Shown here: piece after piece, positions 1-64,000 of the stretch
Layout of the letters: each line of letters starts with the position of its first letter
Position numbering within the stretch: the stretch's first letter is position 1
Assembly: GCA_016180645.1 (NCBI GenBank)
Contig: JACPAV010000003.1
Span: 248,001 to 312,000 of the forward strand
From: Nitrospirota bacterium
GTDB lineage: Bacteria > JACPQY01
DNA length: 64,000 nucleotides
Direction: 5' to 3'
Notes under the pieces: generated by a model
What the model was told of the DNA's origin: nothing
Seen by the model: the letters and a program-made list of their open reading frames with translations, nothing else
Databases searched by the model: none
Position numbers and translations under genes: made by a program

Positions 1-113
1 ACCGCCCCCGGAGCCACCACGGAGACGAAACGGGGCCCGAGCTTCTTCCCGAACGCGCCGCAGAGGATGGCTCCCGTCAAAGGGGCAAGAACGATCCAGA
101 TTTCGGGATGCAT
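1..113 (-). CDS. nuoL: NADH-quinone oxidoreductase subunit L, 5' end only
   Basis: Only the first 37 codons are present; the gene continues past the left edge. It begins with ATG at 113, two bases after the nuoK stop. The N-terminus reads MHPEIWIVLAPLTGAILCGA, a hydrophobic first helix followed by a GKKLGPR loop, as expected for the antiporter-like proton-pumping subunit of complex I. The call rests mainly on its position directly after nuoK in the conserved J-K-L order, plus this helix. The rest of the protein, including the long lateral helix, cannot be assessed. Confidence 0.8.
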   Translation of the reverse strand, partial: MHPEIWIVLAPLTGAILCGAFGKKLGPRFVSVVAPGA

Positions 114-115
114 CC

Positions 116-421
116 CTACCCCTTCAATTCCCGAACTTCATCCGCATTGGCTGTGCGAACCTGGTGGTAGATCGCCAACGTGGCCGCGAGCACGACCACG
201 GCTTCGGCGGCCGCGAGAAGGATGACAAAAATCGCCGCGACCTGACCTTCGAGTGGAACTCCTCGGAGCTTGGCTGCGGCCGCAAAGTTGAGCGCCGCCG
301 AATTCAAGATCAACTCGACCCCCATGAGCACACCGACCGCGTGCTTTCGGCGGATCACGCAGAATCCCCCAAGGAGAAACAGGCCGGCCGCCACCATCAT
401 GAAATGGTGAGGAGGGATCAC
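116..421 (-). CDS. nuoK: NADH-quinone oxidoreductase subunit K
   Basis: A 101-residue integral membrane subunit of respiratory complex I, the usual family length. Three membrane helices are visible (about residues 5-24, 29-50 and 61-85). The second has the family pattern GVLMGVELILNSAALNF with its buried glutamate, and a second glutamate lies in helix 3 (LLAAAEAVVV). Both acidic residues belong to the proton path in this family. The GTG start at 421 overlaps the nuoJ stop (GTGA), so translation is probably coupled. nuoL follows after two bases. Confidence 0.95.
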   Translation of the reverse strand: MIPPHHFMMVAAGLFLLGGFCVIRRKHAVGVLMGVELILNSAALNFAAAAKLRGVPLEGQVAAIFVILLAAAEAVVVLAATLAIYHQVRTANADEVRELKG

Positions 422-930
422 TCCGGTTTCCCTTCGGGGCGGAGCTCTTTGCGAACCAGTATGACGGCCCCCAAAAGCGTGATCACCATAACCAACGAGA
501 TCAGTTCGAAGGGAAAGAGATACTGTCCCACGAGGGCGTTTCCGATCTCTGCCGTTCCGGCATCGGTTTCGGGCCGGCTCCCGCCTGGAGGAAGCGCCCG
601 GGTCACGCGCCAGAGAACGAATCCGAGGCCCGCCATCACCAAAACGGCCGGGAACGTGGTCAGCGCACTACGAGAAACCTGGACATCATAGGAATGCCGC
701 GTGAGCATGACACCGAACAGCACCAGAATCTGGATGCCCCCAACGTAAACAAAGACCTGGACCCCCGCGAGGAATTCAGCCGACAACAGGATGTACAGGC
801 CGGCAACACCGGCGAAGGTTCCAAAGAGAGCGAACGCAGCTCGGACGATATTCCGACTGAAGACCACGACAGTCGCCGTTCCCAGTGTAAGTGCGACAAG
901 GGCAGAGAAAATGATCTGTTGCGCACTCAT
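418..930 (-). CDS. nuoJ: NADH-quinone oxidoreductase subunit J
   Basis: A 170-residue membrane subunit of complex I with five predicted helices. Helices 2-3 carry the family signature around residues 55-75 (LSAEFLAGVQVFVYVGGIQILVLF), the region of the pi-bulge in TM3. The C-terminus ends in a short charged tail. It is the first gene of the small nuoJKL unit seen here. The ATG at 930 lies about 30 bases downstream of a good sigma-70 promoter. The upstream nuoA-I genes are not next to it, so complex I genes must be split between loci in this genome. Confidence 0.93.
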   Translation of the reverse strand: MSAQQIIFSALVALTLGTATVVVFSRNIVRAAFALFGTFAGVAGLYILLSAEFLAGVQVFVYVGGIQILVLFGVMLTRHSYDVQVSRSALTTFPAVLVMAGLGFVLWRVTRALPPGGSRPETDAGTAEIGNALVGQYLFPFELISLVMVITLLGAVILVRKELRPEGKPE

Positions 931-962
931 TTCGGGATTGTCCGGGTCTTATGTCCGCGCGG

Positions 963-990
963 ATTATATCGGGGGAACCCCAAACGTCAA
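963..990 (-). promoter_or_regulatory. sigma-70 promoter for nuoJKL
   Basis: On the minus strand a TTGACG -35 (985-990) is followed after 16 bases by a perfect TATAAT -10 (963-968). Initiation near 956 would leave a leader of about 25 bases before the nuoJ ATG at 930. Placement and match quality are good; activity is inferred. Confidence 0.6.
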
Positions 991-1048
991 CCCACGTGGC
1001 TGACGCGCCGCGTCATTCCGGCGTGAATCCCAATCACCACTCCGATCG

Positions 1049-1077
1049 CCGTCCGTGTAGCGAAGCGAAGGGGACGG
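1049..1077. repeat. Hairpin element, copy 1
   Basis: CCGTCC (1049-1054) and GGACGG (1072-1077) form a 6-bp stem around a loop containing AGCGAAGCGAAGG. A related hairpin with 21 of 28 bases in common lies at 35216-35246 inside the tRNA cluster. This may be a small dispersed extragenic palindrome; two copies are thin evidence. Confidence 0.3.
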
Positions 1078-1251
1078 AGGATCGATTAAACTCAACGGGC
1101 TGATGGAGCATGCAAGCCGGCCACAACCGGAGCATCCGCGTGCTATGGGAAACATCACCTGTCCATCAGATTGCAAAGTTGCCTATTTATTCGGCACTCA
1201 CGGAAATCCCGTCCAGCCAAAGTGATGCGATCAACGTCCCGGTCTGGTTAT

Positions 1252-2127
1252 TCACAGTCTATCCACTTTTTCTGTGGAGAACTTCTTGGCTCTCCCCCAT
1301 AATTTTTCCCATTCGCTCGCCTTCAATCTTGAAATGTCGAGTCCCAACCGACTTGCTTCCGATTCCATGTATTGAAAACGCTGCACAAACCGATTGACCG
1401 TTCCATGAAGCGCCGATTCGCCGTCTACTCCCCAGAATCGACCCAGATTGATGAGCGTAAAGAAAAGATCTCCCAATTCCTCCTCGACACGACGCTTTTT
1501 CCCATGCTTCAATTCATGCTCAAGCTCGCCGAACTCCTCTTTCACCTTCCTGAGAACACCGCGTGAGTCCTTCCAATCGAAACCCAGCCGGGCCGCTTTC
1601 TCCGAAACTCGTCTTGCCCTCATCAGCGCAGGCAGCGCCCTCGGAACGGAGGCCATCACAGACCGACCGTTTCCCTCCCGCGCCTTGGTGCGAGCCCACT
1701 GCTTGAGAACTTGATTCGCGGTTCGGAGCCCGGTTCGTTTGAACACGTGTGGATGACGGCGAACCAATTTGCTCGACAGCGCATCGGCCACGTCGTCCAC
1801 ATCAAACCATTTCTTTTCCCACGCCATTTGAGACAGGAAAAACACCTGATATAGCAGATCTCCCAACTCCTCCTTGAGGCCTTCTCTCTCTGCTCGCGAC
1901 ACAGCGGTATGCACACTGCGCTTCCGGCCGCCTCTGTGATCCTGTTGTCCGCGGTGACGGGAAAATTGTTCCAAACACTCGACTACCTCATAAGCTTCCT
2001 CAACCACATAGGGGCGTAAAGAGGAAAAAGTCTGTTTTCGGTCCCACGGACATCCTCCCACCGTGCGGAGTCTCCGCGAAACACGCTTCAACTCCATCCA
2101 CGGATCGCGCTTCTTACGCCGCGACAT
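1252..2127 (-). CDS. mazG: MazG nucleoside triphosphate pyrophosphohydrolase
   Basis: A 291-residue all-alpha NTP pyrophosphohydrolase that splits (d)NTPs to NMP and PPi (house-cleaning, ppGpp turnover). Two tandem MazG repeats are visible. The first has the metal-binding pattern VVEEAYEVVE followed by KEELGDLLYQVFF; the second has KEEFGELEHEL followed by EEELGDLFFTLINL. This is the double-domain E. coli-type architecture. The start is taken as ATG at 2127 (MSRRKKRDPW); the frame is open further upstream, but that part lies inside lnt and reads as non-coding. It overlaps the lnt stop by 14 bases, so the two genes probably form one transcript. Confidence 0.9.
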   Translation of the reverse strand: MSRRKKRDPWMELKRVSRRLRTVGGCPWDRKQTFSSLRPYVVEEAYEVVECLEQFSRHRGQQDHRGGRKRSVHTAVSRAEREGLKEELGDLLYQVFFLSQMAWEKKWFDVDDVADALSSKLVRRHPHVFKRTGLRTANQVLKQWARTKAREGNGRSVMASVPRALPALMRARRVSEKAARLGFDWKDSRGVLRKVKEEFGELEHELKHGKKRRVEEELGDLFFTLINLGRFWGVDGESALHGTVNRFVQRFQYMESEASRLGLDISRLKASEWEKLWGRAKKFSTEKVDRL

Positions 2128-3640
2128 TCTTCCTCCGCCAGACGAACAGAAGGACAGTCGCCGCGACGCACATGTAGGCGAAGACGTCTCCGAAACGGAC
2201 GTAGAAAGTCCCCACGCCTTTGGTGCGGATTTCATTCAACAGGATTCCCTCTTTCTGGAGCGGCAACGTGCTCACGATCTTGCCGGTTGGCGCAATAAAT
2301 GCCGATATCCCGGTGTTGGCGGCTCTTGCCATATCGGTCCTTGCTTCGACGGCGCGGAATGCAGCCATAGCCAGATGTTGGTAGGGCGCGCTGGTCGGAC
2401 CGAACCACGCATCATTCGTTATGATGACCGCGAGGTTCGCCCCCTTGCGAAAAGCCTCTCGCGTAATCTCAGGGAATATGGATTCGTAGCAGATCAAAGG
2501 CGCCACCTTGAAGGGTTGGGCCTCCAAGAGTCTCATGTCGGTCGCCGATGAAAAGTTTCCCGCCACCGCGGATATTTTTTCGATGGGCAGCCACCGGGTG
2601 AGCGGCACGTACTCTCCGAACGGAACGAGATGCATCTTGTCGTATCGACCACCCACCTCCCCTTCGGCGGACATCACAAAGGCACTGTTGAAGAAAAATT
2701 CCATGCCTCCGGCCTGCCTGGCGCTCAGCGCCCCGAAGATCATCGTTACGCCGTGCGTGATCGCCATCTGCCTCAGGCTCAACTGGGCCTCGCCGCTCAG
2801 GTTGAAATAGTACGGCACCGAGGCTTCCGGCCAGATTACGATTTTCGCGCCGGCCGCCACCGCCTCCCGGATAAGCCGCTCGTAGATCTTGAGCGTTTCC
2901 TGTCGGTACCCGGGAGTCCATTTGACCGCCTGGTCGATGTTTCCTTGCAGAACCGCCGCTTTCACGGTCGGTCGATCGGACGCCAAAGCTTCAACGTGCC
3001 CGATGCGGACCCACCCGTACCCGTAGACCAGCGCCAGAATCACTCCGACACACAAGGCCTCCGCCCAGAGGGACCGTTTCTTCCCCGTGGCCCACCCTTG
3101 GTGTAGCAGGACGTTCACGGAAACCAGGAGAAAGGACACCCCATAGGGCCCGGTAATCTCCGAAATCTGGATCCACCGAACATGTTCGAACTGGCTGTAT
3201 CCAAGGATCATCCACGGGAAGCCGCCGAGGGGCACGTAGTTCTTCACCCATTCCAAGGCCGCCCACACCACCGGGAGTGCGACCAAACGAGCCCAGGCCG
3301 GATCGTCCTTGAGAGCGGACGCGAACCAGGTGAATACACCCACGACGAGCCCCAGCCATCCCGCCAGGAGGATCAGCGCAAGGAGGGCGATTGGAATGGC
3401 CACTCCTCCGTAGAACTCGAGCGTGTAAGGGATCCAGTAGATGATCGTGCACCAGGCGGCCGTCCCGAACAGCCATCCCCATCGAAACGCCTTCGCTCTC
3501 GGCATCCGATGGGCCAGGTCGAGCAGAGGCACCAGGCAAATCCACGCGAACCCCGCGTACCCGAACTTGGGGAAGGTCAGAAAGAACAGGAGCACGAACA
3601 GCATCCCGCTGACCCATTCCCGACCCAGGCGCCCCTTCAT
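2114..3640 (-). CDS. lnt: Apolipoprotein N-acyltransferase
   Basis: A 508-residue inner-membrane enzyme that adds the third acyl chain to diacylglyceryl-cysteine lipoproteins, the last step of lipoprotein maturation in diderm bacteria. An N-terminal block of membrane helices (residues 10-215) is followed by a periplasmic nitrilase-fold domain. The catalytic triad is visible as Glu272 (IWPEASVPYY), Lys335 (YDKMHLVPFGEY) and Cys384 (PLICYESIFPE). A last helix spans about 488-503. Length is normal. It lies after the ribosomal operon and overlaps mazG at its 3' end. Confidence 0.96.
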   Translation of the reverse strand: MKGRLGREWVSGMLFVLLFFLTFPKFGYAGFAWICLVPLLDLAHRMPRAKAFRWGWLFGTAAWCTIIYWIPYTLEFYGGVAIPIALLALILLAGWLGLVVGVFTWFASALKDDPAWARLVALPVVWAALEWVKNYVPLGGFPWMILGYSQFEHVRWIQISEITGPYGVSFLLVSVNVLLHQGWATGKKRSLWAEALCVGVILALVYGYGWVRIGHVEALASDRPTVKAAVLQGNIDQAVKWTPGYRQETLKIYERLIREAVAAGAKIVIWPEASVPYYFNLSGEAQLSLRQMAITHGVTMIFGALSARQAGGMEFFFNSAFVMSAEGEVGGRYDKMHLVPFGEYVPLTRWLPIEKISAVAGNFSSATDMRLLEAQPFKVAPLICYESIFPEITREAFRKGANLAVIITNDAWFGPTSAPYQHLAMAAFRAVEARTDMARAANTGISAFIAPTGKIVSTLPLQKEGILLNEIRTKGVGTFYVRFGDVFAYMCVAATVLLFVWRRKNVAA

Positions 3641-3780
3641 GCGTCAGCCTTCAGTTCAATGCCCAAGGACGAACCAGCCCCGTCGCCGAACAAGAACTTC
3701 CTTTCCCGGGGGTGGGATGAGATTGACGCGGTTGTCGCCGGAGGGGATGCAGCCCATGCGCACGGGGCTTGCGCACGGAG

Positions 3781-4197
3781 TTAGGCCGACTTCTTATCTT
3801 TCTTCTTGTCCTTCTCGGCCTGGTCGGGCTTGGCGGGAGGGGTGCGATCCACCAGTTCGAGGAGAGCCTGCGGGCTGTTGTCGCCCTGCCGGTTATCGAT
3901 CCGGAGGATTCGCGTGTAGCCGCCCGGACGGGAGGAATATCGCTTGGCCAGATCGGAGAATACTTTCGTGGTCGCCTCCTTGCTTCGGAGCGCGGAGAAG
4001 GCCAGCCGCCGGGCATGAAGGTCTCCACGTTTGCCCCACGTGATCGCTTTCTCGGCGAGCCGTCGCACTTCCTTCGCCTTGGCCACGCTGATGTGGAGAC
4101 CCTCGTGGAGGAGCAGCGAGACCGTCAGATTCCGGAGCATGGCAAGACGGTGCGACGTGGGCCGTCTCAGCTTGCGATGTCCTACGCGATGCCGCAT
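3781..4197 (-). CDS. rplQ: 50S ribosomal protein L17
   Basis: A 138-residue large-subunit protein and the last gene of the alpha block, as in most bacteria. The N-terminus MRHRVGHRKLRRPTSHRLAM is the diagnostic L17 start, and the core ends near residue 117 (LLELVDRTPP). A lysine-rich tail (KDKKKDKKSA) follows. There are 14 bases between the rpoA stop and this ATG. No clear terminator was found in the 140 bases downstream before lnt. Confidence 0.97.
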   Translation of the reverse strand: MRHRVGHRKLRRPTSHRLAMLRNLTVSLLLHEGLHISVAKAKEVRRLAEKAITWGKRGDLHARRLAFSALRSKEATTKVFSDLAKRYSSRPGGYTRILRIDNRQGDNSPQALLELVDRTPPAKPDQAEKDKKKDKKSA

Positions 4198-4211
4198 GTC
4201 CGGTCGACTTT

Positions 4212-5240
4212 CTAGTTCCCCGCCGCCTGCATTTCCATCGGAGAAGCGGACTCCACCATCATCTCGGTTCCGGGAATTTTCATTCCGAGCGAGAGTCCCA
4301 TGCCCGAGAGGATTTCCTTGATCTCATTCAACGATTTCCGGCCGAAGTTCTTGTGCTTCAAGAGCTCCTCTTCCGTCTTCTGGACGAGTTCGCTGATATA
4401 CCGGATGTTGGCCTGCTTGAGGCAGTTCGCCGACCGGACGGTGAGCTCGAGTTCATTGATGCTCTTCGAGAGGCTCATCATATATTGTGAGCTCTGGCTG
4501 TCCGTGTCATTGCCCTTCTTGGACCCAAGGTCCTTTTCTTCAAACGTAATAAAAACAGCCAACTGCTCCTTGAGGATTTTGGCCGCGTAGGCGATAGCTT
4601 CCTCCGGCTTGAGGCTGCCGTCCGTGGTCACCTCCAGGGTCAGGCGGTCATAGTCCGTCCGCTGGCCCACGCGCGCCGGTGTAACCGTAAAATTTACCTT
4701 CTCGATCGGCGTATAGATCGCATCGAGTTGGATCGTCCCGATCGCCTGAGTCTGCTTCTTCATGACCTCGGCCGGCAGGTAGCCGCGTCCCATCTGCATT
4801 TCGAGCTCCATTTCGAGTTTCCCGCCCTTATCGAGCGTGGCGATATGCTGTTCCGGGCTGAGAATTTCCACGGAGGAATCGACCTCGATCTGCTTCGCGG
4901 TGACTTCACCCGGACCCGACGCCTTGAGGCGCCCGATCTTGGTCTCCGACGTGTGCATCTTGAGTTGGATGCCCTTCAGGTTGAGCACCAAATCCGTCAC
5001 GTCCTCCACCACGCCCGGGATGGTGGAAAATTCATGCAGCACGCCTTGAAGACGGATCGCGGTGATGGAAGCCCCTTGAAGGGACGAAAGCAGAACGCGC
5101 CGGAGGGAGTTCCCCAGCGTGATCCCAAACCCTTTCTCCAGGGGTTCCACGACGAATTTGCCGTACCGGTCGGTCAGCGTCTTGTCGTCCGCCACCATGC
5201 CTTTCGGCTTGATGAGTTCTGTCCAGTTCCTCTCGATCAT
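4212..5240 (-). CDS. rpoA: RNA polymerase subunit alpha
   Basis: A 342-residue scaffold subunit that dimerises to nucleate RNA polymerase assembly. The N-terminal domain has [15 protein letters not shown], typical of the dimer interface and beta contact. The C-terminal domain (about 250-325) carries [12 protein letters not shown], with the arginine that contacts UP-element DNA, and the helix-hairpin-helix [12 protein letters not shown]. The linker is short. It sits in the standard rpsM-rpsK-rpsD-rpoA-rplQ order. Confidence 0.98.
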
Positions 5241-5270
5241 GCTGAGCCTCCTTTGTCCGCCTCGGCGGGC

Positions 5271-5897
5271 CTACCGTGAATAAAATTCGACGACATGCTG
5301 CTCTTCGAAGGTTTCCGAAATGTGCTCTCTTCGGGGCAGTTCCTTCACACGTCCCACCCGCTTGTCCTTGTCGCTCTCGAGCCAGTCGGGCACCGTCTTC
5401 CGAGTGGAGAACTCCACCGCTTCCCCCCACAGGGGCATCTCGCGGCTTCCATCCCGGATCCGAATGACATCCCCTTCTCGGACGAGATAGGACGGCGCGC
5501 TGACCTTGCGATCATTGACCAGGATGTGACCGTGCGTCACCACCTGCCGCCCCTGATTTCTCGTCTTGGCGAATCCCAGACGAAAGAGCACATTGTCCAG
5601 CCTCCGCTCCAAAAGCATCAGGAGCGTTTCCCCGGTCACACCTTTCTTCCTCAGTGCGTCCCTGAAAAACTTTCGGAATTGGCGCTCCATCATTCCGTAG
5701 GACCGCTTCATCTTCTGTTTCTCCCGGAGGCGGATGCCGTAGTCCGTCGCCTTGAGCCGGGATTGCCCGTGTTGCCCGGGCGGATAGGGGCGCCTTTCGT
5801 ACGAGCACTTGTCCGTGTAGCAGCGATCCCCCTTGAAGAACAGCTTCACACCCTCGCGGCGGCAGATGCGGCAAACGGATCCCGTTGTGCGTGCCAT
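5271..5897 (-). CDS. rpsD: 30S ribosomal protein S4 (zinc-binding form)
   Basis: A 208-residue primary 16S-binding protein and assembly initiator. The N-terminus keeps four cysteines (Cys9, Cys12, Cys26, Cys31; C-x2-C-x13-C-x4-C), so this is the zinc-containing C+ form. The S4 RNA-binding domain follows around residues 95-160 (RRLDNVLFRLGFAKTRNQGRQ). It starts three bases after the rpsK stop and is cotranscribed with rpoA. Confidence 0.98.
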   Translation of the reverse strand: MARTTGSVCRICRREGVKLFFKGDRCYTDKCSYERRPYPPGQHGQSRLKATDYGIRLREKQKMKRSYGMMERQFRKFFRDALRKKGVTGETLLMLLERRLDNVLFRLGFAKTRNQGRQVVTHGHILVNDRKVSAPSYLVREGDVIRIRDGSREMPLWGEAVEFSTRKTVPDWLESDKDKRVGRVKELPRREHISETFEEQHVVEFYSR

Positions 5898-5900
5898 GGG

Positions 5901-6449
5901 CTAGACCCTCCTCCGCTTCGGCGCGCGGCAGCCGTTGTGGGGAATGGGGGTCACGTCCTTGATGTAAAGAACGTGGAGACCGGCCATCTGAAGGCCCTGG
6001 ACCGCCGCTTCCCGGCCCGGGCCCGGCCCTTTGACAAGGACGGAGACTCTGCGCAGCCCGTGGTCCATGGCCTTCCGACCCGCCACTTCGGCTGCTTTGG
6101 TGGCTGCGTACGGGGTGCCTTTCTTGGTGCCGGAAAAGCCGGCCGTTCCCCCGCTCGCCCAACTGAGCACATTTCCCTGGGGATCCGTCAGGGTCACCAG
6201 AGTATTGTTGAACGTCACGTTGATGTGGGCCACGCCGGCGGGAACGTTCTTCTTCCCTTTTTTCTTCCGTCGGGGAGCCGGCGCACCCTCGGGGGCTGCC
6301 GCCTTCTCCCCGGCCTCAGCCTGGCCGGGTGCATCCGGTGAGCCGGATTTCCGGCCCGCTCCCGATGCCTTTTTTTCCGCCGCTTCCGGCCTGGACCCTT
6401 TCTCGGCCTTATCGGTCTTCTTCGGTTTTTCAGCCTTTTCTTCAGCCAT
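5901..6449 (-). CDS. rpsK: 30S ribosomal protein S11 with long N-terminal extension
   Basis: A platform protein of the small subunit. The conserved core begins near residue 68 ([18 protein letters not shown]) and ends in the typical basic tail CRAPKRRRV. The start is ATG at 6449, giving 182 residues against about 129 in most bacteria. The extra 50-60 residues are a low-complexity Lys/Glu/Ala/Pro stretch ([19 protein letters not shown]). The frame continues upstream, but those residues overlap rpsM and do not look like protein. The gap after rpsM is 59 bases. Confidence 0.95.
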
Positions 6450-6508
6450 GATTTCTCCGGTCGGCCGTCCCTCCCGCCTCTGCGGCAGGATTTCAGCCGA
6501 AATGTTCC

Positions 6509-6898
6509 CTATCCTTTCTTCGAGCCCCTCGGCTTGCCGCGTCCTGCCACGGTCTTTCGGGGACCGCGTCGAGTTCGCGCGTTGGTACGCGTTCTTTGAC
6601 CGCGAACCGGCAGGCTGCGCATGTGCCGCAGGCCCCTCCAGCATCTCAAATCGATGAGCCGCTTGATGTTCATTCCCTCTTCGCGCCGCAGGTCGCCCTC
6701 CACTTTGTAGCCCGTTTCGATCATATGACGGATCCGCGCGATGTCTTCACCGCTCAACTCCCTCATCCGCTTGTTGGGATCCACCTTCGCAGCCGCCAAA
6801 ATATCGGCGGAAAGTTTCGGTCCGATTCCGTAAATGTAACCCAACGCGACTTCCACGCGCTTGGCGTCAGGCAACTCCACTCCAGCGATACGAGCCAT
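6509..6898 (-). CDS. rpsM: 30S ribosomal protein S13
   Basis: A 129-residue head protein contacting the P-site tRNA and, via bridges B1a/b, the 50S subunit. Typical features are [21 protein letters not shown] at the start, the helix-two-turn-helix region, and a basic C-terminal tail with [13 protein letters not shown]. It follows rpmJ in the alpha block. Confidence 0.97.
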
Positions 6899-6904
6899 TC
6901 CGAT

Positions 6905-7018
6905 TTACCCCTGTCGTTGTTTATGTTTTGGGTTCGAGCAAATCACCCGGAGGACATTCCGGCGTTTCACGATCTTGCATTTCTGGCAGATCTTTTTCAC
7001 GGAAGCCCGGACCTTCAT
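6905..7018 (-). CDS. rpmJ: 50S ribosomal protein L36 (zinc-binding form)
   Basis: A 37-residue protein beginning [20 protein letters not shown], the diagnostic L36 N-terminus. The zinc ligands C11, C14, C27 and H32 (C-x2-C-x12-C-x4-H) are all present, so it is the C+ form. It lies between infA (10 bases upstream) and rpsM (6 bases downstream), its classical place. Confidence 0.97.
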
Positions 7019-7028
7019 CTTCGGCTCC

Positions 7029-7247
7029 TCAAGACTGCCTTCCAATAATGCGACCCCGCGTCAAGTCATACGGGGACATATCGATGACCACCTGATCGCC
7101 CGGAAGAATCTTGATGTAATGGAGGCGCATTTTTCCGGACATGTAGGCCAGAACCTCCTGGCCGGTTTCCAATTGCACGCGAAACATGGTGTTGGGAAGC
7201 GCCTCTTTGACCGTACCCATAAGTTGAATGCCCTCAACCTTAGCCAT
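7029..7247 (-). CDS. infA: Translation initiation factor IF-1
   Basis: A 72-residue single OB-fold protein that blocks the ribosomal A site during initiation. It shows the family stretch [20 protein letters not shown] and [18 protein letters not shown]. The N-terminal residues ([13 protein letters not shown]) differ somewhat from the usual KEDVIEMEG but align in length. The start overlaps the map stop as TAATG, so translation is coupled. Confidence 0.96.
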
Positions 7248-8092
7248 TACCTCGGAACCTGAGTCAGAATCTCCGGCCCGTTGCTCGTGATCGCCACCGT
7301 ATGTTCAAAATGGGCCGAGAGGCTACCATCTTTGGTCCGAACTGTCCAGCCGTCCGGCTCCACGCGCACCTCGCTGCCTCCCGCATTCACCATCGGTTCG
7401 ATCGCCAGCACGAGACCCTCGGTCAAGGGGACACCCTTCCCGGCCTGCCCGTAGTTCGGCACCTGGGGGTCTTCGTGGAGTTGGCGCCCGATCCCGTGGC
7501 CCACGAACTCCCGCACCACCGAGTACCCTCGCTCCTCCACGTAGGCCTGGATGGTATGCGAGATGTCGAACAGTCGATTGCCCGTGCGCGCCTTCTCAAT
7601 TCCCCTGTAGAGCGATTCACGCGTCGAGTCCACCAGCCGGCGGATCTCGTCCGAGACCTCGCCGATGATGTAGGTAAACGCCATGTCAGCATAGAAGCCG
7701 TTGTGGATCAGCCCACAGTCAACTCCTACGATGTCCCCGGCCGTAACTTTCTTGTTCCGATTGGGAATTCCGTGAACGACTTCGTCGTTGATCGACACGC
7801 AAAGGGAGGCCGGGTATCCCCGGTAGCCCTTGAACGCCGGCTTGGCCTTGTGCTTCACGATCCAGTTCTCCGTCTCGCGGTCCAGATCAAAAGTCGATAC
7901 CCCTTCCTTGACCCACTGTCCCAGCTCTTGGAAAAGCTCGGAAAGGAGCCGGCATCCGTCTCCGATGACTTTCAACTCATCCTTTGATTTCAGATCAATC
8001 ACCGGAATACCTCGAAAACGATCCCGCCTTCCCCGGACCGACCCAACCGGCGCGGACACGCGCTCCCTGCCGGCGATTTCCTGGTTTTCCAT
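7247..8092 (-). CDS. map: Type I methionine aminopeptidase
   Basis: This enzyme removes the initiator methionine from nascent proteins and needs two divalent metals. The five metal ligands of the pita-bread fold are seen in order: D (GVDCG), D (YADMAFT), H ([19 protein letters not shown]), E (AIEPMV) and E (HFEHTVAI). At 281 residues it is about 30 longer than the minimal enzyme. The extra N-terminal stretch ([18 protein letters not shown]) is basic and may be ribosome-contacting or simply an early start; the catalytic core begins near residue 36. Position between adk and infA is standard for the spc block. Confidence 0.96.
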
Positions 8093-8110
8093 GCCGTTCC
8101 GTCAAACCCA

Positions 8111-8785
8111 TCACGACGCGGCGGCTTCGGCCTTCGGCGCTCGCCCCGCCATGATCTCGACCAATTTCGCCTGAACCGAATCGATGGGGCCGTCGCCGTC
8201 CAACCGTCTCAAAATCCCCGAGGCTCCGTAGTATTCGGCCAGAGGCTCGGTGCTCTCCCGGTACACCTTGAGTCGTTCCCGGATCACATCTTCGCGATCG
8301 TCACTCCTCTGAATAATCTCCGCCGCGCACTTCTCGCATTCGGCTCCCTTTGCCGACGGTTTGTAGAGGATGTGGTACTCGGCTCCGCATGCCTTGCAGA
8401 CACGCCGACCCGTCAGGCGCTTCACCAGAGCCTCCTCGTTCACCTCGATCAGCATGACAAAATCCAACGGCCTCCCAATACCCTTCAGCATGGAATCCAA
8501 GGCCTCCGCCTGCGCGGTGTTTCTTGGAAATCCGTCGAGGATAAAACCCTGCGCGCAGTCCGATCGCTTGAGCCGCTCTTCGATGATACCGACGACGATT
8601 CCATCCCGGACGAGTTGGCCGCGATCCATGTACATCTTGGCCTCAACGCCGAGCCTTGAACGCCGTTTGACGGCATCCCGCAACATGTCGCCCGTGGAAA
8701 CCTGGGGCACGGAGTATTTGGCCGACAGCATCTTGCTTTGCGTCCCCTTCCCGGCACCCGGCGGTCCCATCATCACCAGATTCAA
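8111..8785 (-). CDS. adk: Adenylate kinase, zinc-LID type
   Basis: Interconverts ATP + AMP and 2 ADP. The P-loop GPPGAGKGT is at residues 7-15, the AMP-binding DGFPRN near 84, and the LID domain carries CKAC plus CEKC, a four-cysteine zinc site found in the long LID form. At 224 residues it is slightly long because of an Ala-rich tail (APKAEAAAS). The start lies seven bases after the secY stop, as in many spc operons. Confidence 0.97.
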   Translation of the reverse strand: MNLVMMGPPGAGKGTQSKMLSAKYSVPQVSTGDMLRDAVKRRSRLGVEAKMYMDRGQLVRDGIVVGIIEERLKRSDCAQGFILDGFPRNTAQAEALDSMLKGIGRPLDFVMLIEVNEEALVKRLTGRRVCKACGAEYHILYKPSAKGAECEKCAAEIIQRSDDREDVIRERLKVYRESTEPLAEYYGASGILRRLDGDGPIDSVQAKLVEIMAGRAPKAEAAAS

Positions 8786-8792
8786 TCCGCAC

Positions 8793-10103
8793 CTATCCCC
8801 GACGGCCTTTCAGTCGGCGCCCTTCCAGAAAACCCTTGTACTGCCGGACCAGGAGGTGGGATTGGACCTGCTGGATGAAATCCAGAGCCACGCCCACAAC
8901 GATCAGGAGGGCGGTTCCTCCGAAGTAGAACGGCACATTGAATTCCCGGGCCATGAAGGTCGGCAGAAGAGAGATCAAGGCCAGATAGGCCGCACCGCCC
9001 AGCGTAATCCGGCTCAGGACCGCGTTGATGTATTCCGCCGTCTTTCTACCCGGCCGGATCCCCGGGATGTAGCCGCCATATTTTCGGAGGTTGTCCGCCA
9101 CGTCCACCGGATTGAAAATGACGCCCGTGTAGAAAAAGCAGAAGAAGACAATCATGAGAATGTAGGCGGGGGTATAGAGGAACTTCCCCGGCGCAAAGGC
9201 GCCGAAAATCATTTGCAGCGCGGGATGCTGGGAGATCTGCGCCGGGTACGCCATGAAGGCGAGCAACGCCGAGGCAAAGATCGGGGGGATCACGCCCGCC
9301 ACATTGATCTTGAGCGGAAGGTGGGTGTCCTGTCCCTGAAAAACCTTTCGTCCAACCATGCGCGTAGGGTACTGCACGGGAAGTCTTCGCTGCCCCATCT
9401 CCACAAAGACAATGAATCCGATGGACCCCACGATGAGCAGGAGGACAAGCAATGCCACCAGGATTTCCATTTCCCCGGTCTGGATGAGACGGAACATGTT
9501 CGACGTGGCCGAGGGAATTCTTCCGACGATGCCGGCAAAAATGATGAGCGACACGCCGTTGCCGATTCCCCGGTGGGTAATCTGCTCGCCCAGCCACATC
9601 ATGAACAATGTGCCGGCGGTCAGGGTGATCAGCGTGAGGATGCGGAAACCCCACCCGGGATGGAGCACAATCGGCTGCCCCCCCGGCGCGCTTCCGCGCT
9701 CCATTTGAAAAATCAGGAAGGTGCCCTGAACAATGCAAACCAGAATCGTGCCGTAGCGCACATACTGGTTGATTTTTCTTCGGCCTTGCTCACCCTCTTT
9801 CTTCAACGCTTCGAGTTGAGGGATGACTTGGGACAAAAGATCGGCCGCAATGGAGGCCGATATGTACGGCCACACGCCCAGGGCGAATACGGACAGACGG
9901 GAAAGGCCACCGCCGGTGAACACGTCCAGGATGCCCATCAGCCCACCGCCCTGGGCTTGGAACCAAGCCGTGAGCGCCGTGGCATCCACCCCCGGCGTCG
10001 GCACGTGGATCCCCAGCCGGTAGACCACAAGCAGACCCAGGGTCACCAAGAGCTTCTTCCCCAGCTCGGGAACCTTGGCGACGTCCAGCAGGGCTTCCTT
10101 CAT
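8793..10103 (-). CDS. secY: Preprotein translocase subunit SecY
   Basis: A 436-residue channel subunit of the Sec translocon with ten membrane helices. Family motifs are PGVDATAL in the first periplasmic region, the plug and TM2 segment [21 protein letters not shown], and the cytosolic loops [20 protein letters not shown] and [14 protein letters not shown]. The ATG overlaps the rplO stop (ATGA). Its partner SecE is encoded 24 kb upstream in the same locus. Confidence 0.98.
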
Positions 10104-10543
10104 CCTGAGATGACCTCCGCCTTCCCTCCGGCCTTTTCAATCGCTTCCTTTGCGGTCCGGCTGAAGGCGTGCGCCTTCACGGTCAATACCCGCTCCAACT
10201 TGCCATCACCCAGAATCTTGATCCCGGACCCGCCGCGTACCAGCCCCCATTCGGCCAGGAGTTCCGGCGTCACTTCCTTCGCCTCTCCAGGCACACGCGC
10301 AAGATCGGACAGATTCACAACCGCCGTCGTTTTGCGAAAAATATTCACGAATCCGCGCTTGGGGAGCCGACGATGGAGCGGGGTTTGACCGCCTTCAAAC
10401 CGGGGATGCACGCCGCCACCGGAGCGGGATTGCTGCCCCTTGTACCCCTTGCACGCCGTGCGCCCGTGGCCGGATCCCAAGCCGCGGCCTACTCGCTTGT
10501 TTTTCGCATGGGAACCGGGGTTCCCCGTCAGGGTGTTAAGCAT
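10100..10543 (-). CDS. rplO: 50S ribosomal protein L15
   Basis: A 147-residue 23S-binding protein with the typical Gly/Arg-rich N-terminus ([20 protein letters not shown]) and GFEGGQ-like loop ([18 protein letters not shown]). It overlaps rpmD by eight bases and secY by four. Confidence 0.97.
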
Positions 10544-10721
10544 TTTCTTCCTTCACTTCAATCAGATGTCGGAGCTGCGCCACGATGCCCTGGGTGGACG
10601 GGTTGTCCGGCAACACGACACTCTTGTCGATGCGCGTCAGCCCCAGGCTCTTCAGCGCCCGCTGATGGCGGGGAATCGTGCCGCTGAGGCTCCGCCTAAG
10701 AGTGAGCCGTAGTCGTTTCAA
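10536..10721 (-). CDS. rpmD: 50S ribosomal protein L30
   Basis: A 61-residue protein aligning along its whole length to L30 ([24 protein letters not shown], then [18 protein letters not shown]). The start appears to be TTG at 10721, which sits 26 bases inside the 3' end of rpsE. No later in-frame start keeps the conserved first strand, so the overlap seems real. Rare start codon plus overlap suggests reinitiation after rpsE. Confidence 0.9.
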
Positions 10722-11202
10722 CTTTTCTCAGCCTTTCACGCAGTTTCGGCCGAAGGGCATACATTTCCTCGGGACTTTTCAGCTGGGTCAGAGCATCCAC
10801 GGTGGCCTTGACCAGATTGTGCGAGTTGCTCGATCCCATGCTTTTGGTGAGAATGTTTTTCACTCCCACCGCCTCGAGGATGGCGCGCACGGCGCCGCCG
10901 GCGATGACGCCTGTGCCCTTCGACGCCGGCTTCAACAAAACCTTGCCCGCGCCGAAGTGGCCCAGAACTTCGTAGGGGATCGTCCCCCCCACGAGCGGGA
11001 TCTTCACCATGTGCTTCTTGGCCTTTTCCAGCCCCTTCGAGATGGCGTCCGGAACTTCGTTGGCCTTGCTGAGGGCGAATCCGACGCGGCCCTGCCCGTC
11101 ACCCACAACCACAATGCAGTTGAAGCTCAAGCGCTTGCCACCCTTGACCACCTTGGCCACTCGGCCGATGTGCACGATTTTTTCTATAAATTCATCCGCC
11201 AC
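10696..11202 (-). CDS. rpsE: 30S ribosomal protein S5
   Basis: A 168-residue protein of the mRNA entry tunnel and decoding-accuracy centre. The double-stranded-RNA-binding-like domain is followed by [20 protein letters not shown] and [20 protein letters not shown], both diagnostic. It lies between rplR and rpmD, overlapping the latter by 26 bases. Confidence 0.97.
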
Positions 11203-11223
11203 TCGTGTCCCGCTCCTTCAGCG

Positions 11224-11592
11224 CTAGAACTTCAACCCGGCTTCGCGCGCGGCATCCGCCAGCGCCTTCACTCGGCCGTGGTAGAGATACCCATTGCGAT
11301 CAAAGACGACTTGCTTCACGCCTTTTTCCAGGGCCCGCTTCGCCAGCAGGGCGCCCACCTTTTTCGCCGCATCGACATTTCCCCCGTGCTTGGCTTTCCC
11401 CTTGAGTTCCTGCACGAGGCTGGATGCCGCTACAAGAGTTTTCGAGGTCAAATCATCCACGATCTGCCCGTAAATATGTTTGTGGCTGCGATACACGGTG
11501 AGGCGGGGCCGCTCCAAGGTACCGGACACATTCTTCCGGATCCGCCGCTTCCGTCGGGCGCGCTTGTCTTTCTTGAGGGTGTCCTGGCCCAT
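11224..11592 (-). CDS. rplR: 50S ribosomal protein L18
   Basis: A 122-residue 5S rRNA-binding protein. The basic N-terminus ([19 protein letters not shown]), [18 protein letters not shown] and the C-terminal [24 protein letters not shown] match the family. It starts one base after the rplF stop. Confidence 0.97.
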
Positions 11593-11593
11593 C

Positions 11594-12142
11594 CTACGCC
11601 GCTTTCGCCACGGTGGCCTTGCCCACCTTGCGCCGGATGATCTCCCCGGCGTATTTGATCCCTTTTTCCTTGTACGGGTCCGCGGGGCGCGAATGTCGAA
11701 TCACCGAGGCCAACTGTCCCACGTCGTGGCGGTTGGCTCCCGATACCGTAAGGGCGTTTCCCTTTTCCACTTTCACCTGGATTCCCTCCGGGATCGGAAT
11801 TCGAACCGGGTGGTTGAATCCCAAGGTCAGGATCAATTCCTTCGCCTGGACTTCCGCCTTGAAACCCACGCCGCTGATTTCGAGCCCGCGACTGAAACCC
11901 TGCGAAACGCCGGTGACCATGTTGGCCAGTTGGGCCCGCGTGGTGCCGTACAACGGGGCCAATTCCTTCGACGGTGAATCCGGTCTAACCATGACATTGC
12001 CGTCCGCCACCTGTACCTGGATCCCCGCCGGGATGGTATGGTTGAGCTTTCCCTTCGGCCCCTCGACCGTGCAGACACGGCCCTGGACCGAGAGCTTTAC
12101 GCCTTGGGGAATGGGGATGATTTTCTTGCCGATGCGGGACAT
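11594..12142 (-). CDS. rplF: 50S ribosomal protein L6
   Basis: A 182-residue protein near the sarcin-ricin loop with two repeated alpha/beta domains. It begins [20 protein letters not shown] and ends with the family signature [24 protein letters not shown]. It lies between rpsH and rplR in normal spc order. Confidence 0.97.
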
Positions 12143-12145
12143 GCC

Positions 12146-12541
12146 TCACCATACCTCGCATAAGTATTCGCCGCCAATCTTCTGCCGCCGCGCGTCGTCA
12201 TCTGTTACGAGTCCGCGCGAGGTCGAAAAAATACCGATGCCATAGCCGCGGCGAACGCGGGGAATTTCCGCATGCCCCAGATACACCCGCCGGCCCGGCC
12301 TGCTGATCCGCCGGATCTGCTGGATGACCGATTGCTTGCCGGGCCCGTATCGCAGGAAAACCCTCAACATACCGAAACGACCATCATTGACGGCCATGAA
12401 TTTCTCGATGAATTGCTCTCGCTCCAAGATTTCCGCCAGATGAACCCGCAGTTTCGAGACGGGAATCTCGACGAAGGTCCGGCGCGTGCGGACGCCGTTC
12501 TTGAGCCGCACAATCATGTCCGCTACAGGATCGCTGACCAC
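12146..12541 (-). CDS. rpsH: 30S ribosomal protein S8
   Basis: A 131-residue 16S helix-21 binder and, in enteric bacteria, the translational repressor of the spc operon. The start is taken as GTG at 12541, giving MVSDPVADMIVRLKNG, which aligns with the invariant S8 N-terminus. The frame stays open further upstream through rpsN but is not S8-like. The C-terminus has STSRGLVTDDDARRQKIGGE. It starts two bases after the rpsN stop. Confidence 0.95.
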   Translation of the reverse strand: MVSDPVADMIVRLKNGVRTRRTFVEIPVSKLRVHLAEILEREQFIEKFMAVNDGRFGMLRVFLRYGPGKQSVIQQIRRISRPGRRVYLGHAEIPRVRRGYGIGIFSTSRGLVTDDDARRQKIGGEYLCEVW

Positions 12542-12543
12542 GG

Positions 12544-12729
12544 CTACCAGCTCGCTTTCACCACGCCGGGAAGTTCGCCCTTCGACGCCAGCTTCCGGAA
12601 GCAAAGACGACACATGCTGAACTTCCGAATATAGGCCCGCGGACGCCCACACAAGGGACAACGGTTGTATGCCCGGACCTTGAACTTGGGCTTCATCCGG
12701 GATTTGAGTCTCAGACACTTCTTCGACAT
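12544..12729 (-). CDS. rpsN: 30S ribosomal protein S14, zinc-binding short form
   Basis: A 61-residue type-Z S14 with four cysteines as C24-x2-C27 and C40-x2-C43 in a zinc ribbon ([21 protein letters not shown]), ending LPGVVKASW. It follows rplE by five bases. Confidence 0.97.
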
Positions 12730-12734
12730 GGCAA

Positions 12735-13286
12735 TCAACTCCTTTGGAACGGAACACCCAGTAGAGCCAGAAGCTCCCGGGTCTCGGCCGAGCTCTTCCC
12801 GGTGGTTACAAACGTCACATTCATTCCCCTGGGCTTGTCGATCCACTCGAACTTGACTTCCGGGAAGATGCCCTGTTCGCGGAGGCCGAGGGTGTAGCTG
12901 CCGCGCCCGTCGAAAGACTTGGTCGAAACGCCCTTGAAGTCCCTCACCCGCGGGAGGACAATGCTTACCAGCCGGTCCAGGAATTCGTACATGATATCCC
13001 CGCGGAGCGTGACCCGGCACCCGATGGATTGGCCTCGGCGGATGCCGAAATTCGAAATCGATTTCTTGGCACGGGTAACCACGGGTTTCTGGCCGGTGAT
13101 CGCGGCCATCACCTGGGTCATGTTCTCCAGGGCTTTTGCGCCCTCAGCCTTCTTGGCCTCACCGATGCCCGAGTTGAGCACGATCTTGCTTAGCCGGGGC
13201 ACGGCAAAGAGATTCTTCGCCGCCAACTGCTTCAAAAGCTTTCCGGCGACCTCCTTCGAGTAGAGCTGTTTCAATCGCGCGGTCAT
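12735..13286 (-). CDS. rplE: 50S ribosomal protein L5
   Basis: A 183-residue 5S rRNA-binding protein contacting P-site tRNA. The start ATG at 13286 overlaps the rplX stop (ATGA) and gives [20 protein letters not shown]. Diagnostic stretches are [32 protein letters not shown] and [14 protein letters not shown]. Confidence 0.97.
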
Positions 13287-13612
13287 TTGTCCAGTGTCTC
13301 CCCGCATTTTGCGCAAAGCCTGACTTTGCCCCCATCGTCCAGCAACCGTACCCGCGTGCGGACGCCCTTCCCGCAACGCGTGCAATACAGCAGGACGTTT
13401 GAGATGTGGATGGGGGCCTCCTTCTCCACAATGCCACCCGGCTGCGTCTGACTGGGACGGGTGTGGCGTTTCACGATATTGACCCGCTCCACGACGACTC
13501 GATCCTTTTTCAGCAGCACCCGGAGAACCTTGCCGGTCTTGCCGCGGTCTTTTCCCACCTGAACGGCGACCACGTCGTCCCTTCGGACATGACCCGGCTC
13601 AAATTTGGCCAT
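13283..13612 (-). CDS. rplX: 50S ribosomal protein L24 with Cys pairs
   Basis: A 109-residue assembly-initiating KOW protein. The KOW motif is visible as [20 protein letters not shown], followed by the typical [17 protein letters not shown]. The C-terminal part holds two Cys pairs (C77-x2-C80 and C100-x2-C103), a likely zinc site. It ends with a four-base overlap into rplE. Confidence 0.97.
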
Positions 13613-13614
13613 GC

Positions 13615-14019
13615 CTAGAGCACCTCCGGAGCAAGGGAAACGATCTTCATGAATTTGAGTCCTCGGAGCTCGCGCGCCACCGGTCCGAAGATGCGCGTGC
13701 CCAAAGGTTCATTATCCGTCCCCACGAGCACAATAGCGTTGTCGTCGAATCGAATGGTCGTCCCGTCCCTTCGCTTATGTTCTTTTCGGGTCCTCACCAC
13801 CACGGCCCGGACGACTTCGCCCTTTGTAAGTTTCCGTGTGGTCTTATCCTTGTCGGTTCGTCGCGTCATGAGTTGCGGAATGGCTTCCCGCACGGAGATC
13901 GTGATGATATCCCCGATCCGCGCATAGCGCTTCTTGGCGTAGCCGACCATCCCGATGCACTGGGCCTTCCGGACACCCGTGTTGTCGGCCACCTCCAGAA
14001 TGCTCCGGCGCCCGATCAT
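13615..14019 (-). CDS. rplN: 50S ribosomal protein L14 with central insertion
   Basis: A 134-residue beta-barrel protein contacting helix 44 of the 30S subunit. Family motifs are [30 protein letters not shown] and the C-terminal [14 protein letters not shown]. It is about 12 residues longer than the usual 122. The extra residues (near [19 protein letters not shown]) lie in the loop before the VVRAVVVRT strand and are strongly basic. It overlaps the rpsQ stop by four bases. Confidence 0.96.
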
Positions 14020-14336
14020 GCGGCCGCTCCGCCTTCCGGCGCGGGAACTTCCCCGGCCGCGGACCCGGCCGTATCCGCCACGATTTCACCACCCTTCTGG
14101 ATCACTCGCAGCACCGCCCAACGTTTTCGCTTGCTGATCGGGCGGGATTCCCGGATTTCCACGCGATCCCCCACCTTGCACTCGCTCTTTTCGTCGTGCA
14201 CCAGAAAAGATTTCCGGCGGCGGAGGTACTTTCCGAACACCGTATGCATCTGCGTCCGGGTGACTTCGACGGACACGGTTTTCACCATGTTCGCGGAGAC
14301 GACGACCCCTTCCAGGATGCGCCTATTTTTCTGCAT
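14016..14336 (-). CDS. rpsQ: 30S ribosomal protein S17 with Ala/Pro tail
   Basis: A primary 16S-binding OB-fold protein. The core ([20 protein letters not shown] ... [19 protein letters not shown]) ends near residue 82. A further 24 residues form an Ala/Gly/Glu/Pro tail ([18 protein letters not shown]), making 106 against about 84 normally. It overlaps rpmC upstream and rplN downstream. Confidence 0.95.
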
Positions 14337-14535
14337 GGGCCGCTTTCTCCTTTTGTCTCATGATGGTCAGAATTCTGGCTTTGTCCCGCCGCAGGAGGCG
14401 CCCTTTGGCGCTCGCCGGTCCACGGCGGCCTCGGGCTTCCAAACGGGCCTTGAGCATGTCGTTGCTGATGTCCTGGAGCTTCTTTCCCAGCTCATCACCG
14501 GTCATTTCTCTCAGCTCCCTCGATTTCAAACTCAT
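14323..14535 (-). CDS. rpmC: 50S ribosomal protein L29
   Basis: A 70-residue two-helix protein at the exit tunnel and trigger-factor site. The start ATG at 14535 overlaps the rplP stop (ATGA) and gives MSLKSRELREMTGDELGKKL; the second helix is RRDKARILTIMRQKEKA. The open frame extends upstream into rplP but is not protein-like there. Confidence 0.95.
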   Translation of the reverse strand: MSLKSRELREMTGDELGKKLQDISNDMLKARLEARGRRGPASAKGRLLRRDKARILTIMRQKEKAAHAEK

Positions 14536-14948
14536 AGCGTATCCGCCCTCGCGATGAATTTCGTCAGGACCGGCAGCTTGCTCGCCGCCAGTCGGAGCGC
14601 CGAAACGGCTTGGGCTTGACCTACGCCTTCGACCTCGAAAAGGACTTTTCCGGGTTTGATGAGGACATACCAACCTTCGATATTCCCTTTGCCTTTTCCC
14701 ATACGCGTTTCGAGCGGTTTCTTGGTGAAAGGCATGTTCGGCTGCACCCGGATCCAAAGTTTGCCGCCCTTCCCCATGGCGCGAATGATAGCCACGCGAC
14801 CCGCCTCGAGCTGACGATCCGTGACGTGACCGGCTTCCACGGCTTTGAGCCCGTAGGCGCCGAAGGCCAGATTCGTCCCCCCTTTGGCCACACCGCCGAC
14901 CTTCTGGGTGTGGTAGAACCGGAACTTCGTCCGGCTAGGCTGCAGCAT
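14532..14948 (-). CDS. rplP: 50S ribosomal protein L16
   Basis: A 138-residue protein near the A-site tRNA elbow. Motifs include GLKAVEAGHVTDRQLEAGRVAI and TKKPLETRMGKGKGNIEGWY, with the arginine region that is hydroxylated in some bacteria. It overlaps the rpsC end by 14 bases and rpmC by four. Confidence 0.97.
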   Translation of the reverse strand: MLQPSRTKFRFYHTQKVGGVAKGGTNLAFGAYGLKAVEAGHVTDRQLEAGRVAIIRAMGKGGKLWIRVQPNMPFTKKPLETRMGKGKGNIEGWYVLIKPGKVLFEVEGVGQAQAVSALRLAASKLPVLTKFIARADTL

Positions 14949-15609
14949 TCACGGCCTCCTTCTTGGGCGCCTGCAGCACCTCCCGCTCCAACACCTCTCC
15001 CTTGAAGATCCACACTTTCACGCCGATGACGCCATATTTCGTGTGGGCCTCGTGCACGCCGAAATCGATATCGGCCCGGAGCGTGTGGAGCGGAACGCGG
15101 CCTTCCCGATACCACTCCCGGCGGGCGATTTCAGAGCCGCCCAGCCGGCCGGCGCACATGATCTTCACCCCGAGCGCCCCGTATTGGAGCGCCGTCCCAA
15201 TCGCCTTGCGCATCGCCCGGCGGTAGGAGATCCGGCTCTCGAGCTGGCGCGCCACGGATTGGGAAACCAATTGGGCGTCCGTCTCCGGACGGCGCACTTC
15301 CCTCACTTCCACTTCCACCTTAACGCCCTGCTTCTTCTCGATGATGTCCTCAATTTTCTTGCTCTCCACCCCTTTCTTCCCGATGACCATGCCGGGCCGG
15401 GAGGTGTGGACGATGACCTTGGGCGATCGCCCCGAGCGTTCCATCTCCACCTTGGAGATCCCCGCCGTGGACCACTCCCGCTGGATGATGTCGCGGATGA
15501 ACAGATCCTGGTGGAGCCAGGTCGCATAGTCCTTCTCGGCATACCAGCGTGACGTCCAGTCCTTGACGATCTTGAGACGGAAACCGATCGGGTTGACTTT
15601 TTGTCCCAT
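14935..15609 (-). CDS. rpsC: 30S ribosomal protein S3
   Basis: A 224-residue mRNA-entry protein with an N-terminal KH domain (VIVHTSRPGMVIGKKG) and the C-terminal S3 domain (IMCAGRLGGSEIARREWYREGRVPLHTLRADIDFG split over two strands). The start is ATG at 15609 (MGQKVNPIGFRLKI), one base after the rplV stop; an earlier in-frame codon lies inside rplV. Confidence 0.97.
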   Translation of the reverse strand: MGQKVNPIGFRLKIVKDWTSRWYAEKDYATWLHQDLFIRDIIQREWSTAGISKVEMERSGRSPKVIVHTSRPGMVIGKKGVESKKIEDIIEKKQGVKVEVEVREVRRPETDAQLVSQSVARQLESRISYRRAMRKAIGTALQYGALGVKIMCAGRLGGSEIARREWYREGRVPLHTLRADIDFGVHEAHTKYGVIGVKVWIFKGEVLEREVLQAPKKEAVNAAA

Positions 15610-15610
15610 G

Positions 15611-15946
15611 CTACCTCGCTTCAGCCAGTTCAATGGAAATATGGCACATGCGCTTCCGGACCTTCCCGGCGCGCCCGAACGGCATGGGCCGAAACCGCTT
15701 CATCATCGGTCCCTCATCCACCACCGCTTTCGCCACGATCAGTTTTTCCAAGTTCATGTCCGTATGCGATTCCGCGCTCGCGACCGCGGCCTTCAGGAGT
15801 TTGAGAATGATACTGCTCGATTTTCTTTCCACGCCTCGGAGAATGGCCTCGGCCTCCTCCACCCGCTTCCCTCGAATGAGCCGGATGACGTCACGCACTT
15901 TCCGGGGCTTCAGCCGCGCGAATCTTAATTTGGCATTGGCCGCCAC
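15611..15946 (-). CDS. rplV: 50S ribosomal protein L22
   Basis: A 111-residue exit-tunnel protein whose hairpin is targeted by macrolide-resistance mutations in other species. It shows ARLKPRKVRDVIRLIRGK and the conserved hairpin tip PMMKRFRPMPFGRAGKVRKR, ending THISIELAE-like (CHISIELAEAR). Confidence 0.97.
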   Translation of the reverse strand: MAANAKLRFARLKPRKVRDVIRLIRGKRVEEAEAILRGVERKSSSIILKLLKAAVASAESHTDMNLEKLIVAKAVVDEGPMMKRFRPMPFGRAGKVRKRMCHISIELAEAR

Positions 15947-15954
15947 ACGTCACC

Positions 15955-16323
15955 TCAACTCTTGGCCGGGGCCGCGGCAGGGGCGGCCGCTGCCGGCGCG
16001 GCTCCCGCGGCCGGCGCCGAGCCGGAGGCAGGGGCGCCCGCGGCGGCGGCGATGGACGCTTTCGACGGTACGCCATGCGTCGGTGATTTCCGGGTGGGAG
16101 CGAACTCTCCCAGCTTGTGCCCGATCATCGCCTCGGTGATGTAAACCGGATTGAACTTGTTTCCATTGTGGACCAGGAACGTGAACCCGATCATTTCGGG
16201 AACGATCATGCTGCGCCTCGACCACGTCTTGATCGGCTGCCGGGACGAGGCCCGGCCCATTTTCTCAATTTTCTCCAGCAGGTGGCCGTCCACGAAGGGT
16301 CCCTTTTTCAGCGATCTCGGCAT
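15955..16323 (-). CDS. rpsS: 30S ribosomal protein S19 with Ala/Pro-rich tail
   Basis: A head protein binding 16S helix 42 with S13. The core ([20 protein letters not shown] ... [14 protein letters not shown]) ends near residue 82. After it come about 40 residues of almost pure Ala/Pro/Ser/Gly (for example [20 protein letters not shown]), making 122 residues against about 92. The stop is followed by rplV after eight bases; the start overlaps rplB by one. Confidence 0.95.
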
Positions 16324-17150
16324 TAGAGCCTCCGGTCCTTCACAATGTACTTGTCGGTCGACTTGTTCTTTCGGGTCTTGTACCCCTTGGCCAGCACCCC
16401 GGTCGGCGAAACCGGATGGGGATTGCCCTGGCCCGACTTGCCTTCACCACCGCCGTGCGGATGATCCACGGGGTTCATGGCCGCGCCGCGCACGTGCGGG
16501 CGCCATCCCATCCACCGCATCCGTCCCGCCTTCCCGATGGTCAGGTTCGAATGGTCGATGTTTCCAATTTGACCCACCGTGGCATAACACGCCAGGCGCA
16601 CTCGGCGTATTTCTCCCGAAGGCAGCTTGATCTGCGCATAATCCCCTTCCTTCGCGAGTATCTGGGCGCCCCCCCCCGCGCTCCGCACCATCTGGCCGCC
16701 TCGGCCGGGATTCAATTCGATGTTGTGGACGATTTGACCTTCCGGGATGTTCAGCAACGGGAGCGCATTGCCGGTTTTCACGTCCGATTCGGGCCCGCTC
16801 ACCACCGTGTCTCCGATCTTGAGGCCCAGGGGAGCCAGGATGTAGCGCTTCTCGCCATCCGCGTATTGAACGAGCGCCAGATCGGCGGAACGATTCGGGT
16901 CGTATTCCAACGCCACCACCTGGGCCGGCATTCCCACCTTGTCGCGACGGAAATCGATGATGCGGTAGAGCCGGCGGTGCCCCCCCCCCCGGTGACGCAT
17001 GGTAATCCGGCCCTGGTTGTTGTGTCCCAGCGCCCGATGGCGGAAGTACACCAGCGACGGCTCCGGTTCCTTGTGGGTCAAGCCGGAGACATCCCGCATT
17101 TCACGGAACCGCGAGGCCGGTGAGCGGGGGCGGAGTCGTCGAAGCGGCAT
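16323..17150 (-). CDS. rplB: 50S ribosomal protein L2
   Basis: A 275-residue peptidyl-transferase-centre protein. The C-terminal [13 protein letters not shown] contains the conserved histidine, and [19 protein letters not shown] lies near residue 60. Two long C runs on the plus strand (11 bases at 16980-16990 and 9 bases at 16669-16677) encode glycines here and are likely slippage sites. It starts four bases after the rplW stop. Confidence 0.97.
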
Positions 17151-17154
17151 CGTA

Positions 17155-17487
17155 TCAGGCCAGCGGCAGCCGCTGGCCCTCCTTCAGGGTTACGACGGCT
17201 TTCTTCCAGTTGGGCCGGCGCGACTCGAAAAACTTCATGCCCTTGGGGGAGCGGGTCCGGCCGGCCACGCCCTTGCCGCGCACGATCAGCGTGGCGACCC
17301 GGGTCACCGTGACCTTGTACAGTTTCTCGACGGCGTGTTTGATGGCCGTCTTGGTTGCATCCTTCGTCACTTCGAAAACCCACTGATTGTCACTCATCTG
17401 AAAACCCTTGGTTTTCTCGGTCACCACCTGACGGACCAGGAGATTCTGCCACCGTACTTCCTCAGGCTGAACGAGGATCTTGCTCAT
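17155..17487 (-). CDS. rplW: 50S ribosomal protein L23
   Basis: A 110-residue exit-tunnel protein and docking site for trigger factor and SRP. The start is ATG at 17487, overlapping the rplD stop (ATGA). It shows [38 protein letters not shown] and [20 protein letters not shown]. Confidence 0.96.
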
Positions 17488-18131
17488 GACGGTTTCCCCT
17501 CCCCGTCGGCCTTGAACCAAGTCTTCAGGCTTTCCACTCCCTTCCGGGTCAACACGATCTTTTTGTGGAGAAGAATGGTGTACACATCCAGGTTCTGGGG
17601 AACCGTCAGGCGAACCTTCGGCAAGTTTCTCACGGCGCGCCTCAGCAACGGGTCCGGCGAAGCATCGATGACCAGCACGTTTTCTCCCACGCCGAGGGCC
17701 GACAGGATCACGGCCGCTTCCTTGGTCTTCCCCTTTTCCACCTTCAGCTCATCCACCACGGACAGGTTTCCGCTCTTGAATTGATGGGAGAGGGCCGAGA
17801 ACAGAGCAGCGCGGTTCACTTTCTTGGGCAGGTGCCAGCCGTAGTCGCGGGGTAGCGGCCCAAATACGATGGCTCCACCCACCCAAATCGGCGATATGAT
17901 GGATCCGGCCCGCGCGCGCCCCGTATGCTTCTGCTTCCAGGGCTTCTTGCCGCCGCCTTTCATGGCGCTTCGAGTTTTCGTGGAGGCGGTTCCCTGACGG
18001 AGCCGGGCCAGATGGGCGACGACGGCGGAGTGCATCAAATCTTTGCGGACACGAGCTTCGAACAACGCCGGGGGAAGATTCAAATCTCCCACGCGCTCAT
18101 TTCGACTGTTGACAACCGGAACGGAGGCCAT
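17484..18131 (-). CDS. rplD: 50S ribosomal protein L4
   Basis: A 215-residue tunnel protein and, in enteric bacteria, autoregulator of the S10 operon. Core motifs are RQGTASTKTRSAMKGGGKKPWKQKHTGRARAG (split across a loop) and PRDYGWHLPKKVNRAALFSAL. ATG at 18131 is chosen because GAGGGTG lies about eight bases upstream; a TTG at 18146, overlapping the rplC stop, is the alternative. Confidence 0.93.
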   Translation of the reverse strand: MASVPVVNSRNERVGDLNLPPALFEARVRKDLMHSAVVAHLARLRQGTASTKTRSAMKGGGKKPWKQKHTGRARAGSIISPIWVGGAIVFGPLPRDYGWHLPKKVNRAALFSALSHQFKSGNLSVVDELKVEKGKTKEAAVILSALGVGENVLVIDASPDPLLRRAVRNLPKVRLTVPQNLDVYTILLHKKIVLTRKGVESLKTWFKADGEGKPS

Positions 18132-18142
18132 ATCCGTCACCC

Positions 18143-18775
18143 TCAAGACGCTTTCATGATGACGAGAACTCCGTTCGGCGGTCCGGGAAGCGCACCTTTG
18201 ATCAGAAGAAGCTGATCGCTTTCCTTCACCTCGACGACTTCGAGTCCCTTGATCGTGGCCTGTTTTGCGCCCATGTGCCCCGGGAATTCGCGTCCCTTGA
18301 GAACCCGACCGGGATCGGTGCCCGACCCCGCGCTCCCCGGCGCGCGGTGGAACATCGAGCCGTGCGAATCCTTGCCGCCCGTATGACCGTGACGCCGGAT
18401 AACGCCCTGGAATCCCCGCCCCTTGGTCACGCCCGACACGCCGACCTTGTCTCCCTTGGCGAAAATGCCCACCGTGATTTCCTGCCCGAGTTGAAAGCCA
18501 TCAATGGCGCCCACTTTGAATTCCTTCACATGACGGAACGCGCGGCCTCCACTCTTCTTGAAATGTCCGAGCATCGGCTTGGTGGCCCGATTCTCCTTCA
18601 CGGCGGCGAACCCTACTTGAATGGCGCCATAACCATCCTTCTCCGGGGTTTTGATTTGCGTCACGAAACAGGGGCCGGCCTTGACCACCGTCACGGGCGT
18701 TACGGTTCCGTCCTTCTCGAAGACTCTGGTCATTCCGACTTTCGTCCCAAGGAGTCCGGAGAGCCCGCCCGCCAT
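18143..18775 (-). CDS. rplC: 50S ribosomal protein L3
   Basis: A 210-residue assembly-initiator protein near the peptidyl-transferase centre. Signatures are LLGTKVGMTRVFEKDG and SHGSMFHRAPGSAGSGTDPGRVLKGREFPGHMG (two halves of the L3 central loop). It lies between rpsJ (seven bases upstream) and rplD. Confidence 0.97.
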   Translation of the reverse strand: MAGGLSGLLGTKVGMTRVFEKDGTVTPVTVVKAGPCFVTQIKTPEKDGYGAIQVGFAAVKENRATKPMLGHFKKSGGRAFRHVKEFKVGAIDGFQLGQEITVGIFAKGDKVGVSGVTKGRGFQGVIRRHGHTGGKDSHGSMFHRAPGSAGSGTDPGRVLKGREFPGHMGAKQATIKGLEVVEVKESDQLLLIKGALPGPPNGVLVIMKAS

Positions 18776-18782
18776 TTCGCCC

Positions 18783-19094
18783 TCATCCCTTCTTGATGCT
18801 GGCGCTCACGCCCGCCGGAAGCTCGAGCTTCGACAGGGCCTCGCCGGTCATCGATGTTCCGCTGATGATGTAGATCACGCGCTTGTGCGTGCGGATCTCA
18901 AAATGTTCGCGGGATTTCTTATTGACATGGGGCGATCGAAGAACACAAAACCGGTTGATCTTGGTGGGCAGAGGAATGGGGCCGGCCATCTGCGCGCCCG
19001 TCCGGTTCAAGGTATCCACCACGTCCTTCACCGCCTTGTCCAACAGACGGTGGTCGAAGGACTTGAGGATGATCCGGTCTTTGCTGTTCTCCAC
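18783..19094 (-). CDS. rpsJ: 30S ribosomal protein S10 / NusE
   Basis: A 103-residue protein that also acts in transcription antitermination with NusB/NusG. The start ([18 protein letters not shown]) and the signature [21 protein letters not shown] are typical. It follows tuf by 40 bases and begins the S10 block; no separate promoter is evident between them. Confidence 0.97.
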
Positions 19095-19134
19095 CCCGCA
19101 CCTATGCCTTGAGATCCATCAGAATCGATACTCC

Positions 19135-20325
19135 CTACTCGTTGATCTTGGCGACCACGCCGGCGCCCACGGTTTTGCCGCCCTCGCGGATGGCGAACCG
19201 GAGACCCTCTTCCATGGCAATGGGCGTGATCAATTCGACCTTCATTTTCACGTTGTCACCCGGCAGAACCATTTCCACGCCCGCCGGCAGTTCCACGCTG
19301 CCGGTCACATCGGTGGTGCGGAAGTAGAACTGCGGGCGGTATCCCTTGAAGAAGGGCGTGTGACGACCGCCTTCCTCCTTGCTGAGAATGTAAACCTCCC
19401 CGTCGAATTTCGTGTGGGGCGTGACGCTTCCGGGTTTGGAGACCACCTGACCGCGCTCCACATCTTCTTTCTTGGTGCCTCGAAGAAGGAGACCGACGTT
19501 GTCGCCCGCCCTGCCTTCATCGAGAACCTTGCGGAACATCTCGACACCCGTGATGACGGTTTTGGACGTGGCCCGAAATCCAACGATTTCGACTTCTTCG
19601 CCCACCTTGGCCTTGCCCCGCTCCACGCGGCCCGTAACCACCGTCCCGCGGCCTGAGATGGAGAATACGTCCTCCACCGGCATCAGGAACGGTTTGTCGA
19701 TGTCCCGGACGGGCTCGGGGATGATCGTGTCGATGGTCTCCATCAGTTTCAGGATGGCTGCCTCACCGATATCACTCGTGTCGCCCTCCAACGCCTTAAT
19801 GGCGCTTCCGCGAACAACGGGAATCTTGTCGCCGGGGAATTCATATTTGGTGAGCAACTCCCGAACTTCCAATTCGACAAGATCCAGCAACTCCTTGTCC
19901 TCCATGGCATCGCACTTGTTGAGGAACACCACGATGTGGGGGACGCCCACCTGTCGGGCCAGAAGAATGTGCTCCCGCGTCTGGGGCATCGGGCCGTCCG
20001 GGGCGCTGACAACGAGAATGGCGCCGTCCATCTGAGCGGCGCCGGTGATCATGTTCTTGATGTAGTCCGCGTGCCCGGGGCAGTCGACGTGCGCATAGTG
20101 GCGGGTGGGGGTCTCGTATTCCGCGTGGTGGACGTTGATCGTCACGCCTCGCGCCTTTTCCTCCGGGGCGTTGTCGATTTCCTCATAGGACCTGGCCTGG
20201 GCCAACCCCTTTCGCGCGAGGACGTTCGTGATCGCGCTTGTGAGGGTCGTCTTCCCGTGATCCACGTGACCGATCGTTCCGATATTCACGTGCGGCTTCT
20301 TTCGATCGAATTTCTGTTTCGACAT
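19135..20325 (-). CDS. tuf: Translation elongation factor Tu
   Basis: A 396-residue GTPase that delivers aminoacyl-tRNA. G1 GHVDHGKT (19-26), G3 DCPGHADY and G4 NKCD are intact. Switch I is unusual: after the invariant threonine (T62) the sequence is [10 protein letters not shown] where most bacteria have INTSHVEYDT. The ATG at 20325 has an ideal AGGAGG six bases upstream. This is the only tuf copy in the window; the tRNA cluster that often carries a second copy has rpmG instead. Confidence 0.97.
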
Positions 20326-20330
20326 GTGTA

Positions 20331-20335
20331 CCTCC
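20331..20335 (-). promoter_or_regulatory. Strong ribosome binding site of tuf
   Basis: The minus strand reads TAGGAGGTACACATG, with GGAGG at 20331-20335 and five bases to the ATG. It is the best Shine-Dalgarno match I noted in the ribosomal locus, consistent with the high synthesis rate expected for EF-Tu. Confidence 0.7.
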
Positions 20336-20442
20336 TAGAGCGGACTCGCCGCCTCAAGAATGGAAGATCGAGAATCGGCGATACCCGGTTCCCGATTTTC
20401 GACAGTCGATTGTCGATTCTTTTGAAACATGTTCCTCATGAT

Positions 20443-22605
20443 TTAGTTCTTTGTTGGGGTAGTCTTCCCCCCGGTGAGTTTTTCGAGGACGCTCGCCGGC
20501 ACTCGGGAATAATGGTCGAACTGCATGGTGTAGGTCCCACGCCCTTGCGTCAGGCTCCGGAGACCCGTGGCATAACCGAACATCTGTTCGAGGGGCACAT
20601 CCGCGCGGATGACGCGGATACCACCCCGGGGTTCGATTTCGCCGATTTTCCCGCGCCGCGTGTTGACGTCCCCGAGCACCTCGCCCAGGAACGATTCGGG
20701 GACCACCACTTCAAGCTTCATGATGGGCTCGAGGAGGATCGGTCCGGCGGATTTCAAGGCGTCCTTGATCGCCATGCTCCCGGCAATCTTGTAGGCTATT
20801 TCCGACGAATCGACCTCGTGATAGGAACCGTCGAGAATCGTCGCCTTTACATCCATTACGGGATATCCGCGGACCGGACCGGAATCCATGGCTTCGCGGA
20901 TTCCCTTCTCGATAGCGGGCATGAACTCCCTTGGAATCGAGCCGCCCTTGATGGCATTTTCGAACTCGAACCCCTTGCCGGTTTCCTGGGGATCGGCGCG
21001 GAGGACGACGTGCCCGTACTGGCCGCGACCGCCGGTCTGACGGATGTAGCGACCTTCGCCTTCGGCTGCCCGGGTAATCGTTTCCTTGTAGGCCACCTGG
21101 GGCTTGCCGACATTGGCGGCCACTTTGAATTCACGGAGCATGCGATCGACGATGATTTCGAGATGGAGCTCTCCCATTCCGGCGATGATGAGCTGGCCGG
21201 TTTCGGGGTCCTGGCGCATCCGGAAGGACGGATCCTCCAGCGCCAGCCGTTGAAGGGAGACATCCATCCGGTCCTGATCCGCCTTGGTCTTGGGTTCGAT
21301 GGCCACCGAGATGACGGGTTCCGGAAAATCCATGGCCTCCAGAACGATCGGGTGATCTTCGTCCGAAAGGGTGTCGCCCGTGATGACGTCCTTGAGACCC
21401 CCAATGGCCACGATCTCGCCGGCCGACGCCTGCTTGATGTCTTCCACTTTATTGGCGTGCACTTTCAGCAGGCGTCCGACCCGCACTCTCCGATCCCTGC
21501 GGGGATTGAAGATATTCTGTCCCGCCTCCACCACACCGGAATAAATGCGCACATAGGTGAGTTGGCCCATGTGGGGGTCGGTCACAATCTTGAAGGCGAG
21601 GGCCGCCATGGGGTCCTTCGCATCGGGCTTGCGCAGCTCTTTTTCCTTGGTATCCGGATTCGTGCCTTCGACCGGGGGCACATCGAACGGCGACGGAAGG
21701 AAATGCACAACCGCATCCAAGAGCGGCTGGATGCCCTTGTTCTTGAAGGCGGAGCCGCAAAGGACGGGCACCGCATGGAGCTTGAGCGTGGCCGCCCGAA
21801 GCGCCTTCCGGATTTCCGCGACCCCGAACGGTTTCTTTTCAAGATAAAGATCCATGAAGACTTCGTCCGACTCGGCCAGCAGTTCGAGCATTCTTGTTCG
21901 CGCCGCACTCACCTGCGACTGGAGCTCGGCCGGCACCTCCTGCAGGGTATACTTGGCCCCGAGGGTTGTGGAATCCCAAGTCCATGCTTTCTCTTCGATA
22001 AGGTCCACCACGCCTAGGAATTCGCCTTCCTTCGTGAAATGCGGAAGCTGCACGGGGATCGGTGTCATGGATAGGCGCTCTTTCATCATCGCCACCACTT
22101 GAGCGTAGTCGGCGCCGACGCGATCAAGCTTGTTGACAAAGGCGATGCGCGGCACTCCGTACTTGTCCGCCTGTCTCCAGACCGTTTCCGTCTGGGGCTC
22201 CACTCCGCCCACGCCGCAGAACACGGCAATGGCGCCGTCCAGAACCCTCAACGAGCGCTCGACCTCGATGGTGAAGTCCACGTGCCCAGGGGTGTCGATC
22301 AGGTTGATCCGATGGTTCTTCCAGTGGCAGGTGGTCGCCGCCGCCGTAATCGTGATGCCCCGTTCCTGCTCCTGCTCCATCCAATCCATCTGGGTGTTGC
22401 CTTCATCCACATTCCCCAGTTTGTACGTTACGCCGGTGTAGTAGAGGACGCGTTCCGTGGTGGTCGTCTTCCCCGCGTCGATGTGCGCCATGATTCCGAT
22501 GTTCCGGGAACGATCAAGCGCGGACGGGGAGGCCTCGGGTTTGGCCGGCACGGAAACCGGAGAGGCATTGACCGTAGAGGATTCCACCGTAGACGCTCCC
22601 AGCAT
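20443..22605 (-). CDS. fusA: Translation elongation factor G
   Basis: A 720-residue translocase GTPase. G1 [13 protein letters not shown], switch I with [13 protein letters not shown]3 DTPGHVDF and G4 NKLDR are present, followed by the usual domains II-V. The first about 31 residues ([20 protein letters not shown]) are Ser/Val/Ala-rich and precede the normal start [10 protein letters not shown]. No strong ribosome binding site is visible for this ATG, so the true start may be a later codon. It starts three bases after rpsG. The 117 bases to tuf contain short repeated words only. Confidence 0.95.
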
Positions 22606-22608
22606 GAT

Positions 22609-23079
22609 CTACCAGCGGTAGTGCGCGAAAGCGCGGTTGGCCTCGGCCATCTTGTGCATCTCTTCCTTCTTCTTCATGGCCGATCCCTTCCCCTGGCAGG
22701 CTTCCATAATCTCACCCGCAAGTCGCTCCGTCATTGTCCGCTCGGGACGGTCCTGGGCGGTCCCGATCAGCCAGCGGAGCGCGAGCGCGAGGCGCCGCTC
22801 TGAGCGTACTTCCATCGGAACCTGGTAGGTGGCGCCCCCGACGCGCCGCGGCCGGACTTCCAAGATGGGTTTCAGATTCTCGACGGCCTTCTTGAAGGAC
22901 TCCACCGCGTTTTCCTTGGTTTTCTTTTCCATGAGATCGAAACACTGGTAGACGATCCGTTCCGCGAGACGCTTCTTTCCCTGGATCATGATGTAGTTCA
23001 CAAACTTTCCCACCAAGTAGTCACCATGCTTGATGTCCGGTTCCGCTTCACGCCGCAAAGATTTTCCTTTTCGTGCCAT
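22609..23079 (-). CDS. rpsG: 30S ribosomal protein S7
   Basis: A 156-residue head assembly initiator lining the E site. It shows VNYIMIQGKKRLAERIVYQ, RPRRVGGATYQVPMEVRSERR and the C-terminal NRAFAHYRW. Standard position between rpsL and fusA (str block). Confidence 0.97.
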   Translation of the reverse strand: MARKGKSLRREAEPDIKHGDYLVGKFVNYIMIQGKKRLAERIVYQCFDLMEKKTKENAVESFKKAVENLKPILEVRPRRVGGATYQVPMEVRSERRLALALRWLIGTAQDRPERTMTERLAGEIMEACQGKGSAMKKKEEMHKMAEANRAFAHYRW

Positions 23080-23097
23080 GGCTTGGGTGCTCCGGTC

Positions 23098-23469
23098 CTA
23101 TTTCGGGGCTTTCGCGCCGTACTTCGATCGGCCGCGCTTGCGTTCTTGCACGCCCTGACAGTCCAGCACGCCGCGAACGATGTGATACTTCACACCCGGC
23201 AGATCCTTCACGCGACCGCCACGCACGAGTACCACGGAGTGCTCCTGGAGGTTGTGTCCCTCCCCCGGGATGTAGGCGGTCACGACAATACCGTTCGTCA
23301 GCCGCACGCGGGCCACCTTGCGTTGTGCAGAATTCGGCTTCTTGGGCGTCATGATGTAGACGCGAACGCAAACGCCCCGCTTTTGGGGGCAACCGCCCAA
23401 GGCTGCGGTTCTTCTCTTGCTCCGGACTCGGGTCCGCCCGAAGCGAATAAGTTGCTGGAAGGTCGGCAC
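23098..23469 (-). CDS. rpsL: 30S ribosomal protein S12
   Basis: A 123-residue decoding-centre protein. It has [17 protein letters not shown] and the loop [19 protein letters not shown], including the aspartate that is methylthiolated in some bacteria. Lysines at the two classical streptomycin-resistance sites are unchanged (inference: no target-based resistance). It starts six bases after the rpoC stop. Confidence 0.97.
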
Positions 23470-23475
23470 GGTGGG

Positions 23476-26400
23476 CTATTCCTCCGCGATCTTTTCCGGA
23501 ACCGTTCCGAACGCCAGCGGGGGCTGAACGCCCGGTACTTCCATTGGAGGCTCTGCCGGCACTTCGGCCGGGGGTTCCATGGGAACATCGATCTCCGTCT
23601 TGCGGTATTTCGGGAATCCCGTGCCCGCCGGAACGAGTCGGCCCACGATCACGTTCTCCTTCAGCCCGCGCAGGTAATCGACCTTTCCGCCGACCGCGGC
23701 ATCGGTCAGAATCTTCGTCGTCTCTTGGAAGGAGGCGGCCGAGATGAAGCTGTCGGTTGAAAGCGACGCCCGGCTGATCCCCTGGAGGATGTACTCCGCC
23801 GTGGCCGGCCGGCCCGCCTGCTTGATGATGCGGGCGTTCTCCTCCTCGAACAGGAACTTGTCCACCTCCTCGCCGACGTAGAACGTCGTGTCGCCGGGAG
23901 AAGTGATCTTAACCTTCCGGAGCATGAGGCGGACGATCAATTCGATATGCTTGTCGTTGATCTTGACACCCTGTGAGTCATACACGAGCTGAATTTCGTC
24001 CACGAGATACTTGGCGAGATCCTTGACCCCTCGAACGACCAGGAGGTCATGCGGGTTGGGTGTGCCGTCCATAAGCTGATCGCCGGCCTGGACGTAGTCG
24101 CCTTCATGCACGCAGATATGTTTGCCCCGCGGGATCTGATAGTTCTTGGCCTCGCCGCGGTCTGGTGTCACGATGACCGTCCGCTTGCCCTTGAGGTCTT
24201 TGCCAAACGAAACCACGCCGTTGATTTCGGTGATGACGGCCACCTCTTTGGGGCGTCGCGCTTCCAGAAGTTCGGAGACTCGCGGCAGACCGCCGGTGAT
24301 GTCCTTGGTCTTCGTGGTTTCGCGCGGGATCTTCGCGATCACGTCGCCCGACTCCACATGAGAACCTGCGTCCACCCCGATGTGGGATCCTACCGGCAGG
24401 AAGTAGCTCGTATCCTTGCTGCCGGCGTCCTGCACGATAATCCTGGGCCGCAGATCGACGTTTTTGGCCGCGACAATGATCTTGTGTGAGAGACCGGTCG
24501 CCTCGTCCACCTGCTCGCGGAGCGAAATGCCGTCATGAATATCCTGATACACGACCTTGCCGGCCATGTCCGTCAGAATGACGCTGGAATAGGGATCCCA
24601 TTCCGCAATTCGCTGCCCTTTCTTTACCTTCTCTCCATCTTTGACGAGCAGGAACGCGCCGTAATTGACCGGGAACTTGTGGACAGCCCCGCCGACGCCG
24701 GTCACCTTCACATCGCCATTCCGGGTCATCGCCAGCCAGCGGTTTTCGCCTTTGAGGACGACGCGCAGCTTGTCGCCATAGGTCACGGCGCCATCCGTCG
24801 GGGATTCGATCGTGCTCTTCTCCACGTGCCGGGTGGCGGTGCCGCCGATGTGGAAGGTTCGCATGGTCAATTGCGTGCCCGGCTCGCCCACCGATTGCGC
24901 GGCCACGACTCCAACGGCCTCGCCCAAATGCACCAGGCGCCCCCGGGCGAGATCCCGCCCGTAGCACAGGGCGCAGATTCCGTGGCGGGTCTGGCAGGTC
25001 TGCGGAGACCTCACCATGACGTGCTCGACGGTTTCGCCCGCCTCGCTCAATTTCTCCACCCGGGCTTCGTCAATTTCTTCATTGGCATGGACGATGACTT
25101 CGCCGGTGACGGAGTTGATGATGTCCGTCAGGGCCACGCGGCCCAAAGAGCGCTCGCTCCGGCGGGTTTTGACCTCCCCGCCTTGAATCAAGTCCGTGAC
25201 CTCGATGCCGTCCAGCGTGCCGCAGTCGTTTTCCGTCACGATGGAATCCTGGGCAACGTCCACCATGCGGCGGGTGAGGTAGCCCGCGGTGGCGGTCTTG
25301 AGGGCCGTGTCGGCCAACCCTTTGCGCGCCCCGTGGGTCGAGATGAAGTACTGGAGCATGCTGAGACCCTCGCGCAGGTTGCTCGTGATGGGCGTCGGGA
25401 TGATCTCGCCCGACGGTTTGGCCATCAGGCCTCGCACTCCGGCGAGTTGCCGCATCTGCTCTTCGCTGCCGCGGGCGCCCGAATCGATCATCATAAAGAG
25501 AGGATTGAAGGCGAGCTGATGCTCCTTCTTTCCGTCTTTATTCGTGGCGTCCTCGTAGCTGATTTCACGCTTCATCTCCTCCGCGATCTGGTTCGTGATC
25601 CCGTTCCAGATGCTGATCAGCTTGTTGTATTTCTCGCCCTCGGTGATGACCCCTTCCCGGTATTGGTCTTCGGTCTCCTGGGCCTGTTCATTTCCAAACT
25701 CGATGAGCTTCTTCTTCTCGCTGGGAACAATCATGTCTTTCACGGCCACGGAAATTCCGGCCATGGTCGCGTGGTGGAACCCGAGGTCCTTCAGACGATC
25801 GCCCATGATCACGGTGGCCTTCAGCCCAACACGGCGATAGACCACATCCACCAGCCGGGCCAGTTCCTTCTTGGTCATCAGCTTGTTGATGTCCTCGAAA
25901 GCCATCTCCTCCGGCACAACATCCGCCATGATGACGCGTCCCGGCGTGGTCTGAATCAACTTTCCCTTCACGCGCACCTTGACGCGGGCGTGGAGGTCCA
26001 CGGCGCCGTTGTCGTACGCCTGCCGCGCTTCGGTGAGGTCCCCAAACGACATCCCTTCGCCCCTTGCGCCGACGCGCTCGCGGGTCAAGTAGTAGAGCCC
26101 CAGCACGATATCCTGCGTGGGGTTGATGATCGGTTTCCCGTGCGCCGGAGAAAGAATGTTGTTCGTGGACATGAGGAGAACGCGGGACTCGGTCTGGGCC
26201 TCTACCGAGAGGGGAAGATGGACGGCCATCTGGTCGCCGTCGAAATCCGCGTTGAAGGCCGTGCACACCAGGGGATGGAGTTGAATGGCCTTTTGCTCCG
26301 TGAGAATGGGCTCGAACCCTTGCATGCTGAGCCTGTGCAGCGTGGGCGCGCGGTTGAGAAGGATCGGATGCTCGCGAACCACCTCATCGAGAATGTCCCA

Positions 26401-27627
26401 GACCACCGATTCTTCGCGCTCGACCATTTTCTTGGCGGCCTTGACGGTCGTGGCCAGGCCCCGGTCGATGAGGCGGCCGATGACGAACGGCTTGAACAGC
26501 TCGAGGGCCATGATCTTCGGGAGGCCGCACTGGTGGAGGCGCAGCTCGGGGCCGACGACGATGACCGTTCGGCCGGAGAAATCGACGCGCTTGCCCAGCA
26601 GGTTCTGACGGAAACGGCCCTGCTTCCCTTTGATGAGATCCGAGAGGGACTTCAGCGGCCGCTTGTTGCGACCGTAGACCACGCGACCCCGGCGCCCGTT
26701 CTCGAACAGCGCATCCACCGCTTCCTGCAGCATGCGTTTCTCGTTGTTCAAGATCAGTTCGGGCGTGGCATCCAAGGCCATCAGCTTCTTGAGCCGGTTG
26801 TGCCGGTTGATGACACGACGATAGAGTTCGTTCAGATCGCTTGCCGCGAAGCGCCCGCCCTCCAGGGGAACGAGGGGCCGGAGATCGGGCGGAATGACGG
26901 GAACAACCCGCAGGATCATCCATTCCGGCTTCACACCGGAACGGAGGAAGGCGTCGACAACTTTAAGCCTCTTGAGAAGCTTTTTCCGCTTGGTTTCCGT
27001 CTGGGTCTCCGACATCTGCTTGCGGAGCGAGTCCGACAGTTTCTTCTGGTCCACATCCTTGAGCAGCCTCTCCACCGCCTCGGCGCCCATCCCGGTCTCG
27101 AATTGTCCTCCGAATTTCTCCTTCGCCTCATAGTATTCGTCCCGTGTCAGAACCTGTCCCTTGTGGAGCGTCGTCTTCCGCGGATCGAGGACGATGTACG
27201 ATTCGAAATAGAGAATCCGGTCGAGTTCCTTCGGGCTGAGATCGAGAATGGCACCGATGCGGGACGGGATGGAGTGCACGAACCAAATGTGGGCCACGGG
27301 AGCGGCCAACTCGATGTGGCCCATGCGCTTCCGGCGGACGTCCGCCGAAATGACTTCCACGCCGCACCGATCGCACGTCAGGCCGCGATGCTTCATCCGC
27401 TTGTACTTGCCGCACAGGCACTCGTAATCGCGCACCGGACCGAAAATCTTTGCGCAGAACAGGCCTTCCTTCTCCGGCTTGAAGGTCCGGTAGTTGATCG
27501 TCTCCGGCTTCTTGACCTCGCCGAAGGACCAGCTTCGGACTTGTTCGGGAGAGGCGAGGGAGACCTTGATGGCCCGGATGGTCTGCGGGTCCGTCGTCGG
27601 TTCAAACAGGTTGATCAGTTCGCGCAT
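23476..27627 (-). CDS. rpoC: RNA polymerase subunit beta'
   Basis: A 1383-residue catalytic subunit. The N-terminal zinc ribbon ([20 protein letters not shown]), the active-site [12 protein letters not shown] holding the catalytic Mg, and the second zinc site ([13 protein letters not shown]) are all present. Length is similar to proteobacterial beta' (about 1400). It follows rpoB by 19 bases and precedes rpsL by six, so RNA polymerase and the str block are probably one transcript. The final 60 residues are Pro/Glu-rich. Confidence 0.98.
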
Positions 27628-27646
27628 GCGTCACCTCCCGCCCGGT

Positions 27647-30600
27647 CTACGCTTCCTCGGACAAGAGCTCGATGTTGAGCCCGAGTCCTTGAAGTTCCTT
27701 GACGAGCACATTGAACGATTCCGGCATGCCGATATCGAACTCGGTCTGCCCCTTGACGATGGCCTGATAGACGCGGTTCCGCCCCGTGACGTCATCCGAT
27801 TTGACCGTCAAAAATTCCTGGAGGGTGTGGGCCGCGCCGTACGCTTCGAGGGCCCAGACTTCCATTTCACCCAAGCGCTGGCCGCCGAAATGGGCCTTCC
27901 CACCGAGCGGCTGCTGGGTCACCAGTGAGTAACCGCCGACGCTGCGGGCGTGGATCTTGTCGTCCACGAGGTGGTGAAGCTTCATCATGTACATGATGCC
28001 GACGGTCACTTTCTGGGCGAAGGGTTCTCCCGTCCGGCCGTCGAACAGGGTCACCTGCCCTTCCACGGGAAGCCCCGAGCGCTTGAGAAGCGCCTCGATG
28101 TCCGCCTCCCCTGCTCCATCGAAGACCGGAGAGGCCAGGTGGATTCCGTCCTGCTCCCCGAGAGCAAATTCCATGATTTCCTTCTGGGTGGCTCCCTTGA
28201 GCCAATCACACACCTCCCGGTCCTCCTTGTGGATGTCCGCCAGGATGGCCCGGATGTCATCGACGGCCTTTTCCTCTCGCACGGCCGCTTCGATGCGCCT
28301 TCCGAGTTCGTGGGAGGCCCATCCGAGGTGGGTTTCCAGAATCTGTCCCACGTTCATTCGGGAGGGGACGCCGAGCGGGTTGAGCACGATGTCGATGGAG
28401 GTCCCATCCTCCATGATCGGCATGTCTTCCACCGGCGCGATGATCGAGACGACACCCTTGTTCCCATGCCGTCCGGCCATCTTGTCCCCCACCGCCAGCT
28501 TGCGCTTCACGGCCACGTACACCTTGACCAGCTTGACCACGCCGGCCTGGAGTTCGTCGCCACTCCGTATCTTTTCAATTTTCTTGTCGAACGATGAATT
28601 GACGAGATCGAGCAGCTCGTACGAGCGTTCCAGGATCTGTTGAAGCTCCTCCTGTGATTCCTCCGAGCTCAGTTCGATCTTACCCAGCAGCTCAAACGGA
28701 ACTTCGTCCAGGACCTTGTCCGAGATCTTCTCACCCTTGTTCACATAGACTTGGCGCTTCTTGGGGTTCTTCAACGCGTCTTTGGCCACCTTGCCGACCA
28801 GCGACGGACGCACCTGGGACAGGGCGTTCTCCTGAATGATGCGGATTTCGTCCTGACGGTCCTGCTCCAGCTTGTTGATGTCGTCCTGCTCGATGGCCTG
28901 GGCGCGCAGATCCTTGCTCACGCCCTTGCGGGTGAAGACGCGCGCATCGATGACCGTGCCGTAGATGCCGGGCGGGACGGTGAGCGACATGTTTTTCACA
29001 TCGCGCCCTTTTTCACCGAAGATCGCGCGCATGAGGCGTTCGTCGGAGGAAAGCTGGGTCTCGCTTTTCGGGGTGATCTTGCCGACCAGGATATCGCTCG
29101 GCTTCACTTCCGCGCCGATCCGGACGATGCCGCTCTCGTCGAGATTCTTGAGGAGTTCCTCGCCGACGTCCGGAATGTCCCGCGTGATTTCCTCCGGCCC
29201 GAGCTTGGTATCCCGCGCCGCGCACTCGAACTCCTCGATGTGGATGGACGTGAAATGATCTTCGCGAACCATCCGCTCGCTGATCACGATCGAGTCCTCA
29301 AAGTTGAATCCCCGCCACGGCATGAACGCCACGAGCGCGTTCTTGCCGAGCGCCAGATCGCCGCCTTCGGTGGCCATCCCGTCGGCTACCACCTGGCCGG
29401 CCACGACCTTCTGGCCGTTCAGGACGATGGACTTCTGGTTGATGCAGGTGTTCTGGTTGCTCCTCTTGAACTTCGTGAGGTTATAAATGTCCACACCCGA
29501 ATCGTTGATGTCTTTCACCGGTTTCTTCGAGCGGATGACGATGCGGGAGGAATCGACGTATTCCACCACGCCGTCCCGTTTTGACATGATGGTCGAGCCG
29601 GAGTCGCGGGCCACGATGGGTTCCATGCCCGTTCCGACCAACGGCGCTTCGGGCCGGATAAGCGGCACGGCCTGCCTTTGCATGTTGCACCCCATGAGGG
29701 CCCGGTTGGCGTCGTCGTGCTCCAGAAAGGGGATGAGGCCGGCGCCCACGGAGATGAGTTGGTTGGGCGACACGTCCATGAAATGCACTTCCTCCGGTTT
29801 GACGAAGGCAAACTCGCCCTTGCTGCGCGCGGTGATCAGATCGCTCGTAAACCGGCCGTGCTTGTCGAGCGGGTTATTCGCCTGCGAGATGACGTATTGT
29901 TCCTCTTCCAGGGCGGTGAGGTACTTCACCTCCCCGGTCGTGCGGGAATCCTTGACCACCATGTACGGCGTCTCGAGGAAACCGAATTCGTTGGTCCGCG
30001 CGTACGTCGAGAGCGACACGATCAGTCCAATGTTCTGCCCTTCCGGCGTTTCGATCGGGCAGATGCGGCCGTAGTGGCTGGGATGCACGTCGCGCACTTC
30101 GAAACCGGCGCGTTCGCGCGTGAGGCCGCCGGCGCCGAGGGCGCTCAGTCGACGCTTGTGGGTCACCTCGGAGAGAGGGTTCGTCTGATCCATGAACTGC
30201 GAAAGCTGACCGGTGTAGTAGAACTCCCGGAGGCTGGCCATGACCGGCTTGATGTTGATGATGTCCCTCGGCATCAGCGTATCGATCTCCTGGCCGCTGC
30301 CGCTGAGGCGCTCCTTCACCGAGCGCGAGAGCCGCATGAGGCCCGACCGGAATTGGCCTTCGACCAGCTCGCCGACGCTTCGCACGCGGCGGTTTCCCAG
30401 GTGGTCCACATCATCCTCGCGTTCCGCGCCCATCTTGATCCGGATGAGGTGTTCCACCACTCCAAGGACGTCTTCCTTCCGGAGGGTCGTGTGTTCCACG
30501 GGCACATCCTGCCGCAGCCGCATGTTCAGCTTGTGCCGGCCCACGCGGGAGAGGTCGTAGCGCTCGGGGTTGAAAAACATATTGTGGAAGAAATCCATCG

Positions 30601-31732
30601 CGATTTCTTCGCTCGTCACGTCCGTGATCCGAAGTTTGCGATAAATGTCGATAATGGCCTCGCGATGGGTCTGAACCTTGTCGCTCGCGATGGTTTTTTG
30701 CATGGAGGGAATGGCCGCCATGCTGTCGACATAGATCACATGGAATTTCTCGACTCCGGCGGCGACGATCTCCTCGATTTTCTCCGACGTCAGCGCCTCA
30801 TTCGTCTTGGCAAGGGTTTCCTTGGTCTTCGGATTCAGGATCTCACGCGCGGTGATCCGATCCTTCAATTCCGACGCCGTCACCGGAATCTCCATCTCTT
30901 CGAAATCCTTCTGTTTCTGAAGCTGAGGGTCGAAAAGCATCTTGACCTTGCGGCGGGCATTGGCCAGGTTTCGAGAGTCTTTGAGGTCGCCGAACATGCT
31001 CGCCCAGAACTGCTCGCGAATCTTGCGCACCAGCTTTTTTCCGTCCACCACGATCTCCTCGACGGGATAGAAGTGTTCGAGGAGGAATTCCGCCGTAAAT
31101 CCCAGGGCCTTTAGGAGAACCGTGGCGGGAATCTTCCGTCGACCGTCGATGCGGACGTACAGGATGTCGTTGGAATCAAACTCAAAATCCAGCCAGGAGC
31201 CCCGGGAAGGGATCAGCCGGGCGATATACGTATTCTTGTCCCGGTCGAAAAGGCACCCCGGCGACCGGTGGAGCTGGTTGACCACCACCCGTTCCACCCC
31301 ATTGATAATGAAGGTTCCGCGATCGGTGATCAGGGGGATCTCGCCGAAATATATTTCGTCCTCCTTCACCACCCGCGTGCTCTTCTGCTTCGTCTCGGGG
31401 TCGAGATCATACAGCGCAAGGCGGAACGTGACCCGCATGGGCGAGGCGAAACTGGCGCCTTTGATCCGGCATTCGTCGATGTCGTACTTCGGTTCCAGCA
31501 GCTTGTACTTCACAAACTCGATGCTGGCCGTCCGCTCGTAGTTCTCAATCGGGAAGATGCTCTTGAAGGCTTTCTGGAGACCCACGTTGCGCCGCTTCTC
31601 CGGCTCCGTCGCCGCCTGCAGAAAATCCGCATAGGACTTCCGCTGGATCTCGATCAGATCCGGAATGTCGACGAGCGGCTTGATCCGCCCGAACGACCGA
31701 CGATATCTTCTCCCCTTGAGCGCCGACGACAT
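27647..31732 (-). CDS. rpoB: RNA polymerase subunit beta
   Basis: A 1361-residue subunit forming the active-site cleft with beta'. The rifampicin pocket reads [21 protein letters not shown] with wild-type Asp, His and Ser at the main resistance sites, and the C-terminal [20 protein letters not shown] contacts beta'. It lies 17 bases after rplL, as in the standard L10-L7/L12-beta order. Confidence 0.98.
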
Positions 31733-31749
31733 GCGTCCTCCCCGTGCCC

Positions 31750-32133
31750 TTACTGAAGTTCCACCGTCGCACCGACCTCCGACAGCTTCTTCTTGATCTC
31801 CTCAGATTCCGCCTTGTTCGCGCCCTCCTTGATGGCTTTCGGCGCGCTCTCGACGAACTCCTTCGCCTCCTTGAGTCCCAGCCCCGTGATTTCGCGGACC
31901 ACCTTGATCACCTGGAGCTTGTTGGCGCCCACGTTGGCCAGAACGACCTTGAAGTCGGTCTTCTCCTCCGCCTTGGCCGGGGCACCCGCACCGCCCATCG
32001 GTCCGGCCGCCATCATCGGCATCGCGGCAGTGACGCCCAGTTTTTCCTCGAGCTTCTTGATGAACTTTGAGAGTTCGATCACCGGCATTTTCTCGATGTA
32101 GTTGATTACGTCTTCTTCATTCAACTCGGCCAT
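31750..32133 (-). CDS. rplL: 50S ribosomal protein L7/L12
   Basis: A 127-residue stalk protein. The N-terminal dimerisation helix, an Ala/Gly/Pro/Met hinge ([20 protein letters not shown]) and the factor-binding domain ([20 protein letters not shown]) are clear. It follows rplJ by nine bases. Confidence 0.97.
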
Positions 32134-32142
32134 GGTTCCTCC

Positions 32143-32670
32143 TTAGGACGTCTGAGAATTTCGTTTCTGCTCCAGCGCTTTGAGAACGAGCACCAGTTTC
32201 AGCGGCACACCCTGAAGAACACTCAGAAGGTTCAAAAGGGGCGCCTTTATAACACCGACCATCTGTGAAAGCAATATTTCCCGACTCGGCAGAGCGGCGA
32301 GCACGTTCAGATCCTCCACGCTCGTCAGCCGATCGCCCACGAAAGCCCCCTTGATTTTGAACGGAGGACACTTCTTGCCGAAATCGACGAGCGCCTTGGC
32401 CAATGGGACGGGGTCTCCAATAGCCACCGCCACCGCGGTTGATCCGCTCAGATGGGGCTGAAGCCCCTTGAACGGGGTATCCCCCAGCGCCTTTTCCAAG
32501 AGCGTGTTCTTCGCGACCTGGTATTTTCCATTCACCTTGCGGATGCGGCGACGCAGCTCGACCGCCTCGGCGACCTTCATCCCCTTAAACTCAGCGAGGA
32601 TGACCGCCTGGGCCGACGCGACCACGCCCTTGAAATCCTTGACGAACGTCTCTTTCTCCGTCTTGGTCAC
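32143..32670 (-). CDS. rplJ: 50S ribosomal protein L10
   Basis: A 175-residue base of the L12 stalk. N-terminal helix with FVKDFKGVVASAQAVILAEF and RRIRKVNGKYQVAKNTLLEKAL; C-terminal helix binds L12 dimers. The start is GTG at 32670. The 64 bases upstream, where an L10-type translational leader would sit, contain an AT-rich palindromic repeat instead. Confidence 0.96.
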   Translation of the reverse strand: MTKTEKETFVKDFKGVVASAQAVILAEFKGMKVAEAVELRRRIRKVNGKYQVAKNTLLEKALGDTPFKGLQPHLSGSTAVAVAIGDPVPLAKALVDFGKKCPPFKIKGAFVGDRLTSVEDLNVLAALPSREILLSQMVGVIKAPLLNLLSVLQGVPLKLVLVLKALEQKRNSQTS

Positions 32671-32690
32671 GCCCCACCACCTTCCGTGAA

Positions 32691-32720
32691 TCTCAAATTT
32701 GAAATTTGAGATTTGAGATC
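32691..32720. repeat. AT-rich palindromic repeat, copy 1 (rplA-rplJ gap)
   Basis: TCTCAAATTT and AAATTTGAGA flank a single G (32691-32711), an almost perfect 21-base palindrome. Positions 32697-32720 match 58877-58900 in 21 of 24 bases. It sits between two ribosomal genes where a terminator or translational control element could act. Composition is far more AT-rich than the surroundings. Confidence 0.5.
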
Positions 32721-32734
32721 TCGCGAGAGCGGGG

Positions 32735-33430
32735 TCACGCCGCCACCTCCAGAACCGCCACTTTCACGGCAGGGCCCATCGTGGTCGACACCGCCACGTT
32801 CCGGATGTAAATGCCTTTCACGCCGGACGGCTTTGCGCGCTGCACCGCTTCGAGGAGCGATTTGAAATTCTCCACCAATTTGTCTTTTCCGAAGGACGCC
32901 TTGCCGACCACCGCGTGCAGATTCCCCGCCTTGTCGACTTTGAACTCCACCTTGCCGGCCTTCAAATCCCGCACGGCCTTGCCCACGTCGAACGTCACCG
33001 TGCCCAGCTTGGGGTTCGGCATGAGGCCGCGAGGGCCGAGCACCTTTCCGAGTTTCCCGACTTTGGCCATGACATCGGGCGTGGCCACGACTTTGTCGAA
33101 CTCGAGCCAGCCCCCATTGATCTTTTCCACCAAATCATCGAGACCGATCACATCCGCCCCGGCCTCCTGCGCCTCCTTGGCCTTGTCGCCCGCCGCGAAG
33201 GCCAGAACGCGCACCGATCGACCCGTTCCATTCGGGAGTAGAGCGGTTCCACGCACCATCTGATCCGCGTGCCTCGGGTCCACGCCCAATCGGAAAGCCA
33301 CGTCCACGGTCTCATCGAACTTCACGAATTTCCTCTGGAGAATCATGTCGAAGGCGTCCGTCGCTTCGTAGCGCTTGTTGCGATCGATCCCCTCCCGGGC
33401 CTTCTCGGTCCGCTTCCCGTGGTCAGCCAT
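32735..33430 (-). CDS. rplA: 50S ribosomal protein L1
   Basis: A 231-residue L1-stalk protein that helps release E-site tRNA and represses the L11 operon in enteric bacteria. Signatures are [20 protein letters not shown] and [15 protein letters not shown]. It overlaps the rplK stop by one base. Confidence 0.97.
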
Positions 33431-33861
33431 CAGTTCCCCTCCACGGTAATGCCCATGCTTCTCGCCGTGCCCGCCACGGTGCGCATGGCGGACTCCACGC
33501 TGTCCGTGTTGAGGTCGGGCAGCTTCTTCTGCGCGATTTCCTTCACCTGGGCCATCGTAACCGTTCCCACTTTTTCGCGGCCCGGCTGGGCGGTTCCCTT
33601 AATAATGTTGGCAGCCTTCTTGAGAAGCTCCGAAACCGGCGGGACTTTCACAACGTAGGTGAAGCTGCGGTCCGAGTAGACCGTCACCTCCACCGGAAGA
33701 ATCGTTCCCGACTCTTTCTGGGTCTTCGAGTTGAAGTCCTTCACGAACTCGCCGATGTTGACGCCGTGCTGGCCGAGGGCCGGACCGACCGGTGGGGACG
33801 GGCTCGCCTGGCCGCCCGGGATCATCAGCTTGATTTTGCGCATCTCCTTCTTGGGAGCCAT
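33430..33861 (-). CDS. rplK: 50S ribosomal protein L11
   Basis: A 143-residue GTPase-centre protein, target of thiostrepton together with 23S rRNA in other bacteria. It has [26 protein letters not shown] and [33 protein letters not shown]. It overlaps nusG and rplA by one base each. Confidence 0.97.
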
Positions 33862-34421
33862 CAGTCTCTCTCCACTTGGTCAATGTCCAGCTCGACCGGC
33901 GTGGGCCGGCCGAAAATGCTGAACGTCACTTTCACCGTCTTGTGGTCCACGTTGAGCTCGTCCACGATTCCCGAGAAACCGACGAACGGTCCGGCCGTGA
34001 CGCGGACGTGATCGCCCTTCTCCAGCGTGGTGCCCGGCTTCATCTTCAGCGTGCCGTCTTCGATCTGTTTCGACAGATCCTCCACCTCGGAGTCCGGGAT
34101 GATGGCCGGCGTCTTGTTCCCACCGACAAATCCCGTGACGCGCGGGGTGTTCCGCACCAGGTGCCAGGTCTTCTCGTTCAGGTCCATCTTCACGAGGATG
34201 TAGCCCGAAAAAACCGGCCGCTTGACCGTCTTGGGCTTGTTCCTCTTGGTTTCCGTGACTTCCTGTGAGGGGATCAGGATATTGTCGAAATACTCCTGGA
34301 GGCCACTCGCCTTCACCCGGTCCTCGAGACAGGACTTGGCCACGTTTTCATAGCCCGAGAGGGTGTGAACGAGATACCACTTCTTGTTCACAACCGCCTT
34401 GGTCACTTCCGCCTCACTCAA
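33861..34421 (-). CDS. nusG: Transcription antitermination/pausing factor NusG
   Basis: A 186-residue factor linking RNA polymerase with Rho or S10. NGN domain residues 13-120 ([20 protein letters not shown] ... [10 protein letters not shown]) and a C-terminal KOW domain ([21 protein letters not shown]). It overlaps the secE end by eight bases. Confidence 0.97.
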
Positions 34422-34728
34422 GGATCCACCTCATGACTCGGCTGAATACGGCATCGAGCGACGCCAGGATCACCATCACGGCGATGCACGTCGCCACCAC
34501 GACGGTTGTCGAAAGCATCACCTCTTTCCGCCCGGGCCAGGTGACGCTCTTCAGCTCGATGACGACCTCGCGGAAATACTGCGTGGATTTTCGCACCGTC
34601 TCCATGATCCGGGCGGGGGAAAGAGACTGGGCCAGGGAGCCGATCTTGACCTTTTCAGCCAGACGCTCCCCGATGGGGGCCTTCTCTTCAACCTTGTCAC
34701 CGCCTTCGTGAACAATCGTGTCCGCCAT
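34414..34728 (-). CDS. secE: Preprotein translocase subunit SecE
   Basis: A single-TM SecE of about 104 residues. An amphipathic helix (TVRKSTQYFREVVIELKSVTWPGRKE) precedes the membrane segment MLSTTVVVATCIAVMVILAS. Two adjacent ATGs occur (34731 and 34728); the second has better spacing from GAGG. The region upstream is tRNA-Trp, so longer readings are excluded. It pairs with SecY in the spc block. Confidence 0.94.
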   Translation of the reverse strand: MADTIVHEGGDKVEEKAPIGERLAEKVKIGSLAQSLSPARIMETVRKSTQYFREVVIELKSVTWPGRKEVMLSTTVVVATCIAVMVILASLDAVFSRVMRWILE

Positions 34729-34779
34729 CATCCTCAATCCTTGTGCTTCCCATCCACATCGACCGGTTCCAAGGTCGAG

Positions 34780-34853
34780 CAGGCCAGGAGGGATTCGAAC
34801 CCCCAACCCGCGGTTTTGGAGACCGCTGCTCTGCCAGTTAGAGCTACTGGCCT
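34780..34853 (-). tRNA. tRNA-Trp (CCA)
   Basis: Cloverleaf on the minus strand: acceptor AGGCCAG/CTGGCCT, anticodon stem GCGGT/ACCGC with loop CTCCAAA (anticodon CCA), T arm GGGGGTTCGAATCCC. Discriminator G fits tRNA-Trp. No CCA tail is encoded. It lies between rpmG and secE. Confidence 0.97.
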
Positions 34854-34904
34854 GTACGCAAGAGAATTCCATCCGCCGGTGCCAGAACCGAGCATGAGCG
34901 CCCC

Positions 34905-35057
34905 TCAGACCTTCGTTTCCTTATGGTTGGTATGCTTCCTGCAAAACCGGCAGTACTTCTTGAACTGCAGTTTGTCCGGCGTGGTCGTCTTGTTCTTGGA
35001 CGACGTATAGTTCCGGCGCTTGCAAACTTCACAGGCCAGCGACAGTAACGCGCGCAT
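34905..35057 (-). CDS. rpmG: 50S ribosomal protein L33 (zinc-binding form)
   Basis: A 50-residue zinc-ribbon protein with C9-x2-C12 and C36-x2-C39 ([17 protein letters not shown] then [10 protein letters not shown]). It is set between tRNA-Thr(GGT) and tRNA-Trp. tRNA genes followed by rpmG and secE-nusG is an arrangement known from several phyla. Enteric bacteria have tufB in the comparable place. Confidence 0.95.
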
Positions 35058-35113
35058 TCGATCCCTCGCGATTCAGCGGCCGTCCGCCGGTGGACCTGCC
35101 GGCAGGCCCCAAG

Positions 35114-35186
35114 AGCCCACCAGCGGGATTGAACCGCTGACCTCACCCTTACCAAGGGTGTGCTCTACCAACTGAGCTAGGTGGGC
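35114..35186 (-). tRNA. tRNA-Thr (GGT)
   Basis: Minus-strand cloverleaf with acceptor GCCCACC/GGTGGGC, anticodon stem CACCC/GGGTG and loop TTGGTAA (anticodon GGT), T arm GCGGTTCAATCCCGC. 73 bases, discriminator T, no encoded CCA. Confidence 0.97.
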
Positions 35187-35215
35187 GACGCTAAGAGCCG
35201 ATAGCCTCTCCATTC

Positions 35216-35246
35216 GTCGTCCCCGGAGCAGAGCGAAGGGGGCGAC
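35216..35246. repeat. Hairpin element, copy 2, inside tRNA cluster
   Basis: GTCGTCCCC (35216-35224) can pair with GGGGGCGAC (35238-35246), nine pairs including one G-T, around a loop with AGCAGAGCGAA. It resembles 1049-1077. Its position between tRNA-Gly and tRNA-Thr makes a processing or decay-blocking role possible, without direct evidence. Confidence 0.35.
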
Positions 35247-35251
35247 CCGAA

Positions 35252-35323
35252 AGCGGGCGATGGGAGTCGAACCCACGACCCTCTGCTTGGAAGGCAGATG
35301 TTCTACCCCTGAACTACGCCCGC
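35252..35323 (-). tRNA. tRNA-Gly (TCC)
   Basis: Minus-strand cloverleaf with acceptor GCGGGCG/CGCCCGC, anticodon stem TCTGC/GCAGA and loop CTTCCAA (anticodon TCC), T arm GTGGGTTCGACTCCCAT. Discriminator T is normal for Gly; no encoded CCA. Confidence 0.97.
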
Positions 35324-35427
35324 AGGATCCCAAGCGATGAGCTATGAGCAATGAGGACAAAGCGGCCCGCGCTTGAATTCCTTGGTTCGACCTCATCGCT
35401 TTGACCTCATCGCTCATGCCGGATGGG

Positions 35428-35510
35428 TGGAGAGGGAGGGATTTGAACCCCCGAAGGCGTACGCCAACAGATTTACAGTCTGTCCCCGTTGGCCGCTTGG
35501 GTACCTCTCC
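35428..35510 (-). tRNA. tRNA-Tyr (GTA)
   Basis: Class II tRNA of 83 bases with a long variable arm. Acceptor GGAGAGG/CCTCTCC, anticodon stem CAGAC/ATCTG region with loop containing GTA, T arm GGGGGTTCAAATCCC. Discriminator A; the following CCC is not CCA. Confidence 0.96.
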
Positions 35511-35639
35511 CTCATGTCGAGCGCAAACTTTTTCGTACATCCGCTTGTATCTTTCGCTTGATTCCTGATTCGAGGCGCAGGCTCGTCTATGACCTTCCGG
35601 CTTCCGCCGAGCCCGCTGTCCGCTTGAAAACGGCAGACG

Positions 35640-35712
35640 GGCTGGCGGAGGGATTTGAACCCCCGACCTGCTGATTACAAGTCAGCCGCTCTACCACCTG
35701 AGCTACACCAGC
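35640..35712 (-). tRNA. tRNA-Thr (TGT)
   Basis: First gene of the tRNA cluster. Acceptor GCTGGTG/CGCCAGC (one T-G pair), anticodon stem GCTGA/TCAGC and loop CTTGTAA (anticodon TGT), T arm GGGGGTTCAAATCCC. The discriminator position is C, which is unusual; no CCA is encoded. Confidence 0.95.
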
Positions 35713-35798
35713 AAAAAAAATCATGAACGTATCCTGTCCCGCTCTAGCTTTCATTTTGCAGAGAAGGCCCTAGCAAAGACCTTGCCGTTTTTTTGGAC

Positions 35799-35826
35799 AT
35801 TCTAGTCAGAACCGCTGTTTTGTCAA
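35799..35826 (-). promoter_or_regulatory. Main sigma-70 promoter of the tRNA-secE-rpo-ribosomal locus
   Basis: TTGACA -35 (35821-35826) and TAGAAT -10 (35799-35804) with a 16-base spacer on the minus strand. The -35 is perfect and the -10 has five of six consensus bases. It lies about 90 bases upstream of tRNA-Thr(TGT). No equally good promoter was noticed downstream, though internal promoters cannot be excluded by eye. Confidence 0.75.
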
Positions 35827-35886
35827 CTGACCTTGGCCGGTGGCGGCGAAGGTCATCCGGTGCGAGTCGAAGCCGAGTTGAAAGGA

Positions 35887-35905
35887 CACCCCCCGCCGGG
35901 GGGTG
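35887..35905 (-). terminator. Terminator hairpin after queD
   Basis: CACCCCCC and GGGGGGTG form a perfect 8-bp GC stem with a 3-base loop, starting six bases after the queD stop and followed on the minus strand by TCCTTTC. The T tract is poor, but stem strength and position fit an end to the que cassette ahead of the ribosomal promoter. Confidence 0.55.
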
Positions 35906-35910
35906 ATCCC

Positions 35911-36318
35911 CTACGGAGTCCCCGAATAAGTCGCGAAGGAGTTCTCGGTTTCCCAGAGGCGGACGGTGCTCACGGGGTACTGCTGAGCACTCACGAAATC
36001 GAAAATCAGCTTGGCCAGGTTCTCGGCCGTCGGATTCACGTCCATGGTAAAGTAGGGCTCGCCAAGGGCGGACAGGCTGGACACGAGCGGATCGTCCTTA
36101 CGAAGAATCATCTTGTGGTCAAGTTCTCGATCGATCCATTCCTGAACCACCCGCTTGATGTCGCCGAAATCCACCACCATCCCCCGTTTATCCAGCTTGT
36201 CCGATGTCAGTTCGATTTCCACCCGGCCGTTGTGACCGTGCGGGTGCTTGCACTTCCCTTCATAATTCAAAAGACGGTGCCCGTAGCAGAAGTTGAGAAT
36301 GCGGGTAACTCGAAACAT
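35911..36318 (-). CDS. queD: 6-carboxytetrahydropterin synthase (QueD/PTPS family)
   Basis: Converts dihydroneopterin triphosphate to 6-carboxy-5,6,7,8-tetrahydropterin in queuosine/7-deazaguanine synthesis. The 135-residue protein has the zinc histidines in FCYGHRL and HPHGHNG and the catalytic cysteine of KCKHPHGH just before them. C-terminal VRLWETENSFATY carries the pterin-anchoring glutamate. ATG at 36318 is chosen because GGAGG (36327-36331) lies eight bases upstream; an in-frame start at 36366 would overlap the preceding methyltransferase by 47 bases. A hairpin terminator follows. Confidence 0.9.
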   Translation of the reverse strand: MFRVTRILNFCYGHRLLNYEGKCKHPHGHNGRVEIELTSDKLDKRGMVVDFGDIKRVVQEWIDRELDHKMILRKDDPLVSSLSALGEPYFTMDVNPTAENLAKLIFDFVSAQQYPVSTVRLWETENSFATYSGTP

Positions 36319-36319
36319 T

Positions 36320-37108
36320 TCAGGTGCCTCCGTTGCGTTTTCGAAGGTGTAAAACCCGGTAGCCATTTTTGAACCTGTCGGTGTTCCCCAGCTCGACCGA
36401 TCCCCATCGCCCCGACGCCCGAAGGGCGCTCATAAGTCCCGCCAAGTCGGATTCCCTCACGATCCGGAGCCGCTCCCAAGCCCGGACCTGCCGCTTCTCT
36501 CCACCGGATTCGAGCGTCCAGTCATATCGGTAGATCCTGAACCCGTCTCCCGGATGACGCTCCTCCCGAATGCGCAAACCGGCGAGCGTGGAGCCTACGC
36601 GGTATCGCGCGGTCCCGCGCGGTGGAGTGTGGGGATGGGTTGTACCCACGTGCAGGTCAAACACAAAGAATCCTCCAGGGCGCAGGAGCGATCCCACCGC
36701 CGCACAGAGGGGAAGCATGCTTCCGAACAGGAAGTCCAGGAGTGCGCTGAGACCCAACATGTATGCCCCGTCGAATCGCCGCCCATTCGAACGAAGCTCC
36801 AGCACATTCCCCAACTGAAAACGTGCTCGGCGCGCGAGACCGGACTCGCGGGCCTTCCGGGTCGCCAGGTCCACCATTCGCCGCGATGCGTCGATTCCCG
36901 TGACATGGTGTCCTTTCCGGGCCAGCACCAGCGCATGCGAACCCGTTCCGCAGCACAGGTCGAGCAGGGTTGCTCCGCGGGAGGCTTGCGCGGGGCGGGC
37001 CGCTCGTTCGATGAAGCGGCATTCCGCGTCGTAATCGTGCCACGCGCTATCGGCATCATAGAGGGAGGCCAAGACTCCCTGATACTTAGCCGGCAAATCC
37101 ACCGCCAT
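36320..37108 (-). CDS. Class I SAM-dependent methyltransferase of unknown substrate
   Basis: A 262-residue Rossmann methyltransferase. Motif I is LLDLCCGTGSHALVL (about residues 48-62), followed by VTGIDASRRMVDLA (motif II acidic residue) and a post-motif region FDGAYMLGLSALLDF. The C-terminal half has a beta-rich stretch (RIYRYDWTLESGGEKRQVRAW) seen in small-molecule methyltransferases. The ATG shares a base with the stop of the SDR gene (TGATG), and queD follows one base after its own stop, so it is translated with the que cassette. The substrate is unknown; a pterin or deazaguanine-related molecule is a context guess only. Confidence 0.8.
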   Translation of the reverse strand: MAVDLPAKYQGVLASLYDADSAWHDYDAECRFIERAARPAQASRGATLLDLCCGTGSHALVLARKGHHVTGIDASRRMVDLATRKARESGLARRARFQLGNVLELRSNGRRFDGAYMLGLSALLDFLFGSMLPLCAAVGSLLRPGGFFVFDLHVGTTHPHTPPRGTARYRVGSTLAGLRIREERHPGDGFRIYRYDWTLESGGEKRQVRAWERLRIVRESDLAGLMSALRASGRWGSVELGNTDRFKNGYRVLHLRKRNGGT

Positions 37109-37842
37109 CAAGCCAGATGCCGGCCGCCATCGACGGGGATGACGGCCCCGGTGATGAAGTCCGACCCTTCTACAAGGAAGACGACCGTTCGCGCGATGTC
37201 TTCCGGCGACCCGATGCGCTTCAATGGCGTTGCGCGGATGATGGAACGTCGGATCTTGATTCCCCATTCATCAGGTAGGAGAACCGCACCCGGGGCCACC
37301 GCATTCACTTGAATCTCAGGCGCCAGCTCCACGGCGAGGGCCCGCGTCAATCCCACCAGCGCCGCCTTCGAGGCGAAATAGGCGGTGTAGTTCCGGTAGG
37401 GCCGTGTCACATCGGAGTCGATAATGTTGATGATCTTGCCGCCGCGCCGTTGTTTCATCCCCTTTGCCGCTTGTTGGGACAGAAAAAAAGCGCCCCGCGC
37501 ATTGACGTTCATGTGCTTCTCCCAATCCGCCTCCGTCGTGTTCTCCCAGGGCCGGGGCTCATAGACCGAAGCGCAATGGATGAGGACAGATAGTCCACCC
37601 AGCTCCCGCTCGGCTTGTTGCACCACCGCGCGCGCGCCGTCGATTCGAGCCAGATCGCCCCGGACGGCCGCGGACCGCGCTCCCATCGCGCGGATCTGCC
37701 GCACGGTGTCCATCGCGTCGTTCCGGGATGAGCGATAGTGCACGGCCACACTTGCGCCACGTTCTCCGAGCACGAGAGCAATCGCCCGGCCCACGCGGCG
37801 CGCCGCGCCCGTAACCAGAACGGAACGACCGCGCAAATCCAT
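37108..37842 (-). CDS. Pteridine-reductase-like (PTR1/FolM) short-chain dehydrogenase
   Basis: A 244-residue NADPH-dependent SDR. The cofactor motif is TGAARRVGRA (11-20), the TGx3RxG form typical of pteridine reductases. In place of the usual catalytic serine there is Asp142, 13 residues before Tyr155, with Lys159 following, the same D-Y-K spacing as in PTR1. Other matches are HYRSSRNDA, NVNARGAFFLSQ and the C-terminal TGAVIPVDGGRHL. It is joined to queC upstream (TGATG) and to the methyltransferase downstream (TGATG). Likely job: reduction of a dihydropterin, either for a tetrahydropterin cofactor or in the deazaguanine pathway. The exact substrate is inferred. Confidence 0.8.
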   Translation of the reverse strand: MDLRGRSVLVTGAARRVGRAIALVLGERGASVAVHYRSSRNDAMDTVRQIRAMGARSAAVRGDLARIDGARAVVQQAERELGGLSVLIHCASVYEPRPWENTTEADWEKHMNVNARGAFFLSQQAAKGMKQRRGGKIINIIDSDVTRPYRNYTAYFASKAALVGLTRALAVELAPEIQVNAVAPGAVLLPDEWGIKIRRSIIRATPLKRIGSPEDIARTVVFLVEGSDFITGAVIPVDGGRHLA

Positions 37843-38456
37843 CAATCGCGCTCCAGTGGATCCGTCACACCGGCTCCATGGAACCCCGAATGACGCTCCC
37901 GGCAGGAGGAGCATTCCCGGCAGTGGGCGTCTCCGTCTCGAAGGCAGCTCCAGGTGAGTTCAAAGGGCACGCCCAGGTCGTTTCCCATCCGCACGATCTG
38001 CGGTTTATCCATTGAAACGAAAGGCGTAATAATTCGGCAACGGTGGTTTCCGGAGCGAAGGGAAGCGGCCGCAATCAGGGTATTGAGGGATTCGAAGTAC
38101 TCCGGACGGGCATCCGGGAAGGAATCCGCATCCGATCGGATGTGGCCGCCGTAGATCTCCGGTAAGGACCACTGCTCCGCCATCGACGCGGCGATGCCGT
38201 AGAACATCAGATTCCGGCGCGGGATGTAATTCGAGAAGGCTTCGTTCGGAGTTTCAACGAACGGGAGCGAGACGCGGTGGATCCGCTCAATGCCGGCCGA
38301 TCGCGCAAGGGATTCCGCGGCCCGCCGTTCCGCGTTGAGGCGTGCCGGAAAGTCGAAATCCAGAACAACGGGCGTTCTCCCCTGCGCCTTCACCCAGGCC
38401 AGGAGAACGGCCGAATCCAAACCGCCTGAAAGCAGAACCAGGACTTCCGCGGCCAT
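37842..38456 (-). CDS. queC: 7-cyano-7-deazaguanine synthase
   Basis: Converts 7-carboxy-7-deazaguanine to preQ0 with ATP and ammonia. The 204-residue protein has the PP-loop SGGLDS at 10-15, the substrate stretch NYIPRRNLMFYGIAASMAE, and the C-terminal zinc site formed by four cysteines (WSCLRDGDAHCRECSSC). The start ATG at 38456 is chosen because residues further upstream in frame are not protein-like and overlap the divergent MFS promoter region. It begins the que cassette; a weak TTGTCC-17-TACCTT promoter lies just upstream. Confidence 0.92.
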   Translation of the reverse strand: MAAEVLVLLSGGLDSAVLLAWVKAQGRTPVVLDFDFPARLNAERRAAESLARSAGIERIHRVSLPFVETPNEAFSNYIPRRNLMFYGIAASMAEQWSLPEIYGGHIRSDADSFPDARPEYFESLNTLIAAASLRSGNHRCRIITPFVSMDKPQIVRMGNDLGVPFELTWSCLRDGDAHCRECSSCRERHSGFHGAGVTDPLERD

Positions 38457-38559
38457 GATTCGCCGAAGGTACCAGACTTGCAGCGCGCGGACAACGCGGC
38501 GCCAAGGTCGGGCCGTCCACCTTGATGATGGGATCACCGCGTGGTACGTTTCTCCGCCC

Positions 38560-39741
38560 GTGGAGATCCTCAAGGACCGCTCGTTCCAACTGGTCACCGC
38601 GAGCAATTTTTTCTTTCATCTGACCTTCACGGCCTTTTTTCTCCTGCCTTTGTACGTTCAGTCGCTCGGCGGCGACGAGGCCGAGATCGGCATTATCATG
38701 GGATCTTTCGGGCTGACGTCCATGTTCCTGATTCCGCTCGTGGGCAATCTACTGGATCGATACGGACGGAAGCCTTTCCTGTTGCTCGGCTGCATCTTGA
38801 TGGCCGTTGTTTCCCTGGCCTTCGGACTGATTCGGGACTACGACCCGTTCCTGTTTGGCGCCCTCCGAGCCTTGCAAGGGGCCAGCTTCTCCTGCGCCTT
38901 CATTGCGGCCAACGCGCTCATCGTGGATTTCGCGGAGCCCTCCGAGCGCGCCCGCGCCATTGGATATTTCGGCGTCTTTACGCTCGTCACGCACGCGATC
39001 GGGCCCATAATCGGCGAAGTTCTCCACGGAGTGATCGGCTATCGGTACGGTTTCCTTATTTCGACGGGCTGGAGCCTCGTGGGACTCCTTTTCGTGTTTC
39101 CGCTGCGAGAACCCGACCGGCCGGCCGAGGCCCGGGGCGGCGGCCATCCGCCTCGTGAATCGATCGGAATGCGGCTCCGGACGCCCCTGGCGACCGCCCT
39201 GCTGACAGGAGCCAGCTTCGTGGCCGTCCTCATCTTCGTGCCCGTACTGATGGAGACCCGGGGGTTGCGCCCCGTGAGCACTTTCTTCATTGGATACACG
39301 GCCGCGGCCACGGCGATGAGGCTTTTCTGCGGCGGCCTGTCGGATCGATGGGGGCGGCGTCCGACCATCTCGCTTTTTCTCACCGTGTTCTGTCTGAGCA
39401 CGCTGGTGCTGACGTTTGCGCCGAAAATGGAGCGCGGACTCTGGCCGCTGATCATTTTCGTTTCCCTGGCCTTCGGCGCGAGCCACGGCATGCTCTATCC
39501 CACTCTCAGCGCTCTGGTGGTGGACATGATGCAAGAGAACCAGAAGGGCCGCGCCGTCGCCTACTACAGTGGCGCGTTCAATGTGGGCGCAACGCTGGCG
39601 GCGTTTGCCCTGGGACCCGTGCTGAAGGCCTACGGCTACACCATCATGTTTGTGTGCTCCACGGCCGCCGCCTTGCTGGCTCTTCTGGTCTTTCACATCC
39701 CGACCACCGTCCCGGGGGCGAAACGAGCCGATGGAACTTGA
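38560..39741 (+). CDS. Major facilitator superfamily transporter
   Basis: A 393-residue, 12-helix transporter. The conserved cytoplasmic loop between helices 2 and 3 reads LLDRYGRKPFLL and its duplicate between helices 8 and 9 reads LSDRWGRRPTISL, the MFS motif A in both halves. Substrate cannot be told. The start is uncertain: GTG at 38560 gives MEILKDRSFQL directly before the first helix; frames further upstream overlap queC on the other strand. It is divergent from queC, and the next gene overlaps its end by 11 bases. Confidence 0.85.
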   Translation: MEILKDRSFQLVTASNFFFHLTFTAFFLLPLYVQSLGGDEAEIGIIMGSFGLTSMFLIPLVGNLLDRYGRKPFLLLGCILMAVVSLAFGLIRDYDPFLFGALRALQGASFSCAFIAANALIVDFAEPSERARAIGYFGVFTLVTHAIGPIIGEVLHGVIGYRYGFLISTGWSLVGLLFVFPLREPDRPAEARGGGHPPRESIGMRLRTPLATALLTGASFVAVLIFVPVLMETRGLRPVSTFFIGYTAAATAMRLFCGGLSDRWGRRPTISLFLTVFCLSTLVLTFAPKMERGLWPLIIFVSLAFGASHGMLYPTLSALVVDMMQENQKGRAVAYYSGAFNVGATLAAFALGPVLKAYGYTIMFVCSTAAALLALLVFHIPTTVPGAKRADGT

Positions 39742-40255
39742 CGGCGGAGCGCGGATCGCGCTCGCGGTGCTGGGAGTCCTCTGCGGCATGTTCGGCGAGA
39801 TCGTGTTCACGGCCGTAGCCGATTTCATCTCGCCTTCCTTCATCAAGAGTTGGAACGCCCACGCGAGGGGGTCCATCACCCAGGAAGCGCCGGCTTGGAG
39901 GGAGAAGCGGGATCGCCGGCTGACCGGCTACACCTTTCTTTGGATGATTCCCGTCTACGCGACAGGGACCCTTCTCTATGCTCCGGTGCACAACGCGATG
40001 GACTCATGGCCGACCCTGGTTCGAGTCGTTATCACGGCTTCGTATTTCTATGCTCTCGAATTCGGATTCGGCCTTCTCTTCAAAGGCCTCCTGGGCCGAT
40101 GCCCGTGGGACTATTCCTACTCGCGGTGGTCATTCCTCGGCGTCATACGATGGGACTACGCCCCCTCCTGGCTGGCGCTCGCTTTTGGCATCGACCACTT
40201 CTGGCCCAAGATTCTTCAGGCCGCCCGCGTGCTCTCCCCCATCCTCTGGCCCTGA
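39731..40255 (+). CDS. Small membrane protein with CmpB/ABC-type-IV-like domain
   Basis: A 174-residue protein with four or five hydrophobic segments (about 8-28, 66-84, 98-118, 146-160). The C-terminal half (ALEFGFGLLFKGLLGRCPWD, then YAPSWLALAFG) resembles the putative ABC-transporter type IV membrane family, which has a conserved E...G...WDYS pattern. Biological role is not established for that family. The ATG lies inside the end of the MFS gene, so the two are cotranslated. This is recognition by motif only. Confidence 0.6.
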   Translation: MELDGGARIALAVLGVLCGMFGEIVFTAVADFISPSFIKSWNAHARGSITQEAPAWREKRDRRLTGYTFLWMIPVYATGTLLYAPVHNAMDSWPTLVRVVITASYFYALEFGFGLLFKGLLGRCPWDYSYSRWSFLGVIRWDYAPSWLALAFGIDHFWPKILQAARVLSPILWP

Positions 40256-40347
40256 ATCGGTCGCCCGATCTCTTCGTTGACCTGACGAGTAGAGCGATAT
40301 GCGTTACCTCGGCCGCCAAGCCTACGAGCCCCCCCCTTCTGATCCGG

Positions 40348-41112
40348 TTACCTAATATGAAGCCAACCCATGTATTTTCTTAAGTGTTGCAACGCCTCCC
40401 CCAACGTTGGTGCGGGCGAATCTCCCCGGGAAAGACTAACCACGGTGGGAACGCCCATCGTGGAGAACGGCTCGTCACGTACTTCCGGAAAGGCTCTCGA
40501 GAGGTGCTTAAAAGTCGCCTTCTCCATCTGAGCCGGATATTGTTTCTTCAGTTCATCTACCATCGCGTTAATGTGGGAATAGACAATGTCGCCGTAGGCC
40601 AGCGCCTCATCACTCGTGGGAATATAGCCTTTGTGGACGACTGCATTTCGAAATTCTCGCCATGTACGCGTCTGAGCCTTCGAGGCCCCCGACAGCTCCG
40701 GCTTCACATCTTCAATCGTCGCAGCAGCCGCTCGATTCTCCATCATGTAGACAAAGAGATAGGCCCCGAATTGCCTTTCCGATTGATTGACAACCCACTT
40801 CCAAGTCTGGTCGTATGTCTCATCCACAATGTTGTTCTTGATGGAGATCACTCGCGTGTAATATTCGTAGAACCTCTCCAGCGCCGAGGCCATGCTTGTT
40901 ACGGCCTCTCGGGGATAGCCGTCCAGGAGAGCCATCGCCCCGATCTCGAATAGGACCTCAAACTTCTGCTGTTGCAGAGCCGTGACACTCCTATGGCCTC
41001 TCCCGCAGACCACAATGAACAACCCATCGTCCCTCATTTCGGCCGCCATAACCTCCGGGTCTGCTTGGAAGTTTTCACGCATGCATTGCATGCACGAGAT
41101 CCGTAGTCTCAT
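40348..41112 (-). CDS. HEPN-motif protein with N-terminal Cys/His cluster
   Basis: A 254-residue protein of no recognised named family. Residues 150-160 read TWREFRNAVVH, giving Arg155-Asn-x3-His160, the Rx4H motif with a polar residue after Arg that marks catalytic HEPN ribonucleases. It lies in an all-helical region as expected for HEPN. The N-terminus has C7-x2-C10 and C36-x3-H40, a possible zinc finger. GGAGGG sits three bases before the ATG. It is the last gene of the defence island, 74 bases after the helicase stop. A toxic RNase or abortive-infection role is inferred from motif and context. The alternative is a non-catalytic Abi-like protein. Confidence 0.6.
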   Translation of the reverse strand: MRLRISCMQCMRENFQADPEVMAAEMRDDGLFIVVCGRGHRSVTALQQQKFEVLFEIGAMALLDGYPREAVTSMASALERFYEYYTRVISIKNNIVDETYDQTWKWVVNQSERQFGAYLFVYMMENRAAAATIEDVKPELSGASKAQTRTWREFRNAVVHKGYIPTSDEALAYGDIVYSHINAMVDELKKQYPAQMEKATFKHLSRAFPEVRDEPFSTMGVPTVVSLSRGDSPAPTLGEALQHLRKYMGWLHIR

Positions 41113-41186
41113 CTGCCCTCCAACTCCCTATCCCCGCGATCCAATGCGAAGTTGCGGTGCCTACGGTGTGCCAAGGACCACCTCCT

Positions 41187-44100
41187 CTACCCGCCGGACA
41201 TGAAGTCAAAGCAGACCAAGCGCAGGCTCTCACGGCTGAGCTGCGTGGGCTTGCGGTTTGAACCTCCGGCCCCCACGCCCCCGGCGGCCCCATACTTCCC
41301 CATGAGATCCTCTATCACTCCAACCAATCCCCTCACGTCCTTTCCCCTTTGGAAGGCCTTGTGGGCGGACCGCAACTCCGCCACCTGGACGCCCAGCAAG
41401 GGCCGACTCAGGAATCGGATCACTTCGATCGTGCGCTTCCGATCCAGGTCTGGGTGGTTCGCATAGCCTTGAAGAATGGTCGCCAGAGTTTGCTGGATGG
41501 GATCCACTGAGCGCGGCGCAGACTGTAGTGCCTTCTGTTCTTCTAGGGACCTGAGAATGCTCTCGATGATCCTCTCCTGGATTTCGAAGACATTCTTGAA
41601 CATGCTCGGCTCGACCACCCGTGGGGTGTCGCGGTCACAGGCGATCAGATTCCCGATAATGTACCTGTTATCCAGAATGTCATCCGTTTTCGAATCGTAG
41701 TACTTCCAGAAATTCATGACACCCGATCCCGGAACGTCCGCCTGGAAAAAGAAGAAGATCCCCTTGGCTCCCGCCTTTACGAGGCCGGAGTGGATACCAT
41801 CCGGGATCGAATCCAGCATTTCCTTCCCGCCGGCCCCGATGACCCCCCTCAACTGTTGGAGCAGGAATTCGCTGCTTGCCAGTTCCGCGAATTGTTCCTC
41901 CTCCTCCATGACGGCGCCATCTTCCTCGCTGATCCGCCGAAGGGTGTTGAAATTCCGGGGATGAACGGTTTCGCCAAGAACGCTGGCATCTAAGAACCCC
42001 GCCCGATCAATGTCGGCGATTTTTCTGCTCAGTCGCTCGACCAATCCGAGCAGGCGATCCAATCCGGCGTCCGGAAACATGTTGTAGATCCAGAGAACGT
42101 CGAAATCGCTCCCAATGCGATCAATCCGACCCGCTCGCTGGACCATCCTGGTCGGGTTCCAATGGAGGTCGTAGTTGATGAGATGCCCACAGTCCTGGAG
42201 ATTCTGCCCCTCGGAGAGCACGTCCGTTGAAACAAGGATATGAATTTCCCGATCCGTGCCGATCCAGTCGGGCCTGTCGTTTGCCTTGGGGGCGAATCCC
42301 TGGACGATTCGGAGCCGCTCCTTGGGGTCGGCTCCGCTGTCCATCCGGCGGATGCTCACGCCTCCGAGTGATTTCCGGAACGCCTCGGCGGCGGGATTCT
42401 CGGGGTGCCCCAAGTGGCGATACAGGTATCGTGCCGTGTCCTTGTAATGGGTGAAGATCAGGACTCTCTTCCCGAGAAAATCCGTGGAGAGCAGATCCTT
42501 GAGCCGTGAAAGCTTGGCATCGGCCTCGGGTTTGATGTCCTTGATGCGGAGCCAGATGTCGTTAAGGATTTCAACGTCGTGTTGAACGGCCCTGTGGAGC
42601 TTTCGGAGGTCGTAGAGATTCGGATCGACCGTCCCAACAGATTCAAGAACCTTGCGCGCCTCCTCATTGGCGTCAATTTCCTCCGCCCGCGATAGCGGCG
42701 TCGCATCGTCCTCCTCTTCCTCGCTCGCCACGTATCTCATCGCCTTCTCGAAGTCTGAGCTTCTGATCAGACGGCCGCCCAGGATGTATTCCTCGAACGT
42801 CTTCAGGAATGAGAGGGCGCGGCGGACGCTGATTCGAAATGCCTCAACGCTCGACTCGAACCTCTTGAGATAACGGCTCTTGAAAATGCCGACGAGCGCC
42901 TCCTCACGGCCTGCTTCCATCTCGTCCACCTGCACCCCCTCCTTCTTGTAGTCCTCCAAGTTGTAGGGGGCGAGTTTCAACTTGTCGATCCCCGAGACAA
43001 TGCCCTCATAGATACCGGCATAGGTGCGTTCCAAGTCGTAGCGGACGGTCTTCAGTTTTCGCTCCGGGAAATGAATCTTTTTCCCGCGGATCGTGGCCTC
43101 CGGGTAGGCTTTCCGAATGTGCGGACGGGTTCGGCGGATGACCGCTTCTTCCAGGAGGTTGTAGAGCGCAAACGTGGCGCTGTTTGCTCGTGATTCCCGC
43201 CTGGCCCGGAGGAAATACTTGTGCAGGTCTCCGATTCCGCAGGCCGCGAAATAGCTGCGATCACCCTTCGTGACGAGGCAGAATTGATTGTACAGGTCCA
43301 GCAGGTCATTGCTGATCGGCGTGGCCGTCAGCAGGATGATCTTCTTGGGCATGCCGTCCCGGCCCCTGCCCCCGTTGGTGCCGATAATCCTCTCGAGGCT
43401 TCCATACCGTTGGGCCGTGCGATTTCGGAAATTGTGGGATTCGTCCACCAGGAGGACGTCGGCATCGCCGAAGGGAGACGGGTCGAACTCCTCCCGTCCC
43501 AACTCTTCCTGGGAGACAACCGTCGCCGAGATGCTGGCTTCCCGCAGCTCACGCTCCCACATGTCGCGCAGGCTTGCCGGGCAGATGACCAGCGCCTTCT
43601 GGCGCATGTGGTAGGCGAAGTCTTCGAGGAGCTTCTTTCCGATCCACGTTTTCCCGAGGCCGACGGAGTCCGCGACCATGACTCCGTGGTAAATCCCAAG
43701 GATCTTGCGGGCTTTCTTGACTGCGTCCTCTTGGAATTCCGCCAACTCTACCGCTGAGCGCATGCCAGTCAGCGGGGCGTCTTCCAGTTCATCCTTGAAA
43801 TATTCGTAGAGCGCCTTGAGGTAGACTTGGTAAGGCGTGTATTCCTTCTGACCGAATTTCGACGCGTCGAGCAGGTCGATGAGATCGTGCTTGAAATCCC
43901 GCGCGTCCTCCCATTGTCGGTCGTACCATTGTTCCAGCTCAATGATGGCGCGGGCACCCACCTCGCTCTTGAGGAGCTGCCTGTTCTCTACGGTGATTCT
44001 CTCGCTCGGCTTCGCGTCGGAGAGCCAGGCGACGGATCGGGCGGCCTCAGTATCCTCAGCCTCTGTCTTTTCCAGAAGAACTTTGTGCGCGAGATTCAGT

Positions 44101-44591
44101 TCCCGGTTTGACGTAAGGCCGGGCACGGTGAAGTTGGAGGACCCGACGATGGCCACGATGGGCCGAAAGCGATCAAACAGCATCTGCTGCCCCGGTCGGT
44201 CCGAGTAGAACAGCCAACATTTGGCGTGGAGAAATCCCTCATCGTGGAGACGCACCAAGACCGATTCACGGCGTAGGTAGGCGATCAGGTCCTCGACAAG
44301 GCTTAGGGTCCTTTCCTCAAAGGGGAGGGCTTCAAGGTCCTTGCGAATCAGGCCCCGAATCGCCGCCGGATCGGGCCGGAGGCCAATCTGTTCCCCTGTG
44401 GTCGGTTCAGAGCCAAGCAGGAGTCGAAGATTGCCAAGCCCGGACAGGCCCTCTTTCACCAGGCCGAAGCCGCCGACCGTGAAATAGGCCGAGGCCACAT
44501 CGAGGGATCGGCCCTTGTGCGCTTCGAGAAGCGCCTTGAGGACACCCTGCAAATGGTGTGTTTGATTGTCGATGACATAGGGTATTTTCAT
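41187..44591 (-). CDS. PLD-domain SNF2-like helicase of a defence system
   Basis: A 1134-residue fusion. The N-terminal 170 residues form a phospholipase-D-like domain with HAK (122-124) and GSSNFT (150-155). The helicase part follows: Walker A GLGKT (311-315), motif II DESH (383-386), LLTATPISN (motif III), VLIFTHYKDTARYL at the second RecA domain and QRAGRIDRIG (motif VI). PLD-helicase fusions are known from defence islands alongside large methyltransferases. The ATG at 44591 (MKIPYVIDNQT) is nine bases after the abiEii stop; the earlier in-frame codon lies in that gene. A diverged copy of its first codons remains at 46937-47014. It probably acts on invading DNA with the methyltransferase at 48823-53256. 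Confidence 0.85.
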   Translation of the reverse strand: MKIPYVIDNQTHHLQGVLKALLEAHKGRSLDVASAYFTVGGFGLVKEGLSGLGNLRLLLGSEPTTGEQIGLRPDPAAIRGLIRKDLEALPFEERTLSLVEDLIAYLRRESVLVRLHDEGFLHAKCWLFYSDRPGQQMLFDRFRPIVAIVGSSNFTVPGLTSNRELNLAHKVLLEKTEAEDTEAARSVAWLSDAKPSERITVENRQLLKSEVGARAIIELEQWYDRQWEDARDFKHDLIDLLDASKFGQKEYTPYQVYLKALYEYFKDELEDAPLTGMRSAVELAEFQEDAVKKARKILGIYHGVMVADSVGLGKTWIGKKLLEDFAYHMRQKALVICPASLRDMWERELREASISATVVSQEELGREEFDPSPFGDADVLLVDESHNFRNRTAQRYGSLERIIGTNGGRGRDGMPKKIILLTATPISNDLLDLYNQFCLVTKGDRSYFAACGIGDLHKYFLRARRESRANSATFALYNLLEEAVIRRTRPHIRKAYPEATIRGKKIHFPERKLKTVRYDLERTYAGIYEGIVSGIDKLKLAPYNLEDYKKEGVQVDEMEAGREEALVGIFKSRYLKRFESSVEAFRISVRRALSFLKTFEEYILGGRLIRSSDFEKAMRYVASEEEEDDATPLSRAEEIDANEEARKVLESVGTVDPNLYDLRKLHRAVQHDVEILNDIWLRIKDIKPEADAKLSRLKDLLSTDFLGKRVLIFTHYKDTARYLYRHLGHPENPAAEAFRKSLGGVSIRRMDSGADPKERLRIVQGFAPKANDRPDWIGTDREIHILVSTDVLSEGQNLQDCGHLINYDLHWNPTRMVQRAGRIDRIGSDFDVLWIYNMFPDAGLDRLLGLVERLSRKIADIDRAGFLDASVLGETVHPRNFNTLRRISEEDGAVMEEEEQFAELASSEFLLQQLRGVIGAGGKEMLDSIPDGIHSGLVKAGAKGIFFFFQADVPGSGVMNFWKYYDSKTDDILDNRYIIGNLIACDRDTPRVVEPSMFKNVFEIQERIIESILRSLEEQKALQSAPRSVDPIQQTLATILQGYANHPDLDRKRTIEVIRFLSRPLLGVQVAELRSAHKAFQRGKDVRGLVGVIEDLMGKYGAAGGVGAGGSNRKPTQLSRESLRLVCFDFMSGG

Positions 44592-44599
44592 CACGACCC

Positions 44600-46015
44600 T
44601 CAATGTTTCGTGTCGACAAGATAACCCGATCGGCCCGAGCACCGGTAGCCATTTTTGTCTTTGTGGGGGTTTAGACGTCCGTTATTCTTCGTTCGACTGA
44701 ACTTCTTCCCGCAGTAGGAACATTCAAACACGTAGGTGGGTCTCCCCCGTCCCCGTGCACTCGAAGACCGAATTCGAGCGCCTGAGCCGCTGCCCTCTGT
44801 GGACCGTTGGGCCGTCGGAGGCGTGAGGAAGGGACCGGAAGCGGTCAGCTCAACCGCATACCTGGGCACGAACGGAATTTGCGTCACGGTTGCTCCCTGA
44901 ATCCGATCCACGCGATAGGATCTGGATTCTCCTGTTTGGTGCTTGACAGCGTAGAGAAGGAAACGACCGTCCTTGGTTCGCCGCAACGAATAAGGCTCGA
45001 TGAGCCGTCGGCTGCCTTGGTATCCAAGCTCTACGCAGAGCCGGTTCGCTGCTGCGAAACGAATCGTCTCAAGCGGAACCGGTGAGTGCCAAGCCTGTGC
45101 CATGGCGGGCGGGCGCCATGGCTCGTCAATCTCGGTGACGGTGATCGGGAACGCAGGCAGTTCCTTCTTCTGTGCGCTGCCTTGCATCCATTCGAGAACC
45201 CCGGGCAGTTCCTGCCAAAACTGCTCGAAGGGCGGGAGGGTTGGCAACTGGTGTTTGAGCATGCTTTCCCAATCCGCTTGCAACTCCCGGAGGCCGGGGT
45301 GATTCGTGAGATCCACCATTGTCGGAACGGAGAAACCTTTGAAGGCGCACTTCTTCTCAAGGGCATCCATCAGGAGGTGACGGTCCGGCGCGGCTCCATT
45401 GTACCGATGCAGGTGGATGACATCGTAGAGGTCTCGCGGCCTCAGCCGATCCCTCAGCGCCCGCAACTTCTCCGCGAATACCTCCTCGAATCGATAGCAG
45501 AGTATTTCGATTCCGCCGCCCGGTCCGTCCGAATACGGATGGTGCACGGGACGCTTCGCCGCCTCCAGCACGACCACTTCATCGGCCGTCAAATCGAGCC
45601 TGATCCGCGGCAGATCGCCGCGCATCCCCAAGGGGCCTCTGAATCCGAGCCGCCCTTGTGCCGACTGACCGCCCCTGGGATTCGTGTAGATATCGAAGCG
45701 GTGCGCATCGGCAGGCAGCTCTATGCCGGTCGCCTCATAAGTCCATGTAGCGACTTCGGCAAACGTTTTCGAAAGGAATTCCTCCTTCAGGTGATCCGGA
45801 TCTCTCAAGGTGAAATCCAGGTCTTCCGAGAAACGGTACGTCTCGAAAAAGCATTTCTTGAGACATGTGCCTCCCTTGAAGATCCAGCTTGAGCCAAGTG
45901 CATGGTGGTGCGCGATGCCCGCCAATAACCAACCCAGGACATAGTCCTTCTCAACGATGTTCGGGGCGAGCCCGAATTCTCTCGCGAGGTCCATGATTTC
46001 TTGCTTGTCGATCAC
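44600..46015 (-). CDS. AbiEii-type nucleotidyltransferase toxin fused to WYL-like and zinc-finger regions
   Basis: A 471-residue protein. Residues 1-300 are an AbiEii/AbiGii nucleotidyltransferase, with IFKGGTCLKKC (46-55), SEDLDF (63-68; D65 and D67 bind metal) and EKLRALRDRLRPRDLYDV. Such toxins modify tRNA or other targets with nucleotides. Residues about 312-390 (IRFAAANRL ... RRLIEPYSLRR ... SYRVDRI) look like a WYL domain, and 430-460 hold C432-x2-C435, His451 and Cys459, a likely zinc finger. These extra parts are absent from classical AbiEii (about 300 residues). GTG at 46015 overlaps the abiEi stop (GTGA) and gives the family-typical MIDKQEIMDLAREFGL; an in-frame ATG exists at 46036. 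Confidence 0.82.
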   Translation of the reverse strand: MIDKQEIMDLAREFGLAPNIVEKDYVLGWLLAGIAHHHALGSSWIFKGGTCLKKCFFETYRFSEDLDFTLRDPDHLKEEFLSKTFAEVATWTYEATGIELPADAHRFDIYTNPRGGQSAQGRLGFRGPLGMRGDLPRIRLDLTADEVVVLEAAKRPVHHPYSDGPGGGIEILCYRFEEVFAEKLRALRDRLRPRDLYDVIHLHRYNGAAPDRHLLMDALEKKCAFKGFSVPTMVDLTNHPGLRELQADWESMLKHQLPTLPPFEQFWQELPGVLEWMQGSAQKKELPAFPITVTEIDEPWRPPAMAQAWHSPVPLETIRFAAANRLCVELGYQGSRRLIEPYSLRRTKDGRFLLYAVKHQTGESRSYRVDRIQGATVTQIPFVPRYAVELTASGPFLTPPTAQRSTEGSGSGARIRSSSARGRGRPTYVFECSYCGKKFSRTKNNGRLNPHKDKNGYRCSGRSGYLVDTKH

Positions 46016-46851
46016 TCCGGTTTTTCCCTTGGCCAACTTTCAGGCACCCACAGACGCCATCTGGTGATGAGCCGTTTGCCCCGAACCGCCGGGTCAAGTT
46101 GGGCGTTGCCCGTGGGCATCTTCGCCCTGCACATCTTGAGGGATTCCTTTTCGTCGGGCGCGTACCGCTCCAACAGGTAGCCGAGGCGTTTGAACACCGC
46201 ACCGTTACCGAGTCGAATCGCGTAATCAATGATCCGGTTCATGTCCCTGCTCCTTAATCTCAGGTAGCTTGAGAACATGTCCGCCATGGAGCGAATTCCG
46301 CCTCCGACCTTGGGATCATCCAGCATGTCGAGAATCGTCCGCGCTTCATCTGATACGAACACCTTGACTTGCCCCCGCCAAACCGGCTTCAGCCCGAAGA
46401 GGACACCTTCAGGCACAGTCTTCAGCAGAAATGGTGTGCCTTTCAGCACCGGATTTCGTATTCGCGGACGTCGGGTTGTCATGACGACGACCGCCCGGAA
46501 AATCTGTTCCGTCAGCCCCCAATGGGCTGCCGCGCTCCACCCGCCGATGTAGCAAGGAGAATAGAGTTTCTCGGCGATCAGCCAAGGATCTTCGAGGGGA
46601 ACATCGGCCGTCCTGGATTCGAGCGGTACGGGGACATAGAGCCCACGGCGAACCCGCGAGAGCCACCCCTTCTTGGCCCAGCGGGACAGCAGCTTCGCCG
46701 CTGCGGTCGAACTGAATCCAAGCGCTCGGCTGGCCTCTTTTAGAGACACAGCTCCCTTGGAGGTCCGGAGGACCTCGGCTAGTCTTTGCCTATCGAGCCT
46801 CCCGAGTCCACCCACTTCACCCTTGGCCAGTGCAGTATATCCTAAGCGCAT
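46012..46851 (-). CDS. AbiEi-family antitoxin / transcriptional repressor
   Basis: A 279-residue type IV antitoxin. The N-terminal winged helix (LRTSKGAVSLKEASRALGFS ... LSRVRRGLYVPVP) is followed by the AbiEi domain (DPWLIAEKLYSPCYIGGWSA ... EARTILDMLDDPKVGG). AbiEi proteins bind inverted repeats in their own promoter and counter AbiEii. Here a TATTCA-N9-TGAATA repeat covers the -10 box. The ATG at 46851 lies six bases after the -10, so the mRNA probably has no leader. It overlaps abiEii by four bases. Confidence 0.85.
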   Translation of the reverse strand: MRLGYTALAKGEVGGLGRLDRQRLAEVLRTSKGAVSLKEASRALGFSSTAAAKLLSRWAKKGWLSRVRRGLYVPVPLESRTADVPLEDPWLIAEKLYSPCYIGGWSAAAHWGLTEQIFRAVVVMTTRRPRIRNPVLKGTPFLLKTVPEGVLFGLKPVWRGQVKVFVSDEARTILDMLDDPKVGGGIRSMADMFSSYLRLRSRDMNRIIDYAIRLGNGAVFKRLGYLLERYAPDEKESLKMCRAKMPTGNAQLDPAVRGKRLITRWRLWVPESWPREKPE

Positions 46852-46852
46852 T

Positions 46853-46873
46853 TATTCATACTAGAGGTGAATA
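46853..46873. promoter_or_regulatory. Inverted repeat operator over the abiE -10 box
   Basis: TATTCA (46853-46858) and TGAATA (46868-46873) are exact inverted arms with nine bases between. They cover the -10 hexamer and most of the following bases up to the start codon. An AbiEi dimer bound here would block RNA polymerase. Confidence 0.55.
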
Positions 46874-46886
46874 GCTGCTCTGTCAA
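46858..46886 (-). promoter_or_regulatory. sigma-70 promoter of abiEi-abiEii
   Basis: Perfect TTGACA -35 (46881-46886), 17-base spacer, TAGTAT -10 (46858-46863) on the minus strand. Only GAATAA separates the -10 from the ATG at 46851, so initiation would fall at or next to the A of the start codon, giving a leaderless transcript. Confidence 0.75.
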
Positions 46887-46936
46887 TATACTCACTTTTT
46901 CCGCCTATCCGTTGGCAGCGAGAATGGGGAGCGACC

Positions 46937-47014
46937 TCAAACGAGTTTTGGTGGCTGCTGCCTGCCCGGTTCTTCGGAGAGCGTCTGATTGTCGATGACG
47001 TACGGGATATTCAT
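46937..47014 (-). pseudogene. Remnant 5' end of a second PLD-helicase gene
   Basis: A 25-codon frame starting MNIPYVIDNQT, against MKIPYVIDNQT at the start of the intact helicase (44591). The first 32 bases match at 27 positions; four of the five differences are silent. After Thr11 the similarity ends (LSEEPGRQQPP) and a stop follows at 46937-46939. Its ATG overlaps the stop of the membrane-protein gene (ATGA), as expected for a gene that was once translated in tandem. The abiE promoter begins 50 bases further on. Confidence 0.75.
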
Positions 47015-48762
47015 TGGAAAATGAATAGGGCGATCACGCCGCGCGCTATTGAATCACTATCCTCAATTTGGCGATCGAAGCTCAGCATCTCCGAGACGAA
47101 TTTGCTCATCCCCTGAATGTCATAATGCTCGCCACGCGCGGCCAAAGTATTGAATATGTAGCTCACCCCTGCCCGAGTCGAATTGTCGGCCCAGCTCAAT
47201 TCTCTACTCTCAAGAGCAAATCCGCCGAACACGAAAATGTGCTTCATTGTGTAGTCGAGCATTGTGGGGAAGGCTTCGTCTTGAAGAAGCTGCGGCCGTG
47301 AATGCAATAGCTGGTACAAGTCAGTGGCCAGCCAACGCGCGAGTTGGCCAGCTTGCCGGGAGCAGGAAGGAACAGCCTCGCTCGGAAGCCGGTCGATACA
47401 TTCCCGCACGGCTTCGCGCATCAGACCCGTAAGGAAGCTGGTGATTTCAAACGGTTTGAGCACGAGTATGCGCATCCATAACTCAATCAGCGCACCAAGC
47501 GAAACGAGGGCGTAGGCTGGCTGGTCTCTACGCTTTTCGAGGGCGAGGTCCAATAGCCTGTTCCCTGTCCACATTGCGCTTCGAAACGCCTCTGGGTTTC
47601 CGGAACGATGCAACCGACGTCTCAAGCTCGCGAAGCGTTTGGCTACACCATCTGGACTCTCCACCAACATCGCAACTGTCATGATTTGCCCGAAGCTCGT
47701 GACGAATAGATCCGTAATGCCCGCATAAGTGGAAGCGATCCACCGTTCCAAAAAGCTGTCAATGTCGTCGTGGAGGTAGTGGATTGCCGATACCGCCTCC
47801 TTCAGATCATCCTCGTTTTGAGGTCGCACAGGTATCAATTGGCGCAGCCTCTCAGCGAGGTGGATCATGGTTATTCCAACCTGATTCGGTATGCGCTCGT
47901 GCGCAAGGGCACGACCCGCCTCCGCAAGCGCGAAAACACGTTTGGATGCGATGCCGATTTGGTCCGGCCTCTTCATCATCTGAGCCAGCTTCTTCCCGAT
48001 CAATCCAATACATTCCGAGAAACTGATCAGGTAGCGCATTTGGACGAAAAAGAACGCACGTTCTTCCAGCCATGCTGCCGCAGCCATCGGATCTTCATCG
48101 CACTCGAAAAGCTTGGCATTACAACCAAAGCCCAAAAGACCCATTGCCGTGGACCACATCTCGTGTTCTTCGCTTTGAATGTGAATCTGGATGAGTACCT
48201 CGATGTATATGTTGACGGCAACTCGGTCTCGCACTCCTTCCCATGTACGCGTCTCAAGTTCTCTCAGACCCACCGTAAAACACTCGTCTACCAGCGCCTC
48301 CTCCGATTGCCGAATCCAAAATGATAGCTGTTGGTAGAGGGCGTCGGTGTCGGGATGGAGCAACAGTTTTCGACGGTTTTCCGCGGGCGGTAATCGAACC
48401 TCCAAGACCCGCCTCCATGCTCGCCGCATTATTTCGTGTGGTGTAACCATTCGGATCATGGCCCATAAACAGCCCGCGAAACAGCCCGCGTAGACAACAC
48501 CCGCGAGGAGGACTGAGTCGATCATGTCCTGAGGAAACCATCCTAAGAATAGGCCGCTGCTTAGAACGATCGGCGATGCTGAGAACACGGCAAGGGTGAT
48601 CAGCAGCCATTTTCCTTGTCTTGCCCAAAAGTCCCTATCGGCGAGAATCCTGATGCTATCGAGGCGTCCTCCCCATACAAGCTGAAGGATTGCGACGGCA
48701 AGGCCGCCAAATGTTGCAAGTGCCAGGCCGAGATATCGTAGGGCCTCCGCAGGATTATCCAT
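47011..48762 (-). CDS. Three-TM protein of unknown function in the defence island
   Basis: A 583-residue protein I do not recognise. Three hydrophobic segments lie at the N-terminus (about 9-31, 52-75, 82-104), then about 480 residues of soluble, mostly helical sequence with many Trp, Leu and Arg. No enzyme motif, P-loop or nuclease signature was seen. Codon use is less GC-rich than in neighbouring core genes, suggesting transfer. It starts 60 bases after the methyltransferase and its stop overlaps the ATG of the helicase remnant. This links it to the methyltransferase-helicase pair rather than to abiE. A membrane-associated sensor or effector is possible but unproven. Confidence 0.6.
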   Translation of the reverse strand: MDNPAEALRYLGLALATFGGLAVAILQLVWGGRLDSIRILADRDFWARQGKWLLITLAVFSASPIVLSSGLFLGWFPQDMIDSVLLAGVVYAGCFAGCLWAMIRMVTPHEIMRRAWRRVLEVRLPPAENRRKLLLHPDTDALYQQLSFWIRQSEEALVDECFTVGLRELETRTWEGVRDRVAVNIYIEVLIQIHIQSEEHEMWSTAMGLLGFGCNAKLFECDEDPMAAAAWLEERAFFFVQMRYLISFSECIGLIGKKLAQMMKRPDQIGIASKRVFALAEAGRALAHERIPNQVGITMIHLAERLRQLIPVRPQNEDDLKEAVSAIHYLHDDIDSFLERWIASTYAGITDLFVTSFGQIMTVAMLVESPDGVAKRFASLRRRLHRSGNPEAFRSAMWTGNRLLDLALEKRRDQPAYALVSLGALIELWMRILVLKPFEITSFLTGLMREAVRECIDRLPSEAVPSCSRQAGQLARWLATDLYQLLHSRPQLLQDEAFPTMLDYTMKHIFVFGGFALESRELSWADNSTRAGVSYIFNTLAARGEHYDIQGMSKFVSEMLSFDRQIEDSDSIARGVIALFIFQ

Positions 48763-48822
48763 GACCCCGCATTCTCAAGACCGTATTCGAAATCCTACCA
48801 TGCTCGGTGTGTACACTTGCCT

Positions 48823-51800
48823 TCACTTTGATCCTTCCACGATGGCGATTTCGCCATCGGTGAGGCCGTAGAGGCGACAAACAGTCCGATCAATCTCCCT
48901 CTCGATTTCCTTCGCATCTCGCTTCTTTTCGGATACTTCGGCTACCAGCCCTGCCAACCTTTCGCGGTCCCGCTCTGGGAAGGCAGGAATCGGTATTTCA
49001 CCAACGTATGTGGATCGCAGTTCGTAAGCCCCGCCTTCGAGCTTGGCGGCGACCTTGTCGAGGAACCACCACGCAACTCGCGAATTAAGGACCGCCAGAA
49101 GGGTCAAATCCCCGGAAGGTACGATCCAGGTCTTGTCGTTGGACAGGAAGGGCTTCGACGTGAAAGCGAATTGCTGATAGGTTGCGATGACTTGGTATCG
49201 AATCGTCGGCCTCCCGAATTCGGCGTAGTAGTCGATGCTGTCCTGGATTTCGTACCATTTGTATGAACCCGGCTTTCTGCCGCCCGGCACCCCAGGCGTA
49301 AGGCGTTTCTTGAACGGGAGAAGGTGCTCCTTGACTGCCGGGTAGCTGTTGATGTCAATCCCGCGCCTCGTAAAGATCAAGTACAACCCCGCCCATTCGA
49401 CGCGCCAGCGTTTGATGTCACGGCCCCGCAGGAAAGGCTTGATGATCTGATCGCTCTTGGGATCCGCGGCAATCAACTTCTGACGCTTCGCCCCGTCGAT
49501 CACGAACGCCTCGTTGTAGCCGGTCTTGATGCCATAGTAGAATTTGTCCCCGATCACCTCCCGCAACGGCCTCCCGCCCGCCCGAATCTTCTCCAAGAGT
49601 TTCAGCACTTCCGGCCTCTGGAGGGTCCATCCCTCGTCACGAAGAGTCCGAATGAGGATGGGCACCCCCCGCGTCTCGACCGTTTCCTTCACGTTTTCGG
49701 CCTCTCCCATCGTTTCCACGGAAAGCGTTTTCACTTGATGGCCTTCCACTGGATTTTCTTTCTGGGCGATTAGAACCAATGGGTACGCCGTCGCCTCCGG
49801 GAAGAGCGGCAGATCCCGGAAATCGATGATCTTTTCGACGGACTGCTTCTTCAGATATTTTCGCAAAGCTTCTCCGTAGCCGGCCCTCAAATACTTGTTG
49901 GAGGTGATCATTCCAAACCGCCCTCCCACCCGGCACAGGCCAAGACCCCGAGAGTAGAAATACACATAGACGTCCGCAACTCCGGAGTAAACATCCTTGT
50001 AGCAGACTTCATAAAACGGTTTGTCCTGTCCCAGCCCTTCCTGCCGGACGTACGGTGGATTTCCGACTACGGCGTCGAATCCGGCGCCTTCCAAACGCTC
50101 GATGGTCTGCTGGGTCCCCGGGCGCGGGCCATAGAAGACCTCCGGGAACTCGATCTCCCAATGGAAGAACCGCTTTTCCTCAGAGGCCCGCAACGCAGCC
50201 TCCAGGAGTTTCTTGTTTTCAGGGGACAGCTTCGCCTTGTCGGGCTTCAGGGACCACTCCGGCGCCGTCCGGTCCCGAAGGAACTCCTCGACTCGATTGT
50301 GAACGACCTTCTTCTTTCCCTTTCCTGACGCAACCGGTTCATTCCCGAACCACTGGCTCGCGTACGCGTCGAACAACCTCTTGAAGGGCGCAAGATACTC
50401 TACGGCCAGATTGTATTGCTTACGAGACTCTCGCGTCTGAGCGGATGTGACATCCGGCAGCGCACCCACTTGAATCATGGCCCCGGCAGCGGCCTTGACG
50501 CCTGCGAACTGGGTGCCGCCCAGCAGATTCAACTGGCCCTTCTGGACGTCCTGGAGGTCTTTTTCAGAAACACCGATCAGCGAGTTCCCGCAACGGAGGT
50601 GATGGTCCAGGAACGACAGCGGAGCGCCAAGCGTGAAACAGTCGAGCCAGAGGGAAACCTTGGCCAATTCGACCGCCATGGGGTTGAGGTCCACTCCGTA
50701 AATGCACCGTTTCAGGACGTGCCGTTTCAGCAGATTCACGTCCGTAAGCCGCCCCCGGTCGATCGAGATGCCCCGTTCATCCATCTCGGAAAAGATCGTA
50801 TTGCGCATCCGCTCCAGATAGGCGGCGACGGGATTCCACGGGAAGGCATTCAGAAAATCGAGTGTTTTGTCCGTGATGAAGTCCACGGCCTCCACAAGGA
50901 AATGTCCGGAGCCCATCGCGGGGTCGAGTACCTTGATATTGAAAAGCTCGTCCACCAGTTCTTGCCCAACGAGATCTGCCTTGCTCGCCGGCTCAGGCTT
51001 GATGCCTTGCTTCCCCAGGGCCTCCTGTTTCTTAAAGAAGGCTTGTCGCGCCTGCTGGGCTTCGCGGAGTTTCGGCCGCATGGCCTCGAATTTCTCCTTG
51101 AAAACGGGACCGATGGCGTGTTCGACGATGTATTTCACGATGTAGTCCGGCGTGTAGTAGGACCCCGTAGCCTTCCGTTCCCGTTTGTTATTCTCAAGGT
51201 AGGACTGCCCCTTCCTGACAATGCGTTCCTGTTTCTCGGCCTTCTCCTTCGCGTTGGCATCCAGTTCCTCGAAGGGAACATAGAATTCCCGGTTCTTTTC
51301 TTTGACGATCGCGAGTTTCTCGCCGGCAATCCGAAGCTTGAATTCCAGCAGACCCTCATAAATCGAACCGAGTTGGCGGACGCCGAGCGACTTGTAGTCG
51401 ATGAATACAAGCTCAAGCAGCTTCGGATCGGCATCCCTCGACAGGCGGTCCAGCGCGGGGGCGAGGAACGCATCCGCCACTTTGGCGGTGTTGAGGAATC
51501 GTGCGGACTGGGCTTCCGGCGTTTCGTCGTCCTTGTCGGGCTTCGTCAGGAACAGGCCGCCGTTGTACATCGGGACATTCATTGCGGGTTCGCCCTCGTC
51601 CACGACCCTGAACAATCTCAGCAGACGATCGTACAGACCATAGGAATCCTGCCTGAAGGCTTTTCCCAGGTTCTTCGCGGATTCGTCCTCAATCTTTCCG
51701 CCTGACTCGGCGATCTCCTTCTTGAGCTTCGTCAGGCTGGATTCGAAGTATCCTCTGACTTCTCTGACCGGCAACAAATCTCTCGCCTCCGCATAGAGAA

Positions 51801-53256
51801 GGAAAAGAATCCGGTACAGAGGCGTGAGCGTCCCCTGAAAAATCCGGTCGAGCGTCTCTTCGGTGAACGCGGACTTGGGGTCGACCTGTTCGCGAATGGA
51901 ATGGATGAATCCGGATGCCAAATGCGGAAAGACATCCTCAAATACCCGTGTCTTTAGCCGCTCTCCCAGTTCTTTCGCGTACTCCTCGCTTTCGACCACA
52001 AGACGGTCCAGGAGGGATAGGTGAACCTTCTTCCCCTCGCGTTCCATTTCCTGCTTCTCGAATGCGGATCGACGGAAGACCGCCCAGAAATACCTGAACG
52101 AATCCGCGAAATCGCCGGATCGAGGACCCGACTCGGCCAGCACCTCATCGAGGTCGATCTCGTAGTAGTTGGTCGCCCTTGAATGCGTTTTCTGGGAATA
52201 GAGCCGCCAAAGCTTCCCGTTCGTCACGATGACCCACGGCGACTCCCCCTCTTCAAGCAAGCTCACGACGACGGCGCCTGGATTCTCTTCGGGGGTCTCC
52301 TTGTCGCGCCTGTCATCCTTACCGTCCAGCGATCTCGCCCACGGATAGACGAGGCATCCCGCGAGAAGAGTCTTCGGATCGTCTGGAGAATGGAGGCGAT
52401 AGTCCGCCTCTGAAACCGGGCTTCCGGAGCGCTTTCCCTCGGCGCACTTGAAGCCCAGGGCATCCAAGACCGGCACCACAAGCTCCTTCCGTAGAACCGA
52501 CTCGCTCTTATTGACGAACCGGTCGGCCGCACCCTGGTAGAGAGTTCGCAGGCGCAGATAGACCGGTTTCGGATCCTCTTTCCATGCGGAAGACAAGTCG
52601 GGCAGCCGTTTGAGGAGGTAGTAGTCGGAGAAGATCGCACGGTTGTTGAAATGGTCCTCCGACCAGTCCGCGGTGGCGTAGGCTCCGAGGAGCTTGTCGT
52701 ATTGGGCGAAGGCGTCGCTCTCCGTCCACGTGAAGCGTCGGAGGACTCTGAGATGAACCCTCTCGGGCTTTAGCCGATCAACCGTAAGAATCCTTGGGCG
52801 GATGCCCACCTGTTTCTGGCCGATTCCGGCGGGTTCCTGCGTGTCCGGTGGGAGGTATTTTTCCAGGATAACGAAATCGAGCCGTTCATAGTCGCTCGTC
52901 AAAACCAGCAGGTAGTTCCCGGCCCTGTTGCGGAAGGCGCGGGCCAGCGTACGCGTGTGGGAGATATTGACACTTGACAGTTCGAGCAGATACACCTGAA
53001 ACAGACCACCCTCCTGACTTGCGATCAGTTCGATGTTCTTGATCGGCCGTGTGGCTCCCTCCGCGGTAATTCCCAAATTCGCAGCGGTCTGTTTTGTCCG
53101 ACCCGAGGTATCGTAGCCAAGCCTGGTGAAGAGCGCGGCTACTGCATCCGGGGATGATAGCGGCTGAACGTCGTGGTGGGTCAGTTCAAGGTCAAGAACG
53201 AGTTTCGACGCTTCATTCACGCCTTGAAATATCGGCCAGTTCGACCGCTGGGTCAA
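48823..53256 (-). CDS. Large PglX/type IIG-like adenine DNA methyltransferase
   Basis: A 1477-residue class I methyltransferase of the Eco57I/PglX kind. Motif I VLDPAMGSGHFLVEA (776-790), YGVDLNPMAVELAK (853-866) and the catalytic NPPY (1066-1069, VVGNPPYVRQEG) identify an N6-adenine enzyme. The last 350 residues look like a TaqI-type target-recognition region. The N-terminal 690 residues include a segment (ELVVPVLDALGFKCAEG ... EADYRL ... LVYPWARS, 259-308) resembling the degenerate nuclease-like region of type IIG enzymes, but no clear PD-ExK triad can be assigned. The outermost start is TTG at 53256; GTG at 53220 is an equally good candidate. It is the first gene of the island's transcript and probably provides self/non-self marking for the PLD-helicase. 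Confidence 0.85.
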   Translation of the reverse strand: MTQRSNWPIFQGVNEASKLVLDLELTHHDVQPLSSPDAVAALFTRLGYDTSGRTKQTAANLGITAEGATRPIKNIELIASQEGGLFQVYLLELSSVNISHTRTLARAFRNRAGNYLLVLTSDYERLDFVILEKYLPPDTQEPAGIGQKQVGIRPRILTVDRLKPERVHLRVLRRFTWTESDAFAQYDKLLGAYATADWSEDHFNNRAIFSDYYLLKRLPDLSSAWKEDPKPVYLRLRTLYQGAADRFVNKSESVLRKELVVPVLDALGFKCAEGKRSGSPVSEADYRLHSPDDPKTLLAGCLVYPWARSLDGKDDRRDKETPEENPGAVVVSLLEEGESPWVIVTNGKLWRLYSQKTHSRATNYYEIDLDEVLAESGPRSGDFADSFRYFWAVFRRSAFEKQEMEREGKKVHLSLLDRLVVESEEYAKELGERLKTRVFEDVFPHLASGFIHSIREQVDPKSAFTEETLDRIFQGTLTPLYRILFLLYAEARDLLPVREVRGYFESSLTKLKKEIAESGGKIEDESAKNLGKAFRQDSYGLYDRLLRLFRVVDEGEPAMNVPMYNGGLFLTKPDKDDETPEAQSARFLNTAKVADAFLAPALDRLSRDADPKLLELVFIDYKSLGVRQLGSIYEGLLEFKLRIAGEKLAIVKEKNREFYVPFEELDANAKEKAEKQERIVRKGQSYLENNKRERKATGSYYTPDYIVKYIVEHAIGPVFKEKFEAMRPKLREAQQARQAFFKKQEALGKQGIKPEPASKADLVGQELVDELFNIKVLDPAMGSGHFLVEAVDFITDKTLDFLNAFPWNPVAAYLERMRNTIFSEMDERGISIDRGRLTDVNLLKRHVLKRCIYGVDLNPMAVELAKVSLWLDCFTLGAPLSFLDHHLRCGNSLIGVSEKDLQDVQKGQLNLLGGTQFAGVKAAAGAMIQVGALPDVTSAQTRESRKQYNLAVEYLAPFKRLFDAYASQWFGNEPVASGKGKKKVVHNRVEEFLRDRTAPEWSLKPDKAKLSPENKKLLEAALRASEEKRFFHWEIEFPEVFYGPRPGTQQTIERLEGAGFDAVVGNPPYVRQEGLGQDKPFYEVCYKDVYSGVADVYVYFYSRGLGLCRVGGRFGMITSNKYLRAGYGEALRKYLKKQSVEKIIDFRDLPLFPEATAYPLVLIAQKENPVEGHQVKTLSVETMGEAENVKETVETRGVPILIRTLRDEGWTLQRPEVLKLLEKIRAGGRPLREVIGDKFYYGIKTGYNEAFVIDGAKRQKLIAADPKSDQIIKPFLRGRDIKRWRVEWAGLYLIFTRRGIDINSYPAVKEHLLPFKKRLTPGVPGGRKPGSYKWYEIQDSIDYYAEFGRPTIRYQVIATYQQFAFTSKPFLSNDKTWIVPSGDLTLLAVLNSRVAWWFLDKVAAKLEGGAYELRSTYVGEIPIPAFPERDRERLAGLVAEVSEKKRDAKEIEREIDRTVCRLYGLTDGEIAIVEGSK
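53228..53256 (-). promoter_or_regulatory. Possible promoter of the methyltransferase gene
   Basis: TTGACC (53251-53256), 17 bases, GATATT (53228-53233) on the minus strand. Initiation would then fall at or beside the GTG at 53220, making that start leaderless. The -10 match is only fair, and the elements lie inside the longer possible reading frame. Confidence 0.35.
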
Positions 53257-53557
53257 CTCGCACGGTCAGGAAAGAGAACCCCGGCACTCTTACCCCAAGA
53301 AATGCCGGTCCTCCGGGGTCCAGTGGGCTACCTGACGATTTCCAGCAAACGCATCACCTTGGATCGCCCCGCTTGGTGGCATCCGGCCGGTCGCGGGACG
53401 GCCAAGCCCTCCTGGCGCCGCCCTGCAAGGTGGTGACGAGAACTGCCATATGCATCACCATCAGAGCCGGGGTCGCCCCATCGAAGATGTTCGGGGCTAG
53501 GTGCCGGCCATCGCCGGTGGGGGGTTGGCAACCCCTCAGGTGGCGATTGTCGGGCGG
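53257..53557. other. Intergenic region at the right edge of the defence island
   Basis: About 300 bases without a believable gene. It holds nested inverted repeats near 53279-53328 (ACCCCGG/CCGGGGT around CCGGCA/TGCCGG) and a GGGGTT-GGC-AACCCC hairpin at 53521-53535 close behind the stop of the next gene. These could end transcription from the core operon before the island; neither has a T tract. No tRNA or attachment-like direct repeat was found. Confidence 0.4.
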
Positions 53558-54097
53558 TCAGCCGGTGAAGGAAGGCGCGGGACGGTCGCGTTCGAGGATG
53601 AAGTAGTTGGTGAAGAGCCAAGCCGGGCCGATGGCGATGCGGGCCTGGCCGAGGTAGAGATCGGCGTTTTTCGGCTCCACTTGGACCACGAAGTCGCGGA
53701 TGAATTTCGTGACGTCCGCCGCCGGATTGCCCCCGCTTCCGTAGTCAAGGAAAAGGGAGTCGGCCTTCGGGGATTTCTCTCCCGCCTCCGATCCATCGCG
53801 CACGAGGTAAAACCCAAACCTCTTGGGATGATCGTCCGAGGGTTTGCAGACCCATGGATCCTCCGGCCGGCTCTGGCGGACCGGAATGTTGTATCCGAAG
53901 GGCGCCTTCTTACCTGCCTGCTCCTTGAGAAAGAACCCTTTCTTGAATTTCTGGAATCCGAGGATCCTGGCGAACATCGGCGGATTGAAGCCGCGGAACT
54001 CAAAACCCACCCATCGATCGAAGGAGGGCTTGCTCCCCGCCTCGAAAACCCGGTCCAACTCTTCGCGGCTCCTCCGCCTCAGTTCGTTCAGGTTCAT
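53558..54097 (-). CDS. Conserved-looking hypothetical protein
   Basis: A 179-residue soluble protein I cannot name. There is no signal peptide or membrane segment. Recognisable blocks are VGFEFRGFNPPMFARILGF, KKGFF and a YNIPVRQ motif, then a beta-rich second half ending FTNYFILERD. The spacing of aromatic and glycine residues suggests a small beta-barrel, but this is only an impression. ATG at 54097 is preferred over GTG at 54103 because GGAGG lies eight bases upstream. It follows the response-regulator stop closely and is probably the last gene of that operon. Confidence 0.6.
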   Translation of the reverse strand: MNLNELRRRSREELDRVFEAGSKPSFDRWVGFEFRGFNPPMFARILGFQKFKKGFFLKEQAGKKAPFGYNIPVRQSRPEDPWVCKPSDDHPKRFGFYLVRDGSEAGEKSPKADSLFLDYGSGGNPAADVTKFIRDFVVQVEPKNADLYLGQARIAIGPAWLFTNYFILERDRPAPSFTG

Positions 54098-54109
54098 CGC
54101 CACCCCCTC

Positions 54110-55468
54110 CTAGCTCTGGATTCCGTGCTGGCGCATTTTGTACATGAGTGTTCTCACGCTGATCTCCAGGAGCTTCGATGCACGGCTCTTATTCCCGCGG
54201 GTCATCTTGAGCGCCTTGGCGATCAGATCCTTTTCCAATATCTCCGTCGCGATCTTCAGCGACACCGTTTCCCGGATTTCCGTGATGTCCTTGTCCGGAT
54301 TGTAGTCGCGAATGGCCGGTGGAAGGTGCTGCGGCCCCACGATCTTCTGCTCCGACAGCACCAGCGCGCGCTCGATCGAGTTCTCCAGCTCGCGCACGTT
54401 TCCCGGCCAGTGGTACTTCTGGAGAAATTCCATCGCCTGCGAGCTCACCTGTTTCTGCTTGTCGTTCGCCAGATGGGCGTACTTCTCCAAGAAATGATTC
54501 ACGAGCATCGGGATGTCTTCTTTTCTCTCCCGCAGGGGGGGCAGTGTGAGCGGAATAACATTGAGCCGGTAGAACAGATCCTGTCGAAATCGGCCCTTCG
54601 ACACATCCTCCAGCAGGACTCTCGCTGTGGCCGCGATGACACGCACGTCCACGTGAACGGGTTGGGTATCGCCCACGCGGCGGATCTCGCCTTCCTGGAG
54701 CGCCCGGAGCAACTTGACCTGAAGGTATAGAGGGATTTCTCCCACTTCATCGAGAAACAGCGTGCCTCCATGGGCCTCTTCGAACAGACCGTTTTTCGAC
54801 TTCCCCGCCCCGGTGAATGCCCCTTTGACGTAGCCGAACAGTTCGCTCTCAAGCAGCGTTTCCGGGATCGCTCCGCAGTTCACGGCCACGAATGGGCGCC
54901 CCGCTCTTTCGCCCGAGTAATGGATCGCCCGGGCCACCAGTTCCTTGCCCGTGCCGCTTTCGCCGTGGAGGAGAACCGTGCTCTTGTAGTCCGCCACCTT
55001 CTTGATCACGTCGAACACCTTCTGCATTTCCGGGTTCTTCGAGACGATGTTCTGGAATCCCGACTTTGCCTTGGGGTCCGGTTTGGCCCACGGCAGATCG
55101 CGTTTGAGGCGCTCGCGCTCCTCCGCCTTTTTCAAGACGAGCACCAACTCCTCCGGGCGGAACGGCTTGGACAGGTAGTCGTAGGCGCCGTTCCGCATGG
55201 CATCGAGGGCCAGATCGTTGTTCCCGTACGCGGTCGTGATGATCACGGTCGTCTGGTATCCCTTCTCGCGGACGCGTTTGAGGAAGTCCATGCCGTCTTC
55301 CTGCGGCATGCGGAGATCGCAGAGCGTGAAATCGAACGTTTCCTCCTCCAACTGGCCGATGGCTTCCTTGACGGAGCCCGCCACCTTGACCCGATATCCC
55401 TGGGGCGTGAGCGCCTCCTGGATGAGGGTCCGATAGTTGGATTCATCATCTACGACGAGAATCTTCAT
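54110..55468 (-). CDS. sigma-54-dependent response regulator (NtrC/PilR class)
   Basis: A 452-residue transcription activator. Receiver domain 1-120 with VVDDES (5-10), phospho-acceptor Asp51 and Lys101. AAA+ domain with Walker A GESGTGKE (169-176), the sigma-54 contact GAFTGA (216-221) and Walker [11 protein letters not shown]-terminal Fis-type helix-turn-helix [20 protein letters not shown]. It lies ten bases after its histidine kinase. With the prepilin peptidase upstream, regulation of type IV pili is a reasonable guess, not shown. Confidence 0.95.
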
Positions 55469-55478
55469 GGTGAAATTC

Positions 55479-56558
55479 CTATGCTTTCATCAATCGCAGG
55501 TGGAACGTGCTTCCCTTCCGGAGCTCGCTCGTCGCCCAGATCGCTCCCTGCATCTGTTCCATCAGCCGCCTGCAGATGGCCAAGCCGAGGCCCGTTCCCT
55601 GAGCACCCGGCTTGGTAGTGTAGAAGGGCTGGAAGATGGCGTCAAGGTTGGATTCGGGGATGCCGGTGCCCGTGTCGGTCACCTTGAGGACGCGACTTTC
55701 CCCTTCCTCGCTCAGCGCGATTCGGAGCGCGCCGCCATGAGGCATGGCATCGGCGGCATTGAAGAAGACGTTCATCAGGACCTGCTTGAGCCGCTGGGAA
55801 TCGGCCAGCACGGACGACCGCGGGCCGGAAAGCGACACATCCCACGTGATGCCTCGGAAAGCCTTCTGCCCTTGCACGAGATCGCGCGTATCGGAGACGA
55901 GTTTGCGCAGGTCCGTCTTCACCATCCGCGGCGCCGCGGGCCGCGCGAAATCGAGAAGCTGGGCAATGAGATCTTTGATGCGGTTGGCCTCGGACAGAAT
56001 TTTCTCCCGGTAGTCGCGCGTTTTCCCCTCGCGCGGCAGCAGTTCGGCGAATCCGATGATGATGCCGATCGGATTGCCCACCTCGTGGGCCAGGCCGGAG
56101 GCCAGCCGCCCCGTGATGGCCAGCCGCTCCGCGCGCGCCAATTCACCGTAGAGCCGCTTCAACTCTTCCGCTGCGCGCTCCGATTCGAGTGCGATGTCTT
56201 TCTCTTCCAGTGCCTCCCTACTGAATCGATCCACCAGGGCCCGGATATTGTTTTCGATCCGGGCGGCGTCCTCGGAAATCAGCCGATCGGAATCTCCCCC
56301 TGCATCGCGCACACCTGCGGTCCCGAATGCCTGAACGGCCCACCGGCGGGCCAGGAGAACACCCGCCACGGCCACGAGGAAGAGATTGAGAAGCCCGTAC
56401 ATGAGAAAGATCCGGGCGACTCTGTACAATTCCGCGGGGGGGGCGAGACCTCGCAGCCGCGCGGCCATGAACACCGCGCCGGACGTCAGAGCGACCCAAA
56501 GCACGAGGCAGAAAACAACGATGAGCCCGAGCAGGAGGTGCAGGCGCGCGGGCTTCAC
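55479..56558 (-). CDS. Membrane sensor histidine kinase (PilS-like)
   Basis: A 359-residue kinase with two N-terminal membrane helices (about 7-33, 47-71), a coiled-coil linker and HisKA/HATPase domains. H-box GRLASGLAHEVGNPIG puts the phospho-acceptor at His158. N-box VLMNVFFNAADAM, G1 DTGTGI and G2 GTGLGLAI are intact. No PAS domain is obvious. GTG at 56558 is chosen because GGAGGGG lies upstream and its GTGA overlaps the stop of the prepilin peptidase. It should phosphorylate the response regulator that follows. Confidence 0.93.
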   Translation of the reverse strand: MKPARLHLLLGLIVVFCLVLWVALTSGAVFMAARLRGLAPPAELYRVARIFLMYGLLNLFLVAVAGVLLARRWAVQAFGTAGVRDAGGDSDRLISEDAARIENNIRALVDRFSREALEEKDIALESERAAEELKRLYGELARAERLAITGRLASGLAHEVGNPIGIIIGFAELLPREGKTRDYREKILSEANRIKDLIAQLLDFARPAAPRMVKTDLRKLVSDTRDLVQGQKAFRGITWDVSLSGPRSSVLADSQRLKQVLMNVFFNAADAMPHGGALRIALSEEGESRVLKVTDTGTGIPESNLDAIFQPFYTTKPGAQGTGLGLAICRRLMEQMQGAIWATSELRKGSTFHLRLMKA

Positions 56559-57340
56559 AATCCTCCCCTCCAAGGAAACAGGAATTCATTGAACACGTCC
56601 CCGAAGAATAGGTAGGTCAGCGCCCCCAGGGCGAGAAACGGCCCGAAGGGAATGGCCGTTTTTCGGTCGGCCTTTTTCAGTATCATCAGGGCCACACCGA
56701 CCAGCGATCCCATGAGGGCCCCCACGAACAGGGTCGGGAGCACGCCCTTCCACCCGAAGAAGGCCCCAATCATGGCCAGGAGCTTGACATCCCCTCCCCC
56801 GAGTCCCTCGCGCTTCGCCACTTTCGCGTATCCAAACGCCACCGCGAAGAGGAGACCCGACCCGAAGAGCGCGCCGATCACCGCGCTCTGCCAGCCGACG
56901 TCCGTCTGGACGAAGGACGATGTGAGCAGGAAGACAATCGTTCCCCCCAGGCTGATTCGGTCGGGGATGATCTGGAAGTCGACATCGATAAACGTCACCA
57001 CAATAAGGGAGCAGGCGAAAACGAAATGGAGGAGAGTCGTCGACGACAGGCCGTTTTGCGCAAAGAGGCCGGCCGCGAGAAGGCCCGCCATCGCCTCAAC
57101 GATCGGGTAACGGACGGGGATGTGGCGGCCGCATCGACGGCACTGCCCGCGGAGCCACAACCAGCCCAGCACCGGTACATTGTCGTAGGCGGGGATGGCC
57201 AGATGGCATCCCGGACAAAAGGACCCCGGCCAGACGATGGAAAGCCCCCGCGGAATTCGATAGATGCACACGTTTAGAAAGCTGCCGACGAAGAGGCCGA
57301 AGACGCCGGCGACCGCCTGCATCACGGGCGGTGAGGTCAC
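56555..57340 (-). CDS. pilD: Type IV prepilin peptidase / N-methyltransferase
   Basis: An inner-membrane aspartic protease that cleaves prepilin leaders and methylates the new N-terminus. The cytosolic loop has CPGC (42-45) and CRRC (67-70), the zinc-like methyltransferase cysteines. The catalytic aspartates are Asp119 (FIDVDFQIIPD) and Asp184 (LGGGDVKLLA). Eight hydrophobic segments and about 261 residues are normal. GTG at 57340 overlaps the upstream permease stop (GTGA) and has AAGGA ahead of it; ATG at 57322 is the alternative. Confidence 0.94.
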   Translation of the reverse strand: MTSPPVMQAVAGVFGLFVGSFLNVCIYRIPRGLSIVWPGSFCPGCHLAIPAYDNVPVLGWLWLRGQCRRCGRHIPVRYPIVEAMAGLLAAGLFAQNGLSSTTLLHFVFACSLIVVTFIDVDFQIIPDRISLGGTIVFLLTSSFVQTDVGWQSAVIGALFGSGLLFAVAFGYAKVAKREGLGGGDVKLLAMIGAFFGWKGVLPTLFVGALMGSLVGVALMILKKADRKTAIPFGPFLALGALTYLFFGDVFNEFLFPWRGGL

Positions 57341-58119
57341 TTCAGATCCTTCTTCGAGAACACCAGCGAGGCGAGCCAGACGAAAATGGATGCATAAGCC
57401 AGGCTGTACAGAAATGCGAAGGCGGTTTCCCGGGGGCCCATCAGGCCCAGGTGCGAGATGACATCGGAGCGGGCGTTCAGTTTCTCCAAATCCGGAAACA
57501 CACGATACGCCGCATCCACCACGGTCTTCATCCACAGGTCTCTTGAAGGCAGGGACTCGGCGATCTGACGCACCTCGCCGATGGTGTGGCCGATCACATA
57601 CAAGAAAACGGTCAGCAGGCCGCTCAGGATCGGCGTGGACACCATCGTGAAAAACAGGGCCGCCGAGGCGACCAGACCGATCTGGAAACAGATGAAGGGA
57701 ACGGCCTTGAGGACCCCCCAGCGAAAGGTGTTTTCGACAAGGACGTTGACGCCTACGGTGATGATCGCCGTGACACAGGACAACGCCGACGCGGCGAGCA
57801 CGGCGGCCGCATACTTGCCGACGACGAAGGCCCACCGGGGCATCGGCTTGGTCACCGCCACGTAGATGGTTCTTCGTTCCATCTCACGAGACATGCTTCC
57901 AATAATCAGAATCACGGCCAGAAAGACTCCGAGAAGTTCGGCCCCGGCCAGTCCCGCATCCAAGACGATCTTGGATTCCGCGCCAAATGTTGCGGTTCCC
58001 AGCGCCATGCCGAGACCCAGAAGGAGGAGCGCGAATACGAAAAGCCCGTAGAAGAAACGGTCCTTGACGATCTCCCGAAGATTGTAGCGAACGACGGCAG
58101 CGATCTGACGAAGGATCAC
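57337..58119 (-). CDS. ABC-2 type transporter permease
   Basis: A 260-residue membrane protein with six helices and no ATPase domain. It begins [20 protein letters not shown], typical of ABC-2 permeases, and carries REMERRTIYVAVTKPMPRW, a common motif after the second helix. The substrate is unknown. GTG at 58119 overlaps the stop of the ATPase gene, so the two subunits are made together. Confidence 0.88.
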   Translation of the reverse strand: MILRQIAAVVRYNLREIVKDRFFYGLFVFALLLLGLGMALGTATFGAESKIVLDAGLAGAELLGVFLAVILIIGSMSREMERRTIYVAVTKPMPRWAFVVGKYAAAVLAASALSCVTAIITVGVNVLVENTFRWGVLKAVPFICFQIGLVASAALFFTMVSTPILSGLLTVFLYVIGHTIGEVRQIAESLPSRDLWMKTVVDAAYRVFPDLEKLNARSDVISHLGLMGPRETAFAFLYSLAYASIFVWLASLVFSKKDLK

Positions 58120-58919
58120 CCCAATCCTCCCGCCGAGCGGAGTTCCTGAACCAGAATCTTCTCCAGATTCACCTTGCCGCCCTCCCGAAGGTCCACCACT
58201 TTCCTCAGTTCTCCCCCGATGAGGAGCATCGCGCGATCACACAGCACTTCGACATCATGCAGAATGTGCGTTGAAAAGAAGATGGTCCGGCCTTCCTTTC
58301 TCAGATCCATGAGAAGGTCGCGAACAAACACCCGACCCAAGGGGTCCAAACCCGTCATCGGCTCGTCCAGGATGACCACCTCGGCCGACGGCAGAAGGGC
58401 CTGGGCCAGTCCGATGCGCTGGAGCATTCCGCGCGAATACTTGGAGAGAGCCAGGCCCTCCCGCCCTTTCAGGCCGACGCGTTCGATGAGGGCCGGCACT
58501 CGGATTTTCAAGTCCGGCGCCGGGAGGCCGTACAGCCCCCCCATGTAGCGGAGAAACTGTTCGCCCGTCAGCGCCTGATAGAAATACGGTTGTTCGGGAA
58601 GGAAACCCACGCGCCGCAGCACATCGATACTCCCAAAGGGTCGGCCGAGAATCGTCCCCCCCCCGGATGTCGGTCGGACCAGCCCGAGGAGAATCTTGAT
58701 GGCCGTCGTCTTTCCCGCTCCGTTCGGTCCGATGCATCCGATAATTTCTCCTCGGTGGACATCCAAGTTGAAATTCCGGAGTGCGGTGACTTTTCTCTGG
58801 AAGAAGCCGACCTTGTAGGTTTTCGAAACCGATTGGAATTGGATGACGGGTGGGACCACCCCGCCGCCCGTTTGGGATTTGAAATCTGAGATCTGAGATT
58901 TCAGAGGAGGTGGGGCCAC
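58116..58919 (-). CDS. ABC transporter ATP-binding protein
   Basis: A 267-residue ATPase for the ABC-2 permease. Walker [11 protein letters not shown]-loop [13 protein letters not shown], signature [16 protein letters not shown] (SRG in place of SGG), Walker [14 protein letters not shown] and H-loop FFSTHILHD are in order. The GTG at 58919 follows the upstream stop by two bases with AAGGA ahead. Residues 6-16 ([11 protein letters not shown]) are encoded by a dispersed palindromic repeat, so GTG at 58859 may be the original start. A C run in the Gly stretch after PTSG could be slippage-prone. Confidence 0.9.
58877..58902. repeat. AT-rich palindromic repeat, copy 2 (inside the ABC ATPase 5' end)
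   Basis: Matches 32697-32720 in 21 of 24 bases. GAAATCT (58881-58887) and AGATTTC (58896-58902) form inverted arms around an AGATCT core. It lies between the two possible starts of the ATPase gene. Confidence 0.5.
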
Positions 58920-58921
58920 GG

Positions 58922-59776
58922 TCAGTCCTTCAACCGAGTGTTCCGAACGTGGTGTTCGGAATCCAGGAAATACTTCCCTTCCAGCGGGTCCGGAGGGATC
59001 TCGGTCAAGATCCCTGCCTTCACCATTTCATCCAGGTTCTCCGGCCACCGCCTCCGCTCCGACTTGAACCGATTGACCCGTTTCTGAAGTTCTTCCATGT
59101 TCAACCTCGACCCATACTCTTTCATTTTCCGGGAGATTTCCTCTTTTTTCTGGGGATCCCTGGTATCGCTCCACGCCACGGCCAGATAGTCCAGCGCCAT
59201 GCTCATGAATTCCTCGTTCTGGTAGACCTTTTCCGCAAGGCCGACGAAGAATTGAGGGGCATTCGGGAGCAGCGTTCCTCGCAGGAGGGCGTCGGCGGCA
59301 GGTTTGAATTCCTTCAGAAAGAAGAAGTGATTGAAGCTGAGGTAGTACCAGAGCTTCCAATTACCAGGGTGGTGCCGCAGGCCGTCCCACATGAGTTTGA
59401 TCCCCTCACGGGCGTCCTTCTTGTCCCAGCCGAGCACCACACCGCCAAAGTAGTAGGCCTCTACGAGCCAAGGATCGAATCCCGTGGTCGTTCGAAGGTA
59501 CCCATCCATGGGGGCAATGCGCTCCAAGAACTTTTTCTCGTCACGGCGGACAGCCAGCACGTTCCCGTAGAAGTTGATCGTTTTCACCCACCACCAATCG
59601 CCTGCGAGCGACGCGAAACCGCCCGTCAGTACGCGGCTCGTCCGCACCGCCGGGAAATCCTCGGCCGCCAGCCTCGCTTTCTCACGGGCCTGATCCAGCG
59701 CCCCGGACGATTGCCACACGATGGCGCCCGCGCCCACGAGAAAAAGCGCCGAAAAGAGAGCCTTGAAAACACGCAT
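58922..59776 (-). CDS. Membrane-anchored protein with helical repeats and GspG-like C-terminal motif
   Basis: A 284-residue protein with one N-terminal membrane helix (about 4-24) and a long helical region with TPR-like rhythm (GFDPWLVEAYYFGGVVLG, HPGNWKLWYYLSFNHFFF). The last 40 residues (RRRWPENLDEMVKAGILTEI, then PPDPLEGKYFLD) resemble the C-terminus of type II secretion pseudopilin GspG. ATG at 59776 places a normal basic end before the helix; an in-frame start at 59791 exists. It precedes the ABC exporter genes. Function is unknown; a link with pilus or secretion genes nearby is plausible. Confidence 0.65.
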   Translation of the reverse strand: MRVFKALFSALFLVGAGAIVWQSSGALDQAREKARLAAEDFPAVRTSRVLTGGFASLAGDWWWVKTINFYGNVLAVRRDEKKFLERIAPMDGYLRTTTGFDPWLVEAYYFGGVVLGWDKKDAREGIKLMWDGLRHHPGNWKLWYYLSFNHFFFLKEFKPAADALLRGTLLPNAPQFFVGLAEKVYQNEEFMSMALDYLAVAWSDTRDPQKKEEISRKMKEYGSRLNMEELQKRVNRFKSERRRWPENLDEMVKAGILTEIPPDPLEGKYFLDSEHHVRNTRLKD

Positions 59777-59838
59777 GCCCGTAGGGGGCATTATAGGAAC
59801 GGCACAAGGGAAAAGGAAACGAAGATCGCGGGACGCGA

Positions 59839-60801
59839 TCAGGACCGATTCAATTGGCGGAGATCATTCTCCACCATCATCCGAACCATTTCCTCAAAGG
59901 ACACGTTCGGTTTCCAGCCGAGCTTCTCCCGCGCCCGCGAGGCATCGCCGATGAGATGGTCCACATCCGCCGGTCGGAACAGCTTGGGGTCCTGCACCAC
60001 GTGTTTCTTCCAATCCAGGCCCACCGAAGAGAAGGCAATCTCCACGAACTCCTGCACGCTCCGCGACCGGCCCGTAGCCACCACAAAGTCCGAAGGACCA
60101 GGCTGCTGGAGCATCCTCCACATGGCGTCCACATAGTCGCCGGCAAAACCCCAATCGCGCTTCGCCTCCAGATTTCCCAGGGGCAGCTTCTCGGCCAGAC
60201 CGAGCTTGATCTTTGCGACCATGTTCGTAATTTTCCTCGTGACGAACTCGATACCCCGCCGCGGCGACTCATGATTGAACAGAATACCGGACGAGGCAAA
60301 GAGATTGTAGCTCTCCCGGTAGTTGACCGTGATCCAGTGCGCATAGACTTTCGCGATTCCGTACGGACTGCGCGGATAGAAACTGGTGGTTTCCCTTTGG
60401 GGAACTTCCTTCGTGTTGCCGAACATCTCGCTCGAGGACGCCTGATAAAATTTCGTATCGGGCTTCATTCGTCGGATCGCCTCAAGCACGCGAACCGGCC
60501 CCAGCCCCGTGATCTCCGCCGTCAGGACCGGCTGGTTGAAAGAGGTCGGTACAAAGGACTGCGAACCCAGATTGTATACTTCGTCCGGTTTGTGGTTCCG
60601 AACCGCCTCGTCCAGAGAACTCTGGTCGGTCAGATCGCCCTGGACCAGCTCCAGCTTGTCCATAAAGTGCTGGATGCGATCGAATTTCTCCGTACTGGTC
60701 CGCCGGACCATGCCGAAGACCTTGTAGCCTTTCTCGAGGAGCAGTTCCGCGAGATAGGAACCGTCCTGTCCGGTAATGCCGGTGATCAAGGCTCGTTTCA
60801 C
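59839..60801 (-). CDS. gmd: GDP-mannose 4,6-dehydratase
   Basis: Makes GDP-4-keto-6-deoxy-mannose, precursor of GDP-fucose, -rhamnose or -perosamine for surface glycans. The 320-residue extended SDR has the NAD(P) motif [12 protein letters not shown], the catalytic ASSSEMFG serine, and YGIAK (Tyr-x3-Lys), plus the dimer/substrate loop [19 protein letters not shown] at 60801 is chosen because GGAGG precedes it at good spacing; ATG at 60834 is possible. No fcl/rmd partner is in the window. Confidence 0.94.
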
Positions 60802-60900
60802 CTCCCATCCTCCCTTCCGGAACGGACGTTCCATACAAGGCAGGCGGCTTGGGCGCTGTATTGATTCTTCACCGGCGATTACTCTTGAAAATGGCGGGGG

Positions 60901-62088
60901 CTACTCGAGCATCTCAACGGTCAGGGCGATTCCCTCACCGCCGCCGATGCAGAGGCTGGCCAATCCTCGCTTGAGCTTCCGGTCCTTCAGCGCGTGCAGC
61001 AGGGTGGACAGGATTCGTGACCCGCTGGCTCCAATCGGATGGCCGAGGGCCACGGCGCCGCCGTTGACATTCACCCGATCCAGCTTCAGACCGAGCTGCT
61101 TCGCGGCGACAATGGTCACCACGGCGAACGCTTCATTGATTTCGAATAGGTCAATGTCATCCAAATTCAGCCCGCTCCGTTTGATCGCGCTCTGGATGGC
61201 GGGAACCGGCGCCGTGGTGAACCACTTGGGCTCCTGCGCGGCGTACCCCCAATTGACGATCCGGGCCGTGGGCTTCAGCCCCAGCTCCTTGACCTTCTCT
61301 TGGGTGGCCAGGATCACAGCCGCGCCCCCATCGTTGATGCTGGAGGCGTTCCCGGCGGTCACGGTCCCGTTTTCCTGGAAGGCCGGACGAAGGGTCCCCA
61401 ATTTCTTGACGTCCCCCCGGAAGGGTTCTTCATCCGTATCCACGACGAGGGTTTCCTTTCGGCTCTTGATCTCGACCGGCACGATCTCGGCCTTGAATTT
61501 TCCGCCTTCCGAGGCCTTCTGGGCCCGCGTGTAGGATTCGGCGGCGAACTTGTCCTGCTCCTCGCGCGATACTTCATACTTGGCGCTGCACGCTTCCGCG
61601 CAGGTGCCCATATGGACGTTGTTGTACGGATCCCACAGTCCATCGGAAATCATCGAATCCAAAACCTGACCGTGGCCCATTCGGAAACCGGAACGCCCCT
61701 CCTTCATCAGATAAGGCGCCTGCGTCATGCTCTCCATGCCGCCGGCCACGGCGAGATCCACCTCGCCCATCATCATGGAACGGGTCGCCAAGATGACCGC
61801 TTCAAGCCCTGAGCCGCAGACTTTGTTGATCGTCAAGGCCGGAACAGAGTCCGGGATTCCGGCCCCCAGCGCGGCCTGCCGGGCCGGGGCTTGACCCTCG
61901 CCCGCCTGGAGCACATTGCCCATGACGCAGAATTTCACGTCCGAGGGTTTCACGCCTCCGCGCTCGAGCGCGGCTTTGATGGCGGTACTCCCCAGCTTTG
62001 GTGCGGAGACCGCCGCCAATTTCCCCTGAAAACTTCCGATCGGTGTTCTTGCAGACGAGACGATATAAACTTCAGTGTTGGTTGCCAT
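60901..62088 (-). CDS. Acetyl-CoA C-acetyltransferase (thiolase)
   Basis: A 395-residue biosynthetic-type thiolase. Nucleophilic cysteine in NKVCGSGLEAV, the GHP histidine in NGGAVALGHPIGASGSRI, and the second cysteine in LCIGGGEG are present, as is EINEAFAVV. It condenses two acetyl-CoA or cleaves 3-ketoacyl-CoA; direction cannot be told. It stands alone on the minus strand, divergent from the hydrolase gene. A TTGACA lies at 62118-62123 upstream, but the matching -10 is poor. Confidence 0.94.
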   Translation of the reverse strand: MATNTEVYIVSSARTPIGSFQGKLAAVSAPKLGSTAIKAALERGGVKPSDVKFCVMGNVLQAGEGQAPARQAALGAGIPDSVPALTINKVCGSGLEAVILATRSMMMGEVDLAVAGGMESMTQAPYLMKEGRSGFRMGHGQVLDSMISDGLWDPYNNVHMGTCAEACSAKYEVSREEQDKFAAESYTRAQKASEGGKFKAEIVPVEIKSRKETLVVDTDEEPFRGDVKKLGTLRPAFQENGTVTAGNASSINDGGAAVILATQEKVKELGLKPTARIVNWGYAAQEPKWFTTAPVPAIQSAIKRSGLNLDDIDLFEINEAFAVVTIVAAKQLGLKLDRVNVNGGAVALGHPIGASGSRILSTLLHALKDRKLKRGLASLCIGGGEGIALTVEMLE

Positions 62089-62262
62089 GACTTGGGGTTA
62101 ACAAATCACCCTCTCGATGTCAACCGGATGACCGCCCCCCTTCCACTCCGCTCCAGGGACGATGAGCCGAAGGGTCATAGGGTCTTTGCATCGGCGAACC
62201 GGGCCGCGCCGCATTAGGAAAAAACCCTTGAAATAGTTTCTCGGAAGCGTCATGAGGGGCGG

Positions 62263-64000
62263 ATGAACATCTTGAAATCGTTCTTTCTCCGCCGAGTGCG
62301 AGTCTTGCCGGTGCTGGCCGTCTCCCTTCTCGGGAATTCCATCCCGCGGGCTCACGCTTCCGATGCCGCCTGGTTTCAGCTCCAGCCTGATCTCGAAACC
62401 CCCAAGTACGATGGCGTGCAATTCTCCGGATCCCACTATCTCACCATGCGCGATGGTGTGAAGATCGCTTACGATCTCTACCTGCCGAAAGGCATCCAAG
62501 CCGGAGACCGGGTGCCGGCCCTGCTCTGGCAGACCCGATACCTGAGATCCGTTCAACCCCGTTGGCTCACCCGTCTGATTTTCGGCAACCAGCCCTATGA
62601 CCACACCGGCCTCTACGGCAAGATTCGTAATTGGTTCGTCCCCCGAGGCTACGCGTGGATGGACACGGACGTTCGCGGCACCGGGGCTTCCACCGGTCAC
62701 GGGATCTGCCCGTATTCCCCGGATGAGATTAAAGACGGGGCGGAAGTCGTCGACTGGATCGTGGCTCAACCCTGGTCGAACGGCCGCGTGGGATCTCTCG
62801 GGGTTTCCTATCCGGGGTCCGCATCCGAGATGCTCCTCATCAATCGACATCCGGCGGTCAAAGCCATCGCGCCCCTGTATGCGATGTTCGATGCCTACAC
62901 AGACATCGCCTTCCCCGGGGGCATCCACGCCGTGCGTTTCACCGAGGATTGGCACCATGTCAACATCTCGTTGGACCAAAACACCCCGGAAGCCATCGCG
63001 GGTGCCTGGGTCAAGCTCTTCATCACGGGTGTCTCGCCCGCCATGGAAGACCCGGACAAGTCGATGCTCCGACAGGCCCTTCGGGATCACGAGCAAAATT
63101 ACAACATCCATCGCCAGGCTCTTGGAATCACGTTTCGCGACGACGTGTCGCCGGACGACCCGCGTCCCGGAGGAACGGGAACCGAAATTCTGGCCGGCCA
63201 TCCTCTCGATCCTTCCGGCAGCATCGGGTTGTTCAGCCCGCACAACTACAGGCAGGACATCGAGTCCTCCGGCGCCGCGATCTACGGTTACACCGGCTGG
63301 TTCGACGGGGCGTACACGCACTCCGCCATCAAACGCTTCTTGAACGTCCATACTCCGGGCAGCCGGATGATCATCGGTCCGTGGGGACACGGCGGCGGAT
63401 GGCAATTCAACCCCTACACCGGATCACGAAAGACATCCTTCAGCCACAACGCAGAACTGCTCCGATTCTTCGACCGGTATCTGAAGGACACCCCGACCGG
63501 CATCGATGACGAACCTCCGGTGCATTACTTCACCCTGGTGGAAGAGAAGTGGAAGGCGACGGATCGCTGGCCTCCTCCGTCAACTCCTCACGTTCTCTAT
63601 TTCAGGGAGAACCACGCGCTCGTAGAAGAACCGCCCGCAGAGGCCGACGCACACGATGAGTATCGGGTCGATCCCACCCACGGAACCGGGCCGGCGTCCC
63701 GGTTCCGAGTCCAGACCCTTCCGGATGCCCCTGTGGCCTATCCCGATCGCAAGGAGCAAGACCGCAAACTTCTTGTCTACCAGTCCGCGCCGTTGGGTGA
63801 GGACGTGGAAGTGACCGGCCACCCCATTGTTACGCTATACGTTGACTCCACTAAGCCGGACGGTTCTTTCTTTGTGTACTTGGAGGACGTCGATCCAGAG
63901 GGAAATGTAGCCTACGTAACCGAAGGCGAACTTCGTGCCATCCACCGCAAGTTGAGCAGCGGGAAGCCCCCCTATGCGACGGTCGTGCCCTATCGCACAT
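62263..64000 (+). CDS. Secreted S15/CocE-NonD family hydrolase, 3' truncated
   Basis: A long plus-strand frame open to the right edge (579 codons seen). It begins with a signal peptide (MNILKSFFLRRVRVLPVLAV, probable cleavage after PRAHA). The alpha/beta-hydrolase core has the nucleophile serine in GSLGVSYPGS, an aspartate in YTGWFDG and a histidine in GPWGHGGG, the triad pattern of CocE and related peptidases/acyl hydrolases. The region after about residue 440 is the beta-sandwich jelly-roll seen in this family. Substrate could be a peptide, ester or beta-lactam-like amide; not decidable. AGGGGCGG lies just before the ATG. Confidence 0.9.
   Translation, partial: MNILKSFFLRRVRVLPVLAVSLLGNSIPRAHASDAAWFQLQPDLETPKYDGVQFSGSHYLTMRDGVKIAYDLYLPKGIQAGDRVPALLWQTRYLRSVQPRWLTRLIFGNQPYDHTGLYGKIRNWFVPRGYAWMDTDVRGTGASTGHGICPYSPDEIKDGAEVVDWIVAQPWSNGRVGSLGVSYPGSASEMLLINRHPAVKAIAPLYAMFDAYTDIAFPGGIHAVRFTEDWHHVNISLDQNTPEAIAGAWVKLFITGVSPAMEDPDKSMLRQALRDHEQNYNIHRQALGITFRDDVSPDDPRPGGTGTEILAGHPLDPSGSIGLFSPHNYRQDIESSGAAIYGYTGWFDGAYTHSAIKRFLNVHTPGSRMIIGPWGHGGGWQFNPYTGSRKTSFSHNAELLRFFDRYLKDTPTGIDDEPPVHYFTLVEEKWKATDRWPPPSTPHVLYFRENHALVEEPPAEADAHDEYRVDPTHGTGPASRFRVQTLPDAPVAYPDRKEQDRKLLVYQSAPLGEDVEVTGHPIVTLYVDSTKPDGSFFVYLEDVDPEGNVAYVTEGELRAIHRKLSSGKPPYATVVPYRT

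Follow-up and report, generated by a model that had tools for sequence, protein, structure and literature searches.

Stranded ends of core genes suggest a half-system replacement route for cargo in a restriction-like defence operon

In the window, a stretch of 64,000 nucleotides from a Nitrospirota genome, the 5' end of the helicase gene of a restriction-like operon occurs twice, once at the intact gene and once as a short ORF on the other side of an AbiE cassette. Sequence comparison supports reading this short ORF as the stranded 5' end of a helicase gene that preceded the arrival of AbiE. Exchange of operon halves appears to be how bacteria renew the contents of this defence operon. Restriction-like operons are known to contain back-up toxins and nucleases, and how these enter while the operon keeps working can seldom be seen. 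Stranded remnants of the two core genes, present in several loci, offer direct sequence evidence of a route, namely replacement of half of the system together with cargo. The features of the window are as follows.

48823..53256 (-), core gene 1, N6-adenine DNA methyltransferase with TaqI-type target recognition domain, 1477 aa, TTG start (Pfam, PADLOC, relatives)
47011..48762 (-), resident cargo, 583-aa protein with hydrophobic N-terminal helices (no detected relative)
46982..47014 (-), scar, first 11 codons of the displaced helicase gene (27/33 nt to the intact helicase, decoy scan)
46937..46981 (-), rest of the remnant ORF, unlike helicases, LSEEPGRQQPPKLV and stop, which presumably marks the left end of the insert (helicase codons 12-50 give no significant similarity)
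46834..46892 (-), putative AbiEi operator, imperfect palindrome over the abiE promoter (0/100 shuffles as good)
46858..46886 (-), predicted sigma-70-like promoter of the abiE cassette, TTGACA-17-TAGTAT (10/12 matches; 0.4 expected in shuffles)
46012..46851 (-), abiEi, antitoxin/repressor, 279 aa (Pfam AbiEi_4 1.8e-11; PADLOC AbiEi 1.5e-111)
44600..46015 (-), abiEii, nucleotidyltransferase toxin with C-terminal WYL domain and Cys-containing tail (Pfam AbiEii 2.7e-39, WYL 7e-8)
41187..44591 (-), core gene 2, HKD(PLD)-SNF2 helicase, 1134 aa (Pfam, PADLOC, relatives)

The second helicase start and the AbiE cassette

The intact helicase begins at 44591 (-) with ATGAAAATACCCTATGTCATCGACAATCAAACA (MKIPYVIDNQT), and a second helicase-like start at 47014 (-) reads ATGAATATCCCGTACGTCATCGACAATCAGACG (MNIPYVIDNQT). 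An earlier note on this DNA had recognised that the helicase 5' end is present twice, which the sequence and a decoy scan confirm. The near-match it described also holds, but its base count does not: 27 of 33 rather than 27 of 32 bases are identical, and there are six differences rather than five, with five of them silent rather than four. Each of the six lies at a third codon position, a pattern with a probability of about 4e-4 under free drift, and the sole non-silent one is found in codon 2 (AAA/AAT, K to N). With changes confined to third positions and all but one of them silent, the comparison supports divergence of the two copies under selection, while both were functional. The likeness ends after codon 11 and the frame stays open for 25 codons, up to a TGA stop at 46939-46937, so that the earlier description of a remnant that breaks off and stops at 46937 stands, as does the overlap of its ATG with the stop codon of the 583-aa gene (47013-47011) as ATGA. 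The last 14 codons resemble helicases no better than shuffled sequences do (186/300 as good for DNA, 45/500 for protein). An extension of the remnant past codon 11, by aligning LSEEPGRQ with LAEHRGRS of a second remnant in L119 (see below), was rejected as not significant.

A chance match is excluded by the scan of N-termini and its decoy controls. When 34 helicase N-termini were compared with 2.6 million codons (the window and 81 loci), only the window remnant and one ORF in L119 reached at least 8/11, intact starts aside, and permuted decoys (n = 8) gave no match of at least 9/11 in a scan of the same kind. The remnant is not an assembly duplicate either, since the copies differ at 18% of sites, and its sequence occurs a single time in the genome. 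The helicase 5' end was also considered as an att-like site, and this was dismissed because its wobble bases, judged by eye, vary freely between loci.

The cassette next to the remnant comprises an AbiEi with a winged-helix N-terminus and, directly downstream, an AbiEii nucleotidyltransferase, whose probable start, assigned by reading, is a GTG overlapping the abiEi stop as GTGA. Full-length relatives of abiEii on plasmids are about 50% identical, and AbiE of the window's type also stands alone on plasmids. The palindrome at the abiE promoter has 25-nt arms (18/25 paired) and a 9-nt spacer, and the sequence supports a scenario in which AbiE brought its own predicted promoter and palindrome on arrival. 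With this presumably repressed promoter and its close coupling to the helicase, AbiE may take over helicase transcription. AbiE and the other cargo described below probably provide a back-up abortive response.

Two core genes and a variable slot

The methyltransferase matches Eco57I (3e-38) and TaqI_C (6e-11) in Pfam and DrmMI and type IIG models in PADLOC, and its orthologue lies upstream of the helicase in relatives. The helicase matches Helicase_C (3e-19), SNF2 (2e-8) and, below the cut-off of the model, PLDc_2 (3e-5); its best PADLOC match is C3a139 HKD+Snf2 (8.4e-65, residues 99-862), and the PLD residues FLHAK..GSSN are kept in relatives. All parts of an ATP-dependent restriction-modification system are present, that is, an N6-methyltransferase with a target recognition domain, an SF2 translocase and a nuclease domain (the PLDc_2 match below its cut-off). 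The core probably works in this manner, with the methyltransferase shielding self DNA and the HKD-SNF2 translocase-nuclease cutting unmodified DNA.

Across a comparison set of 80 related loci, the core of the family is formed by two genes, the Eco57I/TaqI-type methyltransferase and the HKD(PLD)-SNF2 helicase, which abut with an empty slot in L126, L129, L154 and L158. The comparison does not support methyltransferase, membrane protein and helicase, as proposed earlier, for the original system, and the 583-aa protein is itself cargo rather than core. It has no match in Pfam, PADLOC, NCBIfam, 98 genomes, plasmids, viral contigs or the 80 related loci, and its fold model is all-helical at low confidence (pLDDT 43), a single-sequence model too poor for a fold search. 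Former ATGA coupling of its gene to a helicase, as suggested in the earlier note, is supported, the junction type being known in relatives: among 28 clade loci with cargo, the gap between cargo and helicase is exactly -4 in four and between -4 and +15 in 12.

The slot between methyltransferase and helicase is hypervariable and holds, in other loci, AbiE, MNT-HepT, Schlafen, OLD ATPases, pAgo, PIN, Mrr, a kinase and more. It also holds proteins that fit no known family. AbiE adjoins the helicase in all six AbiE loci, and the distribution of AbiE over the helicase tree requires three or more changes on well-supported branches. Between sister loci, sequence upstream of the helicase start codon is usually different, and where their cargo is not the same, similarity is confined to the part that begins with the helicase. 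Relative to this start, breakpoints lie at -11 (L117/L118), 0 (L144/L145), +4 (L131/L136), -27 (L138/L142) and -2 (L150/L151, 93-94% identical), and between L146 and L144 methyltransferase similarity stops at the stop codon of that gene. Core and cargo genes are tightly packed, and such sharp start-codon breakpoints could also reflect selection alone, which counts against replacement. Searches by phylum for further loci gained little.

Further scars and a probable replacement history

In L119, the nearest relative, a decayed helicase 5' end lies directly upstream of abiEi (E=3e-6 in its own locus). Of the roughly 60 loci in which the helicase start can be seen, just the window and L119 have a helicase remnant, a low count that speaks against replacement. 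The AbiE arrivals in the window and L119 differ, since their AbiEi proteins are only 32% identical, while those of L117, L119, L127 and L128 share 70-80%. The comparison therefore supports L119 as an independent case, with AbiE of another subfamily.

Could these short ORFs instead be an ancestral functional element, such as a leader peptide or coupling device? The ATG, the ATGA overlap and the open frame of 25 codons are kept in the window, and the L119 remnant is in frame over about 35 codons. In the latter, however, eight codons between short repeats are gone, and first, second and third codon positions have all changed (3, 4 and 5 differences), the two frames run into unrelated ends, and the ORF is missing from about 60 other helicase loci, four AbiE loci among them. 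We therefore consider a functional element highly improbable.

Mirror scars are found at the methyltransferase. L127 carries two 82-nt copies of a methyltransferase 3' end (85% identical; HMM E 1e-13 and 2e-10) flanking an AAA-S8 (ATPase-protease) cargo, and the stranded tail is unlike its own intact methyltransferase and like that of its sister L128. In L121, a tail of the L003 type lies just after its own tail (tblastn 5e-13), and L119 has a short, weak candidate tail remnant, GLTEEEIAIVQG, before its helicase remnant (E=0.23). An apparent tail duplicate in L128 was rejected, since it is simply where the gene itself ends, after a run of N. Sequence directly shows the window scar and the slot, together with the mirror scars and the boundaries.

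Replacement by recombination is the probable history, with the window as one case of general half-system replacement. A resident operon of methyltransferase, 583-aa cargo and helicase, the last two ATGA-coupled, would have received a segment with the promoter, abiEi, abiEii and a second functional helicase allele, or at minimum its 5' part. The left end of this segment would be an illegitimate join after codon 11 of the resident helicase, while the right-hand join, probably homologous, would lie within the helicase or past it, leaving stacked cargo and one intact helicase. In general terms, one half of the two-gene core would be replaced together with cargo and the inner end of the displaced gene left behind, a helicase 5' end after right-half events and a methyltransferase 3' end after left-half events. 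This order of events and the allelic origin of the helicase are the likely interpretation of the scars.

The earlier note had proposed that abiE and a diverged helicase recombined in after codon 11. The replacement history agrees with this and is extended to a general one, but the foreign helicase is not independently established, because the window's methyltransferase and helicase have their closest relatives in common, ranked almost identically, and no mosaic is visible in the helicase, its sliding identity being without any step. Foreign origin of the new helicase is suggested by the codon positions, the phylogeny being without resolution. Composition proved uninformative (GC 0.54-0.59 across the operon).

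Alternatively, AbiE could have entered by itself where the helicase begins, copying the opening codons of that gene in the process, with no second allele. The congruent relatives would agree with this, as would the position of both remnants exactly at the cassette edge and the closeness of the L119 remnant to its own intact helicase (30/33, closer than to other helicases), which fits local duplication there and speaks against replacement. Yet the largely silent third-position pattern in the window points to copies that diverged under selection, and the window remnant, at 33 nt too short for clade assignment, matches its own helicase (27/33) no better than it matches several helicases of other phyla (26-29/33). 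Local duplication also leaves the foreign-type methyltransferase tails in L127 and L121 unexplained, and we regard it as unlikely. Slightly less unlikely, though still doubtful, is a donor in the form of a ready-made AbiE-helicase unit, with the whole helicase acquired as a block instead of by allelic exchange between complete operons. L117 has AbiE and helicase with no methyltransferase directly upstream, its genome holds only a methyltransferase fragment on another contig (66% identical over the first 130 residues), and no close methyltransferase was found in the genome of L118. Against this, contigs of draft MAGs are short and the AbiE subfamily of L117 differs from that of the window. Such a donor and the preferred replacement history differ only in the look of the donor.

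Perhaps, and we put this forward tentatively, the slot is a dedicated accretion site at which donor halves (methyltransferase and cargo, or cargo and helicase) repeatedly displace the resident half and leave ordered markers readable as a history of cargo gain, with AbiE favoured beside the helicase as its repressed promoter takes over helicase expression. Half replacement would be tolerated because one working copy of each core gene suffices. The scars would give relative ages of cargo modules, stranded core-gene ends offer a search handle for other slots, and the slot is a place to seek new effectors such as the 583-aa protein.

Relation to known defence systems

According to the available part of their description, BREX and BREX-related (BR) loci contain embedded auxiliary or back-up nuclease effectors, with MNT-HEPN, OLD-TOPRIM and PIN modules among the BR core genes, and the BR core includes an N6-methyltransferase and a Swi2/Snf2 helicase, which in Type-2 BR has an N-terminal HKD nuclease (PMC12839542). 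To the extent of that description, the window operon is similar in pairing an N6-methyltransferase with an HKD-SNF2 helicase and in holding cargo among core genes. It differs in its Eco57I/TaqI_C-type methyltransferase and in that the DUF499 ATPase, DUF3780 and PglZ were not found; DUF499 and DUF3780, both required for Type-2 BR, have no Pfam match among the operon proteins. Scars of displaced core-gene ends are not described in the accessible portion of the BREX-related literature (PMC12839542).

With DISARM class 1 (drmD, drmMI, drmA, drmB, drmC) the operon shares a helicase and a methyltransferase that match DrmD and DrmMI models, the NCBIfam DrmD match (1.7e-41) being far below cut-off, but the window helicase has its own PLD domain. 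Among the matches listed for the operon and neighbouring proteins there is no model of drmB or drmC, and drmA is matched only through the helicase domain of P0001, so that no complete class 1 gene set was found. The PADLOC candidate C3a139 HKD+Snf2 is a one-protein model and is silent on cargo and scars.

The cassette resembles AbiE type IV toxin-antitoxin systems (PMC3985639, PMC7319586) in that homologues of AbiEi and AbiEii follow each other in the customary order and a promoter-like site is overlapped by an inverted repeat. Unlike these, AbiEii of the window is extended at its C-terminus by a WYL part and a Cys-containing part, and the cassette lies inside a restriction-like operon, reading into the helicase.

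The helicase remnant of the window

The operon is read from the minus strand in the order methyltransferase (Eco57I, TaqI_C), 583-aa protein, helicase remnant, abiEi, abiEii with WYL domain, and HKD-SNF2 helicase. Its features in window positions are:

48823-49985, minus, C-terminal part (target domain) of the methyltransferase
47014 to 46937, minus, helicase remnant, start to stop
46851-46892, putative abiE promoter
44600-46015, minus, AbiEii, with WYL domain and a Cys-containing C-terminal tail
44591, minus, start of the intact helicase
40348-41112, 3' of the helicase, a 254-aa protein without any family match, not evidently a core member

The first 11 codons of the helicase are repeated from a second start at 47014, whose ATG shares an ATGA with the stop codon of the 583-aa gene; the likeness to the helicase then ends and a stop follows at 46937. 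Six of 33 bases differ from the intact start, all at third codon positions and five of them silent (p ~4e-4 for six random differences landing there). This confinement argues, at the sequence level, that the remnant came from a functional allele other than the present helicase. An earlier note had seen the repeat correctly, although its counts (27 of 32 bases matching, four of five differences silent) need replacing by these. When 2.6 million codons were scanned with 34 helicase N-termini, the only non-start match of at least 8/11 besides the window remnant lay in the related helicase locus L119, and permuted decoy N-termini, used as controls, gave none at 9/11 or better. Given the repeat, its third-position-only differences and the decoy scan, the short ORF is a real recombination scar, as that note had proposed.

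A two-gene core with a variable slot

Helicase alignment A3 served to scan genomes and yielded at least 80 related loci (L-numbers; Lxxx:n-n is a position within one), to which L003 was added from a viral contig. An N-terminal (I/L/V)P(Y/F)VIDN motif is a hallmark of the close helicases among the loci listed. The slot between methyltransferase and helicase was compared where the helicase was at least 48% identical and both genes were visible. The two genes adjoin (slot <=12 nt) in L126, L129, L154 and L158 and are nearly adjacent in L140 and L141; most remaining loci of this set carry cargo in the slot.

Cargo in the slot (Pfam assignments for L-numbered loci)
Nucleotidyltransferase + HepT: L118
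DUF3800: L119, L155
Mrr and DUF5615: L120
IrrE-like + DUF4411: L121
Schlafen AlbA_2: L122, L136
Protein kinase: L123
AAA + S8 protease: L127
OLD-type ATPases: L128, L130, L135
Piwi (pAgo-like) + DpnII-like + Mrr nucleases, between methyltransferase and helicase: L145:5338-9971
PIN: L146
Nucleotidyltransferase + SLATT, and DUF262: plasmid relatives

Therefore, methyltransferase and helicase form the core, the slot between them is hypervariable, and the 583-aa protein counts as cargo; the original system of methyltransferase, membrane protein and helicase envisaged earlier is wrong.

Sister loci with unlike cargo have common DNA only from the helicase start on, beginning, relative to that start, at -11 (L117/L118), 0 (L144/L145), -2 (L150/L151), +4 (L131/L136) and -27 (L138/L142). 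Between L146 and L144, methyltransferase likeness stops at the stop codon. Tight packing and selection for intact core genes are enough to explain such sharpness, so that a site-specific mechanism is not needed. The sister helicases of L117 and L118 (DNA ~90% identical) accompany AbiE and nucleotidyltransferase-HepT, respectively, and neither locus has a methyltransferase directly upstream.

Further scars and proposed half-replacement

L119 (Candidatus Methylomirabilota), whose helicase is nearest to that of the window among the matches listed (77%), carries a helicase 5' remnant, MRIPCVIDNQTNRLAEHRGRSRDVASTYLS, at 7752, immediately 5' of abiEi; it matches the helicase of that locus at E=3e-6. 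As eight codons are missing between two TGGCCGA copies and differences from the intact gene fall at all codon positions (3, 4, 5), this remnant is decaying. AbiEii of this locus is, by reading the sequence, cut down to about its last 25 codons (L119:8820-8899), and the intact abiEi is an antitoxin without toxin.

Mirror scars were sought by querying slots with methyltransferase tails. In L127, an 82-nt methyltransferase 3' end forms a direct repeat (L127:3654-3734 and L127:7298-7379, 85% identical) flanking the AAA-S8 cargo, and both copies are unlike L127's intact methyltransferase but resemble the tail found in L128, its sister by helicase. In L121, an L003-type tail directly follows the locus's own methyltransferase. 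If a short tail-like piece 5' of the L119 helicase remnant is accepted (weak alone, E=0.23), the present L119 slot contains both ends of an older slot. The window scar belongs to a wider pattern, in which core-gene scars of both kinds are spread over four loci (window, L119, L121, L127). An apparent tail duplicate in L128 was rejected, as what follows a run of N there is simply the end of the gene itself.

Replacement of the right half, in which cargo and helicase would enter and the resident helicase would be reduced to its head, explains the window and L119 helicase remnants; replacement of the left half, in which methyltransferase and cargo would enter and leave only the resident methyltransferase tail, explains L127 and perhaps L121. 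This reading falls short of full certainty because the window methyltransferase and helicase rank their relatives alike and no mosaic structure was seen in the window helicase. Exchange of the methyltransferase target domain may contribute, since this part of the window protein is 25% identical to L119 and the rest 69%; it is closest to L150 and L003 (36-38%) among the matches listed.

AbiE recruitment and possible function

AbiE occurs in six loci (window, L003, L117, L119, L127, L128) and adjoins the helicase in every one among those listed. AbiEi falls into three groups, with L117, L119, L127 and L128 at 70-80% mutual identity and the window and L003 at 30-39% to the others, and, mapped on the helicase tree, the AbiE label must have changed three times or more. 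AbiE has therefore been recruited repeatedly to one position, usually behind other cargo. Full-length AbiEii relatives (~50% identity) stand alone with AbiEi on Thiodictyon and Rhizobium plasmids, which on sequence comparison makes the cassette an independent module.

A promoter-like TTGACA-17-TAGTAT site lies directly 5' of abiEi in the window, and the inserted segment would thus bring its own predicted promoter. An imperfect palindrome overlies it (0/100 shuffles as good), which fits what PMC7319586 outlines, namely that abiE is known to be autoregulated by way of promoter inverted repeats. The putative promoter ends ~6 bases 5' of the annotated ATG, so abiEi may be translated from a leaderless mRNA or from a start codon further in. 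Since abiEii lies so near the helicase start (8 nt in the window, -4 in L127 and L128), the promoter controlled by AbiEi may serve the helicase as well.

From the domains it contains, the core is expected to act as an ATP-dependent restriction-modification system does. The slot cargo, AbiE included, probably consists of back-up effectors comparable to those sketched for BREX and related loci in PMC12839542.
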